Origin: Streptomyces otsuchiensis
GTDB lineage: Bacteria; Actinomycetota; Actinomycetes; Streptomycetales; Streptomycetaceae
Direction: 5' to 3'
Assembly: GCF_004305975.1 (NCBI RefSeq)
Contig: NZ_BHZI01000008.1
Coordinates: 1-45,347, forward strand
Length of the DNA stretch: 45,347 bases
Shown here one piece after another: positions 1 through 45,347 of this stretch (position 1 is the stretch's first letter; every line of letters starts with the position of its first letter). A program made the translations under genes and the position numbers. The notes beneath the pieces are model-generated. The model made no database searches, was not told the origin of the DNA, and saw nothing but the letters and a program-made list of their open reading frames with translations.

Positions 1-1
1 C

Positions 2-205
2 GCCCTGCCCACAGCCGCCGCCCTCCTGGACAACCTCCACCGCACCGCCGCCGACCGCACCCGGGACACCTTCGGCCGCCTCCGCGCCACCGACCCCGAA
101 CGCTTCGCCCGCGCCTGGCTGGCCACCGCGCTCTACACCGACGAACTCGACCACGCACTGTGCGCCGCCGCCTGGAGCGCCGGACCGCCCGTGCCCGCGC
201 CATGA
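2..205 (+). CDS. 3' end of an unidentified protein (partial)
   Basis: The reading frame is open from the window edge to a TGA at 203-205 and encodes the last 67 residues of a protein that starts outside. The tail is Ala/Arg-rich and mostly helical (LLDNLHRTAADRTRDTFGRL, then TDPERFARAWLATALYTDEL). Third-position GC is very high, as expected for coding DNA here. It lies directly upstream of a CRISPR array, so I compared it by eye with type I-E Cas proteins but saw no Cas1, Cas2, Cas3 or Cse motif. Function unknown. Confidence 0.5.
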   Translation, partial: ALPTAAALLDNLHRTAADRTRDTFGRLRATDPERFARAWLATALYTDELDHALCAAAWSAGPPVPAP

Positions 206-365
206 TGACCAACGACCGCCTGCGGCTTGGCAGTCGAGCCGCTGTCATGAGGAATACTGGAAGTGGTGAGGCAGGCGACTCACCGCCAGGACGGGTGAAA
301 TGTCGGAGTTTTGTAAAGTAAGTAAAATCCAGCTACTCGCCAGCTAAATCCCCAGCTCACGCCCT
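206..365 (+). promoter_or_regulatory. Putative CRISPR leader
   Basis: Noncoding stretch between the partial gene and the first repeat. Its last ~65 bases (about 300-365) are clearly poorer in GC than the surroundings, with gtaaagtaagtaaaat at 312-327, as is usual for the leader next to the newest repeat. This suggests that the array is transcribed on the plus strand and grows at its left end. Inferred from composition and position only. Confidence 0.4.
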
Positions 366-518
366 CTCCTCCCCGCGCACGCGGGGGTGTTCCCCAACAC
401 CGGCCGTGCGCAGAACCTTGCGCGCACTCCTCCCCGCGCACGCGGGGGTGTTCCCACACATTCGGTGTAAGTCGCCGCAAGCTCCTTGCTCCTCCCCGCG
501 CACGCGGGGGGTGTTCCC
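366..518 (+). CRISPR. Short type I-E-like CRISPR array, three repeats and two spacers
   Basis: Repeats lie at 366-394, 427-455 and 489-518. The first two are identical 29-mers beginning ctcctccccgcgcacgcggg and ending ggtgttccc. The third has one extra G in the G-run, the usual decay of a terminal repeat. Spacers are 32 and 33 nt (395-426, 456-488), the type I-E length. The repeat contains the short CCCCGCG/CGCGGGG hairpin that Cas6e recognises in this family. No cas gene is present downstream, so the array is either at the end of a cas operon lying outside the window or orphaned. Confidence 0.88.
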
Positions 519-597
519 CAATCACGACGTGTGCCTACGGGCAGTACATTCCAGGACGGGGGACGCGAAGACGTGCGACCGGGCACGACTCTGGCTC

Positions 598-830
598 ATG
601 AGTACCGACGACCAGGGAGCAGCCAGCGGCTACCTCCACGAGCTTGCCTCAGCGCTCTGCGGAGTGGGGCTGACGAAACGGTACGGCGTCACGATGGCGA
701 CCTGCGCTGCTGGTGGGTGGGGGAGTACCTCGTGCGCCGGCAGCCGAGCTGCCCGCCCCCTCCGGGTGTGCGCCGTCCCCGCCACGGGCGGTGCGGATCG
801 GGCTTGTTCCTCTGGAACGACCGGCCCTGA
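598..830 (+). pseudogene. Small hypothetical protein interrupted by a frameshift
   Basis: An ATG at 598 opens MSTDDQGAASGYLHELASAL in one frame. After roughly residue 30 (near 685-695) the coding look moves to another frame, which reads HDGDLRCWWVGEYLVRRQ and ends GSGLFLWNDRP at a TGA at 828-830. Joined, the two halves make a plausible 75-80 residue protein of a type often seen beside DUF397/XRE genes in Streptomyces. One base appears to be missing near ggcgtcacg. Either a decayed gene or a sequencing error. Confidence 0.4.
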
Positions 831-836
831 GCAGCG

Positions 837-873
837 AAAAGCCCCACTGCGCGCAACATGCACGGTGGGGCTT
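837..873. terminator. Bidirectional hairpin terminator
   Basis: AAGCCCCAC at 839-847 pairs perfectly with GTGGGGCTT at 865-873 around a 17-nt loop. It lies between the plus-strand small gene ending at 830 and the minus-strand DUF397 gene ending at 896, so it can serve both directions. Confidence 0.65.
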
Positions 874-895
874 CGGTCGGCTTCGCGGCGCGCGC

Positions 896-1102
896 TCAGT
901 TGGTGATCTCACCGGTCTTGACGCCGGACACGAACGCGGCGAACGCACCGGCCGGGAGCGCGAGGGCTGGGCCGGTCGGGTTCTTGGAGTCACGCACGGG
1001 AACGGTGCCCGTGCTCGACGCGATGCCCGGGGCCCACTCGACGCATGAGCCGCCGTTGGTGCTGTAGGTGGACTTGATCCAGCGAACGGAGCCGGTCGTC
1101 AT
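896..1102 (-). CDS. DUF397 domain protein
   Basis: Encodes 68 residues. The sequence has the DUF397 pattern: W-K-S-T-Y-S near the start (RWIKSTYSTNGGSCVEWA), then PVRDSKNPTGPALALPAGAFAAFVSGVK. DUF397 proteins are small Streptomyces proteins nearly always encoded next to an XRE-family regulator; some pairs (for example whiJ-type loci) affect development or antibiotic production. Its ATG overlaps the stop of the upstream regulator gene by 4 bases, so the two are translationally coupled. It probably works as a partner or antagonist of that regulator; this is family knowledge, not visible in the sequence. Confidence 0.9.
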   Translation of the reverse strand: MTTGSVRWIKSTYSTNGGSCVEWAPGIASSTGTVPVRDSKNPTGPALALPAGAFAAFVSGVKTGEITN

Positions 1103-1938
1103 GGGGTGCCCTTCCGTACCTCTTCGATCATGGCCACCGATGCCGCCTGAGACAGCGATTCGGCCTGAAGCTGATGATAAGCCCTCACCAGAGGAAGCAC
1201 GGAGGAACTTTCTCGCTCTAGATGGCCGTGGGTCTGGGACTCGACGTAGGACACCACCGAGCCGCCCGGCAGCGTGAGCAGGTTCACTAGCCGATCAAGG
1301 GGGCGCCGCTCACCAAGCGAGAGCGGCGCAAGCTGGAGGATCGTGTTCGGTAGCGCAGCAAAGTCGACCAGGCGCTGCAACTGTGCGTGCATCACGTCCG
1401 GGCCGCCAAATGGCCGTCGGATCGCGGTCTCGTCCAGTACCGCTATCACCATCGGGGACGCTTTCCGGGTCAGTGCTGCTTGGCGCCTTATGACTGCCTG
1501 AACTCGTTCGTCGGCTTGTTCCGGTGTGATGCTGCCCCGGTCGACCGCTGCTCGGTTGTGGACCTCTGCATACTCGCGGGTCTGGAGCGGGCCGGGGACC
1601 GCGACGGTGTCGAACAGTCGCACTTCTGTAGCTCTGCCTTCAAGGTCTACGTACTCGGGGAACCCTTGCAACAGCACCCCGTGCCGGATCTCGCCCCACT
1701 CGCGGGCGAACGACTCGGCGGTTCCGTCGAGTCCTAGGGCTACGTCAAGCGCCGCCGAAAATTTGCGAGTTGGCGATTTGTTGCCAGTTTCCACGCCCGA
1801 GACATGCCGCCCTGAGTAGCCCATGCGCGCGCCCAAGTCGTTTTGCAGCCACCCCCTCGCTTCCCTCAACCTGCGCAGACGCGCGCCGTACGCCGCTTCC
1901 GGGCTCGCGTCCGGGTTCAGATCCTTGCGGTTTACCAA
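1099..1938 (-). CDS. XRE-family regulator with DUF5753 domain
   Basis: 279 residues. A helix-turn-helix lies at about residues 15-70 (GARLRRLREARGWLQNDLGA, then GYSGRHVSGVETGNKSPTRK). The remaining ~180 residues match the DUF5753 ligand-sensor-like domain (GLLQTREYAEVH-type region, here VPGPLQTREYAEVHNRAAVD; VIAVLDETAIRRPFGG; VVSYVESQTHGHLERESS). Length and layout are typical for the Streptomyces DUF397-partner regulators. The start was chosen at the ATG that precedes the predicted HTH. It is divergent from the small-gene chain that starts at 2031 and so is the obvious candidate regulator of the island, although no operator was proven. Confidence 0.92.
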   Translation of the reverse strand: MVNRKDLNPDASPEAAYGARLRRLREARGWLQNDLGARMGYSGRHVSGVETGNKSPTRKFSAALDVALGLDGTAESFAREWGEIRHGVLLQGFPEYVDLEGRATEVRLFDTVAVPGPLQTREYAEVHNRAAVDRGSITPEQADERVQAVIRRQAALTRKASPMVIAVLDETAIRRPFGGPDVMHAQLQRLVDFAALPNTILQLAPLSLGERRPLDRLVNLLTLPGGSVVSYVESQTHGHLERESSSVLPLVRAYHQLQAESLSQAASVAMIEEVRKGTP

Positions 1939-2030
1939 TGTGCTCCCCGCCCCTGCGACATTGAATACCCCCTGACTCTAGGCAACTCTGTGACTCCTTG
2001 GTAGTGGCAGCACTACGGAGAGGAGCAGTC
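1939..2030. promoter_or_regulatory. Divergent promoter region of the XRE gene and small-gene chain
   Basis: 92 bp between divergent genes. It contains the near-repeat gactctaggcaactctgtg with a second gactcc just after it (about 1972-1998), which could be an operator for the XRE protein. A ribosome binding site AGAGGAG sits about 6-12 bases before the GTG at 2031. No clear -35/-10 pair could be fixed. Confidence 0.35.
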
Positions 2031-2318
2031 GTGTGCCCTGATCTTCAGCCCGGAGGCTGGCACAACAGCCCGCAACTGCGGGTTCCGCCTGTACCACCTG
2101 AACGTGTGACCGAAGCGGGAACCGCCGCACACCAACTACGCGACGCGTTGACCGCCGTGGGCATAAGGCTTCCGGTGGCTGCTACCCCGCTCGTGTGGGG
2201 CTCCGCGACGGGTGGACCGGTGCGCTTGGTCGAAGTCGGCCCGATGCTCCCCGATGTCGCGGCCCGTATCGCCGAAGCGTTGCGTGCATCCTCGTCGGCG
2301 GGGTGCGCCGATGAGTGA
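2031..2318 (+). CDS. Hypothetical protein, first of a coupled small-gene chain
   Basis: 95 residues from a GTG at 2031 that follows an AGAGGAG ribosome binding site; the upstream in-frame TTG at 1998 has none. The sequence (VCPDLQPGGWHNSPQLRVPP at the start; TAAHQLRDALTAVGIRLPVA in the middle; LPDVAARIAEALRAS near the end) suggests a small alpha/beta fold with no membrane segment. I do not recognise the family beyond resemblance to small proteins found near XRE/DUF397 loci. It overlaps the next gene by 8 bases. Confidence 0.65.
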   Translation: MCPDLQPGGWHNSPQLRVPPVPPERVTEAGTAAHQLRDALTAVGIRLPVAATPLVWGSATGGPVRLVEVGPMLPDVAARIAEALRASSSAGCADE

Positions 2319-2436
2319 CTGTCAGACCTGCAAGGCGCTCCGTGAAGCACTTGAGCACTCCCAGAAAAGCGGTGACGCCCTGTCGGTGCACGAGATGCGG
2401 ACCGCCATCCGAGCGCACGAGCGAGAGCACCGGTGA
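2311..2436 (+). CDS. 41-residue hypothetical protein
   Basis: Starts at the ATG inside the end of the previous gene and stops at TGA 2434-2436. Sequence begins MSDCQTCKALREALEHSQKS and is helical and charged, ending RTAIRAHEREHR. The CxxC pair near the N terminus could bind metal or form a disulfide, but two cysteines alone are weak evidence. The tight overlap with both neighbours is the main support that it is translated. Function unknown. Confidence 0.55.
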   Translation: MSDCQTCKALREALEHSQKSGDALSVHEMRTAIRAHEREHR

Positions 2437-2588
2437 CCGGCACGGGCGCCGAGGGCGAGCCGGAGCCTTCTCCGGCTCCCGCCCCGGCGGACGACGAGCC
2501 GCCGTGCCCGCTCGCTGAACTCGTAGCGCGCTCCGTGGAGTTAGGCCGGGCCGTCGAAGCGCACTTCAAAGAGCTGAGGCGGCGGTGA
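2433..2588 (+). CDS. 51-residue hypothetical protein with a helical tail
   Basis: The GTG at 2433 overlaps the preceding TGA in a GTGA junction. A Pro/Glu-rich N-terminal half is followed by a helix, LAELVARSVELGRAVEAHFK, and ends LRRR. The helix-coding segment is duplicated, diverged and inverted at 6832-6934, where the same frame reads LADLRVRSAELGRAIEAHLR. That conservation across two copies supports this frame as the real one. Function unknown. Confidence 0.55.
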   Translation: MTGTGAEGEPEPSPAPAPADDEPPCPLAELVARSVELGRAVEAHFKELRRR

Positions 2589-2613
2589 GCGGCGGCTACC
2601 GGTTCGCGCGGTT
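2521..2613 (+). repeat. Left arm of a diverged inverted duplication
   Basis: This segment aligns with the reverse complement of 6832-6934. The best-kept part is the 19-mer gcggcggctaccggttcgc, at 2589-2607 on the plus strand and at 6838-6856 on the minus strand. The flanking ~70 bases match at the protein level (ELGRAxEAH) with many silent differences. The two arms enclose about 4.2 kb, including the whole lasso cluster. Confidence 0.7.
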
Positions 2614-2803
2614 CCAGCTCGTACGCCTGCCCGGCCCGCTCGTCTTCCGTGCGCAGTGCGAAGTCTGCGAGGAGATCGGCCCGCAGGCGGACACCGGGGA
2701 CGCGGCCATGACGTGGACGATCTTCCATCTGGAAGACCATCCGGACCACGACCTGTTCCGAGAACTCAGCTCCACCCCGTACCGGGCGGAGCCCCGCACG
2801 TGA
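2585..2803 (+). CDS. 72-residue hypothetical protein (possibly DUF7848-like)
   Basis: The GTG at 2585 overlaps the previous TGA in a GTGA junction. The sequence begins VSGGYRFARFQLVRLPGPLV and contains AQCEVCEEIG, a CxxC that may bind zinc, followed by TWTIFHLEDHPDHDLFREL, a region rich in His and Asp. The layout (a beta-rich start, a Cys pair, then W...H..H..) resembles small Streptomyces proteins of the DUF7848 type that occur beside XRE genes; this is recall and unproven. It overlaps the next gene by 4 bases. Confidence 0.6.
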   Translation: MSGGYRFARFQLVRLPGPLVFRAQCEVCEEIGPQADTGDAAMTWTIFHLEDHPDHDLFRELSSTPYRAEPRT

Positions 2804-3225
2804 GCGCCGGGCGGTACGTGGACGGCTACCACTGCGAAGTGGTCGCCCGGTCCCCGGACGCCGGGGGTGAGTGGTACTTGGCCACGACGTGGGCCGACAC
2901 CCCCGACGACGCGCTCAACTGGCTTCACCACCAGGCCGTGCGGCTCGCGGATGTGCTCGATGTCGCCGAGGACGACCAGGCCGAGGACCAGCACCAGTAC
3001 GTGACTCCGGTGTCCGAGGTCTTCCGCGAGTGGACGGCGGACACGAAGTTCCGCGCAGTTCAGCGCGCCGCCCTGGCGGACGGGCAACCGGTCAGCGCGA
3101 ACGCCCGGGGCCCGGATCGGATCTGCGGTTCCGCGGATGTGGAAGTCCTCTACTCGCTGGCCGCCCGCCCCATCCTCCGCCCCGTCCTCGCCCCCTTTGG
3201 GAGTAGCAGTGTCGATCATCGATGA
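2800..3225 (+). CDS. Hypothetical protein, 141 residues
   Basis: The start is the GTG at 2800, which overlaps the upstream TGA. The sequence begins VSAGRYVDGYHCEVVARSPD, continues with TTWADTPDDALNWLHHQAVRL and an acidic stretch (DVAEDDQAEDQHQ), and ends with a Pro/Arg-rich tail. It is soluble, with no signal peptide or membrane segment. The in-frame upstream extension to 2656 overlaps the preceding gene fully and was rejected. No family recognised. Confidence 0.6.
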   Translation: MSAGRYVDGYHCEVVARSPDAGGEWYLATTWADTPDDALNWLHHQAVRLADVLDVAEDDQAEDQHQYVTPVSEVFREWTADTKFRAVQRAALADGQPVSANARGPDRICGSADVEVLYSLAARPILRPVLAPFGSSSVDHR

Positions 3226-3460
3226 GCAGCGCGCCGAAGCGGCGTCCTTCCCAGCCACAGACATACAGGTCGGCGACTTCATCACGCTTGCCGGCTCGTG
3301 CCTGCGGGTCACTGCCGCCGTCCACCGTGGCGGCATCACGCGGCTGGAGCTTGGCCTCAGCGTGCGCGTACAGATCCACTCGCACATCGACGTGACCGTG
3401 ATCCGACCCGTCCGTCCGGCCCGCCCCGTGCGGCCCGTGCGTGCCCTCTGGGCGCGCTGA
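3209..3460 (+). CDS. Hypothetical small beta-rich protein
   Basis: 83 residues from the GTG at 3209, which overlaps the end of the previous gene by 17 bases and has GGGAG 5-10 bases upstream. The sequence TDIQVGDFITLAGSCLRVTA looks like a small beta barrel of the kind used by SH3-like or conjugation-accessory proteins, and the C terminus is a basic repeat of R-P-V (PVRPARPVRPVRALWAR). Last member of the overlapping chain. Function unknown; nucleic-acid contact through the basic tail is only a guess. Confidence 0.55.
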   Translation: MSIIDEQRAEAASFPATDIQVGDFITLAGSCLRVTAAVHRGGITRLELGLSVRVQIHSHIDVTVIRPVRPARPVRPVRALWAR

Positions 3461-3597
3461 ACCCCGAACGCCCGCCCTGGTCGTGTTCCGGCTCCCTCCG
3501 GCGACCGGGGCGGATCACCCCTCTTGCCCGTAAGGGTGTGCGTTCCCGTCTGGCGAGGGGTCTCCCGTTCCGACGCATCTGGAGAGGAGGTAGGCAG
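3461..3597 (+). promoter_or_regulatory. Upstream region of the lasso precursor gene
   Basis: 137 bp gap, the only real break between the small-gene chain and the lasso genes. It contains a weak hairpin (caccc at 3510-3514 with gggtg at 3534-3538) and an unusually strong ribosome binding site, GGAGAGGAGG at 3581-3590, 7 bases before the precursor ATG. A promoter here is likely but its elements were not identified. Confidence 0.4.
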
Positions 3598-3729
3598 ATG
3601 GACGAAGACGTCAAGGAAACGGCTGAGGGATCGGATGTACCGACGGTCATCGACCTGGGCGACGCCGCCGCACTGACGCGTGGTAGTTCGTCGTCGTCTG
3701 TGGAGTCCAAACAGACTCCGTACAGCTAA
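3598..3729 (+). CDS. Lasso peptide precursor (albusnodin-like)
   Basis: 43 residues. The leader (residues 1-28) contains VPTVIDLGDAAALTR, which fits the actinobacterial lasso leader pattern (Pro, hydrophobic pair, Gly, then Thr at the penultimate leader position). The predicted core is GSSSSSVESKQTPYS: Gly1 can form the isopeptide with the side chain of Glu8 (precursor residue 36), giving an 8-residue ring and a 7-residue tail. Lys10 (precursor residue 38) is the only core lysine and is the natural target for the acetyltransferase encoded three genes downstream. Ring size, penultimate Thr and adjacent cyclase and peptidase genes all agree. Because the gene is so short it is easily missed. The exact cleavage site is inferred. 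Confidence 0.9.
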   Translation: MDEDVKETAEGSDVPTVIDLGDAAALTRGSSSSSVESKQTPYS

Positions 3730-3739
3730 CGAGCAAGTA

Positions 3740-3775
3740 GCGGCCCCCTGCGGGAGCAATCCCAACGGGGGCCGC
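3740..3775 (+). terminator. Attenuating hairpin between precursor and cyclase genes
   Basis: GCGGCCCCC at 3740-3748 pairs with GGGGGCCGC at 3767-3775, with a further ggga/tccc pairing possible in the loop. It starts 10 bases after the precursor stop. Partial terminators at this position are common in RiPP clusters and would give more precursor than enzyme mRNA. Confidence 0.55.
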
Positions 3776-3806
3776 CCCGACGTCAAACGGCGGAAGGAGT
3801 GAGGAG

Positions 3807-5510
3807 ATGAAAGACCGTAGAGCGCGGTGGTACGGCGGATGCGCACCCGGCAGCCGGCCCGTCGCAGCACCCGTGGGCGCGCGTCTGCTCTGGCGTGACC
3901 CTGCGCTGTGGGTCTGTGGCGGCTGGCAGCCCGAGCAGGTCCGAACCCTGGCGCTCGGCAGCGCGCGCATCGCCGTACTCGGTCCGTGCTCGGCCACGGA
4001 ACACGACTTGGCCCGTGCCCTGTCCGCCCCCGAGCTTGCGACCGTAGCGCGGACGTGGGCGGGCTCTCACACGGTTGTTCGGCTGACCGAGCGGGGCCGC
4101 GTGGAAGTCCTCGCCGATGTGGGGGCAGCGTCACCCCTCTACACGGTCAGAGCCCCGGACGGAGCGGTGTGGGGGTCCAGCTCGTTGGCACTGTCCTCGC
4201 TCACCGGCGGAAGCGTCGATACAGGCTGGCTCGCCGCGTATCTCCGGGACAAGCACAGCCCCGCTTCGGGCCTGAGTGCATGGGCGGGCGTGACCCCCGT
4301 TCCTGCCGGTCATCTGCTGACGCTCGGCTCCGAGGGCGGAATGACTCTCGCCTCGTGGTGGAAGCCGATGCGACGGACACCCCATGAGGCATCGACGGCG
4401 CTTCGGCATGCGCTCGGCGAAGGTGTCCGCGTACGGGTGTCCGGAGTGCCCGCGAGCACCGACCTGGCCGGTATGGACTCGACCACGGTCACGCTCCTCG
4501 CCGCGCAGTGTGGGCCGATCACCGGCGTCACGGTGCACCCTGCGGGCGTGACTACCGGCGGAGATATGGAGTACGCCCGGGCATTGGACGTCCCCGGTCT
4601 CATCCGTTCGCCGTTCCCTCTCGCTGCCCGACATCTGCCGTTCAGCGCAACCGACGTGCCGTTGCCCGCGACGGACGAACCGGCACCATCGACGGCCGTT
4701 TGGGCGATGTTCGCGGACCAGCTCGGCACCGTGGCTTCCGCGGGCTCCGTCTGCCACCTGACCGGGGACGGCGGGGACAACCTGTTCTCATCCACTCCCG
4801 CACACCTGGTGCGCCTCGCCCGTAGCGGTCACTGGGCCCGGATGTTCGGGGACGCGCGGGACTGGGCTCGGCTCCGTCGCCAAAGCCCCCGCCCGTTGCT
4901 CACCGCCGCACTACGGGGCAACGCGTACCGAATCGGCCGTGCCGATTTCGGGCGGCCGAAATGGCTCGCCGCGCCCGTCCCGAAGGTGAGCGCTCCCACG
5001 GGCCCCGATGCAGACATGGCGTTGGTGGCCGAGTTGCGCACGGTCGCACGGTCGGCGTACGCGGAACTCCAACTAGCGGACGCGCTCGGGCTCGCGCTGC
5101 ACAACCCGTACTTTGACGGGGCGGTCCTGGACGCGGTGGTCTCGGCCCCCGCCGAACAGCGCTACTCGGCTCGGCGGTACAAGCCCATGCTTGCCGACAC
5201 GTTCGCCGACCTGCTGCCCGACGCGCACCGGACACGGGCCGCCAAGGGGCTCATGGTCGGCGACTTCCACCTAGGGCTACGCATGAACCGGCGGCGCGTG
5301 CTCGGTCTCGCGGACGGGCGTCTTGCGGCCCTCGGGCTCGTCAACCCCGCGCCGCTGCGTGCGACCGTTCACGCGGCTGCCCTCGGGGCTGAGACGGTAT
5401 GGCCCCCGCTGCTGTCCGTCCTCGCTGCCGAGGCATGGCTAGAGGCAGTCGAACGCGCTCCCGGCACCGAGTGGACGCGGAACGCGCCGACCCCGGCGGG
5501 TGCACCGTGA
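3807..5510 (+). CDS. Lasso cyclase, asparagine synthetase-like (C protein)
   Basis: 567 residues, usual for lasso cyclases, which adenylate the acidic side chain and close the isopeptide ring. The N-terminal ~150 residues have a glutaminase-like layout but begin MKDRRARWYGGC and lack the Cys2 nucleophile, as expected for a cyclase that needs no ammonia. The ATP pyrophosphatase domain has a degenerate PP-loop, STDLAGMDST (about residues 217-226; SGG(L/M)DS is usual), and an intact GDGGDNLF motif near 320-327. The strong ribosome binding site AAGGAGTGAGGAG supports the ATG at 3807. The stop overlaps the next start by 4 bases. Gln-dependent asparagine synthesis is unlikely given the neighbours and the missing Cys. 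Confidence 0.92.
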   Translation: MKDRRARWYGGCAPGSRPVAAPVGARLLWRDPALWVCGGWQPEQVRTLALGSARIAVLGPCSATEHDLARALSAPELATVARTWAGSHTVVRLTERGRVEVLADVGAASPLYTVRAPDGAVWGSSSLALSSLTGGSVDTGWLAAYLRDKHSPASGLSAWAGVTPVPAGHLLTLGSEGGMTLASWWKPMRRTPHEASTALRHALGEGVRVRVSGVPASTDLAGMDSTTVTLLAAQCGPITGVTVHPAGVTTGGDMEYARALDVPGLIRSPFPLAARHLPFSATDVPLPATDEPAPSTAVWAMFADQLGTVASAGSVCHLTGDGGDNLFSSTPAHLVRLARSGHWARMFGDARDWARLRRQSPRPLLTAALRGNAYRIGRADFGRPKWLAAPVPKVSAPTGPDADMALVAELRTVARSAYAELQLADALGLALHNPYFDGAVLDAVVSAPAEQRYSARRYKPMLADTFADLLPDAHRTRAAKGLMVGDFHLGLRMNRRRVLGLADGRLAALGLVNPAPLRATVHAAALGAETVWPPLLSVLAAEAWLEAVERAPGTEWTRNAPTPAGAP

Positions 5511-6130
5511 GCCGAGCTAACACCGTGGTCTCCCGCGCCTCGCACGCGTCGGTCGTGCTCGACTACGACACGGGGACGGTCCAGTTGCGGCCCACGTCCC
5601 ACGACGTGACCGCCATGGGGGCGAGCGTCGTTGACCTTCCCGACACTGTTCCGACGTGGGGAACCGTCGAACAGTCAGCGGCACCGCCCGAGCACGCCAC
5701 TGTTCCGCTGCGCTGGCGGGTGGTTGCCGTGCCGGCTGTCCTCACCACCGCCGCAGTGCGGGCCGCCGGTCGTCGTCGGAACCGGTTCTCTCGGCTGGTC
5801 CGGCTCGCCTGCTCTGGGCGCGATTTGCCCCCGGCAACAGCCGCTCAGGCTCGCTACGCTGTCCGCGCCGCTCGTTGGGCCGCTCGGTTCCTGCCGATGC
5901 GCTGGGCGTGCCTGGAGGACTCGACGGCTGCCGCACTCGTGCTGACGGCCGTTCGACGCCGCGCCGAGTGGCGGCACGGTGTAGCGCTCGACCCCGTACG
6001 GCTGCACGCGTGGATAGCCGACCCGGAAGGGGAACCGGTCGAGGAACCGGCGGACACCGCGCTGTATACACCCACCTACACACCAGACGGCCCCGGCTCG
6101 GCGCGGGGCACCAGAAAGGTACGACCGTGA
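5507..6130 (+). CDS. Lasso leader peptidase, transglutaminase-like (B2), with an N-terminal extension
   Basis: 207 residues from the GTG that overlaps the cyclase stop. The C-terminal ~120 residues match lasso B2 peptidases: Cys135 in ACLEDS, His167 in LHAWI and Asp172 in DPEG form the expected Cys-His-Asp set that cuts the leader before Gly1. The N-terminal ~100 residues include VVLDYDTGTVQLRPTS, which looks like the strand pair of a PqqD/RRE leader-binding domain, so B1 and B2 may be fused here. No separate RRE gene exists in the cluster. The RRE assignment is tentative; the peptidase call is firm. Confidence 0.85.
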   Translation: MSRANTVVSRASHASVVLDYDTGTVQLRPTSHDVTAMGASVVDLPDTVPTWGTVEQSAAPPEHATVPLRWRVVAVPAVLTTAAVRAAGRRRNRFSRLVRLACSGRDLPPATAAQARYAVRAARWAARFLPMRWACLEDSTAAALVLTAVRRRAEWRHGVALDPVRLHAWIADPEGEPVEEPADTALYTPTYTPDGPGSARGTRKVRP

Positions 6131-6693
6131 GTGAACCGCACATCCTGTTGAGCGGCGAAACGCTCGCTCTCGCAATGCCCCGCGCGGACATGCTGCCCGA
6201 GTACCACAAGTGGGAGAACGACCCCGCAACGATCCTGGGGTACGGAAACCAGTGGGCGCAGGCGTGGGAGGTTCGCGCCGCCGGGTACGAGCGGCAGCGC
6301 GGGAACGACCGCTTCCAGCAGTTCGAGGTGGTCCGGCTGGACGACGGTACGCCCGTAGGAATGACGATTCTGGAAGTCAACACGTACGTGCGCACCGCTG
6401 AGTTCGTGATGGTCCTCGCCCCCGCCGAGCGCGGGAAGGGCCACGCAGCGGAGGCGACTCGCCTAACGCTGGACTGGGCGTTTCACCTTGCCCATCTGCG
6501 GGCGGTCTGGCTCAAGGTGCTGGAGCCCAACAAGGCCGGAATCAGCGCGTACGAGAAGGCGGGGTTCCGGTCGGCTGGTCGGCTCCGCCGCTCGGGGTTC
6601 TGGCTCGGGAAGCCCGTAGACGAACTGATCATGGACGCGGTACCCGAGGACTTCCCCGAACCTTCCGCCGTCGCCGCGACGTTCGGCGACTGA
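6127..6693 (+). CDS. GNAT acetyltransferase of the lasso cluster
   Basis: 188 residues, starting at the GTG that overlaps the peptidase stop by 4 bases. It has the GNAT acetyl-CoA signature: strand VMVLAPAE followed by RGKGHAAEA (R/QxxGxG/A form), and the C-terminal AYEKAGFRSAGRLRRSG typical of RimJ/RimL-like members. In the albusnodin system an acetyltransferase of this kind acetylates a lysine of the lasso peptide. With strict gene coupling and a single core lysine (Lys10), the same role is inferred here. A self-resistance role by acetylating the mature peptide is an alternative. Confidence 0.88.
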   Translation: MSEPHILLSGETLALAMPRADMLPEYHKWENDPATILGYGNQWAQAWEVRAAGYERQRGNDRFQQFEVVRLDDGTPVGMTILEVNTYVRTAEFVMVLAPAERGKGHAAEATRLTLDWAFHLAHLRAVWLKVLEPNKAGISAYEKAGFRSAGRLRRSGFWLGKPVDELIMDAVPEDFPEPSAVAATFGD

Positions 6694-6722
6694 CACAGTC
6701 GTCACGTAGGAGCTTGCTCGTT

Positions 6723-6796
6723 TTCCCCGCTGCGGAAGGGCGGACGGGCACTCTCCTCCCCACTACGGTCCCGCACGAAGGTTCCCCGCTGCGGAA
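6723..6796 (+). repeat. Two copies of a 15-bp repeat after the lasso cluster
   Basis: The 15-mer ttccccgctgcggaa occurs at 6723-6737 and 6782-6796, 59 bp apart. The second copy is extended to GGTTCC...GGAACC, which can form a small hairpin. The repeats follow the acetyltransferase stop (6693), so a terminator or protein-binding role is possible. The period is close to CRISPR spacing, but the repeat is too short and has only two copies. Confidence 0.45.
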
Positions 6797-6830
6797 CCGT
6801 GAAGACGTGTCCTTCGTCGCGGAGCAGTTT

Positions 6831-7490
6831 TCACCGGGCGAACCGGTAGCCGCCGCACACCGCTTGCCCAACTTTCGGAGGTGCGCCTCGATTGCTCGTC
6901 CCAGCTCTGCGGACCTCACACGAAGATCCGCCAACGAGGTCGGTTGTTCGTTGCCGGTGCAGGTTGATGACAGCCAGGGTGTGATGCCGCATCCACCCGG
7001 GCGCAACTCGTCGCAGCCGTTGAAGAGCCTTGACCGCTTCCTCCACATGTCCCAAGTCCGTGTGAGCGCGGGCGATATCCAACAGGAGCCACGTCCGCCA
7101 AGACGGTGGCGTGTCCGCAGAGAGGCGCATTCCCCCTGCCCAAACGGAGGGCTTCCTCCGGGTGGCCGTACTGGACAGCGAGCCGAGCTCTCTCGATTCT
7201 CACGGACGACCGATTGAATACAGATACCATCCTGCTGTCCTCCGACGGAGGAAGCTCCGAGAGGCGGCCAGTAGCCGATTCCGCCGCGAGCATCGTCTCG
7301 TTGGCCGTGTCGTAGCTTCCGGATCGCGCGGCGGATGTGGCGGCGGACATCACGAGGTCGCCCCACACCCGCAACCCTTCGGCGGTCTCCCCGCGTCCTT
7401 GCTCCACCTGATCCGAGGCGCGCACCGCGATCAACTCGGCATCGTCGAGAGCGTTCTGGCGTTGGTAGTTCCATATTCGTGCTCGTCGGG
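6831..7490 (-). pseudogene. Degraded TPR-type XRE regulator, C-terminal part
   Basis: On the minus strand one frame gives DQVEQGRGETAEGLRVWGDL, SGSYDTANETMLAAESATGR and YGHPEEALRLGRG, the TPR region of a common Streptomyces regulator family. One extra base in a gggggaatg run (near 7130) shifts the frame, and the family sequence goes on in the next frame as MRLSADTPPSWRTWLLLDIA, LGHVEEAVKALQ and VAPGWMRHHTLAV. The expected C-terminal end is replaced by the inverted-duplication arm at 6832-6934. The N-terminal HTH half is absent. It is clearly non-functional as a full regulator. Confidence 0.7.
6832..6934 (-). repeat. Right arm of the diverged inverted duplication
   Basis: Reverse complement aligns with 2521-2613. 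It retains LADLRVRSAELGRAIEAHLR in the frame matching the small gene at 2433-2588, but the GTGA start/stop junction of the left copy has become GTGT, so neither the small gene nor its downstream neighbour is preserved. It is joined to the truncated TPR pseudogene, marking an old recombination junction. Confidence 0.65.
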
Positions 7491-7558
7491 AGGTGTCAGC
7501 ATCCGAACGGCCTGGCGTCCCACGCGTGCCCAGTGCCGCGTGCCGCCGTGCCGCCGCT

Positions 7559-8389
7559 TCAGTCGGTGGCCGGTTGCGGGGGCCAGGGGCCCCAGGCGTC
7601 CATGAAGGAGCCGCCGAGGAGTGGGGTGCCTGGGCGGGCCCAGCCGGGGTCGTCGGGGGTGATCACCGCGTCCGCGTACTGCTCGGCGTCGTCCTGCGGG
7701 TGGTAGCCGATCTGCCGACCCCGGGTGAGGTCGAGGACGGCGCGGGTGTTGGCGGAGACGCCGTTGACGACGGTGTGTCCGACCTCGGTGGCGGTGAGGG
7801 AGGCGTGGACCAGGCGGGCACAGTCGTCCGGGCTCAGCCAGATCGACAGCTCGCGGGCGTTGCGGGGCCGTGCGTAGCAGGCGCCGATCCGCAGCGAGAC
7901 GGTCTCGATGCCGCAGCGGTCCCAGTAGAGCTGCGCCAGGTCCTCACCGGCGCACTTGGTGAGGCCGTAGAAGGTGTCGGGCCGGTGCGGTACGTCGGTG
8001 CCGATCGGCGGCTGTCCGGGGCCGGGGCAGCGGGTGAAGCCCACGGCGTGGTTGCTGGAGGCGAGGACGACCCGTGGTACGGCCTCCTGCCGGACCGCCT
8101 CGTAGAGGTGGTAGCCGCCGAGGATGTTGTTGCGCACCATTTCCGGGAAGTCGCGCTCCCCGGGGTGCGCCGCCAGGTGCACGACCGCGTCCGTCCCGCG
8201 CACCGCCTCGCGCAGGGCGGACTCGTCGTCCAGCGGCGCGGTGACCGCGTCCGGTTCGCCGGGGACCGGGAGCCGGTCCAGCAGTCTCAGTCGCCAGCCC
8301 AGGGCCGGGAGGCGTTCGCGCAGCATCGTTCCGATCCGGCCGGTGGCACCGGTCAGCAGAACGGTGGGGGAGGTGTCGGGCCCGGTCAT
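7559..8389 (-). CDS. NAD-dependent epimerase/dehydratase, uronate dehydrogenase-like
   Basis: 276 residues. An N-terminal Rossmann motif TGATGRIG (about residues 14-21) is followed by VVHLAAHPGE, SSNHAVGFT and the catalytic Y-x-x-x-K as YGLTK. The combination SSNH...YGxxK and the short length fit the uronate dehydrogenase branch of the extended SDR family, which oxidises uronic acids to lactones with NAD. The start is the ATG after GAGGAGCGAG; the frame continues further upstream without support. It is divergent from the NCS2 permease gene. Substrate assignment is by family resemblance only. Confidence 0.8.
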   Translation of the reverse strand: MTGPDTSPTVLLTGATGRIGTMLRERLPALGWRLRLLDRLPVPGEPDAVTAPLDDESALREAVRGTDAVVHLAAHPGERDFPEMVRNNILGGYHLYEAVRQEAVPRVVLASSNHAVGFTRCPGPGQPPIGTDVPHRPDTFYGLTKCAGEDLAQLYWDRCGIETVSLRIGACYARPRNARELSIWLSPDDCARLVHASLTATEVGHTVVNGVSANTRAVLDLTRGRQIGYHPQDDAEQYADAVITPDDPGWARPGTPLLGGSFMDAWGPWPPQPATD

Positions 8390-8645
8390 CTCGCTCCTCG
8401 GCTGCGGGGTGGGCCCGCCGCCCGCCGCGCCCGGTCGTGCCGGAGGCCGGAGGAGGCCCGCCGGGAGTGATGCCCGCCACCGCGCGGGGCGCAAACAGCG
8501 GCGCGCCGGTAACGTCCTGGTTTCCGCGGCGGCCCCCGGCTGGGCGTACCCGCGCCGGTCAGGCAGAATGCGCCACGTTGAGTCACGTACCGCCTTGTTC
8601 AAGCCGTCCCGGCCGTCGGTCCGGGCACTCTCCGTGAGGATGTCC

Positions 8646-10085
8646 ATGAGCACCACCGAAGTCGACGCCGGCGGCGGCAAGTCCGCCTCCGGTGCCAGCC
8701 GTCTCGACGCGTTCTTCCAGATATCGGAACGCGGCTCCACCGTCGGGCGGGAGATTCGCGGTGGCCTGGTCACCTTCTTCACCATGGCGTACATCCTGGT
8801 GCTGAACCCGGTGATCCTCGGTGGGACCACCGACGTCAACGGCGATCAGCTGGAGGTGGCGCAGCTGGTCACCGTCACCGCGCTGGTGGCGGCGGTGATG
8901 ACGCTGCTGATGGGTGTCACCGCCAACCTGCCGATCGCGTTGGCGGCCGGGCTCGGCCTCAACGCCATGGTGGCCTACGGTCTGGCGCCGATCATGACGT
9001 GGCCGGAGGCGATGGGCCTGGTGGTGCTGGAGGGGCTGCTGATCTGCGCGCTGGCCGTCACCGGCCTGCGGGAGAAGGTCATGCAGGCCATCCCGATGCC
9101 GGTGAAGCAGGCCATCGGGGTCGGTATCGGGCTGTTCATCGCCTTCATCGGCGTGATCAACGCCGGCTTCGCCGGTCCCGGCGACGGCACCCCGGTGACC
9201 CTGGGGGACGGCGGCGCACTGCGCGGCTGGCCGGTGCTGGTGTTCTGCCTCGGTGTGCTGCTGACCTTCACGCTGCTGGCGCGGAAGGTGAAGGGCGCCA
9301 TCCTGATCAGCATCGTCGCGATGACGGTGCTCGCGGTGATCATCAACACCGTCGCGGACGACGTGCAGTGGGGGCTGACCACGCCGGAGCTGCCGGGCGG
9401 GATCTCCGACATCGTCGCGGCGCCGGACTTCGGTCTCGTAGGGGCGTTCAGCCTGTTCGGAGCCTTCGGGCAGATCAGCGTGATCACCGTGGTGCTGCTG
9501 ATCTTCACCCTTTTCCTCACCGACTTCTTCGACACCATGGGCACGGCCGTCGCGGTGACCAACGAGGCCGGTCTGCTGGAGGACGGCCGTCCGCCGCGGC
9601 TGGGCCGGCTGCTCTTCGTGGACGGTCTGGCCACGGTCGGCGGTGGCGCGTGCTCCGCCTCCTCGAACACCGCCTACATCGAGTCCGCGTCCGGTGTCGG
9701 CGAGGGGGCACGTACCGGCCTGGCCAACATCGTGACCGGTGGACTCTTCGCGCTGGCGCTGTTCTTCGCCCCGCTGGCGTCGGCGGTGCCCGCGCAGGCG
9801 GCGTCCCCGGCGCTGGTCGTGGTCGGCTTCCTGATGATGACGCAGGTCGCGGGCATCGACTGGAAGTCCTACGACCTGGCGATCCCGGCCTTCGTGATCA
9901 TCGCGGTGATGCCGTTCACGTACTCCATCACCAACGGCATCGGTGCGGGCTTCATCGCCTATGTCGTGGTCAAGGCGGCGATGGGCCGTACCCGCGAGGT
10001 GCACTGGCTGATGTGGGTGACCGCGGCGATGTTCCTGGTGTACTTCGCCATCGACCCGATCGAGCAGGTCCTCGGCATCCGCTGA
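8646..10085 (+). CDS. NCS2-family purine permease (AzgA/PbuG-like)
   Basis: 479 residues with 12-14 hydrophobic segments. Family marks are GGLVTFFTMAYILVLNPVIL near the N terminus, LPIALAAGLGLNAMVAYG, the conserved TDFFDTMGT motif and the SASSNTAYIESASGVGEGAR motif, all typical of the AzgA-like branch that imports adenine, guanine or hypoxanthine with protons. The ATG at 8646 was preferred over that at 8640 because GAGGA lies 5 bases upstream of the former. The 256-bp gap before it (from 8390) is shared with the divergent dehydrogenase. A strong terminator follows. Confidence 0.93.
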   Translation: MSTTEVDAGGGKSASGASRLDAFFQISERGSTVGREIRGGLVTFFTMAYILVLNPVILGGTTDVNGDQLEVAQLVTVTALVAAVMTLLMGVTANLPIALAAGLGLNAMVAYGLAPIMTWPEAMGLVVLEGLLICALAVTGLREKVMQAIPMPVKQAIGVGIGLFIAFIGVINAGFAGPGDGTPVTLGDGGALRGWPVLVFCLGVLLTFTLLARKVKGAILISIVAMTVLAVIINTVADDVQWGLTTPELPGGISDIVAAPDFGLVGAFSLFGAFGQISVITVVLLIFTLFLTDFFDTMGTAVAVTNEAGLLEDGRPPRLGRLLFVDGLATVGGGACSASSNTAYIESASGVGEGARTGLANIVTGGLFALALFFAPLASAVPAQAASPALVVVGFLMMTQVAGIDWKSYDLAIPAFVIIAVMPFTYSITNGIGAGFIAYVVVKAAMGRTREVHWLMWVTAAMFLVYFAIDPIEQVLGIR

Positions 10086-10096
10086 CACGCACCGCT

Positions 10097-10152
10097 GAGA
10101 CGGCGGCGGGCGGTCTCCCATCGATCGACGGGGGACCGCCCGCCGCCGTCTC
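10097..10152. terminator. Long bidirectional hairpin terminator
   Basis: About 20 bp of near-perfect stem: GAGACGGCGGCGGGCGGTC pairs with GACCGCCCGCCGCCGTCTC around a short loop containing atcgatcg. It lies between the NCS2 gene and the convergent SLC13 gene. Confidence 0.85.
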
Positions 10153-10187
10153 GCGGTACGCCGGTCTGCCGACGTCCACCGGACGGG

Positions 10188-11708
10188 TCAGAGCGTGATG
10201 CCTAGCACCAGCGCGCCCAGGGTGTAGACACCCAGCGTCACGACGACGATCGCCATGATGTTGAGCAGCGCCCCGCCGCGCACCATTTGGCCGATGGTGA
10301 CGTGTCCCGATCCGAAGACGATGGCGTTGGGCGGGGTGGCCACCGGGAGCATGAAGGCGCAGGTGGCCGCGAGGGCCACGGGAACCACGAGGAGCATCGG
10401 GTCCAGGCCCAGCCCCAGTGCGACTCCTCCCATGATGGGAAGGAAGGTCGCGGCGGTGGCGGTGTTGCTGGTCAGTTCCGTCAGGAACAGCACCAGCGCG
10501 ACGATGGCGATGACCAGCAGCACGACGGGGATGGCGTCCAGCCCCGTGACCTGCTCGCCCACCCAGGCGCTGAGGCCGCTCGCGCCGAACTGCGAGGACA
10601 GCGCCAGGCCGCCGCCGAAGAGCAGCAGGATGCCCCACGGCAGCTCCTTGGTGTCCTCCCAGACCAGGACGCGGCGCGAGTTGTCACGGTCGGCCGGCAG
10701 CATGAACAGCAGGATCGCGGCGGTGACAGCCACGCCGGCGTCGCCGAAGCGGGCCGGCCACTCCCACACATCGTCCAGTTGCGGCACGACCACCCAGGAG
10801 ACCGCGGCCAGGGTGAACACGGCGAGCACCGTCTTCTCCGCGTGGCTCATCGGCCCGAGGTCACGCTTGCGCTCCGCGATCATCTCCCGGCCCCCCGGGA
10901 TGTCGGTGATCGTGGGCCTGAAGACGATCTTGGTGAGGACGAACCAGGCGATCACCAGGAAGACCGCCGCCAGCGGGACACCGAAGAGCATCCACTGGAA
11001 GAAACCGATGTTGATGTCGTGCTCGCTGCTGAGGTACTCACGCAGGAACGCGTTGGGAGGGGTCCCGATGACCGTGCCGAGCGATCCGATGGACGCGGCG
11101 TACGCGATGCCGAGCATCAGCGCCGTGGCGAAGTTCGGGTCGCGCCGCCCGTCGCCCAGTTGGGCGACCAGGCCGAGCACCGCCACACCGATGGGCAGCA
11201 TCATCACGGCGGTCGCCGTGTTCGAGATCCACATGGAGAGCAGACCGGTGGCGATCATGAATCCCGCGATCATCCGGACCGGACTGGTGCCCACCAGCAG
11301 GACGGTCGCCAGCGCGAACCGGGTGTGCAGGTTCCAGCGCTGCATCGCGACGGCGAGAATGAACCCTCCCATGAACAGGAAGATCGTCTCGCTGGCATAG
11401 GGAGGCGCCACCTCGGAGAGGGGGGCGTTGCCCAGCAGAGGGAAGAGGATCAGCGGCATCAGCGCGGTGGCCGGCAGGGGGATGGCCTCGGTCATCCACC
11501 AGACGGCCATCAGCGTGGCGACGGCCGCCACGTTCTTCCCGTCCGCGGAGAGTGAGTCGGGGGCGATCAGCCGAACGGCGACGGCCAGGACGACGCCGAG
11601 GCCCAATCCGATCCACTGGCGGGGGAGCACCTTCGGGGCGGCGGAGCCGGCCGTCCCGTCTCGGGGCGGCTGAGGCTCTGTGGCCTTGTCTATCTGGGAT
11701 TGCGACAC
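10188..11708 (-). CDS. SLC13/DASS-family anion symporter
   Basis: 506 residues starting at a GTG preceded by AAGGGTG. After a polar N terminus (about 30 residues) there are 11-13 hydrophobic segments. DASS hallmarks are visible: WWMTEAIPLPATALMPLILF, the SNTATAVMMLPI motif, ASIGSLGTVIGTPPNAF (first SNT/GTPPN hairpin), and a second set near the C terminus (LTELTSNTATAATFLPI and MLPVATPPNAIVFGSG). This family imports di- and tricarboxylates, or sulfate in some members, with sodium. The substrate cannot be read from the sequence. Minus strand, apparently single. Confidence 0.92.
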   Translation of the reverse strand: MSQSQIDKATEPQPPRDGTAGSAAPKVLPRQWIGLGLGVVLAVAVRLIAPDSLSADGKNVAAVATLMAVWWMTEAIPLPATALMPLILFPLLGNAPLSEVAPPYASETIFLFMGGFILAVAMQRWNLHTRFALATVLLVGTSPVRMIAGFMIATGLLSMWISNTATAVMMLPIGVAVLGLVAQLGDGRRDPNFATALMLGIAYAASIGSLGTVIGTPPNAFLREYLSSEHDINIGFFQWMLFGVPLAAVFLVIAWFVLTKIVFRPTITDIPGGREMIAERKRDLGPMSHAEKTVLAVFTLAAVSWVVVPQLDDVWEWPARFGDAGVAVTAAILLFMLPADRDNSRRVLVWEDTKELPWGILLLFGGGLALSSQFGASGLSAWVGEQVTGLDAIPVVLLVIAIVALVLFLTELTSNTATAATFLPIMGGVALGLGLDPMLLVVPVALAATCAFMLPVATPPNAIVFGSGHVTIGQMVRGGALLNIMAIVVVTLGVYTLGALVLGITL

Positions 11709-11768
11709 GGATTCACCCTTGGTTGGTTTTCAGCCGTGCCAACCTCCCATCCGACGGTGCCCGTAGCA

Positions 11769-11850
11769 AGCACCTGCACCAGCACCTGCACCAGCACCGG
11801 TGTCAGTACCTGCACCGGTGTCAGTACCGGTACCGGCACCTTCGGTTGCC
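11769..11850. repeat. Hexamer-based tandem repeat
   Basis: About 82 bp built from 6-bp units: agcacctgcacc twice, then agcaccggtgtc, then 18-bp variants agtacctgcaccggtgtc and agtaccggtaccggcacc. It lies between the ectD stop and the SLC13 start. All unit lengths are multiples of three, yet no surrounding frame looks like a gene, so it is treated as noncoding and probably length-variable. Confidence 0.75.
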
Positions 11851-11909
11851 GGACGCCGCGCGGGCGGTGCCGGGTCCTCGGCCCCGCACACGCGGCGTCC
11901 GGCCCCCGG

Positions 11910-12809
11910 TCAGCTCACCGGGGTGAAGTCACGCGCCCCGATGTACTCGGGGCGGCGGACCGGCGCGGCGAAGGGTTCCACCGCTTCGTTCTCGACGCTG
12001 TTGAAGACGACGAAGACGTTGCTGCGCGGGTACGGGGTGATGTTGTCGCCCGAGCCGTGCATGGCGTTGCAGTCGAACCAGGTCGCCGAGCCGGGCTTCC
12101 CGGTGAACAGCCGGATGCTGTGGTCCTGCGCCATCCGGGTCAGCTGCTCGTCGGACGGGATACCCGCGTCCTGCATCTGGAGCGACCGCTTGTAGTTGTC
12201 CTCGGGGGTGGCGCCCGCGCAGCCGAGGAAGGTCTTGTGCGACCCCGGCATGATCATCAGGCCGCCGTTGGTCGTGTAGTTCTCGGTCAGGGCGATCGAC
12301 ACCGAGACGGCGCGCATGTGCGGCAGGCCGTCCTCGGCGTGCCAGGTCTCGAAGTCGGAGTGCCAGTAGAAACCGGAGGCTCCGAAGCCCGGCTTCACGT
12401 TGATCCGGCTCTGGTGGACGTACACGTCCGAGCCCAGGATCTGGCGGGCCCGGTCGGCCAGCCGTGGGTCGCGGACCAGCCTCGCGAACACCTCACTGAT
12501 GCGGTGTACCTCGAAGACGGTCCTGATCTGCTGTGACTTCGGCTCGACGATCGAGCGGGGGTCCGCCTTGATCGCGGAATCCGTGGTCAGACGGTCCAGC
12601 TCGCGGTGGTACAGGCCCACCTCGTCGTCGCCGATCAGTTCCTCGACGGCCAGGAAGCCGTCGCGTTCGAAAGCGGCCAGTTCGGCCGCGGGCATCGGTC
12701 CAGCCGCACCGGGCTCGGACCAGACCACCGGGTCCTGGCGCTTGGTGATCATTTCGGAGTCGCCGCGTGTGGGGTACAGGTCGGCGATCTGCGCGGGTGC
12801 GGTCGTCAT
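11910..12809 (-). CDS. ectD: Ectoine hydroxylase
   Basis: 299 residues. EctD is an Fe(II)/2-oxoglutarate dioxygenase that converts ectoine to 5-hydroxyectoine. The family signature is present as FYWHSDFETWHAEDGLPHMR, with the HxD iron ligands in WHSDFE, and the distal His in NAMHGSGDN; QSRINVKPGFGASGFYWHSD is the characteristic EctD stretch. Length is as in characterised EctD proteins. It is the last gene of ectABCD, 170 bp after ectC with a strong hairpin between, so it may be expressed at a lower level or separately. Confidence 0.97.
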   Translation of the reverse strand: MTTAPAQIADLYPTRGDSEMITKRQDPVVWSEPGAAGPMPAAELAAFERDGFLAVEELIGDDEVGLYHRELDRLTTDSAIKADPRSIVEPKSQQIRTVFEVHRISEVFARLVRDPRLADRARQILGSDVYVHQSRINVKPGFGASGFYWHSDFETWHAEDGLPHMRAVSVSIALTENYTTNGGLMIMPGSHKTFLGCAGATPEDNYKRSLQMQDAGIPSDEQLTRMAQDHSIRLFTGKPGSATWFDCNAMHGSGDNITPYPRSNVFVVFNSVENEAVEPFAAPVRRPEYIGARDFTPVS

Positions 12810-12917
12810 GGTGCTGCCATCTCCTCTCGGTCGTCACGCCCCGAATGGATAGGCCCCGACACTCACCACGGCCGCCGGGCGGTGGCTTCCGACCGGCGGA
12901 CCGGGTGATGACCGGTA

Positions 12918-12963
12918 GGCCTGAGCCGGGGGGTACGCGTCAGCGCACCCCCCGGCTCAGGCC
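12918..12963 (-). terminator. Hairpin between ectC and ectD
   Basis: GGCCTGAGCCGGGGGGT pairs with the matching ACCCCCC...CAGGCC arm around a 12-nt loop, 17 bases downstream of the ectC stop. As a terminator it would separate ectABC from ectD, so hydroxylation may be set by read-through or by a promoter in 12810-12917. Confidence 0.7.
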
Positions 12964-12979
12964 CGGGGCCCCGGCTTGC

Positions 12980-13384
12980 TCAGTCCTCCGCGGGCTCCGT
13001 GAGCAGCGGATAGACGCCGTTCTCGTCGTGGTCCTCCCGCCCGGTCACCGGGGGGTTGAAGACGCAGACCACGCGGAAATCGGTCTTGGGACGCAGTGTG
13101 TGCTTCTCATGGCCGTTCAGCAGATACATGGTCCCGGGGCTGATCCAGTGGACCTCCCCGGTCTCGTCGTTGGTGAGTTCCGCCTCACCATCGACACAGA
13201 GCACCGCTTCGATGTGGTTGGCGTACCACATCGAGGTCTCGGTGCCCGCGTAGAGCACCGTTTCGTGCAGCGAGAACCCGACACGCTCCTTGGCCAGGAC
13301 GAGGCGCTTGCTGCGCCAGGTGCCGGAAGCCGACTTCACGTCCCGGTCGGTGCCTTCGATCTCGCTCAGAGAACGGACGATCAC
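12980..13384 (-). CDS. ectC: L-ectoine synthase
   Basis: 134 residues, cupin fold. EctC closes N-gamma-acetyl-diaminobutyrate to ectoine. Visible marks: [15 protein letters not shown] at the start (EctC proteins begin MIVR), [20 protein letters not shown] with the metal-binding region, and [20 protein letters not shown] near the end. The GTG at 13384 was chosen because it aligns with the MIVR start; the frame runs further upstream but that part is not EctC-like. Confidence 0.97.
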
Positions 13385-13485
13385 TTCTTCACGGTGCCTT
13401 CCTGCGAGCCGTCCGGCAAGTGGCGGGAGGTTACGTCTCCCGCACTTCTCCATCGGACGGTTGCGCGGTCGTTACGTTGGGTTCA

Positions 13486-13512
13486 CCGGCGCACGCCCTG
13501 CGCGTGCGCCGG
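13486..13512 (-). terminator. Hairpin between ectB and ectC
   Basis: CCGGCGCACGC pairs with GCGTGCGCCGG around a 5-nt loop in the 182-bp gap after ectB. A second smaller stem (GGCGGA/TCCGCC, about 13532-13555) lies closer to the ectB stop. Their presence suggests mRNA processing or polarity control inside the operon. Confidence 0.55.
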
Positions 13513-13566
13513 AGTGGCCGGATCGGGGGCCGGCGGACCGTGGGGATCCGCCGACCCGACGGCGCG

Positions 13567-14835
13567 TCAGGCGGTCTCGCGGACGGCGCGTGCCAGGATG
13601 CGCAGACCCTCGTCCAGCTCCCCGGGTGAGATGGTCAGCGCCGGCAGCAGCTTGACGACCTCGCTCTCCGGGCCGGAGGACTCGATCAGCAGCCCGAGGT
13701 CGAAGGCGCGCTTGCAGATCTTGTTGGCGCGCTCCTTGTCGGGGAACTCCATGCCCCAGACCAGGCCACGGCCACGGAAGTGGGCGCCGCTGTCCGGGTT
13801 CTCGCGGACGATGCCGGCCATCGCGGCCTCGACCTGCTCACCGCGGGCCATCGTCTGCTTCTCCATCTGGCCGTCGTGCCAGTAGGCGTCCAGCGCGGCG
13901 GCGGCGGTCACGAACGCCGGGTTGTTGCCGCGGAAGGTGCCGTTGTGCTCGCCCGGCTCCCAGACGTCCAGCTCCGGCTTGAACAGCGTGAGCGCCAGGG
14001 GCAGTCCGTAGCCGCTGATGGACTTCGAGACGGTGATGATGTCCGGCGAGATGCCCGCCTCCTCGAAGGAGAAGAAGGCACCGGTGCGGCCGCATCCCAT
14101 CTGGATGTCGTCGACGATCAGCAGCATGTCGTAGCGCTTGCACAGGTCGGCCAGCGCACGCAGCCACTCGGCGCGCGCGACGTTGATGCCGCCCTCGCCC
14201 TGGACCGTCTCGACGATCACGGCGGCGGGCTGGTTCAGCCCGGAACCGGAGTCCTCCAGCAGCCGCTCGAACCAGATGAAGTCCGGGGTGCGGCCGTCGA
14301 GGTAGTCGTCGAACGGCATCGGGGTGCCGTGCACCAGTGGGATGCCGGCGCCGGCCCGCTTGAAGGCGTTGCCGGTCACCGCCAGGGAGCCCAGCGACAT
14401 GCCGTGGAAGGCGTTGGTGAAGGAGACGATCGACTCCCGGCCCTTGACCTTGCGGGCCAGCTTCAGCGCCGACTCCACCGCGTTGGTGCCGGTCGGCCCG
14501 GGGAACATCACCTTGTGGTCCATGTCGCGGGGCCGCAGGATGACGTCCCGGAAGGTCTCCAGGAACGCCCGCTTGGCGGTCGTCGACATGTCCAGGCCGT
14601 GGGTGATGCCGTCGCGCTCCAGGTAGTCCAGGAGCGCCCGTTTCAGCACGGGGTTGTTGTGACCGTAGTTGAGTGACCCCGCGCCCGCGAAGAAGTCGAG
14701 GTAGCGGTGGCCGTCCTCGTCGAAGAGGTAGCTGCCCCGCGCCTGGTCGAAGATCGCGGGCCAACCGCGGCAGTAGCTGCGTACTTCCGACTCGACGGTC
14801 TCGAAGACACTGAGGTCGGGCTGGGTGATCGTCAC
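13567..14835 (-). CDS. ectB: Diaminobutyrate--2-oxoglutarate transaminase
   Basis: 422 residues, class III PLP aminotransferase. It makes L-2,4-diaminobutyrate from aspartate semialdehyde with glutamate as donor, the first ectoine step. Visible: FFAGAGSLNYGHNNPVLKRA, FPGPTGTNAVESALKLARK, TNAFHGMSLGSLAVTGN, VDDIQMGCGRTG with the PLP Asp, and the catalytic Lys in TVSKSISGYGLPL. The start is a GTG after AGGAGAGAACGCC. It lies between ectA and ectC, each separated by unusually long gaps. Confidence 0.97.
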   Translation of the reverse strand: MTITQPDLSVFETVESEVRSYCRGWPAIFDQARGSYLFDEDGHRYLDFFAGAGSLNYGHNNPVLKRALLDYLERDGITHGLDMSTTAKRAFLETFRDVILRPRDMDHKVMFPGPTGTNAVESALKLARKVKGRESIVSFTNAFHGMSLGSLAVTGNAFKRAGAGIPLVHGTPMPFDDYLDGRTPDFIWFERLLEDSGSGLNQPAAVIVETVQGEGGINVARAEWLRALADLCKRYDMLLIVDDIQMGCGRTGAFFSFEEAGISPDIITVSKSISGYGLPLALTLFKPELDVWEPGEHNGTFRGNNPAFVTAAAALDAYWHDGQMEKQTMARGEQVEAAMAGIVRENPDSGAHFRGRGLVWGMEFPDKERANKICKRAFDLGLLIESSGPESEVVKLLPALTISPGELDEGLRILARAVRETA

Positions 14836-15065
14836 GGCGTTCTCTCCTGGGACTCGGTGCGGGCGGTTGCGTGCCGGGGGCGCCCGGCGAGGTGCTGCGG
14901 GGACCGGCGCGTCGGCCTCCGGTGGACGTCGCGCTGCGCGGCGGGGTGCGGTACGGGGTGGTCCGAACGTGGAGCCGGCGCGGCGCTGCCCGGTACGTCG
15001 TCGTCCGGTGCTGCGGCGCGGTGCGTGGTGCGGAGGCGGTCCGGTCGGTGGTGCGCGGTGGTGCG
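14836..15065 (-). other. Unusually long ectA-ectB spacer
   Basis: 230 bp without a convincing gene. In the mRNA sense it is rich in CAC/ACC runs (for example gcaccaccgcgcaccaccg) and poor in U, unlike coding DNA around it. Such C-rich, weakly structured RNA is what Rho loads on, so a polarity element is one possibility; a simple expanded repeat is another. Confidence 0.4.
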
Positions 15066-15617
15066 TCAGTGACCGTCGACGGGTCCGATCCGGTGGAGGA
15101 CCTCGGGCTCGTGGCCGCTCTCGGGGAACACGTCGGGGTCGAACAGCGTGTCGCTGCGCATCGGGGCGCCGCGCCGTTCGGCGAAGGAGGTGAACAGCCG
15201 GTTCGACGGGGTGTTGTCCGGGGTGACCGTGGTCTCCACGAACGCCACGTCCAGTTCCTCCGCGGTGCGGTCGACCAGTGCGCCGAGCATTGCCGCGGCC
15301 AGCCCGCGTCCGCGCTGGCTGTGGTCGACGGCGACCTGCCAGACGAAGAGGGTGCGCTGATCCTGCGGGCGCAGATAGCCGGTGACGAACCCGACGGGGG
15401 ACCCGTCCGCGTCCCGTGCCACGATCGACGTGGCACTGTGGTCGCGGCACCACAGCAGGTAGCTGTAGGAGGAGTTGAGGTCGAGAACCCGGGAGTCGCG
15501 CGCGATGCGCCAGAGCGCCGCGCCGTCCTCCAGTCGTGGATAGTCGAGCTTCAATCCTTCGGGCTTTTCTGCGCTTTTACTGGGGGCACGTGCATGGTCT
15601 GCTTGTGCGGAGGTCAT
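15066..15617 (-). CDS. ectA: Diaminobutyrate acetyltransferase
   Basis: 183 residues, GNAT fold. EctA acetylates L-2,4-diaminobutyrate at the gamma amino group. Visible: LDYPRLEDGAALWRIARDS, LDLNSSYSYLLWCRDH (a strong EctA stretch), FVWQVAVDHSQRGRGLAAAM with the acetyl-CoA motif RGRGLA, and VETTVTPDNTPSNRLFTSFA. The ATG at 15617 is preferred because upstream frame residues are unlike the family. First gene of ectABCD; its promoter should lie in 15618-16014. Confidence 0.97.
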   Translation of the reverse strand: MTSAQADHARAPSKSAEKPEGLKLDYPRLEDGAALWRIARDSRVLDLNSSYSYLLWCRDHSATSIVARDADGSPVGFVTGYLRPQDQRTLFVWQVAVDHSQRGRGLAAAMLGALVDRTAEELDVAFVETTVTPDNTPSNRLFTSFAERRGAPMRSDTLFDPDVFPESGHEPEVLHRIGPVDGH

Positions 15618-16014
15618 GTCTATCGAATTTACCCAGCAAATGGGAAGATTGCATCGCCAGGCGCGGTTCACACAGCGCTCGATCCATGCTACGGGGAACC
15701 CGGTGAAACCGACCTCAAACCGGCTCGTTCTGCGGCTTTTGTGGTGACATTCCCGTGCAGATCGGGCACGGTGTTGGCTTGGTCACAGATCCGTAACGTC
15801 ACCGACATCTGCAACCGCCAATCGTTGATCCGGTGAAACCGAATACGTTTTGTTTAGCCTTCCACGATCGGGGCAGCAGCAGATGGGCGGCTAGCCTCGT
15901 GTGGCGGATGAGAATTCTGGTGAGATCGTCTCCCGCAGAATCCCCGCGTGGAATCCCCGAAGAATCCCGGCGCCGACCGGTGCGCCGCGAGCGCGGAACT
16001 CGTAGCCTGCCGCC
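15618..16014. promoter_or_regulatory. Divergent region between ectA and the amidohydrolase gene
   Basis: 397 bp, lower in GC than the genes. The 13-mer ccggtgaaaccga occurs twice in direct orientation, at 15700-15712 and 15830-15842, 130 bp apart, and could bind a regulator of the osmoprotectant genes. At the right end TAGCCT (16003-16008) lies 6 bases before the ATG at 16015, the pattern of a leaderless promoter. The ectA promoter itself was not pinned down. Confidence 0.5.
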
Positions 16015-17124
16015 ATGACTTCCCGCCTGGAGCGACCGGTACTGCACATCCGGGGCCGCGTGCTGACCGGCCCCGGACCCGAGGACGTACTCGACGAGCT
16101 GTGGGCCGTCGACGGCCGGGTCAGCCTCACCCGCCCCACCGCCGGCGCGGACGACGCGGTCACCGTCACCGGATGGGCGCTGCCCGGGCTCATCGACGCC
16201 CACTGCCACATCGGCCTCGACGGCCACGGCGCCATCGACGCCGCCGCGGCGGAGAAGCAGGCCGTCATCGAGCGCGAGGCCGGGGCGCTGCTGCTCCGCG
16301 ACGCCGGCTCGCCCTCCGACACGCGCTGGATCGACGACCGCGAGGACCTGCCCCGGGTGGTGCGCGCCGGCCGTCACATCGCCCGCCCCCGCCGTTACAT
16401 CCGCAACTACGGCCATGAGATCGAGCCCGCGGAACTGCCCGAGTACGTCCGCCGGGAGGCGCGCGCCGGAGACGGCTGGGTCAAGCTCGTCGGCGACTGG
16501 ATCGACCGCGACCGGGGCGACCTCGCGCCGTGCTGGCCCGCCGACGCGCTCCGGGAGGCGATCGCCGCCGCCCACGAGGAGGGCGCCCGCGTCACCGCCC
16601 ACTGCTTCTCCGAGGAGTCGCTGCCCGACCTGCTCGCCGCCGGGGTGGACTGCGTGGAGCACGCCACCGGGCTCAGTGAGCGGACCATCCCGCTCTTCGC
16701 CGAACAGGGCGTCGCCATCGTCCCCACGCTGGTCAACATCGCGACCTTCCCGCAGCTCGCGGCGGCGGGCGAGGCCAAGTTCCCGCGCTGGGCCGCCCAT
16801 ATGCGGCGCCTCCACGAGGGGCGCCACGCCACCGTCCGGGCCGCCTGGGAGGCCGGCGTCCCCGTCTACCCCGGCACCGACGCCGGGGGCACCATCGCGC
16901 ACGGACTGATCGCCGAGGAGATCGCCGAACTCGTCCGGGCGGGCATTCCCGCCCCGGACGTGGTCGCGGCGGCGTCCTGGGGCGGGCGCGCCTGGCTGGG
17001 CCGCCCCGGGCTGACTGAGGGTGCCCCGGCCGACCTGGTGGTCTACGAGGACGACCCCCGGCGCGACGTCCGTGTGCTCGCCGCGCCCCGGCGCGTGGTG
17101 CTGCGCGGGCGCGTCGTGGCCTGA
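16015..17124 (+). CDS. Metal-dependent amidohydrolase
   Basis: 369 residues. It shows the amidohydrolase superfamily layout: small beta-sandwich at both ends and a TIM barrel with HCH in LPGLIDAHCHIGLDGHG (about residues 57-73), a candidate carboxylated lysine in GWVKLVGDW, His in VTAHCFSEE and CVEHATG, and the metal/catalytic Asp in YPGTDAGGT. Similar to imidazolonepropionase/prolidase-like members of unknown substrate. The mRNA is probably leaderless: a TAGCCT -10 box sits 6 bases before the ATG. It stands alone, divergent from ectA. Confidence 0.88.
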   Translation: MTSRLERPVLHIRGRVLTGPGPEDVLDELWAVDGRVSLTRPTAGADDAVTVTGWALPGLIDAHCHIGLDGHGAIDAAAAEKQAVIEREAGALLLRDAGSPSDTRWIDDREDLPRVVRAGRHIARPRRYIRNYGHEIEPAELPEYVRREARAGDGWVKLVGDWIDRDRGDLAPCWPADALREAIAAAHEEGARVTAHCFSEESLPDLLAAGVDCVEHATGLSERTIPLFAEQGVAIVPTLVNIATFPQLAAAGEAKFPRWAAHMRRLHEGRHATVRAAWEAGVPVYPGTDAGGTIAHGLIAEEIAELVRAGIPAPDVVAAASWGGRAWLGRPGLTEGAPADLVVYEDDPRRDVRVLAAPRRVVLRGRVVA

Positions 17125-17299
17125 GCGCGCCTGCGGGCGCCCCCCGGCCGGCGGAGCGTGGCCCTCGTTCGCGCTCTCCCCGAGGTGCGCCCACCGGCGC
17201 CCGGCGAGACCTCGCGCGCCGTCCCGGCCCCCGCTCCTCGGGGCGGGGCGGCCCGCCCCGCGTCCCTGCTCGCGGAGGCGGCCTCGGCTAATCGCACAC
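17125..17299. other. Intergenic stretch after the amidohydrolase
   Basis: Part of a 328-bp gap. This section is very GC-rich with several short GGCGCC-type palindromes and no gene. A terminator for the amidohydrolase gene is expected but no single clean stem stands out. Confidence 0.3.
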
Positions 17300-17362
17300 C
17301 CTGACGGCATATGCCCGTACGGGTGAAGCCCGTCAGGAACACCCACATTCACCCGTACGGGC
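17300..17362 (+). promoter_or_regulatory. Nested perfect inverted repeats upstream of the surface protein gene
   Basis: GCCCGTACGGGTGAA at 17313-17327 is repeated in inverted orientation as TTCACCCGTACGGGC at 17348-17362. Each arm contains the 10-bp palindrome CCCGTACGGG. A second pair, CCTGACGG at 17300-17307 with CCGTCAGG at 17330-17337, overlaps it. Two identical palindromic sites 35 bp apart look like a double operator; as RNA it would form alternative hairpins. Confidence 0.6.
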
Positions 17363-17452
17363 GCCAAGGATGGCCAGGTCCCAGCCGCCGTCACGCCGGT
17401 GTCCCACCGGCGCGCAGCGGCGGCATCACCTTTTTCCGTGGGGGTTCCACCC

Positions 17453-18412
17453 GTGTACAACTCTGCCTTCCGCCGGTCCGGCCCACGCCGGGCGGCGGCG
17501 CTGCTCACCACCGCACTCCTGCTCGGGAGCGCCGCCCCGGCCGCCGCCACCGGCGGCGACGGGGAGGAGCGGGGCGATCAGGGCAAGGCGAGCGCCGCGG
17601 TGCTCCGGGCCGGCCTGGACGTCGCGCTGCTGAACAAGACCGTCGAACTGCCGCTGAGTGCCACGCTCAACGAGGTCCACGCTCCCGAGGGGGAGCGGGA
17701 AGCCGCCGAGAAGACGGCACTGACCGCCACCCTCGACGGCGTCGACCAGGGTCGCCCCTTCCACCTGCTGCGCGCCGACGTCGCCTCCGCACGCGCCGGC
17801 GTCGACGAGGAGACGGCCGAGGGCGAGGTCGAGATCGCCAAGGCGTCCGTCCACGTCCCCGGACTGCCGCTGCTCTCCGTGATCGAAGTGGAGGCGGTCA
17901 CCGCCCGCGCCACCTGCACCGCCGGCGAACAGCCGGAGGCCGAGGCCGGAATCGTCGGCCCGGTCACCGTCCTCGGCCAGACCGTCACCCTCACCGCGGG
18001 CGGCACCACCGCCGTCAACGTGCCCGGCGTCGGCGAGGTCCGGCTCGACCTCTCGCACCGGGAGACCACCGACAGCACCGCCGCGGCCACCGCCCTGGAA
18101 CTGGCCGTCTCCGTCAACCCCCTCAACCTGAACGTCGCCGAGGTCGACGGCGTCGTCACCCTCGCCGCCGCCAGCTGCGAGAGCCCAGCCGTCCAGGAGC
18201 CCGAGCCGAAGCCCGAACCCGAGCCGGAGCCCGAGCCCGAGGGCAAGACCCCGCAGACCGGGGGCGGCGAGGAGGTCGAGACCAAGACCCCCGACCTCGC
18301 GGCGACCGGCGGTAGCGCCACCACGCCCGTCGTGGCCGCCTGCGCCGCCGCGCTCGTCGGCGGCGGAGCCCTGATGCTCCTGCGCCGCCGAACGGCCGGC
18401 AAGCGCGACTGA
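17453..18412 (+). CDS. Sortase-anchored surface protein (SCO1860 family, LAATG)
   Basis: 319 residues. The N terminus has a signal peptide: basic FRRSGPRRAAAL, then a hydrophobic core TTALLLGSAAPAAA with likely cleavage near ATG-GDG. The body (about 40-240) is beta-rich with no known catalytic motif. A Pro/Glu repeat EPEPKPEPEPEPEPEG precedes the sorting signal PDLAATGGSA, a hydrophobic helix (VVAACAAALVGGGALMLLRR) and a basic tail. Class E sortases in Streptomyces use LAxTG; LAETG is usual in this family, LAATG here. The GTG at 17453 gives a normal signal peptide. I recall this family next to ectoine genes in S. coelicolor. Confidence 0.88.
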   Translation: MYNSAFRRSGPRRAAALLTTALLLGSAAPAAATGGDGEERGDQGKASAAVLRAGLDVALLNKTVELPLSATLNEVHAPEGEREAAEKTALTATLDGVDQGRPFHLLRADVASARAGVDEETAEGEVEIAKASVHVPGLPLLSVIEVEAVTARATCTAGEQPEAEAGIVGPVTVLGQTVTLTAGGTTAVNVPGVGEVRLDLSHRETTDSTAAATALELAVSVNPLNLNVAEVDGVVTLAAASCESPAVQEPEPKPEPEPEPEPEGKTPQTGGGEEVETKTPDLAATGGSATTPVVAACAAALVGGGALMLLRRRTAGKRD

Positions 18413-18446
18413 CCCACCCGCTCACGACCGGCCCACGCGGCCGACA

Positions 18447-18474
18447 GGGGGCCGGGCCACACGGCCCGGCCCCC
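18447..18474 (+). terminator. Hairpin terminator
   Basis: GGGGGCCGGGCC pairs perfectly with GGCCCGGCCCCC around a 4-nt loop, 35 bases after the surface protein stop. Confidence 0.8.
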
Positions 18475-18515
18475 GCGGGCGGCGACACCCGCCGCCCGTC
18501 CGCTACCGTCCGCCC

Positions 18516-19268
18516 ATGGCAATCGACGGCCCCCGCACCCCCGGCACCGCGCCCCGTGACGACACCGGCCCGCCGCACGCGCCGGAGCACCCACCGGCGC
18601 TGGCCCACGCCTGGCGCGCGCTGCTGGAGGCCGCCCGCCGCACCGTCACCGACGGCCTCGTCGTCGGCACCTCCGGCAACCTCTCGGTACGAGTCGGCGA
18701 CACCGTGCTGATCACCCCCACCGGCGTCCCCTACGACCGCCTCCGCCCCGATGACCTTCTCGCCGTTCGCACCGACGGCACCCGCGTGGCCGGAACCCTC
18801 GCCCCCACCAGCGAACTCCCGCTGCATCTCGCGGTCTACCGGCACACCGCCGCCACCGCCGTCGTCCACACCCACGCCGTGCACGCCACCGCCGTCTCCC
18901 TGCTCGTCGACGAGGTGCCGCCGGTCCACTACGTCACCGCCCTGCTCGGCGGGCCCGTCCGCGTCGCCCCCTACGCGCTCTACGGCAGCGAGGCGCTGGC
19001 CGCGCACGTCGTGGCCGCGCTCCGCGACCGCACCGGCTGCCTGCTGCGCAACCACGGAGCCGTCACCTACGGAACCGGCGACGGCGGACTGGACCAGGCA
19101 TACGAGCGCACCGCCCAGCTGGAGTGGATGTGCCGGGTCTGGCTCACCGCCGCCTCCGTCCCCGGCCCGCCGCCCAGCGTGCTGAGCGGAGCCGAGCTGG
19201 ACGAGGCCACCGCCCGGCTGCGCGGCTACGGCCAGCCCTCGCCACCCGTCCACGCTCACCCCGAGTGA
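18516..19268 (+). CDS. Class II aldolase/adducin family protein
   Basis: 250 residues. Family motifs: GLVVGTSGNLSVRVGD (phosphate-binding loop), ITPTGVPYDRLRPDDL, PTSELPLHLAVYRH with the catalytic Glu region, VVHTHAVHATAVS with the zinc His pair, and LLRNHGAVTYG with the third zinc His. These fit L-fuculose-phosphate aldolase-like enzymes; the true substrate is unknown. TACCGT lies 6 bases before the ATG, suggesting a leaderless mRNA. About 40 residues at the N terminus are disordered and Pro-rich. Confidence 0.9.
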   Translation: MAIDGPRTPGTAPRDDTGPPHAPEHPPALAHAWRALLEAARRTVTDGLVVGTSGNLSVRVGDTVLITPTGVPYDRLRPDDLLAVRTDGTRVAGTLAPTSELPLHLAVYRHTAATAVVHTHAVHATAVSLLVDEVPPVHYVTALLGGPVRVAPYALYGSEALAAHVVAALRDRTGCLLRNHGAVTYGTGDGGLDQAYERTAQLEWMCRVWLTAASVPGPPPSVLSGAELDEATARLRGYGQPSPPVHAHPE

Positions 19269-19364
19269 CGCGACCACAGTCGGCTGTCACCACCTTCGCC
19301 CCGGCCGTGACCTGAATCTCACCCGGCCGCGCGCGCCCACTCGCTCCCCGGAGAGCCGAGCGTC

Positions 19365-20513
19365 ATGGTGGAGCACATGCGCGCACGCACCGCGGCGGCC
19401 ACGACCGCCACCGCCCTGCTCGGCACCGGCGCGGCGATACTCGCCGCCGGCCGGTACGCCGGGAAGTCCGCCCTCCGCCCCGGCGCCGACCCCCCGGTGC
19501 CCGCCGGGTTCCGCCGCAGCGTGCGGACCGTGGTCAGCGGCGACCACGGCCACGTCACCTTCACCCGGACCCCCGACCCGCTGCCGCCCGGCCGCTACGC
19601 CGTCACCTGGCCGTCCGGACGCGCCGAACTCGGCCCGCCCGAAGCGGACTCCGGAACCACCGGCACTCCCCGCCGGCGGCTGCTGCGCCTCAGCGGAGCC
19701 CCGCCCGCCCCCGGCGACCGCGTCCGCCTCACGCCGCAGCTCTACACCGGTGACCCCCGCGGCGCCCTGGGCATCGACTTCGCCGACATCAGCATTCCGT
19801 CCGAACTCGGCCCCCTGCCCGCCTGGTTCGTCCCCGGAGAGCGCGACCTGTGGGTCATCGCCCTGCACGGCCTCGGCGCCACCCGCGAAGCGCCCATGAA
19901 CCTCCTGCCGTTCCTCACCGGCCAGGGCTTCCCCGTGCTGATCCCCAGCTACCGGGGAGACCCCGGCACCCGCGGCCCACGCGACCGCCTCTCCCGCCTC
20001 GGCGCCACCGAGTGGCGGGACGCCGACGCCGCGCTGCGCCACGCCGCCGGATACGGTGCCCGCCGCGTGCTGCTGCTGGGCTGGTCCGTCGGCGCCACCA
20101 TGGCCCTCCACACCGCCACCGCGTCGCCGCTGCGCCGCCGGATCGCCGGGCTCGTCCTGGACTCCCCGGTGCTGCGCCGCGACTCCACCACGCGTGCGCT
20201 CGCCGCCGAACGCGGCGCCCGCGGCCCGCTGCTGCCGCTGGCCGTCCGCGCGGCCGAGGGCGCCGCCCGGCTCGGACCGGACACCCCGCCCCTGCTCCCG
20301 CTGCGGCCCTCCGGCGCGACACTGCCGGTCCTCATCGCCCACGGCCCGGACGACCACATCGCACCCTGGGAACCCTCCCGGGACCTCGCCGCCCGGCACC
20401 CGGAGAGCGTCGTCACCCATGTCGCCCGCCGCGCCGGCCACGCCGCGATGTGGAACGCCGACCCCGAAAGCTACGAGGAGGCGCTGCGCCGGTTCGTCAC
20501 CCCCCTGGCGTGA
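19365..20513 (+). CDS. Alpha/beta hydrolase
   Basis: 382 residues (or 378 from the ATG at 19377). A hydrophobic N-terminal segment (TAAATTATALLGTGAAILAA) may anchor it in the membrane or act as a signal. The hydrolase core has the nucleophile elbow GWSVG near residue 240, the acid in GPDDHIAPW near 328 and His in RRAGHAAMW near 357, with an oxyanion region ALHGLGATRE. The family covers esterases and peptidases; the substrate cannot be assigned. No clear partner gene. Confidence 0.85.
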   Translation: MVEHMRARTAAATTATALLGTGAAILAAGRYAGKSALRPGADPPVPAGFRRSVRTVVSGDHGHVTFTRTPDPLPPGRYAVTWPSGRAELGPPEADSGTTGTPRRRLLRLSGAPPAPGDRVRLTPQLYTGDPRGALGIDFADISIPSELGPLPAWFVPGERDLWVIALHGLGATREAPMNLLPFLTGQGFPVLIPSYRGDPGTRGPRDRLSRLGATEWRDADAALRHAAGYGARRVLLLGWSVGATMALHTATASPLRRRIAGLVLDSPVLRRDSTTRALAAERGARGPLLPLAVRAAEGAARLGPDTPPLLPLRPSGATLPVLIAHGPDDHIAPWEPSRDLAARHPESVVTHVARRAGHAAMWNADPESYEEALRRFVTPLA

Positions 20514-20643
20514 CCGGGGCGGGCGTCGGGATCCGGCCGCCGGTGGCGCACCACCGCTCCCGGGCGTCCCGCCGACCTCGTCCGTTCCCGCCAACAGGGG
20601 GTGCGGTTTGGGGAATCGGAGGGGCACCAGGAACACTGTTTCC

Positions 20644-22059
20644 GTGACGTCCCGTACCCCGCGAGACACCAGACTGCGTTCCGTCCCCAGGACGGCCATC
20701 GCGACGGCCCACCGCTCCGTGGCGCAGGGCCGCTCCCGTCCGGCCCCCAGGCCACCCGCTGCCCTGACACCTCGTGACGGGCTCGCCCGGCAGGCACGCG
20801 CCGCGCTGGGCGAGGCCGTACGCGCCGCCCGCTGGGCCGTGGCCGTCGGCCACTCCCCGCTCGCGCCCGCCGCGCCGTCCGGTGAACCCGGCGGCGCACC
20901 CGGCCCGGAACGGGCCGCCGCCGACCTCCGGATGCCCCCCGACCAGCTCCAGACCCACTGGGACCGCGCCCGTCTGGCCGGCCTGGTGGAGATCCACGAC
21001 GACACCGTGCGGGCAGGCTGGCGGCTGCGCGCCTGGGACCGCGACGACTCGGCGGTACTGCGCGGCTGGGTCGCGCTGTTCGACGCCTGGTCCCTGGCCC
21101 ACCCGGCGCCACCCGGCGCCGACCCCGCCCTCGTGGGCGAGGCGATCGTCGCCGCGCCCCAGTTCCTCTCGGTGATGCACCTGTCGGCGGGGCCGGTCAC
21201 CGAACCGGTGCTGCTCGAACTGCTCACCAAGCGGATCGACGAGCTGCGCGCCGAGCGTGCTGAGCGGGACGCGGGCGGTGGTGCCGACACCGGGCCGTCG
21301 CCCACCGCGGAGCAACTGGCCGAACTGCTCGGCTGGGCCCTCGACGGCTTCGCCGGCGTCGGCGCCCTGACCCGCTGCCACGACCCCGGTGAGGACGGCC
21401 AGGCCGTCCTCACCCCCCTCGGCAACTGGGCGGTGTGGGTCAAGCTCGAACAGATCTGTGTCGCGGCGCAGAGCCCGGCGGGCAACATCGAGCAGAGCGC
21501 GGAGGACATGCTGCGCGGCTGCGTCCGGCTCACCCCCGGACCGGCCCGCGACGAGTACCGGGCCTGGCTCGCCGCCCGCACCACCGGCCCCGCCGTCACC
21601 GAGTTGCTCACCGCCGCCCGCGGTGAGGACGCGCTGATCCGGGCGCTCGCCTTCGAGGCGCTGCGCGTGGTCGGCGCCCCCGCCGAGACGGCCGTCCGTG
21701 CGGCCGCGGGCGAGACCACGCTGCGGCCCTACGCCCTGCTCTGGCTCGCCGAGCACGACGGGGCCGACCCCGAGGACCTGGCCGCCGACGCCTCCGGCGT
21801 CCTCACCCGCGAGGAGGCGACGTGGCTGTGGGTGGACACCGCGGCCGCCGTCTCCGACCACGGCGAGGGCCGGCTGCTCGTGGAGCACCTGGAGTCCTCC
21901 GGTCATGACTCGATGACCCGGCTCCTCGCCGAGGTCCGGGCCACCGGGCATCCCCGCACCGTGCAGGTGCTGGTGGCGCTCGCTGCTGAGCACCCGGACC
22001 CGGTGCTGGCCCGCGTGGTGCGCCGGGCGGCGTTCCAGGTGCACACCGGGGAGGGGTGA
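20644..22059 (+). CDS. Hypothetical protein, 471 residues, helical
   Basis: Start at the GTG at 20644; the frame is open further upstream, but that part overlaps the previous gene. The first 40 residues are Arg/Pro-rich. The rest is alpha-helical, with PADQLQTHWDRARLAGLVEI-like winged-helix-style segment around residues 100-120 and, in the C-terminal 170 residues, HEAT-like helical pairs (LIRALAFEALRVVGAPAETA, LRPYALLWLAEHDGADPEDL, TVQVLVALAAEHPDPVLARV). It resembles Streptomyces conserved proteins without known function. No signal peptide or membrane segment. Confidence 0.75.
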   Translation: MTSRTPRDTRLRSVPRTAIATAHRSVAQGRSRPAPRPPAALTPRDGLARQARAALGEAVRAARWAVAVGHSPLAPAAPSGEPGGAPGPERAAADLRMPPDQLQTHWDRARLAGLVEIHDDTVRAGWRLRAWDRDDSAVLRGWVALFDAWSLAHPAPPGADPALVGEAIVAAPQFLSVMHLSAGPVTEPVLLELLTKRIDELRAERAERDAGGGADTGPSPTAEQLAELLGWALDGFAGVGALTRCHDPGEDGQAVLTPLGNWAVWVKLEQICVAAQSPAGNIEQSAEDMLRGCVRLTPGPARDEYRAWLAARTTGPAVTELLTAARGEDALIRALAFEALRVVGAPAETAVRAAAGETTLRPYALLWLAEHDGADPEDLAADASGVLTREEATWLWVDTAAAVSDHGEGRLLVEHLESSGHDSMTRLLAEVRATGHPRTVQVLVALAAEHPDPVLARVVRRAAFQVHTGEG

Positions 22060-22217
22060 GGCAGGCCGGTCGTCCCGGGCGCGTCCCCGTCCCGTCCGGC
22101 GCGCGTGTCCCCGTCCGTCGTGCCCCGTACCTCCCACTCAGCCGGGCGGTACGGGGGGCGGGACGCGGCCACGGCCGTCGCTTCCGCCGCCCGGCGAAAA
22201 GCGGTTGCCCCGGCCCG

Positions 22218-22338
22218 TAGACTGGCCCGCATGGACATTCTGTTTCTCACGCACTAGCGGGCGGGCGTCAGGCGCGGCCACCGGCCGCCCTCTCCACCGT
22301 CCAACCCGCCCGTTCACCCCGCCTGGAGAATGTCCATG
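22218..22338 (+). promoter_or_regulatory. Leader region of the ABC-F gene, candidate ribosome-mediated attenuator
   Basis: TAGACT (22218-22223) lies 7 bases before an ATG, so the transcript probably begins at or next to that start codon. Three nested pairings follow: CATGGACATTCT (22230-22241) with AGAATGTCCATG (22327-22338), CGGGCGGG (22258-22265) with CCCGCCCG (22305-22312), and GCGGCC (22274-22279) with GGCCGC (22283-22288). The outermost stem joins the start of the short upstream ORF to the ABC-F start codon and part of its Shine-Dalgarno, so closing it should block ABC-F translation. Confidence 0.7.
22231..22257 (+). CDS. Upstream ORF encoding leader peptide MDILFLTH
   Basis: Eight codons, ATG to TAG, at the expected 5' end of the ABC-F mRNA. 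There is no Shine-Dalgarno, which suits leaderless translation. Antibiotic-resistance ABC-F genes are often preceded by such a peptide, on which drug-bound ribosomes stall to open the downstream start. Here the first 11 bases of the ORF are the exact complement of the ABC-F start region, tying its translation to the structure directly. Confidence 0.65.
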   Translation: MDILFLTH

Positions 22339-23934
22339 ATCGCCGCCTCTGCCGTGGAGCTGCGCGCCGGCGCCCGCGTCCTGATCGAGTCCGCCACCTT
22401 CCGTATCGCCGCCGGTGACCGCGTCGGCCTGGTCGGCCGCAACGGCGCCGGGAAGACCACCCTCACCAAGTGCCTGGCCGGGGAGGGCGTCCCCGCCGGC
22501 GGCACCATCACCCGCGGCGGCGAGGTCGGCTACCTTCCGCAGGACCCGCGCACCGGGGACCTCGACAGCCTCGCCCGCGACCGCATCCTGTCCGCCCGCG
22601 GCCTGGACAGCGTGATCCGCCGCATGCGCGAGAACGAGGACCGGATGGCGAACGGCAAGGGCGCCACCCGCGACAAGGCGATGAAGAAGTACGAGCGGCT
22701 GGAGACCGAGTTCCTCACCAAGGGCGGCTACGCCGCCGAGGCCGAGGCCGCGACGATCGCCGCCAGTCTCGGCCTGCCCGAGCGGGTGCTGGGACAGCCG
22801 CTCCACACCCTCTCCGGTGGTCAGCGCCGGCGCGTGGAACTCGCGCGCATCCTCTTCTCCGACGCCGACACCCTGCTGCTGGACGAGCCGACCAACCACC
22901 TGGACGCCGACTCCGTCGCCTGGCTGCGCGACTTCCTGCGGACCTTCCGCGGCGGCCTGATCGTCATCTCCCACGACATCGACCTCGTGGAGACGGTCGT
23001 CAACAAGGTGTTCTACCTGGACGCCAACCGCTCGCGCATCGACATCTACAACATGGGCTGGAAGCAGTACCTGACCCAGCGGGAGGCCGACGAGCGGCGC
23101 AGGCGCCGGGAGCGGGCCAACGCCGAGAAGAAGGCCGCCGCGCTGCACTCCCAGGCCGACAAGATGCGGGCCAAGGCGACCAAGGCGACCGCCGCGCAGA
23201 ACATGGCCAAGCGCGCCGACCGGCTGCTGGCCGGACTGGAGGACGAGCGCCGCTCGGACAAGGTCGCCAAGCTGCGCTTCCCGGACCCGGCGCCGTGCGG
23301 CAAGACCCCGCTGACCGCCGAGGCGCTGTCGAAGTCCTATGGCTCGCTGGAGATCTTCACGGACGTCGGCCTCGCGATCGACCGCGGCTCACGCGTGGTC
23401 ATCCTCGGCCTGAACGGCGCGGGCAAGACCACCCTGCTGCGGATGCTCGCGGGCATCGAGCCGCCCGACACCGGCCAGGTCACCCCGGGCCACGGGCTGA
23501 AGCTCGGCTACTACGCGCAGGAGCACGAGACGCTCGACCCGGACCGCACCGTCCTGGAGAACATGCGGTCCGCCGCGCCGGACATGGACCTGGTCGCGAT
23601 CCGCAAGACGCTCGGCTCGTTCCTCTTCTCCGGCGACGACGTCGACAAGCCGGCCGGGGTGCTCTCCGGCGGCGAGAAGACCCGGCTGGCGCTGGCCACC
23701 CTGGTCGTCTCCTCGGCCAACGTGCTGCTGCTGGACGAGCCGACCAACAACCTCGACCCGGCCAGCCGCGAGGAGATCCTCGGCGCGCTGCACACCTTCA
23801 CCGGCGCCGTGGTCCTGGTGACGCACGACGAGGGCGCGGTCGACGCGCTCGAACCGGAGCGGATCATCCTGCTGCCCGACGGTGTCGAGGACCTCTGGAG
23901 CGCCGACTACGCCGACCTGGTCGCCCTGGCCTGA
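22336..23934 (+). CDS. ABC-F family ATPase
   Basis: 532 residues, two fused ABC domains without membrane segments, as in ribosome-associated ABC-F proteins. First domain: Walker A GRNGAGKTT (about 34-42), signature LSGGQRRR (about 158), Walker B LLLDEPTNHLD. Second domain: GLNGAGKTT, LSGGEKTR, LLLDEPTNNLD. The charged linker (about 240-300: ADERRRRRERANAEKKAAAL) is the P-site tRNA-interacting part. ATG 22336 was chosen because GGAG is 7 bases upstream; ATG 22330 is too close to it. The structured leader and upstream ORF suggest drug-induced expression; general translation rescue is the alternative. Confidence 0.95.
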   Translation: MIAASAVELRAGARVLIESATFRIAAGDRVGLVGRNGAGKTTLTKCLAGEGVPAGGTITRGGEVGYLPQDPRTGDLDSLARDRILSARGLDSVIRRMRENEDRMANGKGATRDKAMKKYERLETEFLTKGGYAAEAEAATIAASLGLPERVLGQPLHTLSGGQRRRVELARILFSDADTLLLDEPTNHLDADSVAWLRDFLRTFRGGLIVISHDIDLVETVVNKVFYLDANRSRIDIYNMGWKQYLTQREADERRRRRERANAEKKAAALHSQADKMRAKATKATAAQNMAKRADRLLAGLEDERRSDKVAKLRFPDPAPCGKTPLTAEALSKSYGSLEIFTDVGLAIDRGSRVVILGLNGAGKTTLLRMLAGIEPPDTGQVTPGHGLKLGYYAQEHETLDPDRTVLENMRSAAPDMDLVAIRKTLGSFLFSGDDVDKPAGVLSGGEKTRLALATLVVSSANVLLLDEPTNNLDPASREEILGALHTFTGAVVLVTHDEGAVDALEPERIILLPDGVEDLWSADYADLVALA

Positions 23935-24363
23935 CGCCCGCGGCCCGCACTCGCTTGACGCCTGCGGGCGTGCCCGTAGGGCCCGCTGGCCCGGCGTGGC
24001 ACGGCGACGGGGGCCGGCGGGCGGGTGGATACCGCACGGGGACGATCATCCGGCCCAGTGAAGGTCCGTCGTCCGGGTGAGGTTTCCGTGTGCGTCGGCC
24101 CGGCGCCGGGCCGACGACACGTGCTCGTGCCCGCCCGGCGGCGCTCCGGGCGCCGTGGCCGCCCCGCGCCGCTGACCTGCCGCTTCCGCGATCTTGGCCG
24201 CCCGGAGCCGCCACCCCGCCCCGCCCGGCGGCGCTCCGTGACGCGCTCCGCCGGGGCTTCGCGGCCTCCGCCGCCCTGCACCGACCTCGCCGAATGGGTG
24301 GCCAGGAAGCGGGTTAGGGGTGATCATGAGAGTTCCAGAGCGCACTTCCTTGAGGAGGCACGG
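23935..24363. other. 429-bp intergenic region before the Gbn-like gene
   Basis: No convincing gene. It holds a perfect palindrome gtcggcccggcgccgggccg at 24094-24115 (probable terminator of the ABC-F transcript), an 18-bp direct repeat (separate entry), and the promoter side of the next gene, where tgatcatga at 24321-24329 includes a GATC. Another GATC lies at 24043-24046. Confidence 0.5.
24131..24238 (+). repeat. 18-bp direct repeat
   Basis: ccgcccggcggcgctccg is found at 24131-24148 and again, identical, at 24221-24238, exactly 90 bp apart, in noncoding DNA. Contains a short GC-rich palindrome. May be a remnant of a local duplication or a protein-binding pair. Confidence 0.5.
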
Positions 24364-24585
24364 GTGGCCGAGACTCTGAAGAAGGGAAGCCGGGTAACCG
24401 GCGCCGCGCGCGAAAAGCTCGCGGCAGACCTCAAGCGGAAATACGAATCAGGCGCGAGCATCCGTGCGCTGGCCGAGGAAACCGGCCGGTCGTACGGGTT
24501 CGTGCACCGGATGCTCAGCGAGTCCGAGGTGACCCTGCGCGGCCGCGGGGGCGCGACGCGGGGAAAGCGGGCCACAGCGGCCTGA
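24364..24585 (+). CDS. gbn: Small helix-turn-helix protein, Gbn-like nucleoid protein
   Basis: 73 residues from a GTG preceded by TTGAGGAGG. After a basic N terminus (VAETLKKGSRVTGAAREKLA) comes a helix-turn-helix SIRALAEETGRSYGFVHRML and a basic Arg/Gly tail. Size and sequence resemble SCO1839 (Gbn), a GATC-binding nucleoid-associated protein described in S. coelicolor; the neighbouring ABC-F and enoyl-CoA hydratase genes also fit that locus as I remember it. A GATC sits about 40 bases upstream of the start, so autoregulation is possible. The symbol is by recall, not search. Confidence 0.75.
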   Translation: MAETLKKGSRVTGAAREKLAADLKRKYESGASIRALAEETGRSYGFVHRMLSESEVTLRGRGGATRGKRATAA

Positions 24586-24617
24586 CCCCCGGCTCGCTGG
24601 AGCCACGCCCGTCCGAC

Positions 24618-24652
24618 CGTTACTCTGCAGATGTTATTACCGCCGAGTAACG
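24618..24652 (+). promoter_or_regulatory. Inverted repeat upstream of the enoyl-CoA hydratase gene
   Basis: CGTTACTC (24618-24625) is matched by GAGTAACG (24645-24652), ending 13 bases before the ATG. A tighter half-palindrome TTAC...AGTAA lies in its right part. This form resembles operators of TetR-type acyl-CoA regulators in actinomycetes. The region may also hold the promoter, since tgttattacc is AT-rich for this genome. Confidence 0.5.
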
Positions 24653-24665
24653 TTCGGAGGGGCTC

Positions 24666-25445
24666 ATGAGCCTGCTCGACCAGGACGGAGTGAGGGTCAC
24701 CGTCGACGACGCCGTCGCGACGGTCACCCTCACCCGTGGGGACAAGCGCAACGCCCAGACCCCCGCCATGTGGCGAGCCCTCGCGGAGGCGGGGTCCGTA
24801 CTGCCCGGTTCCGTCCGGGTGGTGCTGCTGCGCGCCGAGGGCCCGTCCTTCTCCGCCGGCCTCGACCGCCGCGCCTTCACGCCCGACGGCATCCCCGGCG
24901 AACTGTCCTTCCCCGCGCTCGCCCGCACCCCCGACGCCGAACTCGACGCGTACATCCAGGGTTTCCAGGGGGCCTTCACCTGGTGGCGGCGGAACGACCT
25001 GATCACCGTGGCCACCGTCCAGGGTCACGCCATCGGCGCCGGCTTCCAGCTGGCGCTCGCCTGCGACCTGCGGATCTGCTCCGACGACGCCGAGTTCGCC
25101 ATGCGCGAGACCACTCTCGGACTGGTGCCCGACCTGACCGGCACCCACCCCCTGGTAGCGCTCGTCGGCTACGCCAGGGCGTTGGAGATCTGCGCCACAG
25201 GGCGCACCGTCCACGCCGAGGAGGCCGAGCGCGTCGGCCTCGCCAATCTGGTGGTGCCCGCGGCCGACCTCGACTCCGCCGCGGCCGACCTCGTCGCCGC
25301 CCTGCTGGCCGCCCCCCGTGACGCCGTCATCGAGACCAAGGCGCTGCTGCGCGCGGCGACGGTCAACGACTACGACCAGCAGCGTGCGGCCGAGCGCGCC
25401 TCCCAAGCGCGCCGGCTGCGGGACCTGCTGGGGGAGAGCGACTGA
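24666..25445 (+). CDS. Enoyl-CoA hydratase/isomerase family protein
   Basis: 259 residues, crotonase fold. Visible: VTLTRGDKRNAQTPAMWRAL at the N terminus, oxyanion-hole segments SFSAGLDRRAF and VQGHAIGAGFQLALACDLRI, and RETTLGLVPDLTGTHPLVAL. The usual second catalytic Glu position (GxVxE/PxxG) reads GLVPDLTG, with Asp in place of Glu, so the reaction may differ from hydration. The ATG follows GGAGGGGCTC. Apparently monocistronic, with its own inverted-repeat operator. Confidence 0.9.
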   Translation: MSLLDQDGVRVTVDDAVATVTLTRGDKRNAQTPAMWRALAEAGSVLPGSVRVVLLRAEGPSFSAGLDRRAFTPDGIPGELSFPALARTPDAELDAYIQGFQGAFTWWRRNDLITVATVQGHAIGAGFQLALACDLRICSDDAEFAMRETTLGLVPDLTGTHPLVALVGYARALEICATGRTVHAEEAERVGLANLVVPAADLDSAAADLVAALLAAPRDAVIETKALLRAATVNDYDQQRAAERASQARRLRDLLGESD

Positions 25446-25738
25446 CGAGAGCCGGTCGTCGAGAGGCACGCCCGGGCGGGCAGCGACCCGCCCGGATGTG
25501 CCGGCCCGGATTCGGTGCGGGAAAGTGCGTGAGCGAGTGGGTGCCGCGGAGGGGTGAACGCCGGGTGGGCTACGGAAGACCGCCGTCTTCCGCGCAGGAT
25601 ATCTGTCATGGCGGGAGTAGACATGCGGATCTGTCCTGGTTAGTCTCGGGCGGTCGGTTCCGGGCGTCCAGCCGGTGGGACCGCGACAGTGCGGCGGTGC
25701 GGAGCGGGTCCGGCGCATCCCCCCGAGCAGAGGTGCAT
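25446..25738 (+). promoter_or_regulatory. Intergenic region upstream of the MerR-like gene
   Basis: 293 bp without a gene. ggttagtct at about 25638-25646 provides a TAGTCT -10-like box, about 95 bases before the start, which would give a long leader. AGAGG immediately precedes the GTG as ribosome binding site. Confidence 0.35.
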
Positions 25739-26083
25739 GTGACCGCAGAGAAGTCCCTCGGTCGTCTCGACGACGACGACTACCCCGCCTACACCATGGG
25801 TCGCGCCGCGGAGATCCTGGGCGCCACCCCCGCCTTCCTGCGGGCCGTCGGCGAAGCCCGCCTCATCACCCCGCTGCGCTCGGGGGGCGGCCACCGCCGC
25901 TACTCCCGTTACCAGCTGAAGATCGCCGCCCGGGCGCGCGAACTCGTCGACCAGGGCACCCCGCTTGAGGCGGCGTGCCGGATCGTCATCCTGGAGGACC
26001 AGCTGGAGGAGGCGCGGCGCATCAACGCCCGGCTGACCGGCGGCTCGGACGGCCCCTCCGCCGGCGGACCCGTGGCCGGGTGA
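25739..26083 (+). CDS. MerR-like transcriptional regulator
   Basis: 114 residues from the GTG at 25739. The N-terminal winged helix is of MerR type: YTMGRAAEILGATPAFLRAV followed by the wing LRSGGGHRRYSRYQL, then a short helical part (AACRIVILEDQLEEARRINA) that could form the dimerisation coiled coil. It lacks an effector domain. It is followed by a cold-shock gene and a DEAD-box helicase gene, a trio I recall from other Streptomyces, suggesting a role in cold or RNA-structure stress. Confidence 0.82.
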   Translation: MTAEKSLGRLDDDDYPAYTMGRAAEILGATPAFLRAVGEARLITPLRSGGGHRRYSRYQLKIAARARELVDQGTPLEAACRIVILEDQLEEARRINARLTGGSDGPSAGGPVAG

Positions 26084-26235
26084 CGGACACGGCTGACGAC
26101 CGGGGCCGATGACCGCTCGCCGCCGGAGCATTACCTTTCACTGCGGACGGCCGGAAATCTGTTGTCGCGGGAGGAGATAGAAAGGTCTTCTCGCGCGCGG
26201 TATTCACGGCTGAGGCGCCGGATTCAAGGGCGCTG

Positions 26236-26434
26236 TTGCACATGGCGGCACCCCCTGTGCTAGCTTGAGTCCCAGTTGCAGTTGTGGTTCCCAGGAGCTT
26301 CAAGCGCTCTCGTCGGTTTCTCAACGATGAGAACGCTTTTGTTTTTTCCGGTCCAATCCGGTTGGGGCAATCATCACGGCGACGCTGGGCCCGCACAGTG
26401 CGGACCCAGGGCACCGCCCCGAAGGAGATATGAC
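26236..26434 (+). promoter_or_regulatory. Promoter and long 5' leader of the cold-shock gene
   Basis: TTGCAC (26236-26241) and TAGCTT (26261-26266) form a candidate promoter with a 19-bp spacer, giving a leader of about 160 nt. The leader contains a hairpin with a U-tract (26304-26347) and a second stem CTGGGcCCGCAC/GTGCGGaCCCAG at 26385-26409 that has one mismatch and lies just before the GAAGGAGA ribosome binding site. Long structured leaders are typical of cspA-type genes and respond to temperature. Positions 26084-26235 show nothing else. Confidence 0.6.
26304..26347 (+). terminator. Intrinsic-terminator-like hairpin with U-tract in the csp leader
   Basis: GCGCTCTCGTCG (26304-26315) pairs with CGATGAGAACGC (26325-26336), 12 positions with one mismatch and one G-U, around a 9-nt loop, followed at once by TTTTGTTTTTT (26337-26347). 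T-runs after a stem are rare in such GC-rich DNA. It sits inside the transcribed leader, so it looks like an attenuator. Confidence 0.65.
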
Positions 26435-26638
26435 ATGGCTACTGGCACCGTGAAGTGGTTCAACGCGGAAAAGGGCTTCGGCTTCATCGAGCAGGAGGGT
26501 GGCGGCGCTGACGTCTTCGCCCACTACTCGAACATCGCCGCCCAGGGCTTCCGCGAGCTCCACGAGGGCCAGAAGGTTAACTTCGACGTCACCCAGGGCC
26601 AGAAGGGCCCGCAGGCGGAGAACATCGTCCCCGCCTGA
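26435..26638 (+). CDS. Cold-shock protein, CspA family
   Basis: 67 residues. Single OB-fold with both nucleic-acid motifs: KGFGFIEQ (RNP1) and VFAHYSNI (RNP2-type VFVHFS variant). Starts [16 protein letters not shown], as most actinobacterial Csp proteins. Ribosome binding site GAAGGAGA lies 8 bases before the ATG. It acts as an RNA chaperone in the cytoplasm. Context with an RNA helicase downstream fits cold or structured-RNA stress. Streptomyces has many paralogues, so no gene symbol is given. Confidence 0.96.
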
Positions 26639-26660
26639 GGCTGACACGTACGACGTGGTC

Positions 26661-26686
26661 GGGCCCGCGCCTGAGGGCGCGGGCCC
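26661..26686 (+). terminator. Hairpin terminator after the cold-shock gene
   Basis: GGGCCCGCGCC and GGCGCGGGCCC form a perfect 11-bp stem with a 4-nt loop, 22 bases after the csp stop, followed by tgctcgtttg. Confidence 0.85.
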
Positions 26687-26951
26687 TGCTCGTTTGCCAC
26701 GTGGAGCCCTCCACGTGCCGCAGCGGATTCACCGGGCGCCCAGCGGGTGACCCAGCCGGTGGCGAAGTGCCACCGTGCCGCGCGGCAGGACAGGAATGCG
26801 GCTCCGGTTCACCGGTTCAGCCCTCCGCCTTTCCCAGGCGGACACCTGTGCCCGCCGTTCGCGCGGGGAAGACACGTTTCTTCCCTCATTGTTTTCGTAT
26901 TCTTCGGCCCGTACTCGCGATTCTCCCCATGGCGCTCTGCTGCCGAGAATT
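26687..26951 (+). other. Intergenic region before the DEAD-box helicase gene
   Basis: 265 bp of a 346-bp gap with no gene. Its right part (26875-26915) is unusually T-rich (tttcttccctcattgttttc), in line with a promoter or an AU-rich leader. Elements were not resolved. Confidence 0.3.
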
Positions 26952-26974
26952 CCTCGATACGTGCCGCATCGAGG
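26952..26974 (+). promoter_or_regulatory. Hairpin overlapping the helicase ribosome binding site
   Basis: CCTCGAT (26952-26958) pairs perfectly with ATCGAGG (26968-26974). The 3' arm contributes GAGG to the Shine-Dalgarno GAGGAAGG ahead of the ATG at 26985, so the stem would hide part of it. This could be a simple translational switch that depends on temperature or helicase activity. Confidence 0.5.
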
Positions 26975-26984
26975 AAGGTTCTGC

Positions 26985-28502
26985 ATGAACCGCACAGCAC
27001 GTACGCGTGACCGAAACCCCCGCTCCGGCGGCAACAGCGGCGGCGCCCGGAGTGGCGCCGGTCGCGGTGGCGCCCCCCGCCGTTCCGGTGGAGGCCGTCC
27101 CGACAACGCGAGCCGCTCCGGCGGCGGCCGCGGCCGCCGCCCGGCACCGCGCGGAGAGTTCGCGCTCCCCGTCACCTCCACCCCCCCGCTGCCGGCCGTC
27201 GGCGCCTTCGCCGAGCTGGACATGCCCGCTCCGCTACTCGCGGCGCTCGGCACCCAGGGAGTGGTCGAGCCCTTCCCCATCCAGGCGGCGACCCTCCCGA
27301 ACGCGCTCGCCGGCCGTGACGTGCTGGGACGCGGACGCACCGGTTCGGGCAAGACCCTGGCGTTCGGCCTGGCGATGCTGGCCCGCACGGCGGGTCGCCG
27401 CGCCGAGCCCCGCGAGCCCCTGGCCCTGGTGCTCGTGCCGACGCGCGAGCTGGCCCAGCAGGTCACCGACGCGCTCACCCCGTACGCCACCCCGCTGCGG
27501 CTGCGGATGGCCACCGTCGTCGGCGGCATGTCCATCGGCCGGCAGGCCTCCGCCCTGCGCGGCGGCGCCGAGGTCGTGATCGCCACCCCCGGGCGGCTGA
27601 AGGACCTCATCGAGCGCGGCGACTGCCGCCTCGGCCGGGTCGACATCACCGTCCTGGACGAGGCCGACCAGATGGCCGACATGGGCTTCATGCCCCAGGT
27701 CACCGCCCTGCTCGACCAGGTGCGGCCCGACGGCCAGCGGATGCTGTTCTCCGCCACGCTGGACCGTAACGTCGACCTGCTGGTGCGCCGCTACCTCGAC
27801 GACCCGGTGGTGCACTCGGTCGACCCCTCGGCCGGCGCCGTCACCACGATGGAGCACCACGTACTGCACGTCCACGGCACGGACAAGCACGCCACCACCA
27901 TCGAGATCGGTGCCCGCGACGGCAGCGTGATCATGTTCCTGGACACCAAGCACGCGGTCGACCGGCTCACCCGGGACCTCCTGCGGAGCGGCGTGCGCGC
28001 CGCGGCGCTCCACGGCGGCAAGTCCCAGCCCCGGCGGAACCGCACGCTGGAGCAGTTCAAGACCGGCGATGTCACCGTGCTGGTGGCCACCAACGTGGCC
28101 GCCCGGGGCATCCACGTCGACAACCTCGACCTGGTGGTCAACGTCGACCCGCCCAGCGACCACAAGGACTACCTGCACCGCGGCGGGCGCACCGCCCGTG
28201 CCGGCGAGTCCGGCCGGGTCGTCACCCTGGTCCTCCCCGAGCAGCGCCGTGAGATGACCCGCCTGATGGCCGACGCGGGCATTAACCCGCACACGGCGCG
28301 GGTGCGCTCCGGTGAGGCGGAGCTGAGCCGCATCACCGGAGCCCAGGCGCCCTCGGGCGTCCCCGTCGTCATCGCCGCCCCGGTCGTGGAGCAGCCGAAG
28401 CGCAAGGCTCCCTCGCGCGGCCGGCGCAGCCGCACCGCCCAGGCCCGGCGGTCCGGCGCCCCCACCCGCACCGGCGGCGGCCGGGGCGAGCGCCGCTCCT
28501 GA
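26985..28502 (+). CDS. DEAD-box RNA helicase
   Basis: 505 residues. The N-terminal ~55 residues are Gly/Arg/Ser-rich (RSGGNSGGARSGAGRGG). The helicase core has Q motif (FAELDMPAPLLAAL...PFPIQ), motif I GRTGSGKT, Ia PTRELAQQ, Ib TPGRL, II DEAD in LDEADQMADMGF, III SAT, IV MFLDTK, V ATNVAARGIHV and VI HRGGRTARAG. The C terminus is again basic (RGRRSRTAQARRSG), giving nonspecific RNA binding. Similar to RhlE/CshA-type helicases that unwind structured mRNA. Follows a cold-shock gene but has its own leader. Confidence 0.95.
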   Translation: MNRTARTRDRNPRSGGNSGGARSGAGRGGAPRRSGGGRPDNASRSGGGRGRRPAPRGEFALPVTSTPPLPAVGAFAELDMPAPLLAALGTQGVVEPFPIQAATLPNALAGRDVLGRGRTGSGKTLAFGLAMLARTAGRRAEPREPLALVLVPTRELAQQVTDALTPYATPLRLRMATVVGGMSIGRQASALRGGAEVVIATPGRLKDLIERGDCRLGRVDITVLDEADQMADMGFMPQVTALLDQVRPDGQRMLFSATLDRNVDLLVRRYLDDPVVHSVDPSAGAVTTMEHHVLHVHGTDKHATTIEIGARDGSVIMFLDTKHAVDRLTRDLLRSGVRAAALHGGKSQPRRNRTLEQFKTGDVTVLVATNVAARGIHVDNLDLVVNVDPPSDHKDYLHRGGRTARAGESGRVVTLVLPEQRREMTRLMADAGINPHTARVRSGEAELSRITGAQAPSGVPVVIAAPVVEQPKRKAPSRGRRSRTAQARRSGAPTRTGGGRGERRS

Positions 28503-28529
28503 CCGAGCGGCCCGCACGACACACCACGA

Positions 28530-28579
28530 CCTCACCGGCGGATCCGGCACCCACAAGGGCGCCCGGACCGCCGGTGAGG
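28530..28579. terminator. Bidirectional hairpin terminator
   Basis: CCTCACCGGCGG (28530-28541) pairs perfectly with CCGCCGGTGAGG (28568-28579). It lies between the helicase gene and the convergent gene that ends at 28639. Confidence 0.8.
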
Positions 28580-28638
28580 CCGTTGATCCCCCGGCACGTC
28601 GACCGGCGCCGGGGCTCCGGAACGGTCCGCGGATCGGT

Positions 28639-29469
28639 TCAGACGGGGTCGATCGCCGTGACCAGTACCGCCACCCGGTCGGTCCCGGCGGTCGCGATGG
28701 CGGTCAGCCGCACGCGGTGCGCCACGTCCAGCACCTGCGCGTCCTGACGTACCGCCAGTTGCAGCCGGGCTCCGTCGTCGTCCACGCGGACGGCCCGGCC
28801 GGTGCCTCCCAGCACCCCCGCCGGGCGGGTCACGCCCGGTACCTCCAGGACCGCGCGCAGCACGGACGCCGTCAGTTCGGTGAGGTGGTCGTCGCCCGCG
28901 GCGCGTGAGGGCGCCGGGGCGCCGTCGGCCCCGCTCTCCGCCGCCACCTCCGCGTCCGCGATCCCCGTGCTCTCCGGGCCCGCCTCCTCGTCGAGCAGAC
29001 CTGAGACGGTCAGGTCGATCTCCCGCAGATCCAGCCCGATCCGCTCACGCGCCGACCGGGCCAGCGTGGCGCGCAGCCGGGACGCCCGTTCCGGCAGCGG
29101 GGCATCGGGGCGCGTGGCGAACTCCGCGGCCAGGCGCAGGGGTGCGCCCGGCGGCAGGGCGCTCGGCGGCCAGGGGCGGCCGCCGGATCGGGCGGGGTGC
29201 CGGCCCGGCGCGTCACCGGCCGGCCCCGATGGCTCCTCCTCCGCCACGCCAACGGCCCAACCGGCCGGGCCGGCGTGTGAGCCGTCCGTCGCGAGACCGA
29301 TCCGCAGGGCCGTGACCCGCAGCCCGGGCAGGGCGTGGGCGTCGGTCAGCAGCGCCCCCGCCGCGGCGCTCTCGGTCACCCAGAGCGGCTCCGCGCCGGT
29401 GCCCAGCGGGAGCAATCGGCCCAGGCCGAGCTGTTCCCGGACGGCTTGCGCCAGTCGCTGCGTCACCAT
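28639..29469 (-). CDS. Hypothetical protein beside the Asp23 cluster
   Basis: 276 residues from the ATG at 29469. The two halves each look like degenerate Asp23-type modules: SAAAGALLTDAHALPGLRVT-like text near the N terminus, and LTELTASVLRAVLEVPGVTR followed by GRAVRVDDDGARLQLAVRQD near the C terminus. Linkers are Pro/Ala/Gly-rich. Streptomyces homologues carry the misleading automatic name nucleopolyhedrovirus P10 family. It is divergent from the Asp23 genes, probably with related function in envelope stress; this is inference. Confidence 0.75.
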   Translation of the reverse strand: MVTQRLAQAVREQLGLGRLLPLGTGAEPLWVTESAAAGALLTDAHALPGLRVTALRIGLATDGSHAGPAGWAVGVAEEEPSGPAGDAPGRHPARSGGRPWPPSALPPGAPLRLAAEFATRPDAPLPERASRLRATLARSARERIGLDLREIDLTVSGLLDEEAGPESTGIADAEVAAESGADGAPAPSRAAGDDHLTELTASVLRAVLEVPGVTRPAGVLGGTGRAVRVDDDGARLQLAVRQDAQVLDVAHRVRLTAIATAGTDRVAVLVTAIDPV

Positions 29470-29826
29470 CGCACCGCACCCTCTCGTCGTCGTGTCGTCC
29501 CACCGCCGCGTGCCGTCACCCGCGTGGCCCACGCCACCGCCGATCCGCTCCTGCCCTGGCCGGGGACACGGAACCACCCAACCCGGTTCCCCGGGCGGGG
29601 AGTCGAGCGTGTCGGCGGTGCGGGTCATCGCTCGGGACCGGCGGCAGGAGTTCCGTGCAAGGTCGCCGAAGCTGGGTACAGCATTGCTTATGACGTGGTG
29701 CCAGGGCGCCCCGTTCACCCGGTCGGCGCGGTGTCCGCGAGTCCCCGACCAGGCGGGTCTACTCTGGCACGAACAGCGGCGACGGCCGTTCCCGAACGGC
29801 CCGAACCCGGGGAACGAGGAGGCGCA
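29470..29826. promoter_or_regulatory. Divergent control region of the Asp23 cluster
   Basis: 357 bp. The middle part, gtacagcattgcttatgac (about 29675-29693), is the most AT-rich stretch and a likely promoter for one or both sides. GAGGAGG occurs 5-10 bases before the GTG at 29827. No gene in this stretch was credible on either strand. Confidence 0.4.
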
Positions 29827-30312
29827 GTGAGCGACAGCACGACCGAGACCGCGACCGACGCGAACGCGTCGGGGACCAAGTCGCTGGCGAACCGGCGCGG
29901 CACCGGCGACCCCGCGACGCGAGGCAAGACGACCATCGCCGACGGTGTGGTCGCCAAGATCGCCGGACTGGCCGCACGCGACGTCGTCGGTGTGCACGCC
30001 ATGGGCAGCGGGCTCGCCCGCACCTTCGGCGCGGTGCGCGACCGGGTGCCCGGCAGCGCCAAGTCCGCCACCCGTGGTGTGAAGGCCGAGGTCGGCGAGG
30101 TGCAGACCGCGCTCGACCTCGACATCGTGGTGGAGTACGGCGTCTCCATCGCCGAGGTCTCGCGCACCGTGCGCGAGAACGTCATCTCCGCCGTGGAGCG
30201 GATGACGGGCCTGGAGGTGGTCGAGGTCAACATCGCGGTCGGCGACGTCAAGCTGCCCGAGGACCTTGAGGAAGAGGCCGAGGACGAGGCCAGCCGCCCC
30301 CCGCTCCAGTGA
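29827..30312 (+). CDS. Asp23/Gls24 family envelope stress response protein
   Basis: 161 residues. Asp23 core visible at about 38-145: GKTTIADGVVAKIAGLAARD, VVGVHAMGSG, VQTALDLDIVVEYGVSIAEV, and REN VISAVERMTGLEVVEVNIAVGDV. The N terminus (about 35 residues) is Thr/Ala-rich and disordered. Asp23 proteins are abundant, peripheral to the membrane and held by AmaP. A GTG start with GAGGAGG before it. First gene of a five-gene plus-strand operon. Confidence 0.94.
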   Translation: MSDSTTETATDANASGTKSLANRRGTGDPATRGKTTIADGVVAKIAGLAARDVVGVHAMGSGLARTFGAVRDRVPGSAKSATRGVKAEVGEVQTALDLDIVVEYGVSIAEVSRTVRENVISAVERMTGLEVVEVNIAVGDVKLPEDLEEEAEDEASRPPLQ

Positions 30313-30374
30313 GCGGTGCCGGCGGGCACGAAGACATCCCGGTCCTGCGGGCCCGGTGAGTGAAGGAGCGGAAG

Positions 30375-30575
30375 ATGAGCATGGCCGTCGTCGGTCTGAT
30401 CGCCGGCATGGCACTCGGATTCGCCGGGTACTTCGGCGGGTTCGGGGCCTTTCTGCTGGTCGCCGCCCTCGGCGCCGTCGGCTTCGTGGCCGGCCGGTTC
30501 GCCGACGGGGATCTACAGCCGGGGGACTTCTTCCGGCCGGGGGAGCGCAACCGCGACAATGACCGACTCCGCTGA
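30375..30575 (+). CDS. Small membrane protein (DUF2273-like position)
   Basis: 66 residues: MSMAVVGLIAGMALGFAGYF then a second hydrophobic stretch (FGAFLLVAALGAVGFVAGRF) and a polar tail. Two short membrane helices with Gly repeats match the small membrane proteins that accompany Asp23 genes. The ATG at 30375 has GAAGGAG upstream. It overlaps the next gene by 17 bases. Confidence 0.8.
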   Translation: MSMAVVGLIAGMALGFAGYFGGFGAFLLVAALGAVGFVAGRFADGDLQPGDFFRPGERNRDNDRLR

Positions 30576-30975
30576 CACCCTCGCCCCGACGGTCCCGCCC
30601 GCCGAACGAGGCGCCACCCGGATCGCCGAGCGGGTGGTCGCCAAGCTGGCCGCCCAGGCGGCCCGGGAGGCGCTGCGCTCGGTGAGCGCGTCCATGGAGA
30701 CGCCCTGGTCGCCCCGGGCGGCCGGGCGGGGCCAGCCCGAGGCCAGCGTCTCGGTCCGCCGGAACCCCGGTCCCGGCGGGACCGGCGGCCTGGCAGACGT
30801 CCGGGTCGCCGTCGAGCTGGGCTACCCCTCCGACATCGGAGCCCAGTGCGGTGCCGTCCGCCGCCAGGTCTCCCGCCGCGTGCTGGAACTGGCCGGGATG
30901 GAGACGACCGATGTGGCGGTGGACATCCGCCGGCTCCACTCCGAGCACCTCAGCCCCGACGGGAGGCTCCGGTGA
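30559..30975 (+). CDS. Second, shorter Asp23-like protein
   Basis: 138 residues. Keeps the start of the Asp23 fold (RGATRIAERVVAKLAAQAAR) and the later strand-helix part (VRVAVELGYPSDIGAQCGAV, RRVLELAGMETTDVAVDI) but lacks the usual central VVGV section, replaced by Pro/Gly-rich text. Its ATG lies within the end of the small membrane protein gene, and its stop overlaps the next start (GTGA). Probably forms a heteromeric scaffold with the first Asp23 protein; inferred. Confidence 0.85.
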   Translation: MTDSADTLAPTVPPAERGATRIAERVVAKLAAQAAREALRSVSASMETPWSPRAAGRGQPEASVSVRRNPGPGGTGGLADVRVAVELGYPSDIGAQCGAVRRQVSRRVLELAGMETTDVAVDIRRLHSEHLSPDGRLR

Positions 30976-31802
30976 ACGACCACCGCGCACCCCACGGCCC
31001 GGAGCCCGCCGGCGGGCCGCACCACGGCGGCCACGGCGATCCCGGCGGTTACGGACCGGGCCACGGCGACCCCGGACCGGGGCCCGGGCCCGGCACCTCA
31101 CCCAGCCTGGAGAAGCATCCGCCCGCCGAGCCCGGGACGCTCCCCGGGGAACCGGGCCCGGGCGATCCGCCGGACCACACCCCGCACGGTGAGGAGATGG
31201 GATCGCGCCGCGCGGCCACCACTGCGCGCTACGAACCGGAGCCGTCGGACGGGGGACGCCCGGCCGGGCGGTTCTGGTCCGTGCGGCGGCTGCCCGCCGG
31301 AGCCGTGGCACTGGTGCTGCTGGCCGCGTGCGGCCTGCTGCTCTTCGACGTCGTCGCGGTCCGCGCCGACCGCCGGGCCGCCGCCTGGCGCACGGAGCTG
31401 GCGGACCAGCTCGCCACACGCACCCTGGACGACCCCTGGGTGATCGCCGTCGCCGCCGTACTGGTCCTGGCCGGAGTGTGGCTGCTGCTGTTCGCCCTCA
31501 CCCCGGGACTGCGCGGGCTGCTGCCGATGCGGCGGGAGAGCGACTTGCTGCGCCCGTCCATCGAGCGCAACGCGGCCGCCCAGGTCATCCGCGACCGGGC
31601 GATGGACATCTCCGGTGTCCAGGCGGTCCGGGTGCGCGTGGGACGCTCCCGCGTGCGGGTCGCCGCCCGTGCGCACTTCCGTGATCTGGACGAGGTCCGC
31701 AGCGACCTCGACGCCGTCCTCGACCACACCGTCCGCGAACTGTCGCTGGCACGGCCCCCCTCGCTGTCGGTCCAGGTACGACGGCCGGGCAGCAAGGGCT
31801 GA
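30972..31802 (+). CDS. DUF6286-type membrane protein
   Basis: 276 residues. The first ~95 are His/Gly/Pro-rich with GHGDPG repeats. Two membrane helices follow (LPAGAVALVLLAACGLLLFD and VIAVAAVLVLAGVWLLLFAL), then a cytoplasmic domain with RPSIERNAAAQVIRDRAMDI and GVQAVRVRVGRSRVRVAARA, similar to the AmaP/Asp23-binding domain. The GTG overlaps the previous stop. DUF6286 is recalled as the family in Streptomyces Asp23 operons. Confidence 0.82.
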   Translation: MNDHRAPHGPEPAGGPHHGGHGDPGGYGPGHGDPGPGPGPGTSPSLEKHPPAEPGTLPGEPGPGDPPDHTPHGEEMGSRRAATTARYEPEPSDGGRPAGRFWSVRRLPAGAVALVLLAACGLLLFDVVAVRADRRAAAWRTELADQLATRTLDDPWVIAVAAVLVLAGVWLLLFALTPGLRGLLPMRRESDLLRPSIERNAAAQVIRDRAMDISGVQAVRVRVGRSRVRVAARAHFRDLDEVRSDLDAVLDHTVRELSLARPPSLSVQVRRPGSKG

Positions 31803-31871
31803 CCCGCGAATGGGGGACGGCGTCCGCCCGGCCCGCACGAGACGCCCGCCGAGGGCAGAGGTGACTTGCAG

Positions 31872-32468
31872 ATGCTGAGAACCGTCAACCGGGTGCTGCT
31901 GGCCGTGACCGGTGTCGCGCTGATCGGGCTGGGCGGCGCCGCCCTGGCCGTCGCGCTGGACCTGCCGTCCCGGCTGGGCGTCACCCTGCCCGCCAACTGG
32001 TCGTGGCGGGGACCCGACTCGGTACCCCTGAGCCGGGCCGACCGCGTCCAGTGGCGCGAGGAGAGCTGGTGGTGGCCGGTGGTCATCGGCGCGCTGGCCC
32101 TGATCCTGCTTCTCGCCCTGTGGTGGCTGCTGGCCCAGCTGCGCCGCCGTCACCTGCGGGAGGTGGTCGTCGACAGCGGCGACGGCTCGGGTGCCCTGCT
32201 GCACGGCAGCGCCATGGAGGACGTGATGTCGGCCGAGGCCGAGGCACTGCCCGGGGTCGAACGGGCCCGGTTCACGCTGATCGGCCGCCGTACCGAACCA
32301 CGCGTCCGGGTCGGGCTGCTGATCGCACCGCAGGCCCGGCCGGGCTCGGTCGTCCGTACGCTGCGCGATCAGACGCTGGAGAACGCGCGGCGCTCCGCCG
32401 GGGTGGAGAAGTTGCCGGCCGAGGTCAGGCTGCGGTCCGCCCGCCACTCGGCCGACCGGGTCATCTGA
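31872..32468 (+). CDS. AmaP-like alkaline shock membrane anchor
   Basis: 198 residues. One N-terminal membrane helix (VNRVLLAVTGVALIGLGGAA) and a second after a short loop (WWWPVVIGALALILLLALWW), then a cytoplasmic domain (LRREVVVDSG-like start here LREVVVDSGDGSGALLHG, and ERARFTLIGRRTEPRVRVGL). This is the AmaP plan that anchors Asp23. The ATG at 31872 was preferred over TTG 31866. Ends by overlapping the convergent SURF1 stop by 8 bases. Confidence 0.85.
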   Translation: MLRTVNRVLLAVTGVALIGLGGAALAVALDLPSRLGVTLPANWSWRGPDSVPLSRADRVQWREESWWWPVVIGALALILLLALWWLLAQLRRRHLREVVVDSGDGSGALLHGSAMEDVMSAEAEALPGVERARFTLIGRRTEPRVRVGLLIAPQARPGSVVRTLRDQTLENARRSAGVEKLPAEVRLRSARHSADRVI

Positions 32469-33414
32469 CGGCGGGCGCCTCGCCGGCCGTCGCGTCGGAG
32501 GAACGCGTCTCGTCGGTGTCGGTGTCGGTGTCCGCCACGTCCGCGCTCGCGGTGCCGGTATCGGCTTCCGTCGGGTGCCCGTCCGTGGTGCCGGTCCGGT
32601 CGTCGGGCCCGTCCGGGCCGCCAGCGGTGGACGGCGCCTCGCCCGGGCCCTCCTCGCGGGCGTCGGCCAGCTCGCGACGCAGCAGCAGCACCCAGCCCAC
32701 CGGGACCATGGCGGCGAACAGCCACCACTGGTACGCGTAGGCGAAATGGGCGCCGATCCCGCTGTGGTTCGGCGCGGAGAGCAGCTCCGGCTGGTCCTCG
32801 GGCCCGCCGGCCGGCGCCGGGGTGGTCTCGGCCAGCTCCAGGTGGCCGGCCACCACGGGCGTGCCCAGCTCCTCCGCCCGCTGCCCGCTGTTCATCATCA
32901 TGACCATGCCCTCGGGCAAGCCGCCGCGGTCGCGGATACCGGTGGTCTCGGGGGTCTCGTCGGCCATCAGCCGGCCGCTCACCGTCACCTCGCCGTCCGG
33001 CGGTGCGGGAACGTCGGGCATCCGGGTCGGGTCCGACCCGGCCCGCACCCAGCCGCGGTTGACCAGGACCACCGGGCCGTCGTCCTGCGTCAGGGGTGTC
33101 AGCACGTAGTAGCCGAGCGCGCCGTCCTGGTTCCCGGTGCGCTGCCGCACGACCACCTCGCCGGCGGCGTCGTACGACCCGGAGGCGGTCACCGTCCGGT
33201 AGCGGTCGTCGGGGTCGGGCGCCCGGCCGGGGGCCGCCAGCTCCGTCATGGGGACGGGCTCGGCCTCCAGGTTGCCCTTGATCAGCTCATTGCGCTCCAC
33301 CCGCTGCCCGTAACGGTCGTACTGCCAGTTGCCAGCCTTGATGAAGGCCGGGATCAGCAGCAGCGACACGAGGGTCAGCATCACCCATTGCCGGGACAGC
33401 AGCACACGGTACAC
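32461..33414 (-). CDS. SURF1 family protein
   Basis: 317 residues starting at GTG 33414. N-terminal membrane helix (WVMLTLVSLLLIPAFIKAGN) with the SURF1 sequence NWQYDRYGQRVERNELI, central strands (PDDRYRTVTASGSYDAAGEV, GYYVLTPLTQDDGPVVLVNR with GWV), and a C-terminal helix (AYAYQWWLFAAMVPVGWVLL). SURF1 helps insert heme into cytochrome c oxidase. The last ~60 residues are a disordered acidic tail with TDTDTDTDE coded by a gtcggt microsatellite (about 32512-32542), probably variable in length. Confidence 0.94.
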   Translation of the reverse strand: MYRVLLSRQWVMLTLVSLLLIPAFIKAGNWQYDRYGQRVERNELIKGNLEAEPVPMTELAAPGRAPDPDDRYRTVTASGSYDAAGEVVVRQRTGNQDGALGYYVLTPLTQDDGPVVLVNRGWVRAGSDPTRMPDVPAPPDGEVTVSGRLMADETPETTGIRDRGGLPEGMVMMMNSGQRAEELGTPVVAGHLELAETTPAPAGGPEDQPELLSAPNHSGIGAHFAYAYQWWLFAAMVPVGWVLLLRRELADAREEGPGEAPSTAGGPDGPDDRTGTTDGHPTEADTGTASADVADTDTDTDETRSSDATAGEAPAVR

Positions 33415-33439
33415 AGCACCCGACGTTACCGGAGGCGGT

Positions 33440-34468
33440 TCATGCTCCCGGTGCCGGGTCGGACGGCGGCCGCGCGGCGGGCAGCACGTCCCGCAGCAGC
33501 TGGGTGTACGCCGCCTCGTCCACCACCGGGGTGCCGTGCCGGCGGGCGCGGGCCACCTTGCTGGTGCCGGCGTCGGGATCGTTGGTGACCAGCAGGCTGG
33601 TGCGGCCGGAGACGCTGGACGACACGTGCAGGCCCGCCTCGCACGTCTGGTCCTCCAGCAGTTCCCGCTCGATCGAGGTGTCGCCCGAGAACGCCACTCG
33701 CATCCCCTGGGCCAGCGGCTCGCCCTGGCGGTAGCGGCCCGGGTTGGGATAGGGGCACGGCGGCAGCTTGCGGCTCATGCGCCACGCGCCGGAACCGGCG
33801 GACCTGCGGGAGACGGGAAGGCCGGGCGCGGGGGTGTCGCTGAACTCGGTGAGCGGCCGGCACAGCAGCAGTGGCAGCCGTACCCCCTGCCGCGCGGCCC
33901 GGTGCAGGCTCGGGGCGAAAGCCTCGGCCAGCACCCTGGCGTCGTCCAGCGCGTGGTGGGCCCGCTCCTGACGCACACCGAAGTAGGCGACCAGCGACTC
34001 CAGACGGTGGTTGGGCAGCGGCAGCCCCAGCTCCTTCGCCAGGGCGATGGTGCACAACCGCTGCCGCACCGGCGGTACGTGCCCGGCGCGTGCGTACTCG
34101 CGGGCGATCATCGTCCAGTCGAAGACCGCGTTGTGCGCCACCAGCACACGCCCCTCCAGCCGCCGGCCGAACTCCTCGGCCACCTCGGCGAACAGGGGCG
34201 CGTCCGCCAGCACCTCGGCGGTCAGCCCGTGGATCCACGTGGGGCCCGGGTCACGCTGCGGGTTGACCAGGGTGTACCAGTGATCCTCCACCTGGCCGCG
34301 CGAGTTGAGCCGGTAGACGGCGGCGGAGACGATGCGGTCGTCGCGGGAGAGTCCGGTGGTCTCGACGTCGACCACCGCGTAGCCGTCCGGATACCCCTGT
34401 GGCCAGGGCGTGTTGGCGGACTGCTGGGCAGGGACGTCAACCGTGACTGAGAGGTGGTCTTCGGACAT
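33440..34468 (-). CDS. DEDDh exonuclease with C-terminal BRCT domain
   Basis: 342 residues. Residues 30-190 hold the DnaQ-type fold: Exo I YAVVDVETTGLS (DxE), Exo II VLVAHNAVFDWTM, Exo III HHALDDARVLAEAF with His and Asp. From about 255, MRVAFSGDTSIERELLEDQT to SSSVSGRTSLLVTNDPDAGT is a BRCT domain. Such proteins probably trim 3' ends in repair; they are distinct from the replicative epsilon subunit. ATG at 34468; the SURF1 gene follows 25 bp downstream. Confidence 0.93.
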   Translation of the reverse strand: MSEDHLSVTVDVPAQQSANTPWPQGYPDGYAVVDVETTGLSRDDRIVSAAVYRLNSRGQVEDHWYTLVNPQRDPGPTWIHGLTAEVLADAPLFAEVAEEFGRRLEGRVLVAHNAVFDWTMIAREYARAGHVPPVRQRLCTIALAKELGLPLPNHRLESLVAYFGVRQERAHHALDDARVLAEAFAPSLHRAARQGVRLPLLLCRPLTEFSDTPAPGLPVSRRSAGSGAWRMSRKLPPCPYPNPGRYRQGEPLAQGMRVAFSGDTSIERELLEDQTCEAGLHVSSSVSGRTSLLVTNDPDAGTSKVARARRHGTPVVDEAAYTQLLRDVLPAARPPSDPAPGA

Positions 34469-34790
34469 GGTCCCAGAGAATACGGGCCGGTGCCGACAGT
34501 TCGGTCATCCGCCCACGGCGGTTCACCCGGCCGACCTGTGAGGTATCTGACGCGTCCGCAGGTCGCGGGCGGGGGAGCACGCCACCTCCGGTGCGGTCTG
34601 CCGACGGGAGCGCGCCACCCGGCACGCGCGGTGTCCCGGGCGCCGCACCGGCACGCCCGCTGCGGCGCCGCACGCCTCCGCACGCCCCTCGGGATCCGCC
34701 TCCGCCCGTCGGCCCCGCCGCCCGCCCCGGCTGTCAGCGCGCTGACGTACCCTGCGACGTACGGTGGAAAGGACGGCTAAAGGAGTAAGC
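34469..34790. promoter_or_regulatory. Divergent region between exonuclease and moaA genes
   Basis: 322 bp. The moaA side has two gacgtac heptamers 14 bp apart (about 34744-34762) and an AAAGGAG ribosome binding site before the ATG at 34791. The middle is GC-rich with CGCACGCC-like repeats and no gene. No molybdenum-cofactor riboswitch was recognised. Confidence 0.35.
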
Positions 34791-35783
34791 ATGCTGCTCG
34801 ACACCTACGGCCGGACCGCGACGGACCTGCGGGTCTCCCTGACCGACCGCTGCAACCTGCGCTGCACCTACTGCATGCCCGAGGAAGGGCTCGACTGGCT
34901 GAAGAAGACCAGTCTGCTGACGGACGACGAGATCGTCCGGCTGGTGCGGATCGCCGTCACCCGGCTCGGCGTCACCGAGGTCCGGTTCACCGGCGGGGAA
35001 CCGCTGCTGCGGCCCGGCCTGGTCTCCATCGTGGCCCGCTGCGCCGAACTCGACCCCCGCCCCGACCTCTCCCTCACCACCAACGGCATCGGCCTGGAGC
35101 GCGTGGCGCCGGCGCTCCGGGACGCCGGCCTGGACCGGATCAACGTCTCCCTGGACACCATCGACCCTGAGGTCTTCCGGCGGATGACCCGCCGCAAGCG
35201 CCACGACGACGTGCTGCGCGGGCTGGCCGCGGCCCGGGAAGCCGGGCTGGCTCCGGTCAAGGTCAACACCGTGCTGATGCGCGGCGTCAACGAGGAAGAA
35301 GCGCCGGAGCTGCTGGAGTGGGCGATGGAGAACGCCTACGAGCTGCGGTTCATCGAGCAGATGCCGCTCGACGCCCAGCACGGCTGGAAGCGCGAGGGCA
35401 TGGTCACCGCCGCCGACATCCTCGCCTCGCTGCGGACCCGCCACACCCTCACCGACGAGGGGGCGAACGAACGGGGCTCGGCGCCGGCCGAACGCTGGCT
35501 GGTCGACGGCGGCCCCTACCGGGTCGGGGTGATCGGCTCGGTGACCAGACCGTTCTGCCACGCCTGCGACCGCACCCGGCTCACCGCCGACGGACAGGTG
35601 CGCAACTGCCTGTTCGCCCGGGAGGAGACCGACCTCAGGGCGGCGCTGCGTGAGGAGGGGAGCGACGACGAGCGCGTCGCCGAGCTGTGGCGCGCGGCCA
35701 TGTGGGGCAAGAAGGCGGGCTCCGGGCTGGACGACCCCTCGTTCCTCCAGCCGCAGCGGCCCATGTCAGCGATCGGCGGCTGA
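34791..35783 (+). CDS. moaA: GTP 3',8-cyclase (molybdenum cofactor step 1)
   Basis: 330 residues. Radical SAM enzyme that converts GTP to 3',8-cyclo-GTP with MoaC. The SAM cluster motif CNLRCTYCMP is at residues 21-30; VRFTGGEPLL and SLTTNGIGL are the SAM-binding strands; the second 4Fe-4S cluster is carried by FCHACDRTRL and the later QVRNCLF. The protein ends in AIGG, and the C-terminal double Gly is needed for MoaA activity. Start ATG with AAAGGAGTAAGC. No other moa gene lies in the window. Confidence 0.96.
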   Translation: MLLDTYGRTATDLRVSLTDRCNLRCTYCMPEEGLDWLKKTSLLTDDEIVRLVRIAVTRLGVTEVRFTGGEPLLRPGLVSIVARCAELDPRPDLSLTTNGIGLERVAPALRDAGLDRINVSLDTIDPEVFRRMTRRKRHDDVLRGLAAAREAGLAPVKVNTVLMRGVNEEEAPELLEWAMENAYELRFIEQMPLDAQHGWKREGMVTAADILASLRTRHTLTDEGANERGSAPAERWLVDGGPYRVGVIGSVTRPFCHACDRTRLTADGQVRNCLFAREETDLRAALREEGSDDERVAELWRAAMWGKKAGSGLDDPSFLQPQRPMSAIGG

Positions 35784-35841
35784 CCGTCGCGGCCCACGCC
35801 CAGCCCCCCACCGGGCGCACGGGCCGGCAGGGGCGGCCGGC

Positions 35842-36093
35842 TCAGTCCGCGTCGGGGCGCTCCTGGGCGGAGGCGGCCTGCGCCGCCTCCCACTCCTCCA
35901 GCGGCACCACGTCCTTGAGGAAGTCGCGCGCACCGAGGAAGGCCGACAGCGACTCGCGGTGCTCCTCGCACGCCAGCCAGGTCTTGCGGCGCTCGGGAGT
36001 GTGGAGCTTGGGGTTGTTCCAGGCCAGCACCCAGCGTGCGGGGGTGCGGCAGGCCTTGGCCGAACAGATCACCTGGTCGTTCACCCGGCCCAT
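35842..36093 (-). CDS. Conserved hypothetical protein with possible metal-binding Cys/His
   Basis: 83 residues from an ATG at 36093 (a GTG at 36084 and a longer frame to 36261 are alternatives). Key part: VICSAKACRTPARWVLAWNN, then RKTWLACEEHRESLSAFLGA and a final acidic EWEAAQAASAQERPDAD. The pattern C-x4-C...C-x2-H suggests a small zinc site. I recognise it as widespread in Streptomyces beside moaA but know no function. Confidence 0.7.
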   Translation of the reverse strand: MGRVNDQVICSAKACRTPARWVLAWNNPKLHTPERRKTWLACEEHRESLSAFLGARDFLKDVVPLEEWEAAQAASAQERPDAD

Positions 36094-36332
36094 CCAACAC
36101 GCCACGTGGTGGCGGGGGCAAACGGGTGCGGCCGACACCAGGCGGCGGACGATCGCCGGGCCGCGTGCGGGCAAGGCGACGCCGGGCAGCCACGGGGGGA
36201 GCCGCCCGGCGTCGGTCAGTCGCTCCGACGGGGGATACGGAGCGCCTCTGCAGTATGACATGCGACAAGCCGCTCGGTGCAGCCGATCGGCGAGATTGAT
36301 CCGAGGTTTTCACCCGCCGCCGGGTGGTCCGT

Positions 36333-36689
36333 TCACCTTGTCGTCGTACGGGTCTCGTCGCCGTCGTCGGCCGGTGCGGGGGCGGTCAGCGCGGGCCGTT
36401 GCGGCCCGGCGAGGGTGGTCCGCGGCAGCGGCGCGGCGTTTTCGCGGCCCGCGTTGGCGATGATCACCGCGACGTAGGGGAGCAGGGTGCCGAGCGCCAG
36501 GGTGACGAAGGCCAGGGGGCGGCTGACGTCCCAGAGCACCACCGTCAGCAGTACGGCGGCCGTCCGCACCAGCATCGCGATCGCGTACCGGCGCTGCCGT
36601 GCGTTGACATCGTCGGTGAGGCTCCGCCGGACACCGCTGATCCGGTACACCTCGGTCTGCTCAGCGCGCTCGCGCCGCCATCGCACCAT
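36333..36689 (-). CDS. DUF3099 membrane protein
   Basis: 118 residues. EVYRISGVRRSLTDDVNARQ is the DUF3099 signature; two membrane helices follow (IAMLVRTAAVLLTVVLWD and LAFVTLALGTLLPYVAVIIA), then a polar Pro/Ala tail ending DDGDETRTTTR. Function unknown. Lies downstream of tyrS on the same strand but a terminator stands between them. Confidence 0.85.
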   Translation of the reverse strand: MVRWRRERAEQTEVYRISGVRRSLTDDVNARQRRYAIAMLVRTAAVLLTVVLWDVSRPLAFVTLALGTLLPYVAVIIANAGRENAAPLPRTTLAGPQRPALTAPAPADDGDETRTTTR

Positions 36690-36743
36690 GGGTCACCATC
36701 CGCTTCGTCCCGGAACGTGTGGGCCGTCCGGTTTCCCCACGGT

Positions 36744-36791
36744 ACTCCGGGCCGGTGCCGCCCCGGCAGAGGGGGCGGCACCGGCCCGGAG
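36744..36791 (-). terminator. Hairpin terminator of tyrS
   Basis: CTCCGGGCCGGTGCCGCCCC pairs perfectly with the matching GGGG...GGAG arm around an 8-nt loop, immediately after the tyrS stop (36792). Confidence 0.85.
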
Positions 36792-38210
36792 TCACAGCCC
36801 GCGGCCCGCGTCGCGCAGCCGTGCCAGCTTCCGCCCGGCCTTGAGGTAGACACCGGTGGCGCCGGCGCCGGCCAACTGCTCGTCGACGACCTCGGCCAGC
36901 GGCCGCAGCGCGTCCGACTCGGCCAGCACCACGGCCGTTTGGCCGTCGGCCTCGCGCTCCACCACCAGGCGCAGCGCCTTCTGCTTGGCCAGCCGCCGCG
37001 CGGCCGAGGCGCTGGGCGCGAACTCCAGCACCTTGGTCAGCACCGTGGCGACGCCGTCCGCGCCGTGCTCGGCCAGGTCGACCTCCGGCAGGGTCTCCAC
37101 ATCGGTGAAGCTCTTCCGTGAGAACTGCGCCGCGAAGCCGGCGCGGGCTGCCATCGCCGCGTCGAGGCCGTGCAGGGCGGCGACCATCTCGCCGGCGAGG
37201 ACGCGCTTGAGGTCCATCGGGTGCACGGCGCGTTCGCCGACCCGGGCCAGCACCGCCGAGATCTCAGCGTCGGTCCACTCCGTCCACGCCCGCAGGTAGG
37301 GCTCCATCAGCCGGTCCGGAATCGACATGATCTTGCCGAAGACGTCCTCGGCGCTCGCGGTCAGCGACACCGCGTTCCCCAGCGACTTCGACATCTTGGC
37401 GCCCGACCCGTCGGTGCCCTCGATCAGCGGGTTGGTGGCGATCAGCTGCGGGCGCAGGCCGTAGACCTCCATCACCCGGCGGCCCATCTGCATGTTGAGC
37501 AGCTGGTCCACCCCGCCCAGCTCGATGTCGGCGTCGATCTCCGCGGAGTCGATGGCCATCGCGACCGGGTAGATCAGCTCGGACATGGTCAGCCCGTGCC
37601 CGGCCTCCAGCCGCTTGCGGAAGTCGTCGCGCTGCAGCAGCGCCGACGCCGGCACCTGGGCCAGGATGCCGATGAGCCGGGGCAGCGTCACGGCCGCCAG
37701 CCACTCGCTGTTGTGGCGGACCGAGACCTGCTCGAAGTTGAAGAACGGCTTCACCTGGGCGCGGTAGCCCGCCAGGTTGCGCGCGATGTCCTCGTCGGTG
37801 AGCGGCGGGCGTTCCGCCGAACGCCCGGACGGGTCACCGATCTTGGCGGTGATGTCGCCGATGATCAGCGTCACCCGGTGACCCATGCGCTGGAACCGGC
37901 TGAGCTGGATCATCGGGACGGTGTGACCGAGATGGACCTCGGTGGCCGTCGGGTCGATGCCCAGCTTGACGTGCAGGCCGCCCTCGGCCCGCGCGGTCTC
38001 GATCCGTTCCGTCAGCAGTTCCACCGACGGAAGGACGTCCACCGCGCGGGCCGCGATCAGCTCGGCCTGCTCGGCCGCGCTCAGGTCCGTCAGGTCCAGA
38101 TAGCGCCGCGCGCCGGTCTCCTCCAGCAGCTCCCGCACGACGGTGTCGGAGGAGAGGTCCTGCGCCAGAAGGGCGCTGGCGCGTGCTACGGATTCGCCGA
38201 GGCGTGTCAC
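36792..38210 (-). CDS. tyrS: Tyrosyl-tRNA synthetase
   Basis: 472 residues, starting with GTG. Class I motifs: HLGH in GIDPTATEVHLGHTVPMIQL (about 92) and KMSKS in GSGAKMSKSLGNAV (about 272). VTLIIGDITAKIGDPSGRS and LGGVDQLLNMQMGRRVM are TyrRS signatures. The C-terminal ~75 residues look like an S4 RNA-binding domain (SASAARRLAKQKALRLV). The N-terminal ~45 residues are an extra helical extension. The HLGHTV...IGDPSGRS form is that of the TyrZ (type 2) branch, by memory. TAGAAT at 38253-38258 (minus strand) is a candidate -10 box. Confidence 0.93.
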   Translation of the reverse strand: MTRLGESVARASALLAQDLSSDTVVRELLEETGARRYLDLTDLSAAEQAELIAARAVDVLPSVELLTERIETARAEGGLHVKLGIDPTATEVHLGHTVPMIQLSRFQRMGHRVTLIIGDITAKIGDPSGRSAERPPLTDEDIARNLAGYRAQVKPFFNFEQVSVRHNSEWLAAVTLPRLIGILAQVPASALLQRDDFRKRLEAGHGLTMSELIYPVAMAIDSAEIDADIELGGVDQLLNMQMGRRVMEVYGLRPQLIATNPLIEGTDGSGAKMSKSLGNAVSLTASAEDVFGKIMSIPDRLMEPYLRAWTEWTDAEISAVLARVGERAVHPMDLKRVLAGEMVAALHGLDAAMAARAGFAAQFSRKSFTDVETLPEVDLAEHGADGVATVLTKVLEFAPSASAARRLAKQKALRLVVEREADGQTAVVLAESDALRPLAEVVDEQLAGAGATGVYLKAGRKLARLRDAGRGL

Positions 38211-38292
38211 TGTCGGTCCTGACGGTCGAGTGAGCGGAAACGGTCGGGCGCGATTCTACGCGGCCGGGCCGCTCCGGCTCCCGGGCCGCCGC

Positions 38293-39702
38293 TCAGACTC
38301 CCTGGCTCACCGAGCTCATGTGGAAGTCCTCGACGCGCAGCGCCGGCATGGCGGTCGGACCGAAGTAGTCCGTCCACTCCCGGGACAGGCAGCGCTCCGT
38401 CCGGCCCGCCTCGGTGGCGCGGGCGATCACCTCCAGCGGTGACTCGTTGAACCGGAAGTTGTTGACCGCCCCGGTGACCTCGCCGTTCTCCACCAGGTAG
38501 ACACCGTCCCTGGTCAGCCCCGTCATCAGCAGGTTCCTGGGGTCCACCTCGCGTATGTACCACAGGCTGGTCAGCAGCAGCCCGCGCTCGGTGCGGGCCA
38601 CCATCTCCTCCAGCGAACGGGTGCCGCCCGCGTCCAGTACGAGGTTGTCGGTGCGTGGTGCCGAGGGCAGGCCGGTGAGCGCGGAGCCGTACCGGGAGGC
38701 GGGCAGGGCCCGCAGCGTGCCGTCCTTGATCCAGTCGCTGCGGCGCAGCGGCACCCCGTTGTCGAAGACGGAGGAGCCCGGCCCGATCGTCCCGCCGGAG
38801 GCGTGGGAGATCACGAACGGTGCCGCGGTCAGTCCCGGGGCGCCGGGGTCGCTGTAGAGGTCGAAGGGCAGCTCGGTCAGCCGTTCGCCGATCCGGGTGG
38901 TCCCACCGGGGGCGCTGAAGAGGGTGCGGCCCTCCGCGGCGTCCCGGGCGTCGGCCATCCAGTGCTGGTAGATCTGGAGGTCCGCCACGGCCACCGGCGG
39001 CAGCAGCGTCTCGTACCGGCCGGCCGGCAGCTCCACCGAGCGTTCCGCCCAGCCCAGACGGCGTGCCAGCTCCGCGTCCATCGCCGCGATGTCCACGTCG
39101 GCGAAGTCGTCGGCGGCCTGGTTGGTCCAGGCCGAGCGGGTGCGGTCGGGGGACTTCGCGTTCAGCTCGACGGTGCCCATCGGCTGGTCGTGCCGCAGCC
39201 GGGCGCCGGCCGAGGTGCCCAGGTAGGTGGAGACCGACTGGTGGGAGGCGAAGCCGAACAGCTCGCGCCCGCCGGAGGCCGCGGTGGCGAAGGTCTCGCC
39301 CAGCGCCGTCGCGAAACCGTCGAACAGCCGGGGCGAGGTGACCAGCGGGGGAGCGGTGAAGTCGCCGCTGTCCGCACCGGGCCCGGCGAGCGGCTGGGCG
39401 TCCTCCATCGGCCCGGAGCCCCGCGCCGCGTCCTCGGCGGCGCGCACCAGCGACTCCAGCTCGCCGGCGGTCGCACCCCAACGGGAGACCACGCCCGCCG
39501 CCGTGCCCTCGGCGCCGCCGACCGTCGCGATCACCGTCACCCGGCGTTCCTGGGTGGCGCCGTTGGTGGTCAGCGCGTTACCCGCCCACCGCAGGTTGAC
39601 GCTCGATCGCTCCTCCACGATGGCCACCGTGCCGTCCGCGCGGGAGAGCTCCAGCGCCCGCTCGACGATCTCGTGCGGCCGGTCCGTCGTCCTGCCCGTC
39701 AT
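38293..39702 (-). CDS. TldE/PmbA family metallopeptidase subunit
   Basis: 469 residues from the ATG at 39702; GTG 39711 and ATG 39708 are upstream options, but 39702 gives the usual short N terminus before PHEIVERALELSRADG. Family text: RWAGNALTTNGATQERRVTV, LLPPVAVADLQIYQHWMADA, GGTIGPGSSVFDNGVPLRRS and WYIREVDPRNLLMTGLTRDG. It lacks HExxxH, as TldE partners do. TldD/TldE hydrolyse unfolded peptides and mature some RiPPs. Encoded 88 bases after tldD on the minus strand. Confidence 0.92.
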   Translation of the reverse strand: MTGRTTDRPHEIVERALELSRADGTVAIVEERSSVNLRWAGNALTTNGATQERRVTVIATVGGAEGTAAGVVSRWGATAGELESLVRAAEDAARGSGPMEDAQPLAGPGADSGDFTAPPLVTSPRLFDGFATALGETFATAASGGRELFGFASHQSVSTYLGTSAGARLRHDQPMGTVELNAKSPDRTRSAWTNQAADDFADVDIAAMDAELARRLGWAERSVELPAGRYETLLPPVAVADLQIYQHWMADARDAAEGRTLFSAPGGTTRIGERLTELPFDLYSDPGAPGLTAAPFVISHASGGTIGPGSSVFDNGVPLRRSDWIKDGTLRALPASRYGSALTGLPSAPRTDNLVLDAGGTRSLEEMVARTERGLLLTSLWYIREVDPRNLLMTGLTRDGVYLVENGEVTGAVNNFRFNESPLEVIARATEAGRTERCLSREWTDYFGPTAMPALRVEDFHMSSVSQGV

Positions 39703-39790
39703 CCCCATCACCCGTCCACCCTGCTCTGTCGTCGGTCGCCGTCGTGCTGCCGTGCCCGCGCCGGGCCCCCGCCCGGCTCCTCGCGCGTGC

Positions 39791-41317
39791 TCACCGTGCG
39801 CCCGCCTCCTCGCCGGTGTTCAGGATGCGCACACCGCGGAAGAGCGCGGAGGGGCAGCCGTGCGAAACCGCCGCGACCTGGCCCGGCTGCGCCTTGCCGC
39901 ACATGAACGAGCCGCCGAGCACATAGGTCTGCGGCCCACCGACCGCCTCCATCGAGCCCCAGAAGTCCGTGGTCGTCGCCTGGTAGGCGACGTCGCGGAG
40001 CTGCCCCGCGAGCCGGCCGTTCTCGATCCGGAAGAAGCGCTGCGCCGTGAACTGGAAGTTGTACCGCTGCATGTCGATCGACCAGGACTTGTTGCCCACC
40101 GCGTAGATGCCGCGCTCCACCCGGGAGATCAGCTCCTCGGTGTCCGGCCCGTCCGGCGCCGGCTTGAGGGAGACGTTGGCCATCCGCTGCACGGGGACGC
40201 TCGAGGGGGAGTCGGCGAAGGCGCAGCCGGTGGAACGGCCCAGCCCCTGGCGGGCGGCCATCGCGCGGTCCGTCTGGTAGCCGACCAGGACGCCCTCGCG
40301 GATGAGGTCCCAGGACTGGCCCGCCACTCCCTCGTCGTCGTAGCCGATGGTGGCCAGACCGTGTTCGACGGTGCGGTCACCGGTGACGTTCATCGCTGGG
40401 GAACCGTAGGCGAGCGTCCCCAGCTGGTCGAAGGTGGCGAACGAGGTGCCCGCCATGGCCGACTCGTAGCCCAGCGCCCGGTCCAGCTCGGTGGCGTGGC
40501 CGACCGACTCGTGAATGGTCAGCCACAGGTTGCTCGGGTCCACCACCAGGTCGTACGTTCCCGCCTCCACCGAGGGCGCCGTCATCTTCCGCGCCAGCAG
40601 CTCCGGCATCTCGGCCAGCTCCGACGCCCAGTCGTAGCTGTCGCCGGTCAGGTACTCGAAGCCGCGCCCCGCGGGCGGCGCCAGCGTCCGCATCGAGTCG
40701 AAGAGCCCGGTGGCGGAGTCCACCGAGACGGCGGTCAGCTCGGGGCCGACCCGTACCCGCTGCTGGGTGGTCACCGTGCCCGCGGTGTCCGCGTAGAACT
40801 TGTTCTCCTGCACCGACCACAGCCGGGCGTTCACATGGGTGACGCCCTCGCCCGCCAGCAGCCGCGCCGACCAGTCCGCGAGCAGCTCGGTCTGCTCGGC
40901 CACCGGCACGTCGAACGGGTTGACCTCGTAGGAGGAGATCCAGCTCCGCTCCCCGTGCGAGGGCTCCTCGGCCAGCTCCACCCGGCCACCCCCGCCGGAC
41001 GCGCCGCTCACCCGCGCCGCGAGCTTCGCCATCGCCACCGCCTGGCCCGCGACCCGTGCCGCGCCGTCCATGGTCGGTTCGAGCCCGGCGGCGAAGCCCC
41101 AGCTTCCGCCGTGCAGCACCCGGACCGCGTAACCGCTGTCGGAGGTGTCGTCCGCTCCGGACAACCGGGCGTCCCGCAGGTTCAGTTCGGAACTGCGCAC
41201 CCGCTCGTACCGGAAGTCGGCATGATCGGCGCCGAGCGCCCTGGCCCGGGCCAGGGCAGCGTCCGCGAGGGCGCGCAACGGAAGCGCGAGGAAGGACTCG
41301 TCGATCGATGGGGGCAC
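39791..41317 (-). CDS. TldD family metallopeptidase subunit
   Basis: 508 residues from a GTG. The zinc motif HESVGH (about 267-272) stands in LWLTIHESVGHATELDRALG, as in TldD. Other family parts: DFRYERVRSSELNLRDARLS near the start, TIGYDDEGVAGQSWDLIREG, and SFMCGKAQPGQVAAVSHGCP near the end with the Cys. With TldE it forms the heterodimeric peptidase. The 234-bp gap to the divergent fabG gene holds the promoters; none resolved. Confidence 0.93.
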   Translation of the reverse strand: MPPSIDESFLALPLRALADAALARARALGADHADFRYERVRSSELNLRDARLSGADDTSDSGYAVRVLHGGSWGFAAGLEPTMDGAARVAGQAVAMAKLAARVSGASGGGGRVELAEEPSHGERSWISSYEVNPFDVPVAEQTELLADWSARLLAGEGVTHVNARLWSVQENKFYADTAGTVTTQQRVRVGPELTAVSVDSATGLFDSMRTLAPPAGRGFEYLTGDSYDWASELAEMPELLARKMTAPSVEAGTYDLVVDPSNLWLTIHESVGHATELDRALGYESAMAGTSFATFDQLGTLAYGSPAMNVTGDRTVEHGLATIGYDDEGVAGQSWDLIREGVLVGYQTDRAMAARQGLGRSTGCAFADSPSSVPVQRMANVSLKPAPDGPDTEELISRVERGIYAVGNKSWSIDMQRYNFQFTAQRFFRIENGRLAGQLRDVAYQATTTDFWGSMEAVGGPQTYVLGGSFMCGKAQPGQVAAVSHGCPSALFRGVRILNTGEEAGAR

Positions 41318-41551
41318 GGGCAGCTCCTGGAGGTCTCGGCCGGCTTCTGCGGGCGGCGCCTGCTGCGGGCCGCCCGGCGACCCCGCCGATCATGCCGTGC
41401 GGCGGGCCCCGGTGCCAGGGCCTTGGAGAGACTCCGCCCTGTAGGAACCCGACAGGTCGCGGGGGGAGTGGCTGTGCCGGACCGCGTCCCGGCCGCGCCG
41501 CCGCGCCCGATAGCGTGGAGCCCGCACTCGACATGGAGAAAGGGTGGTCCC

Positions 41552-42271
41552 TTGAGCCGCTCGGTACTGGTCACCGGAGGAAACCGCGGGATCGGCCTGG
41601 CCATCGCCCGGTCCCTCGCCGAAGCCGGCGACAAGGTCGCCTACACCTACCGCTCGGGGGAGCCCCCGGCCGAACTCACCGAGCTGGGCTGCCTGGCGGT
41701 GAAGTGCGACATCACCGAGCCGGAGCAGGTGGAGCAGGCCTACAAGGAGATCGAGGCCACCCACGGCGCGGTCCAGGTACTCGTCGCCAACGCCGGCGTC
41801 ACCCGTGACCAGCTGCTGCTGCGCATGTCCGAAGAGGACTTCGCGACCGTCGTGGACACCAACCTCACCGGCACCTTCCGGGTCGTCAAGCGCGCCTCGC
41901 GCGGCATGCTGCGCGCCCGCAGCGGCCGGATCGTGCTGATCTCCTCCGTCATCGGGCTGCTCGGCGGCGCGGGGCAGGCCAACTACGCCGCCTCCAAGGC
42001 CGGACTGGTGGGCTTCGCCCGCTCCATCGCCCGGGAGCTGGGGTCGCGTTCGATCACGTGCAACGTGATCGCGCCCGGCTTCGTCGACACCGACATGACC
42101 CGCGCGCTCAGCGACGAGCAGCGCGCGTCCATCGTCAAGCAGGTCCCGCTCGCCCGGTACGCGGAGCCGGCGGAGATCGCCGCCACCGTCCGTTTCCTGG
42201 CGTCCGACGAGGCCGCGTACATCACTGGTGCCGTCATTCCGGTTGACGGCGGATTGGGCATGGGTCACTGA
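41552..42271 (+). CDS. fabG: 3-oxoacyl-[ACP] reductase
   Basis: 239 residues beginning at a TTG with GGAGAAAGGG upstream. Short-chain dehydrogenase: cofactor loop TGGNRGIGLAIA, NAG in VANAGVTRDQLLLRM, catalytic Ser in LISSVIGLLGG, YxxxK in YAASKAGLVGFA, and SITCNVIAPGFVDTDMT. NADPH-dependent reduction step of fatty-acid elongation. It is three bases upstream of fabI, an arrangement shared with mycobacterial fabG1-inhA, so the two are one operon. Confidence 0.95.
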   Translation: MSRSVLVTGGNRGIGLAIARSLAEAGDKVAYTYRSGEPPAELTELGCLAVKCDITEPEQVEQAYKEIEATHGAVQVLVANAGVTRDQLLLRMSEEDFATVVDTNLTGTFRVVKRASRGMLRARSGRIVLISSVIGLLGGAGQANYAASKAGLVGFARSIARELGSRSITCNVIAPGFVDTDMTRALSDEQRASIVKQVPLARYAEPAEIAATVRFLASDEAAYITGAVIPVDGGLGMGH

Positions 42272-42274
42272 ACC

Positions 42275-43054
42275 ATGAGTGGAATTCTCGCCGGCAAGCG
42301 CATCCTGGTCACCGGGGTGCTCACCGACGCTTCGATCGCCTTCCATGTGGCGCGGCTCGCGCAGGAGGAGGGCGCCGAGGTGATCCTCACCGGCTTCGGC
42401 CGGCTCTCCCTGGTGAAGCGCATCGCCAAGCGTCTCCCCAAGGAGGCGCCGGTGATCGAGCTGGACGTGCAGAACCAGGAGCAGCTCGACGGCCTCGCCG
42501 ACGCGGTGCGTGCCCACTTCGGTGACGACGCCTCCCTGGACGGCGTCGTGCACTCCATCGGCTTCGCGCCGCAGGACGCGCTGGGCGGCAACTTCCTCAA
42601 CACCGGCTGGGACTCGGTCTCCACGGCCGTCGAGGTCTCCGCCTACTCGCTGAAGTCGCTGACGATGGCGACGCTGCCGCTGCTGGAGAAGCGCGGCGGG
42701 TCGGTGGTCGGCATGGACTTCGACGCGCAGGTGGCATGGCCCAAGTACGACTGGATGGGCGTGGCCAAGGCGGCGCTGGAGGCGACCTCCCGCTACCTCG
42801 CCCGCGACCTCGGTTCGCGCGACATCCGCTGCAACCTGGTCTCGGCCGGCCCGATCAAGTCGATGGCCGCCAAGTCGATCCCCGGCTTCGAGGAGCTGGC
42901 GGACGTGTGGAACACCCGCGCCCCGATCGGCTGGGACCTGGACGACCCGGAGCCCGCCGCGCGCGGCGTGGTCGCCCTGCTGTCGGACTGGTTCCCGAAG
43001 ACGACGGGCGAGGTCGTCCACGTCGACGGCGGCGTCCACATGATGGGGGCCTGA
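42275..43054 (+). CDS. fabI: Enoyl-[ACP] reductase (InhA/FabI type)
   Basis: 259 residues. Starts MSGILAGKRILVTGVLTDAS, the classic InhA/FabI beginning with the divergent SDR nucleotide loop. HSIGFAPQDALGG, the catalytic Tyr/Lys as YDWMGVAKAALEA (YxxMxxxK), and NLVSAGPIKSMAAKSIPGFE follow. It reduces trans-2-enoyl-ACP in fatty-acid elongation and is the class of the isoniazid/triclosan target. Separated from fabG by 3 bases; a strong terminator follows. Confidence 0.96.
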   Translation: MSGILAGKRILVTGVLTDASIAFHVARLAQEEGAEVILTGFGRLSLVKRIAKRLPKEAPVIELDVQNQEQLDGLADAVRAHFGDDASLDGVVHSIGFAPQDALGGNFLNTGWDSVSTAVEVSAYSLKSLTMATLPLLEKRGGSVVGMDFDAQVAWPKYDWMGVAKAALEATSRYLARDLGSRDIRCNLVSAGPIKSMAAKSIPGFEELADVWNTRAPIGWDLDDPEPAARGVVALLSDWFPKTTGEVVHVDGGVHMMGA

Positions 43055-43088
43055 GCCTGATCCCCGCCGCCCGCGGGCGGCACGCGAC

Positions 43089-43131
43089 GAGGGGCCGGGG
43101 AGTCACCACAGCGGTGACTTCCCGGCCCCTC
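43089..43131. terminator. Bidirectional hairpin terminator
   Basis: GAGGGGCCGGGGAGTCACC pairs with GGTGACTTCCCGGCCCCTC, 19 positions with one G-T, around a 5-nt loop. It serves the convergent fabI and GntR-family genes. Confidence 0.88.
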
Positions 43132-43160
43132 GGCACGTGGCCCGCGAGCGCGGTCCGCGC

Positions 43161-43838
43161 CTACTCCGCCGCGACGCCGCGGCAGGTGAGCGCGTACGAA
43201 CCGGCCTCCGCGGCGGCCGTCTCCGCGTCGCCGTCGCGAATGGCGGTGACCAGGCGGGCGTGGTCCAGGTGGTCCTCGGCCCGCAGCTCGTCGCCGACGT
43301 CGTGACGGAGGAAGGCGCGCAGCACCGCTCCCAGGTCGGCGTAGAGCGCGGTCAGCACCTCGTTGTGGGACGCCTTGACCACCGACATGTGGAACGTGGC
43401 GTCCGCCTCCACGAAGGCGTCCACGTTCCCGCTGGCCCAGGCGTCCTCCCGCCGTGAGAGCAGCGTGCCGAGGAGGGCCACGTCCGCCTCCGTCCTGCGG
43501 GTCGCGGCGAACCGGGCGGCGGCGGCCTCCATGGTGGAGCGCAGCTCCGCGACGTGCCGGGGATCGGCGTCGGCGAAGCGGCGGTGCATCACCCCGGCCA
43601 GTTCGCTGGTGGCCAGCACATAGGTGCCCGATCCCTGCCGGATGTCCAGCAGGCCGTTGTGGGCCAGCGCGCGGATGGCCTCGCGCACGGTGTTCCTGGC
43701 CACACCCAGCTGTTCCACCAGCTCGGGCTCGGTGGGGATGCGGGACCCCACCGGCCATTCGCCGGAGGTGATCTGCCGGCGCAGTTCGATGATCACCTGG
43801 TCCGCGAGGGCGGAGCGCCGGGGTGAGGTCAGTGGCAT
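43161..43838 (-). CDS. FadR/GntR-family regulator (FCD domain)
   Basis: 225 residues. N-terminal winged helix: ALADQVIIELRRQITSGEWP, VGSRIPTEPELVEQLGVARN, TVREAIRALAHNGLLDIRQG and GSGTYV. The C-terminal FCD domain has the metal/ligand residues in EADATFHMSVVKASHNEVL and DHARLVTAIRDGDAETA. It is divergent from the transporter gene with 54 bp between, the usual position for a repressor of its neighbour. The ligand is unknown; organic acids are common for FCD proteins. Confidence 0.92.
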   Translation of the reverse strand: MPLTSPRRSALADQVIIELRRQITSGEWPVGSRIPTEPELVEQLGVARNTVREAIRALAHNGLLDIRQGSGTYVLATSELAGVMHRRFADADPRHVAELRSTMEAAAARFAATRRTEADVALLGTLLSRREDAWASGNVDAFVEADATFHMSVVKASHNEVLTALYADLGAVLRAFLRHDVGDELRAEDHLDHARLVTAIRDGDAETAAAEAGSYALTCRGVAAE

Positions 43839-43856
43839 GGTTCTCCCGGGAGCCGT

Positions 43857-43892
43857 TTGGCCTGACACATCCAATGATTCTATGATGCCACC
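43857..43892 (+). promoter_or_regulatory. Leaderless promoter of the transporter gene, candidate operator
   Basis: TTGGCC (43857-43862) and TATGAT (43881-43886) form a good promoter with an 18-bp spacer; the ATG at 43893 is 6 bases after the -10 box, so the mRNA should be leaderless. TTGG...CCAA (43857-43874) is an inverted repeat covering the -35 box and may bind the divergent GntR protein. Confidence 0.65.
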
Positions 43893-45167
43893 ATGGCGTA
43901 CAGGCACGACGGTGACACCCTGCGGGAAGCATCTCCCGCCACGACCCCGGCGGGAACCAGCAAGGCCGCCATGTCCCAGCGAATGGCGCTGCTCGTCGCC
44001 GTCGGCCTCGTACTCGCCGCCGTCAACCTCCGCCCCGCGATCTCCGGACTCGGCCCCCTGCTCGAAGAGGTCCGCGCCGCGCTCGGGATGAACGCCACCG
44101 TCGCCGGCCTGCTCACCTCCGTCCCCGCGCTCTGCTTCGCCGTCTTCGGCGCAACCGCCCCGCGGCTCGCACGCAGGTTCGGACCGGTCGCCGTCCTGGT
44201 CTCCGGCATGGCCGCCATCACCCTGGGCGTCGCGCTGCGCCCGCTCTCCGGCGGCACCGGCGTCTTCCTCGCCACCAGCGCGCTGGCGCTGGCCGGTATC
44301 GCCGTCAGCAACGTGCTGCTGCCCGTCATCGTCAAGCGGTACTTCCCCGACCGGGTCGGCACCATGACCGGCCTCTACTCCATGGGCCTGGCCCTGGGCA
44401 CCGCGGGGGCCGCCGCCTTCACCGTGCCGCTCACCCACGCCGTCGGCGGCGGCTGGCGCACCGGCCTGCTGCTGTGGGCGGCACCCGCCGTCCTCGCCCT
44501 GGCCTGCTGGACCACCGTGGCACTGCGGGACCGGGCCGCCGCCCGCACCGGCGCGCCGGGAGCCCCCACGCCCGCCGACGCACCCCCGGTGCGGGTGACC
44601 CGCTCACCCACAGCCTGGGCCCTCGCCGTCTTCTTCGGACTCCAGGCCACCGGCGCCTACATCACCATGGGCTGGATGCCGCAGATCTACCGCGACGCCG
44701 GGATCACCGCGACCACCGCCGGCACCCTGCTCGCGGTGACCATGGGCATGGGCATCCCGCTCTCCTTCGTCCTGCCGCGGCTGGCCTCCCGCCTCTCCCA
44801 CCAGGGGCCGCTGATCGCCGTGCTCGGCCTGTGCGGCATCGCCGGCTACGCCGGACTGTGGTTCGCGCCCGCCGCCGGAGCCTGGGCCTGGGCCGTGCTC
44901 CTGGGAGTCTCCAACTGCGCCTTCCCCGTGGTGCTCACCCTGATCGGGCTGCGCGCCCGCACCGGCGCCGGAGTCGCCCGGCTCTCCGCGTTCGTCCAGA
45001 GCACCGGCTACCTGATCTCCATCCCCGGCCCGCTGCTGGTCGGCACCCTCTACGGCTCGACGGGCGGCTGGCACGCGCCGCTGCTGTTCATGATGGCCCT
45101 GCTGGTCTGCCAGATCTCCGTCGGCGTCCTCGCGGGCCGCAACCGCGTCATCGAGGACGGCGGCTGA
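43893..45167 (+). CDS. MFS transporter, CynX/NimT family
   Basis: 424 residues with 12 hydrophobic segments. The family mark is AAVNLRPAISGLGPLLEEVR in the first helix, as in CynX/NimT (cyanate/nitroimidazole) transporters; GLYSMGLALGTAGAAAF and TGAYITMGWMPQIYRDAGIT are further family regions. The ~30 N-terminal residues are polar. The substrate is not deducible. Control by the divergent GntR-family gene is likely from the shared 54-bp region. Confidence 0.92.
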   Translation: MAYRHDGDTLREASPATTPAGTSKAAMSQRMALLVAVGLVLAAVNLRPAISGLGPLLEEVRAALGMNATVAGLLTSVPALCFAVFGATAPRLARRFGPVAVLVSGMAAITLGVALRPLSGGTGVFLATSALALAGIAVSNVLLPVIVKRYFPDRVGTMTGLYSMGLALGTAGAAAFTVPLTHAVGGGWRTGLLLWAAPAVLALACWTTVALRDRAAARTGAPGAPTPADAPPVRVTRSPTAWALAVFFGLQATGAYITMGWMPQIYRDAGITATTAGTLLAVTMGMGIPLSFVLPRLASRLSHQGPLIAVLGLCGIAGYAGLWFAPAAGAWAWAVLLGVSNCAFPVVLTLIGLRARTGAGVARLSAFVQSTGYLISIPGPLLVGTLYGSTGGWHAPLLFMMALLVCQISVGVLAGRNRVIEDGG

Positions 45168-45197
45168 CGGGTGCGCCGGGCGTGCGAGACTGGCCCC

Positions 45198-45314
45198 ATG
45201 CCGGTACTCGACCCCAACCCTCCCAAGGGCCAGACCCGACTGCTCCAGATCCTCGGAGCGATGCTCGCCATCGGCGCCGTGATCTCCGTGATCGCCGTCA
45301 TCGCCTCCCCCTGA
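45198..45314 (+). CDS. SGM_5486-family transporter-associated peptide
   Basis: 38 residues, MPVLDPNPPKGQTRLLQILG followed by a single hydrophobic helix (AMLAIGAVISVIAVIASP). I recall this tiny family as always following a CynX/NimT-type transporter in Streptomyces, which matches here. It may be an accessory subunit of the transporter. A weak GAGACT -10-like box lies 6 bases upstream of the ATG, in keeping with leaderless expression. Confidence 0.8.
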   Translation: MPVLDPNPPKGQTRLLQILGAMLAIGAVISVIAVIASP

Positions 45315-45347
45315 CGGGACCCCCACCGCCCCGGGGTGGTGCTGTCC

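Follow-up and report, generated by a model that had tools for sequence, protein, structure and literature searches.

An albusnodin-type lasso peptide cluster in Streptomyces otsuchiensis and the fate of its acetyltransferase gene in related genomes

The A-C-B-T cassette and its predicted product

A stretch of 45,347 nucleotides from Streptomyces otsuchiensis (the window) carries, at positions 3598-6693, four closely packed genes that raise two questions: whether together they build an acetylated lasso peptide, and whether the acetyltransferase among them serves the folding of the product or the protection of its producer. With regard to the first, the segment is very probably a compact A-C-B-T cassette for a lasso peptide of the albusnodin family, in which B would cut the precursor, C would close the ring and T would acetylate Lys10. 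The features concerned are as follows:

3581-3590, + strand: probable ribosome-binding site of A, ggagaggagg, read directly from the sequence
3598-3729, + strand: A, lasso precursor, 43 residues (NF033525, albusnodin family)
3682-3726, + strand: core peptide GSSSSSVESKQTPYS, with a predicted ring from Gly1 to Glu8
3709-3711, + strand: codon of Lys10, the predicted acetylation site
3740-3775, + strand: RNA hairpin between A and C (folding, shuffles)
3807-5510, + strand: C, lasso macrolactam cyclase, asparagine-synthetase-like, 567 residues (NF033561, PF00733)
5507-6130, + strand: B, leader peptidase B2, transglutaminase-like, 207 residues (NF033537)
6127-6693, + strand: T, GNAT-family N-acetyltransferase, 188 residues (PF13302, PF00583)

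All four genes lie in tight order on the + strand where the original prediction had placed them, and the GTGA overlaps that it reported among the last three are present at both junctions (5507-5510 between C and B, 6127-6130 between B and T). Precursor A scores 41.6 bits against NF033525 (cut-off 30) and C scores 611.4 bits against NF033561, the albusnodin/ikarugamycin cyclase family (cut-off 300; both NCBIfam models); C also matches PF00733, and a comparison with solved structures gave no match for it at E up to 0.001. Because A and C exceed the cut-offs of these curated profiles, the gene order is the published ACBT, T is a GNAT enzyme and Lys10 stands in register, the proposed albusnodin-like character holds, and by these sequence features the cluster is a further member of a known family. 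The precursor is the sole NF033525 match in its own genome at E up to 1 (E 3.7e-9, above the cut-off). In 14 control genomes the same model gave weak matches in three, with none above the cut-off and none at E up to 1e-5, so the precursor match is more than chance. A scan of genome contigs yielded 16 related loci, and the precursor frame is conserved in related genomes. No transporter was found among the ten flanking open reading frames scanned.

The leader of A, MDEDVKETAEGSDVPTVIDLGDAAALTR, comprises 28 residues ending in GDAAALTR, and is followed by a 15-residue core and the stop codon. Both a ring acid at position 8 and Lys10 can be read in the core. In the proposed pathway, B would hold the leader, perhaps through a short N-terminal domain, and cut it after Thr27-Arg28; C would then link the Gly1 amine with the Glu8 side chain, closing the ring around the threaded tail, and T would acetylate the side chain of Lys10. 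The cleavage site, ring and acetylation of the product are predicted by analogy with the family, giving a 15-residue peptide with a computed monoisotopic mass of 1553.68 in the acetylated and 1511.67 in the unacetylated form. With less certainty, acetylation would protect the producer.

Peptidase B matches NF033537 (lasso B2) with 73.9 bits over residues 69-192 (cut-off 33). It had been described as a Cys-His-Asp peptidase, and this description stands for Cys135 and His167, each invariant in 16 of 16 relatives; its third member does not, as no Asp is invariant among them, Glu180 being kept in all 16 and Asp183 in 15. The N-terminal stretch also contains residues kept in every relative (Tyr20, Thr22, Gly23 and Leu27; 16/16). 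Neither NCBIfam nor Pfam gave a match to a B1/PqqD domain, fused or separate, in the 16 B proteins of the window's group, and the search for a leader-binding domain through solved structures returned chance-level matches only; one PqqD match occurs elsewhere in the window's genome (C104). According to the alignment, the stretch ahead of the S-W-G motif is clearly longer in L115, L120 and L006, by about 30-45 residues, and in L115, a more distant member, the first part of this N-terminus gives a weak PqqD match (16 bits against a cut-off of 23.4). The N-terminus of the window's B aligns with the first part only of the longer one in L115, and the second half is absent from the window's group and, separately, from L008 and L009. 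Residues 1-68 of B thus resemble a leader-binding (RRE) domain that has been reduced to its first strands.

The gap between A and C (3727-3806) folds with a minimum free energy of -36.1 (z -2.69), a value equalled by 3 of 200 shuffles. A strong hairpin was present in 12 of the 15 A-C gaps folded (-34.9 to -45.3 kcal/mol) and absent from three, all from Nocardiopsis, in which the gap spans only 28-34 bases. The stem letters hardly vary across loci, which leaves little covariation to count. Such a hairpin could act as a transcript stabiliser or a partial attenuator and, as in other peptide operons, may raise the level of the precursor over that of the enzymes. Compared as DNA, the eight nearest of 11 loci share one continuous match with the window, starting at 3471-3644 and ending at 6677-6717; L037 and L043 also match a stretch of 49-60 bases near 3462-3520. 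Additionally, L036, L038 and L043 match DUF397/regulator DNA at 905-2024 (66-69%), which in these loci lies about 0.8-2 kb upstream of the precursor; this shared DNA points to a possible link between the regulator and the cluster.

Acetyltransferase genes that outlive the cluster

T matches PF13302 (53.5 bits) and PF00583 (45.5 bits). A further weak match, below the cut-off, is to an unrelated family. Against six relatives, dN/dS amounts to 0.17-0.22 for C, 0.16-0.28 for B and 0.105-0.157 for T, values that all lie below 0.29 and indicate purifying selection. T is the most constrained gene of the three and is therefore no passenger. One explanation, credible though tentative, is that T serves primarily for self-resistance: the unacetylated lasso would be harmful, T would disarm it, and T could consequently persist alone. 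It has been reported, in the accessible text of PMC13352647, that acetylation confers self-resistance in the case of triculamin and lariocidin, and the authors of the albusnodin work proposed resistance, alongside folding, as the role of acetylation (PMC8498205, accessible part).

The distribution of T across genomes bears directly on this explanation. Searching 392 Streptomyces genomes with T (E up to 1e-40) gave 29 matches in 27 of them. Fifteen sit in a full cluster, two of these being split over contigs (G150, G293), and in two others (G044, G225) T is split between frames, with C and B alongside. In eleven, C and B are missing or reduced to remnants, which favours this explanation; in four of these (G231, G121, G297, G025) remnants of B and/or C lie directly upstream of T, the one in G121 being 24 residues long and seen in one of two readings of the locus. 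A twelfth T (G116, L100) is accompanied by A, B and a cyclase with about 190 residues missing from its middle, which rules this locus out as a full cluster. L179 was likewise ruled out as a lone T and relabelled in the tree described below, since B adjoins T there and A and C lie on another contig. Against a special status of T, it stands at the end of the cassette, where deletions entering from the side of A would spare it by position alone. Decay is also not absolutely asymmetric: in L134, L135 and L137, T is split between frames and C and B remain mostly readable.

A single orthologous chromosomal site in the related genus g37 (L109-L113, L117, L126) allows the losses to be followed more closely. 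Among 12 genomes, the site holds all four genes in one, an intact T after most or all else was lost in five, a broken T in one, and none of the genes in five. G447 (L109) contains A, C, T and a B in which a stop separates the N-terminal part from the peptidase, and is thereby ruled out as an intact cluster. G497 retains a shrunken C with T, G569 a fragment of B with T, and G517, G535 and G553 T alone. The five intact copies favour retention of T; however, the three copies found alone have common breakpoints and so represent a single event, their left breakpoint recurs at the broken T of G607, and G517 and G535 each carry a complete cluster at another place in the genome. Two of the empty sites are nearly clean, with 24 (G430) and 44 (G507) bases between the flanks, and the other three contain 0.8-1.1 kb of other DNA. 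No NF033525 match was obtained at E up to 0.01 in G497, G553, G569 and G607, with a model that may not reach a precursor of the G447 type.

Sequence constraint and phylogeny add to this picture. Pairs that include a lone T give dN/dS of 0.06-0.42, apart from L117 with L110 (0.54), and nine of the 17 lone rows keep all 23 cluster-invariant residues; pairwise dN/dS, however, mostly reflects the time before loss, and a lone GNAT enzyme may act on another substrate. The clade of L114 and L172-L176, having lost two or three of the invariant residues (Gln42 in all six loci, Tyr142 in five), may have another function. In a tree of 61 T rows, the label distinguishing lone (17 rows) from cluster copies requires 7 changes, at least 6 of them forced by starred branches, although the tree assigns no direction to each change. 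L100 was kept in it as a cluster copy and is not among the 17, and T proteins shorter than 170 residues (L119, L021, L137, L013, L135, L126 and the second partial T of L045) were left out together with exact copies.

Taken together, the retention pattern supports, without proving, a resistance role of T; it fits an immunity gene, and it also fits the terminal gene of an operon subject to deletions from the front. A fuller version, advanced with somewhat more reserve, is that T is a lasso-disarming immunity gene under selection of its own, the lasso being harmful until Lys10 is acetylated. No unacetylated intermediate is reported for albusnodin without albT in the accessible portions of PMC9266682 and PMC8498205; on the fuller version, this loss of albusnodin would be due to self-poisoning and not to failed folding, and a lone T would guard non-producers against the lassos of their neighbours. 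The idea of resistance is already known, and what is new here is the comparative evidence. A literature search covering titles and the starts of abstracts, a scope that leaves absence unproven, retrieved no lone albusnodin-type acetyltransferases. Lone or outliving T genes make the choice between folding and self-protection decidable by gene removal or a sensitivity assay.

The acid-x-Lys motif and the predicted acetylation site

The precursors of related loci were surveyed for Lys10 and the residues around it. The motif E-x-K-[QR]-x-x-Y after the first Gly occurs in 34 of 34 distinct cores. These come from 47 loci in which A, C and T are all present, a number that includes repeat fetches and near-copies, and the count leans on a profile whose seeds were mostly precursors carrying the motif. 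Residue 8 is the ring acid in 32 of these cores and residue 9 in one (L115); for L109 it was called automatically as residue 7, and 8 is equally readable from the TTGG start. Seven loci with C and T (L020, L021, L040, L050, L103, L117, L137), several of them at contig ends, yielded no precursor. Similar cyclases, five above the NF033561 cut-off and that of L101 below it, occur in six clusters that show no T within 7.5-10 kb (L101, L127, L128, L130-L132), and the cores of these six contain no acid-x-Lys after the ring; in L101, Tyr takes the place of Lys10. Since the motif is found in all cores from loci with C and T and is missing from these six, acid-x-Lys and T co-occur. No core was obtained from the T-less locus L129. 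For the further T-less loci L022-L034, the sequence examined reached no more than about 1.5 kb to either side; in three of them (L026, L029, L032) core residue 10 is a Lys, but one that directly follows an Asp. Motif-bearing loci without T (including L011, L051, L055, L073, L102 and L136; 1.9-5.7 kb) end before T at the limit of the flank or contig and were not counted as T-less.

Tyr14 co-occurs with T equally and is conserved as fully as Lys10, with a Tyr at +6 from the ring Glu in all 34 cores, so the motif alone does not single out the acylated residue, and T might acylate Tyr14 in place of Lys10. This alternative is highly improbable, given that albusnodin is acetylated on Lys10 according to the accessible part of its description and that the window's precursor and cyclase fall in the same curated families. 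Acetylation of Lys10 is thus the preferred reading. A silent or decayed state of the cluster is similarly improbable: although decay is common in the albusnodin-type family, the four frames are intact, the overlaps are kept and the low dN/dS of C, B and T extends to all six relatives compared.

Comparison with related and known systems

The clusters of Streptomyces sp. AC1-42W (L041), A1277 (L043) and NRRL B-1347 (L038) share the layout of the window, with cyclases 82-84% and T proteins 86-91% identical; their cores, GSSSTSVESKQTPYS, GSSSTSVEGKQTPYS and GGENSGVEAKQTPYD, differ from that of the window at one, two and six residues, respectively. Residues 7-183 of T match the GNAT protein of PDB entries 9iy3, 9iy4 and 9ubc (E 1.9e-48), which by eye is nearer to the lone T of L119 than to that of the window. 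In comparison with the classical core GQGGGQSEDKRRAYNC (L008-L010, L100), presumably that of albusnodin itself, the window core has Pro13 for Ala13 and no Cys, and its cyclase is about 35% identical to those of L008 and L009.

The window shares with the albusnodin cluster (albACBT, Streptomyces albus DSM 41398) the A-C-B-T order, a GNAT enzyme and Lys10, and its precursor and cyclase belong to curated families bearing the albusnodin name. The accessible portions of PMC9266682 and PMC8498205 describe the gene order ACBT, an acetyl group on Lys10 and 43 similar clusters found with AlbT. To this family, with albusnodin as the one product described in the accessible literature, the window adds a serine-ringed core. 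Triculamin and lariocidin resemble the predicted system as lasso peptides accompanied by a lysine acetyltransferase (PMC13352647, accessible part), whereas triculamin differs from it in its core, SKKSKPGDGIRGKGVRG, and in closing its ring through Asp8 (PMC13192320, accessible part).

Precursors and acetyltransferase genes

Precursor genes were found at two loci of relatives' genomes where the GNAT acetyltransferase gene of albusnodin-type clusters is absent from the stretch examined or broken:
L101, 2342-2452: lasso precursor gene, core GSGHQHSESYGYYD
L099, 5460-5573, minus strand: classical core (the type of L008-L010 and L100), GQGGGQSEDKRRAYNS

The L101 core carries tyrosine in place of Lys10, the predicted acetylation site, and no acetyltransferase gene lies in the 7.5 kb examined around the precursor; its genome (G219) holds a lone acetyltransferase gene, without cyclase or peptidase partners beyond remnants, on a different contig. 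At L099, cyclase and leader peptidase are gone and the acetyltransferase is reduced to a fragment, with the classical core still present.

The Nocardiopsis kunsanensis cluster (L046) has two tandem acetyltransferase genes (8291-8854 and 8871-9452), as does L104, despite a single lysine in the L046 core; the second L046 copy is nearest to the acetyltransferase of L115 on the tree. Lone homologues L114 and L172-L176 form one clade, in which Gln42 is gone from all six members and Tyr142 from five; both residues are conserved among the 42 cluster acetyltransferases compared. This clade possibly has a new function.

Leader peptidase and cyclase

The leader-binding part of the peptidase seems reduced in the window group (N-terminus, window 5507-5710) and, separately, in L008 and L009, whereas L006, L115 and L120 have a long one. 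The sole match to PqqD, the leader-binding domain profile, in the window's genome at E up to 0.1 (C104:18268-18474, L190) falls within an open frame of 565 residues carried by a different contig. The cyclase of three otherwise full clusters (L042, L047, L048) is split between reading frames, through either decay or sequencing error.

Upstream region

Genes that precede the lasso cluster in the window include:
896-1938, minus strand: DUF397 gene and adjoining HTH/DUF5753 regulator
2585-2803, plus strand: DUF7848 small protein, immediately upstream of the cluster

The first pair is common in Streptomyces. At three of the 11 loci compared (L036, L038, L043), DNA 66-69% similar to this regulator region precedes the precursor by about 0.8-2 kb. 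Near the window start, a CRISPR-like repeat, CTCCTCCCCGCGCACGCGGGGGTGTTCCC, occurs in three copies spaced 61-62 bases apart (360-522), resembling a small type I-E array.
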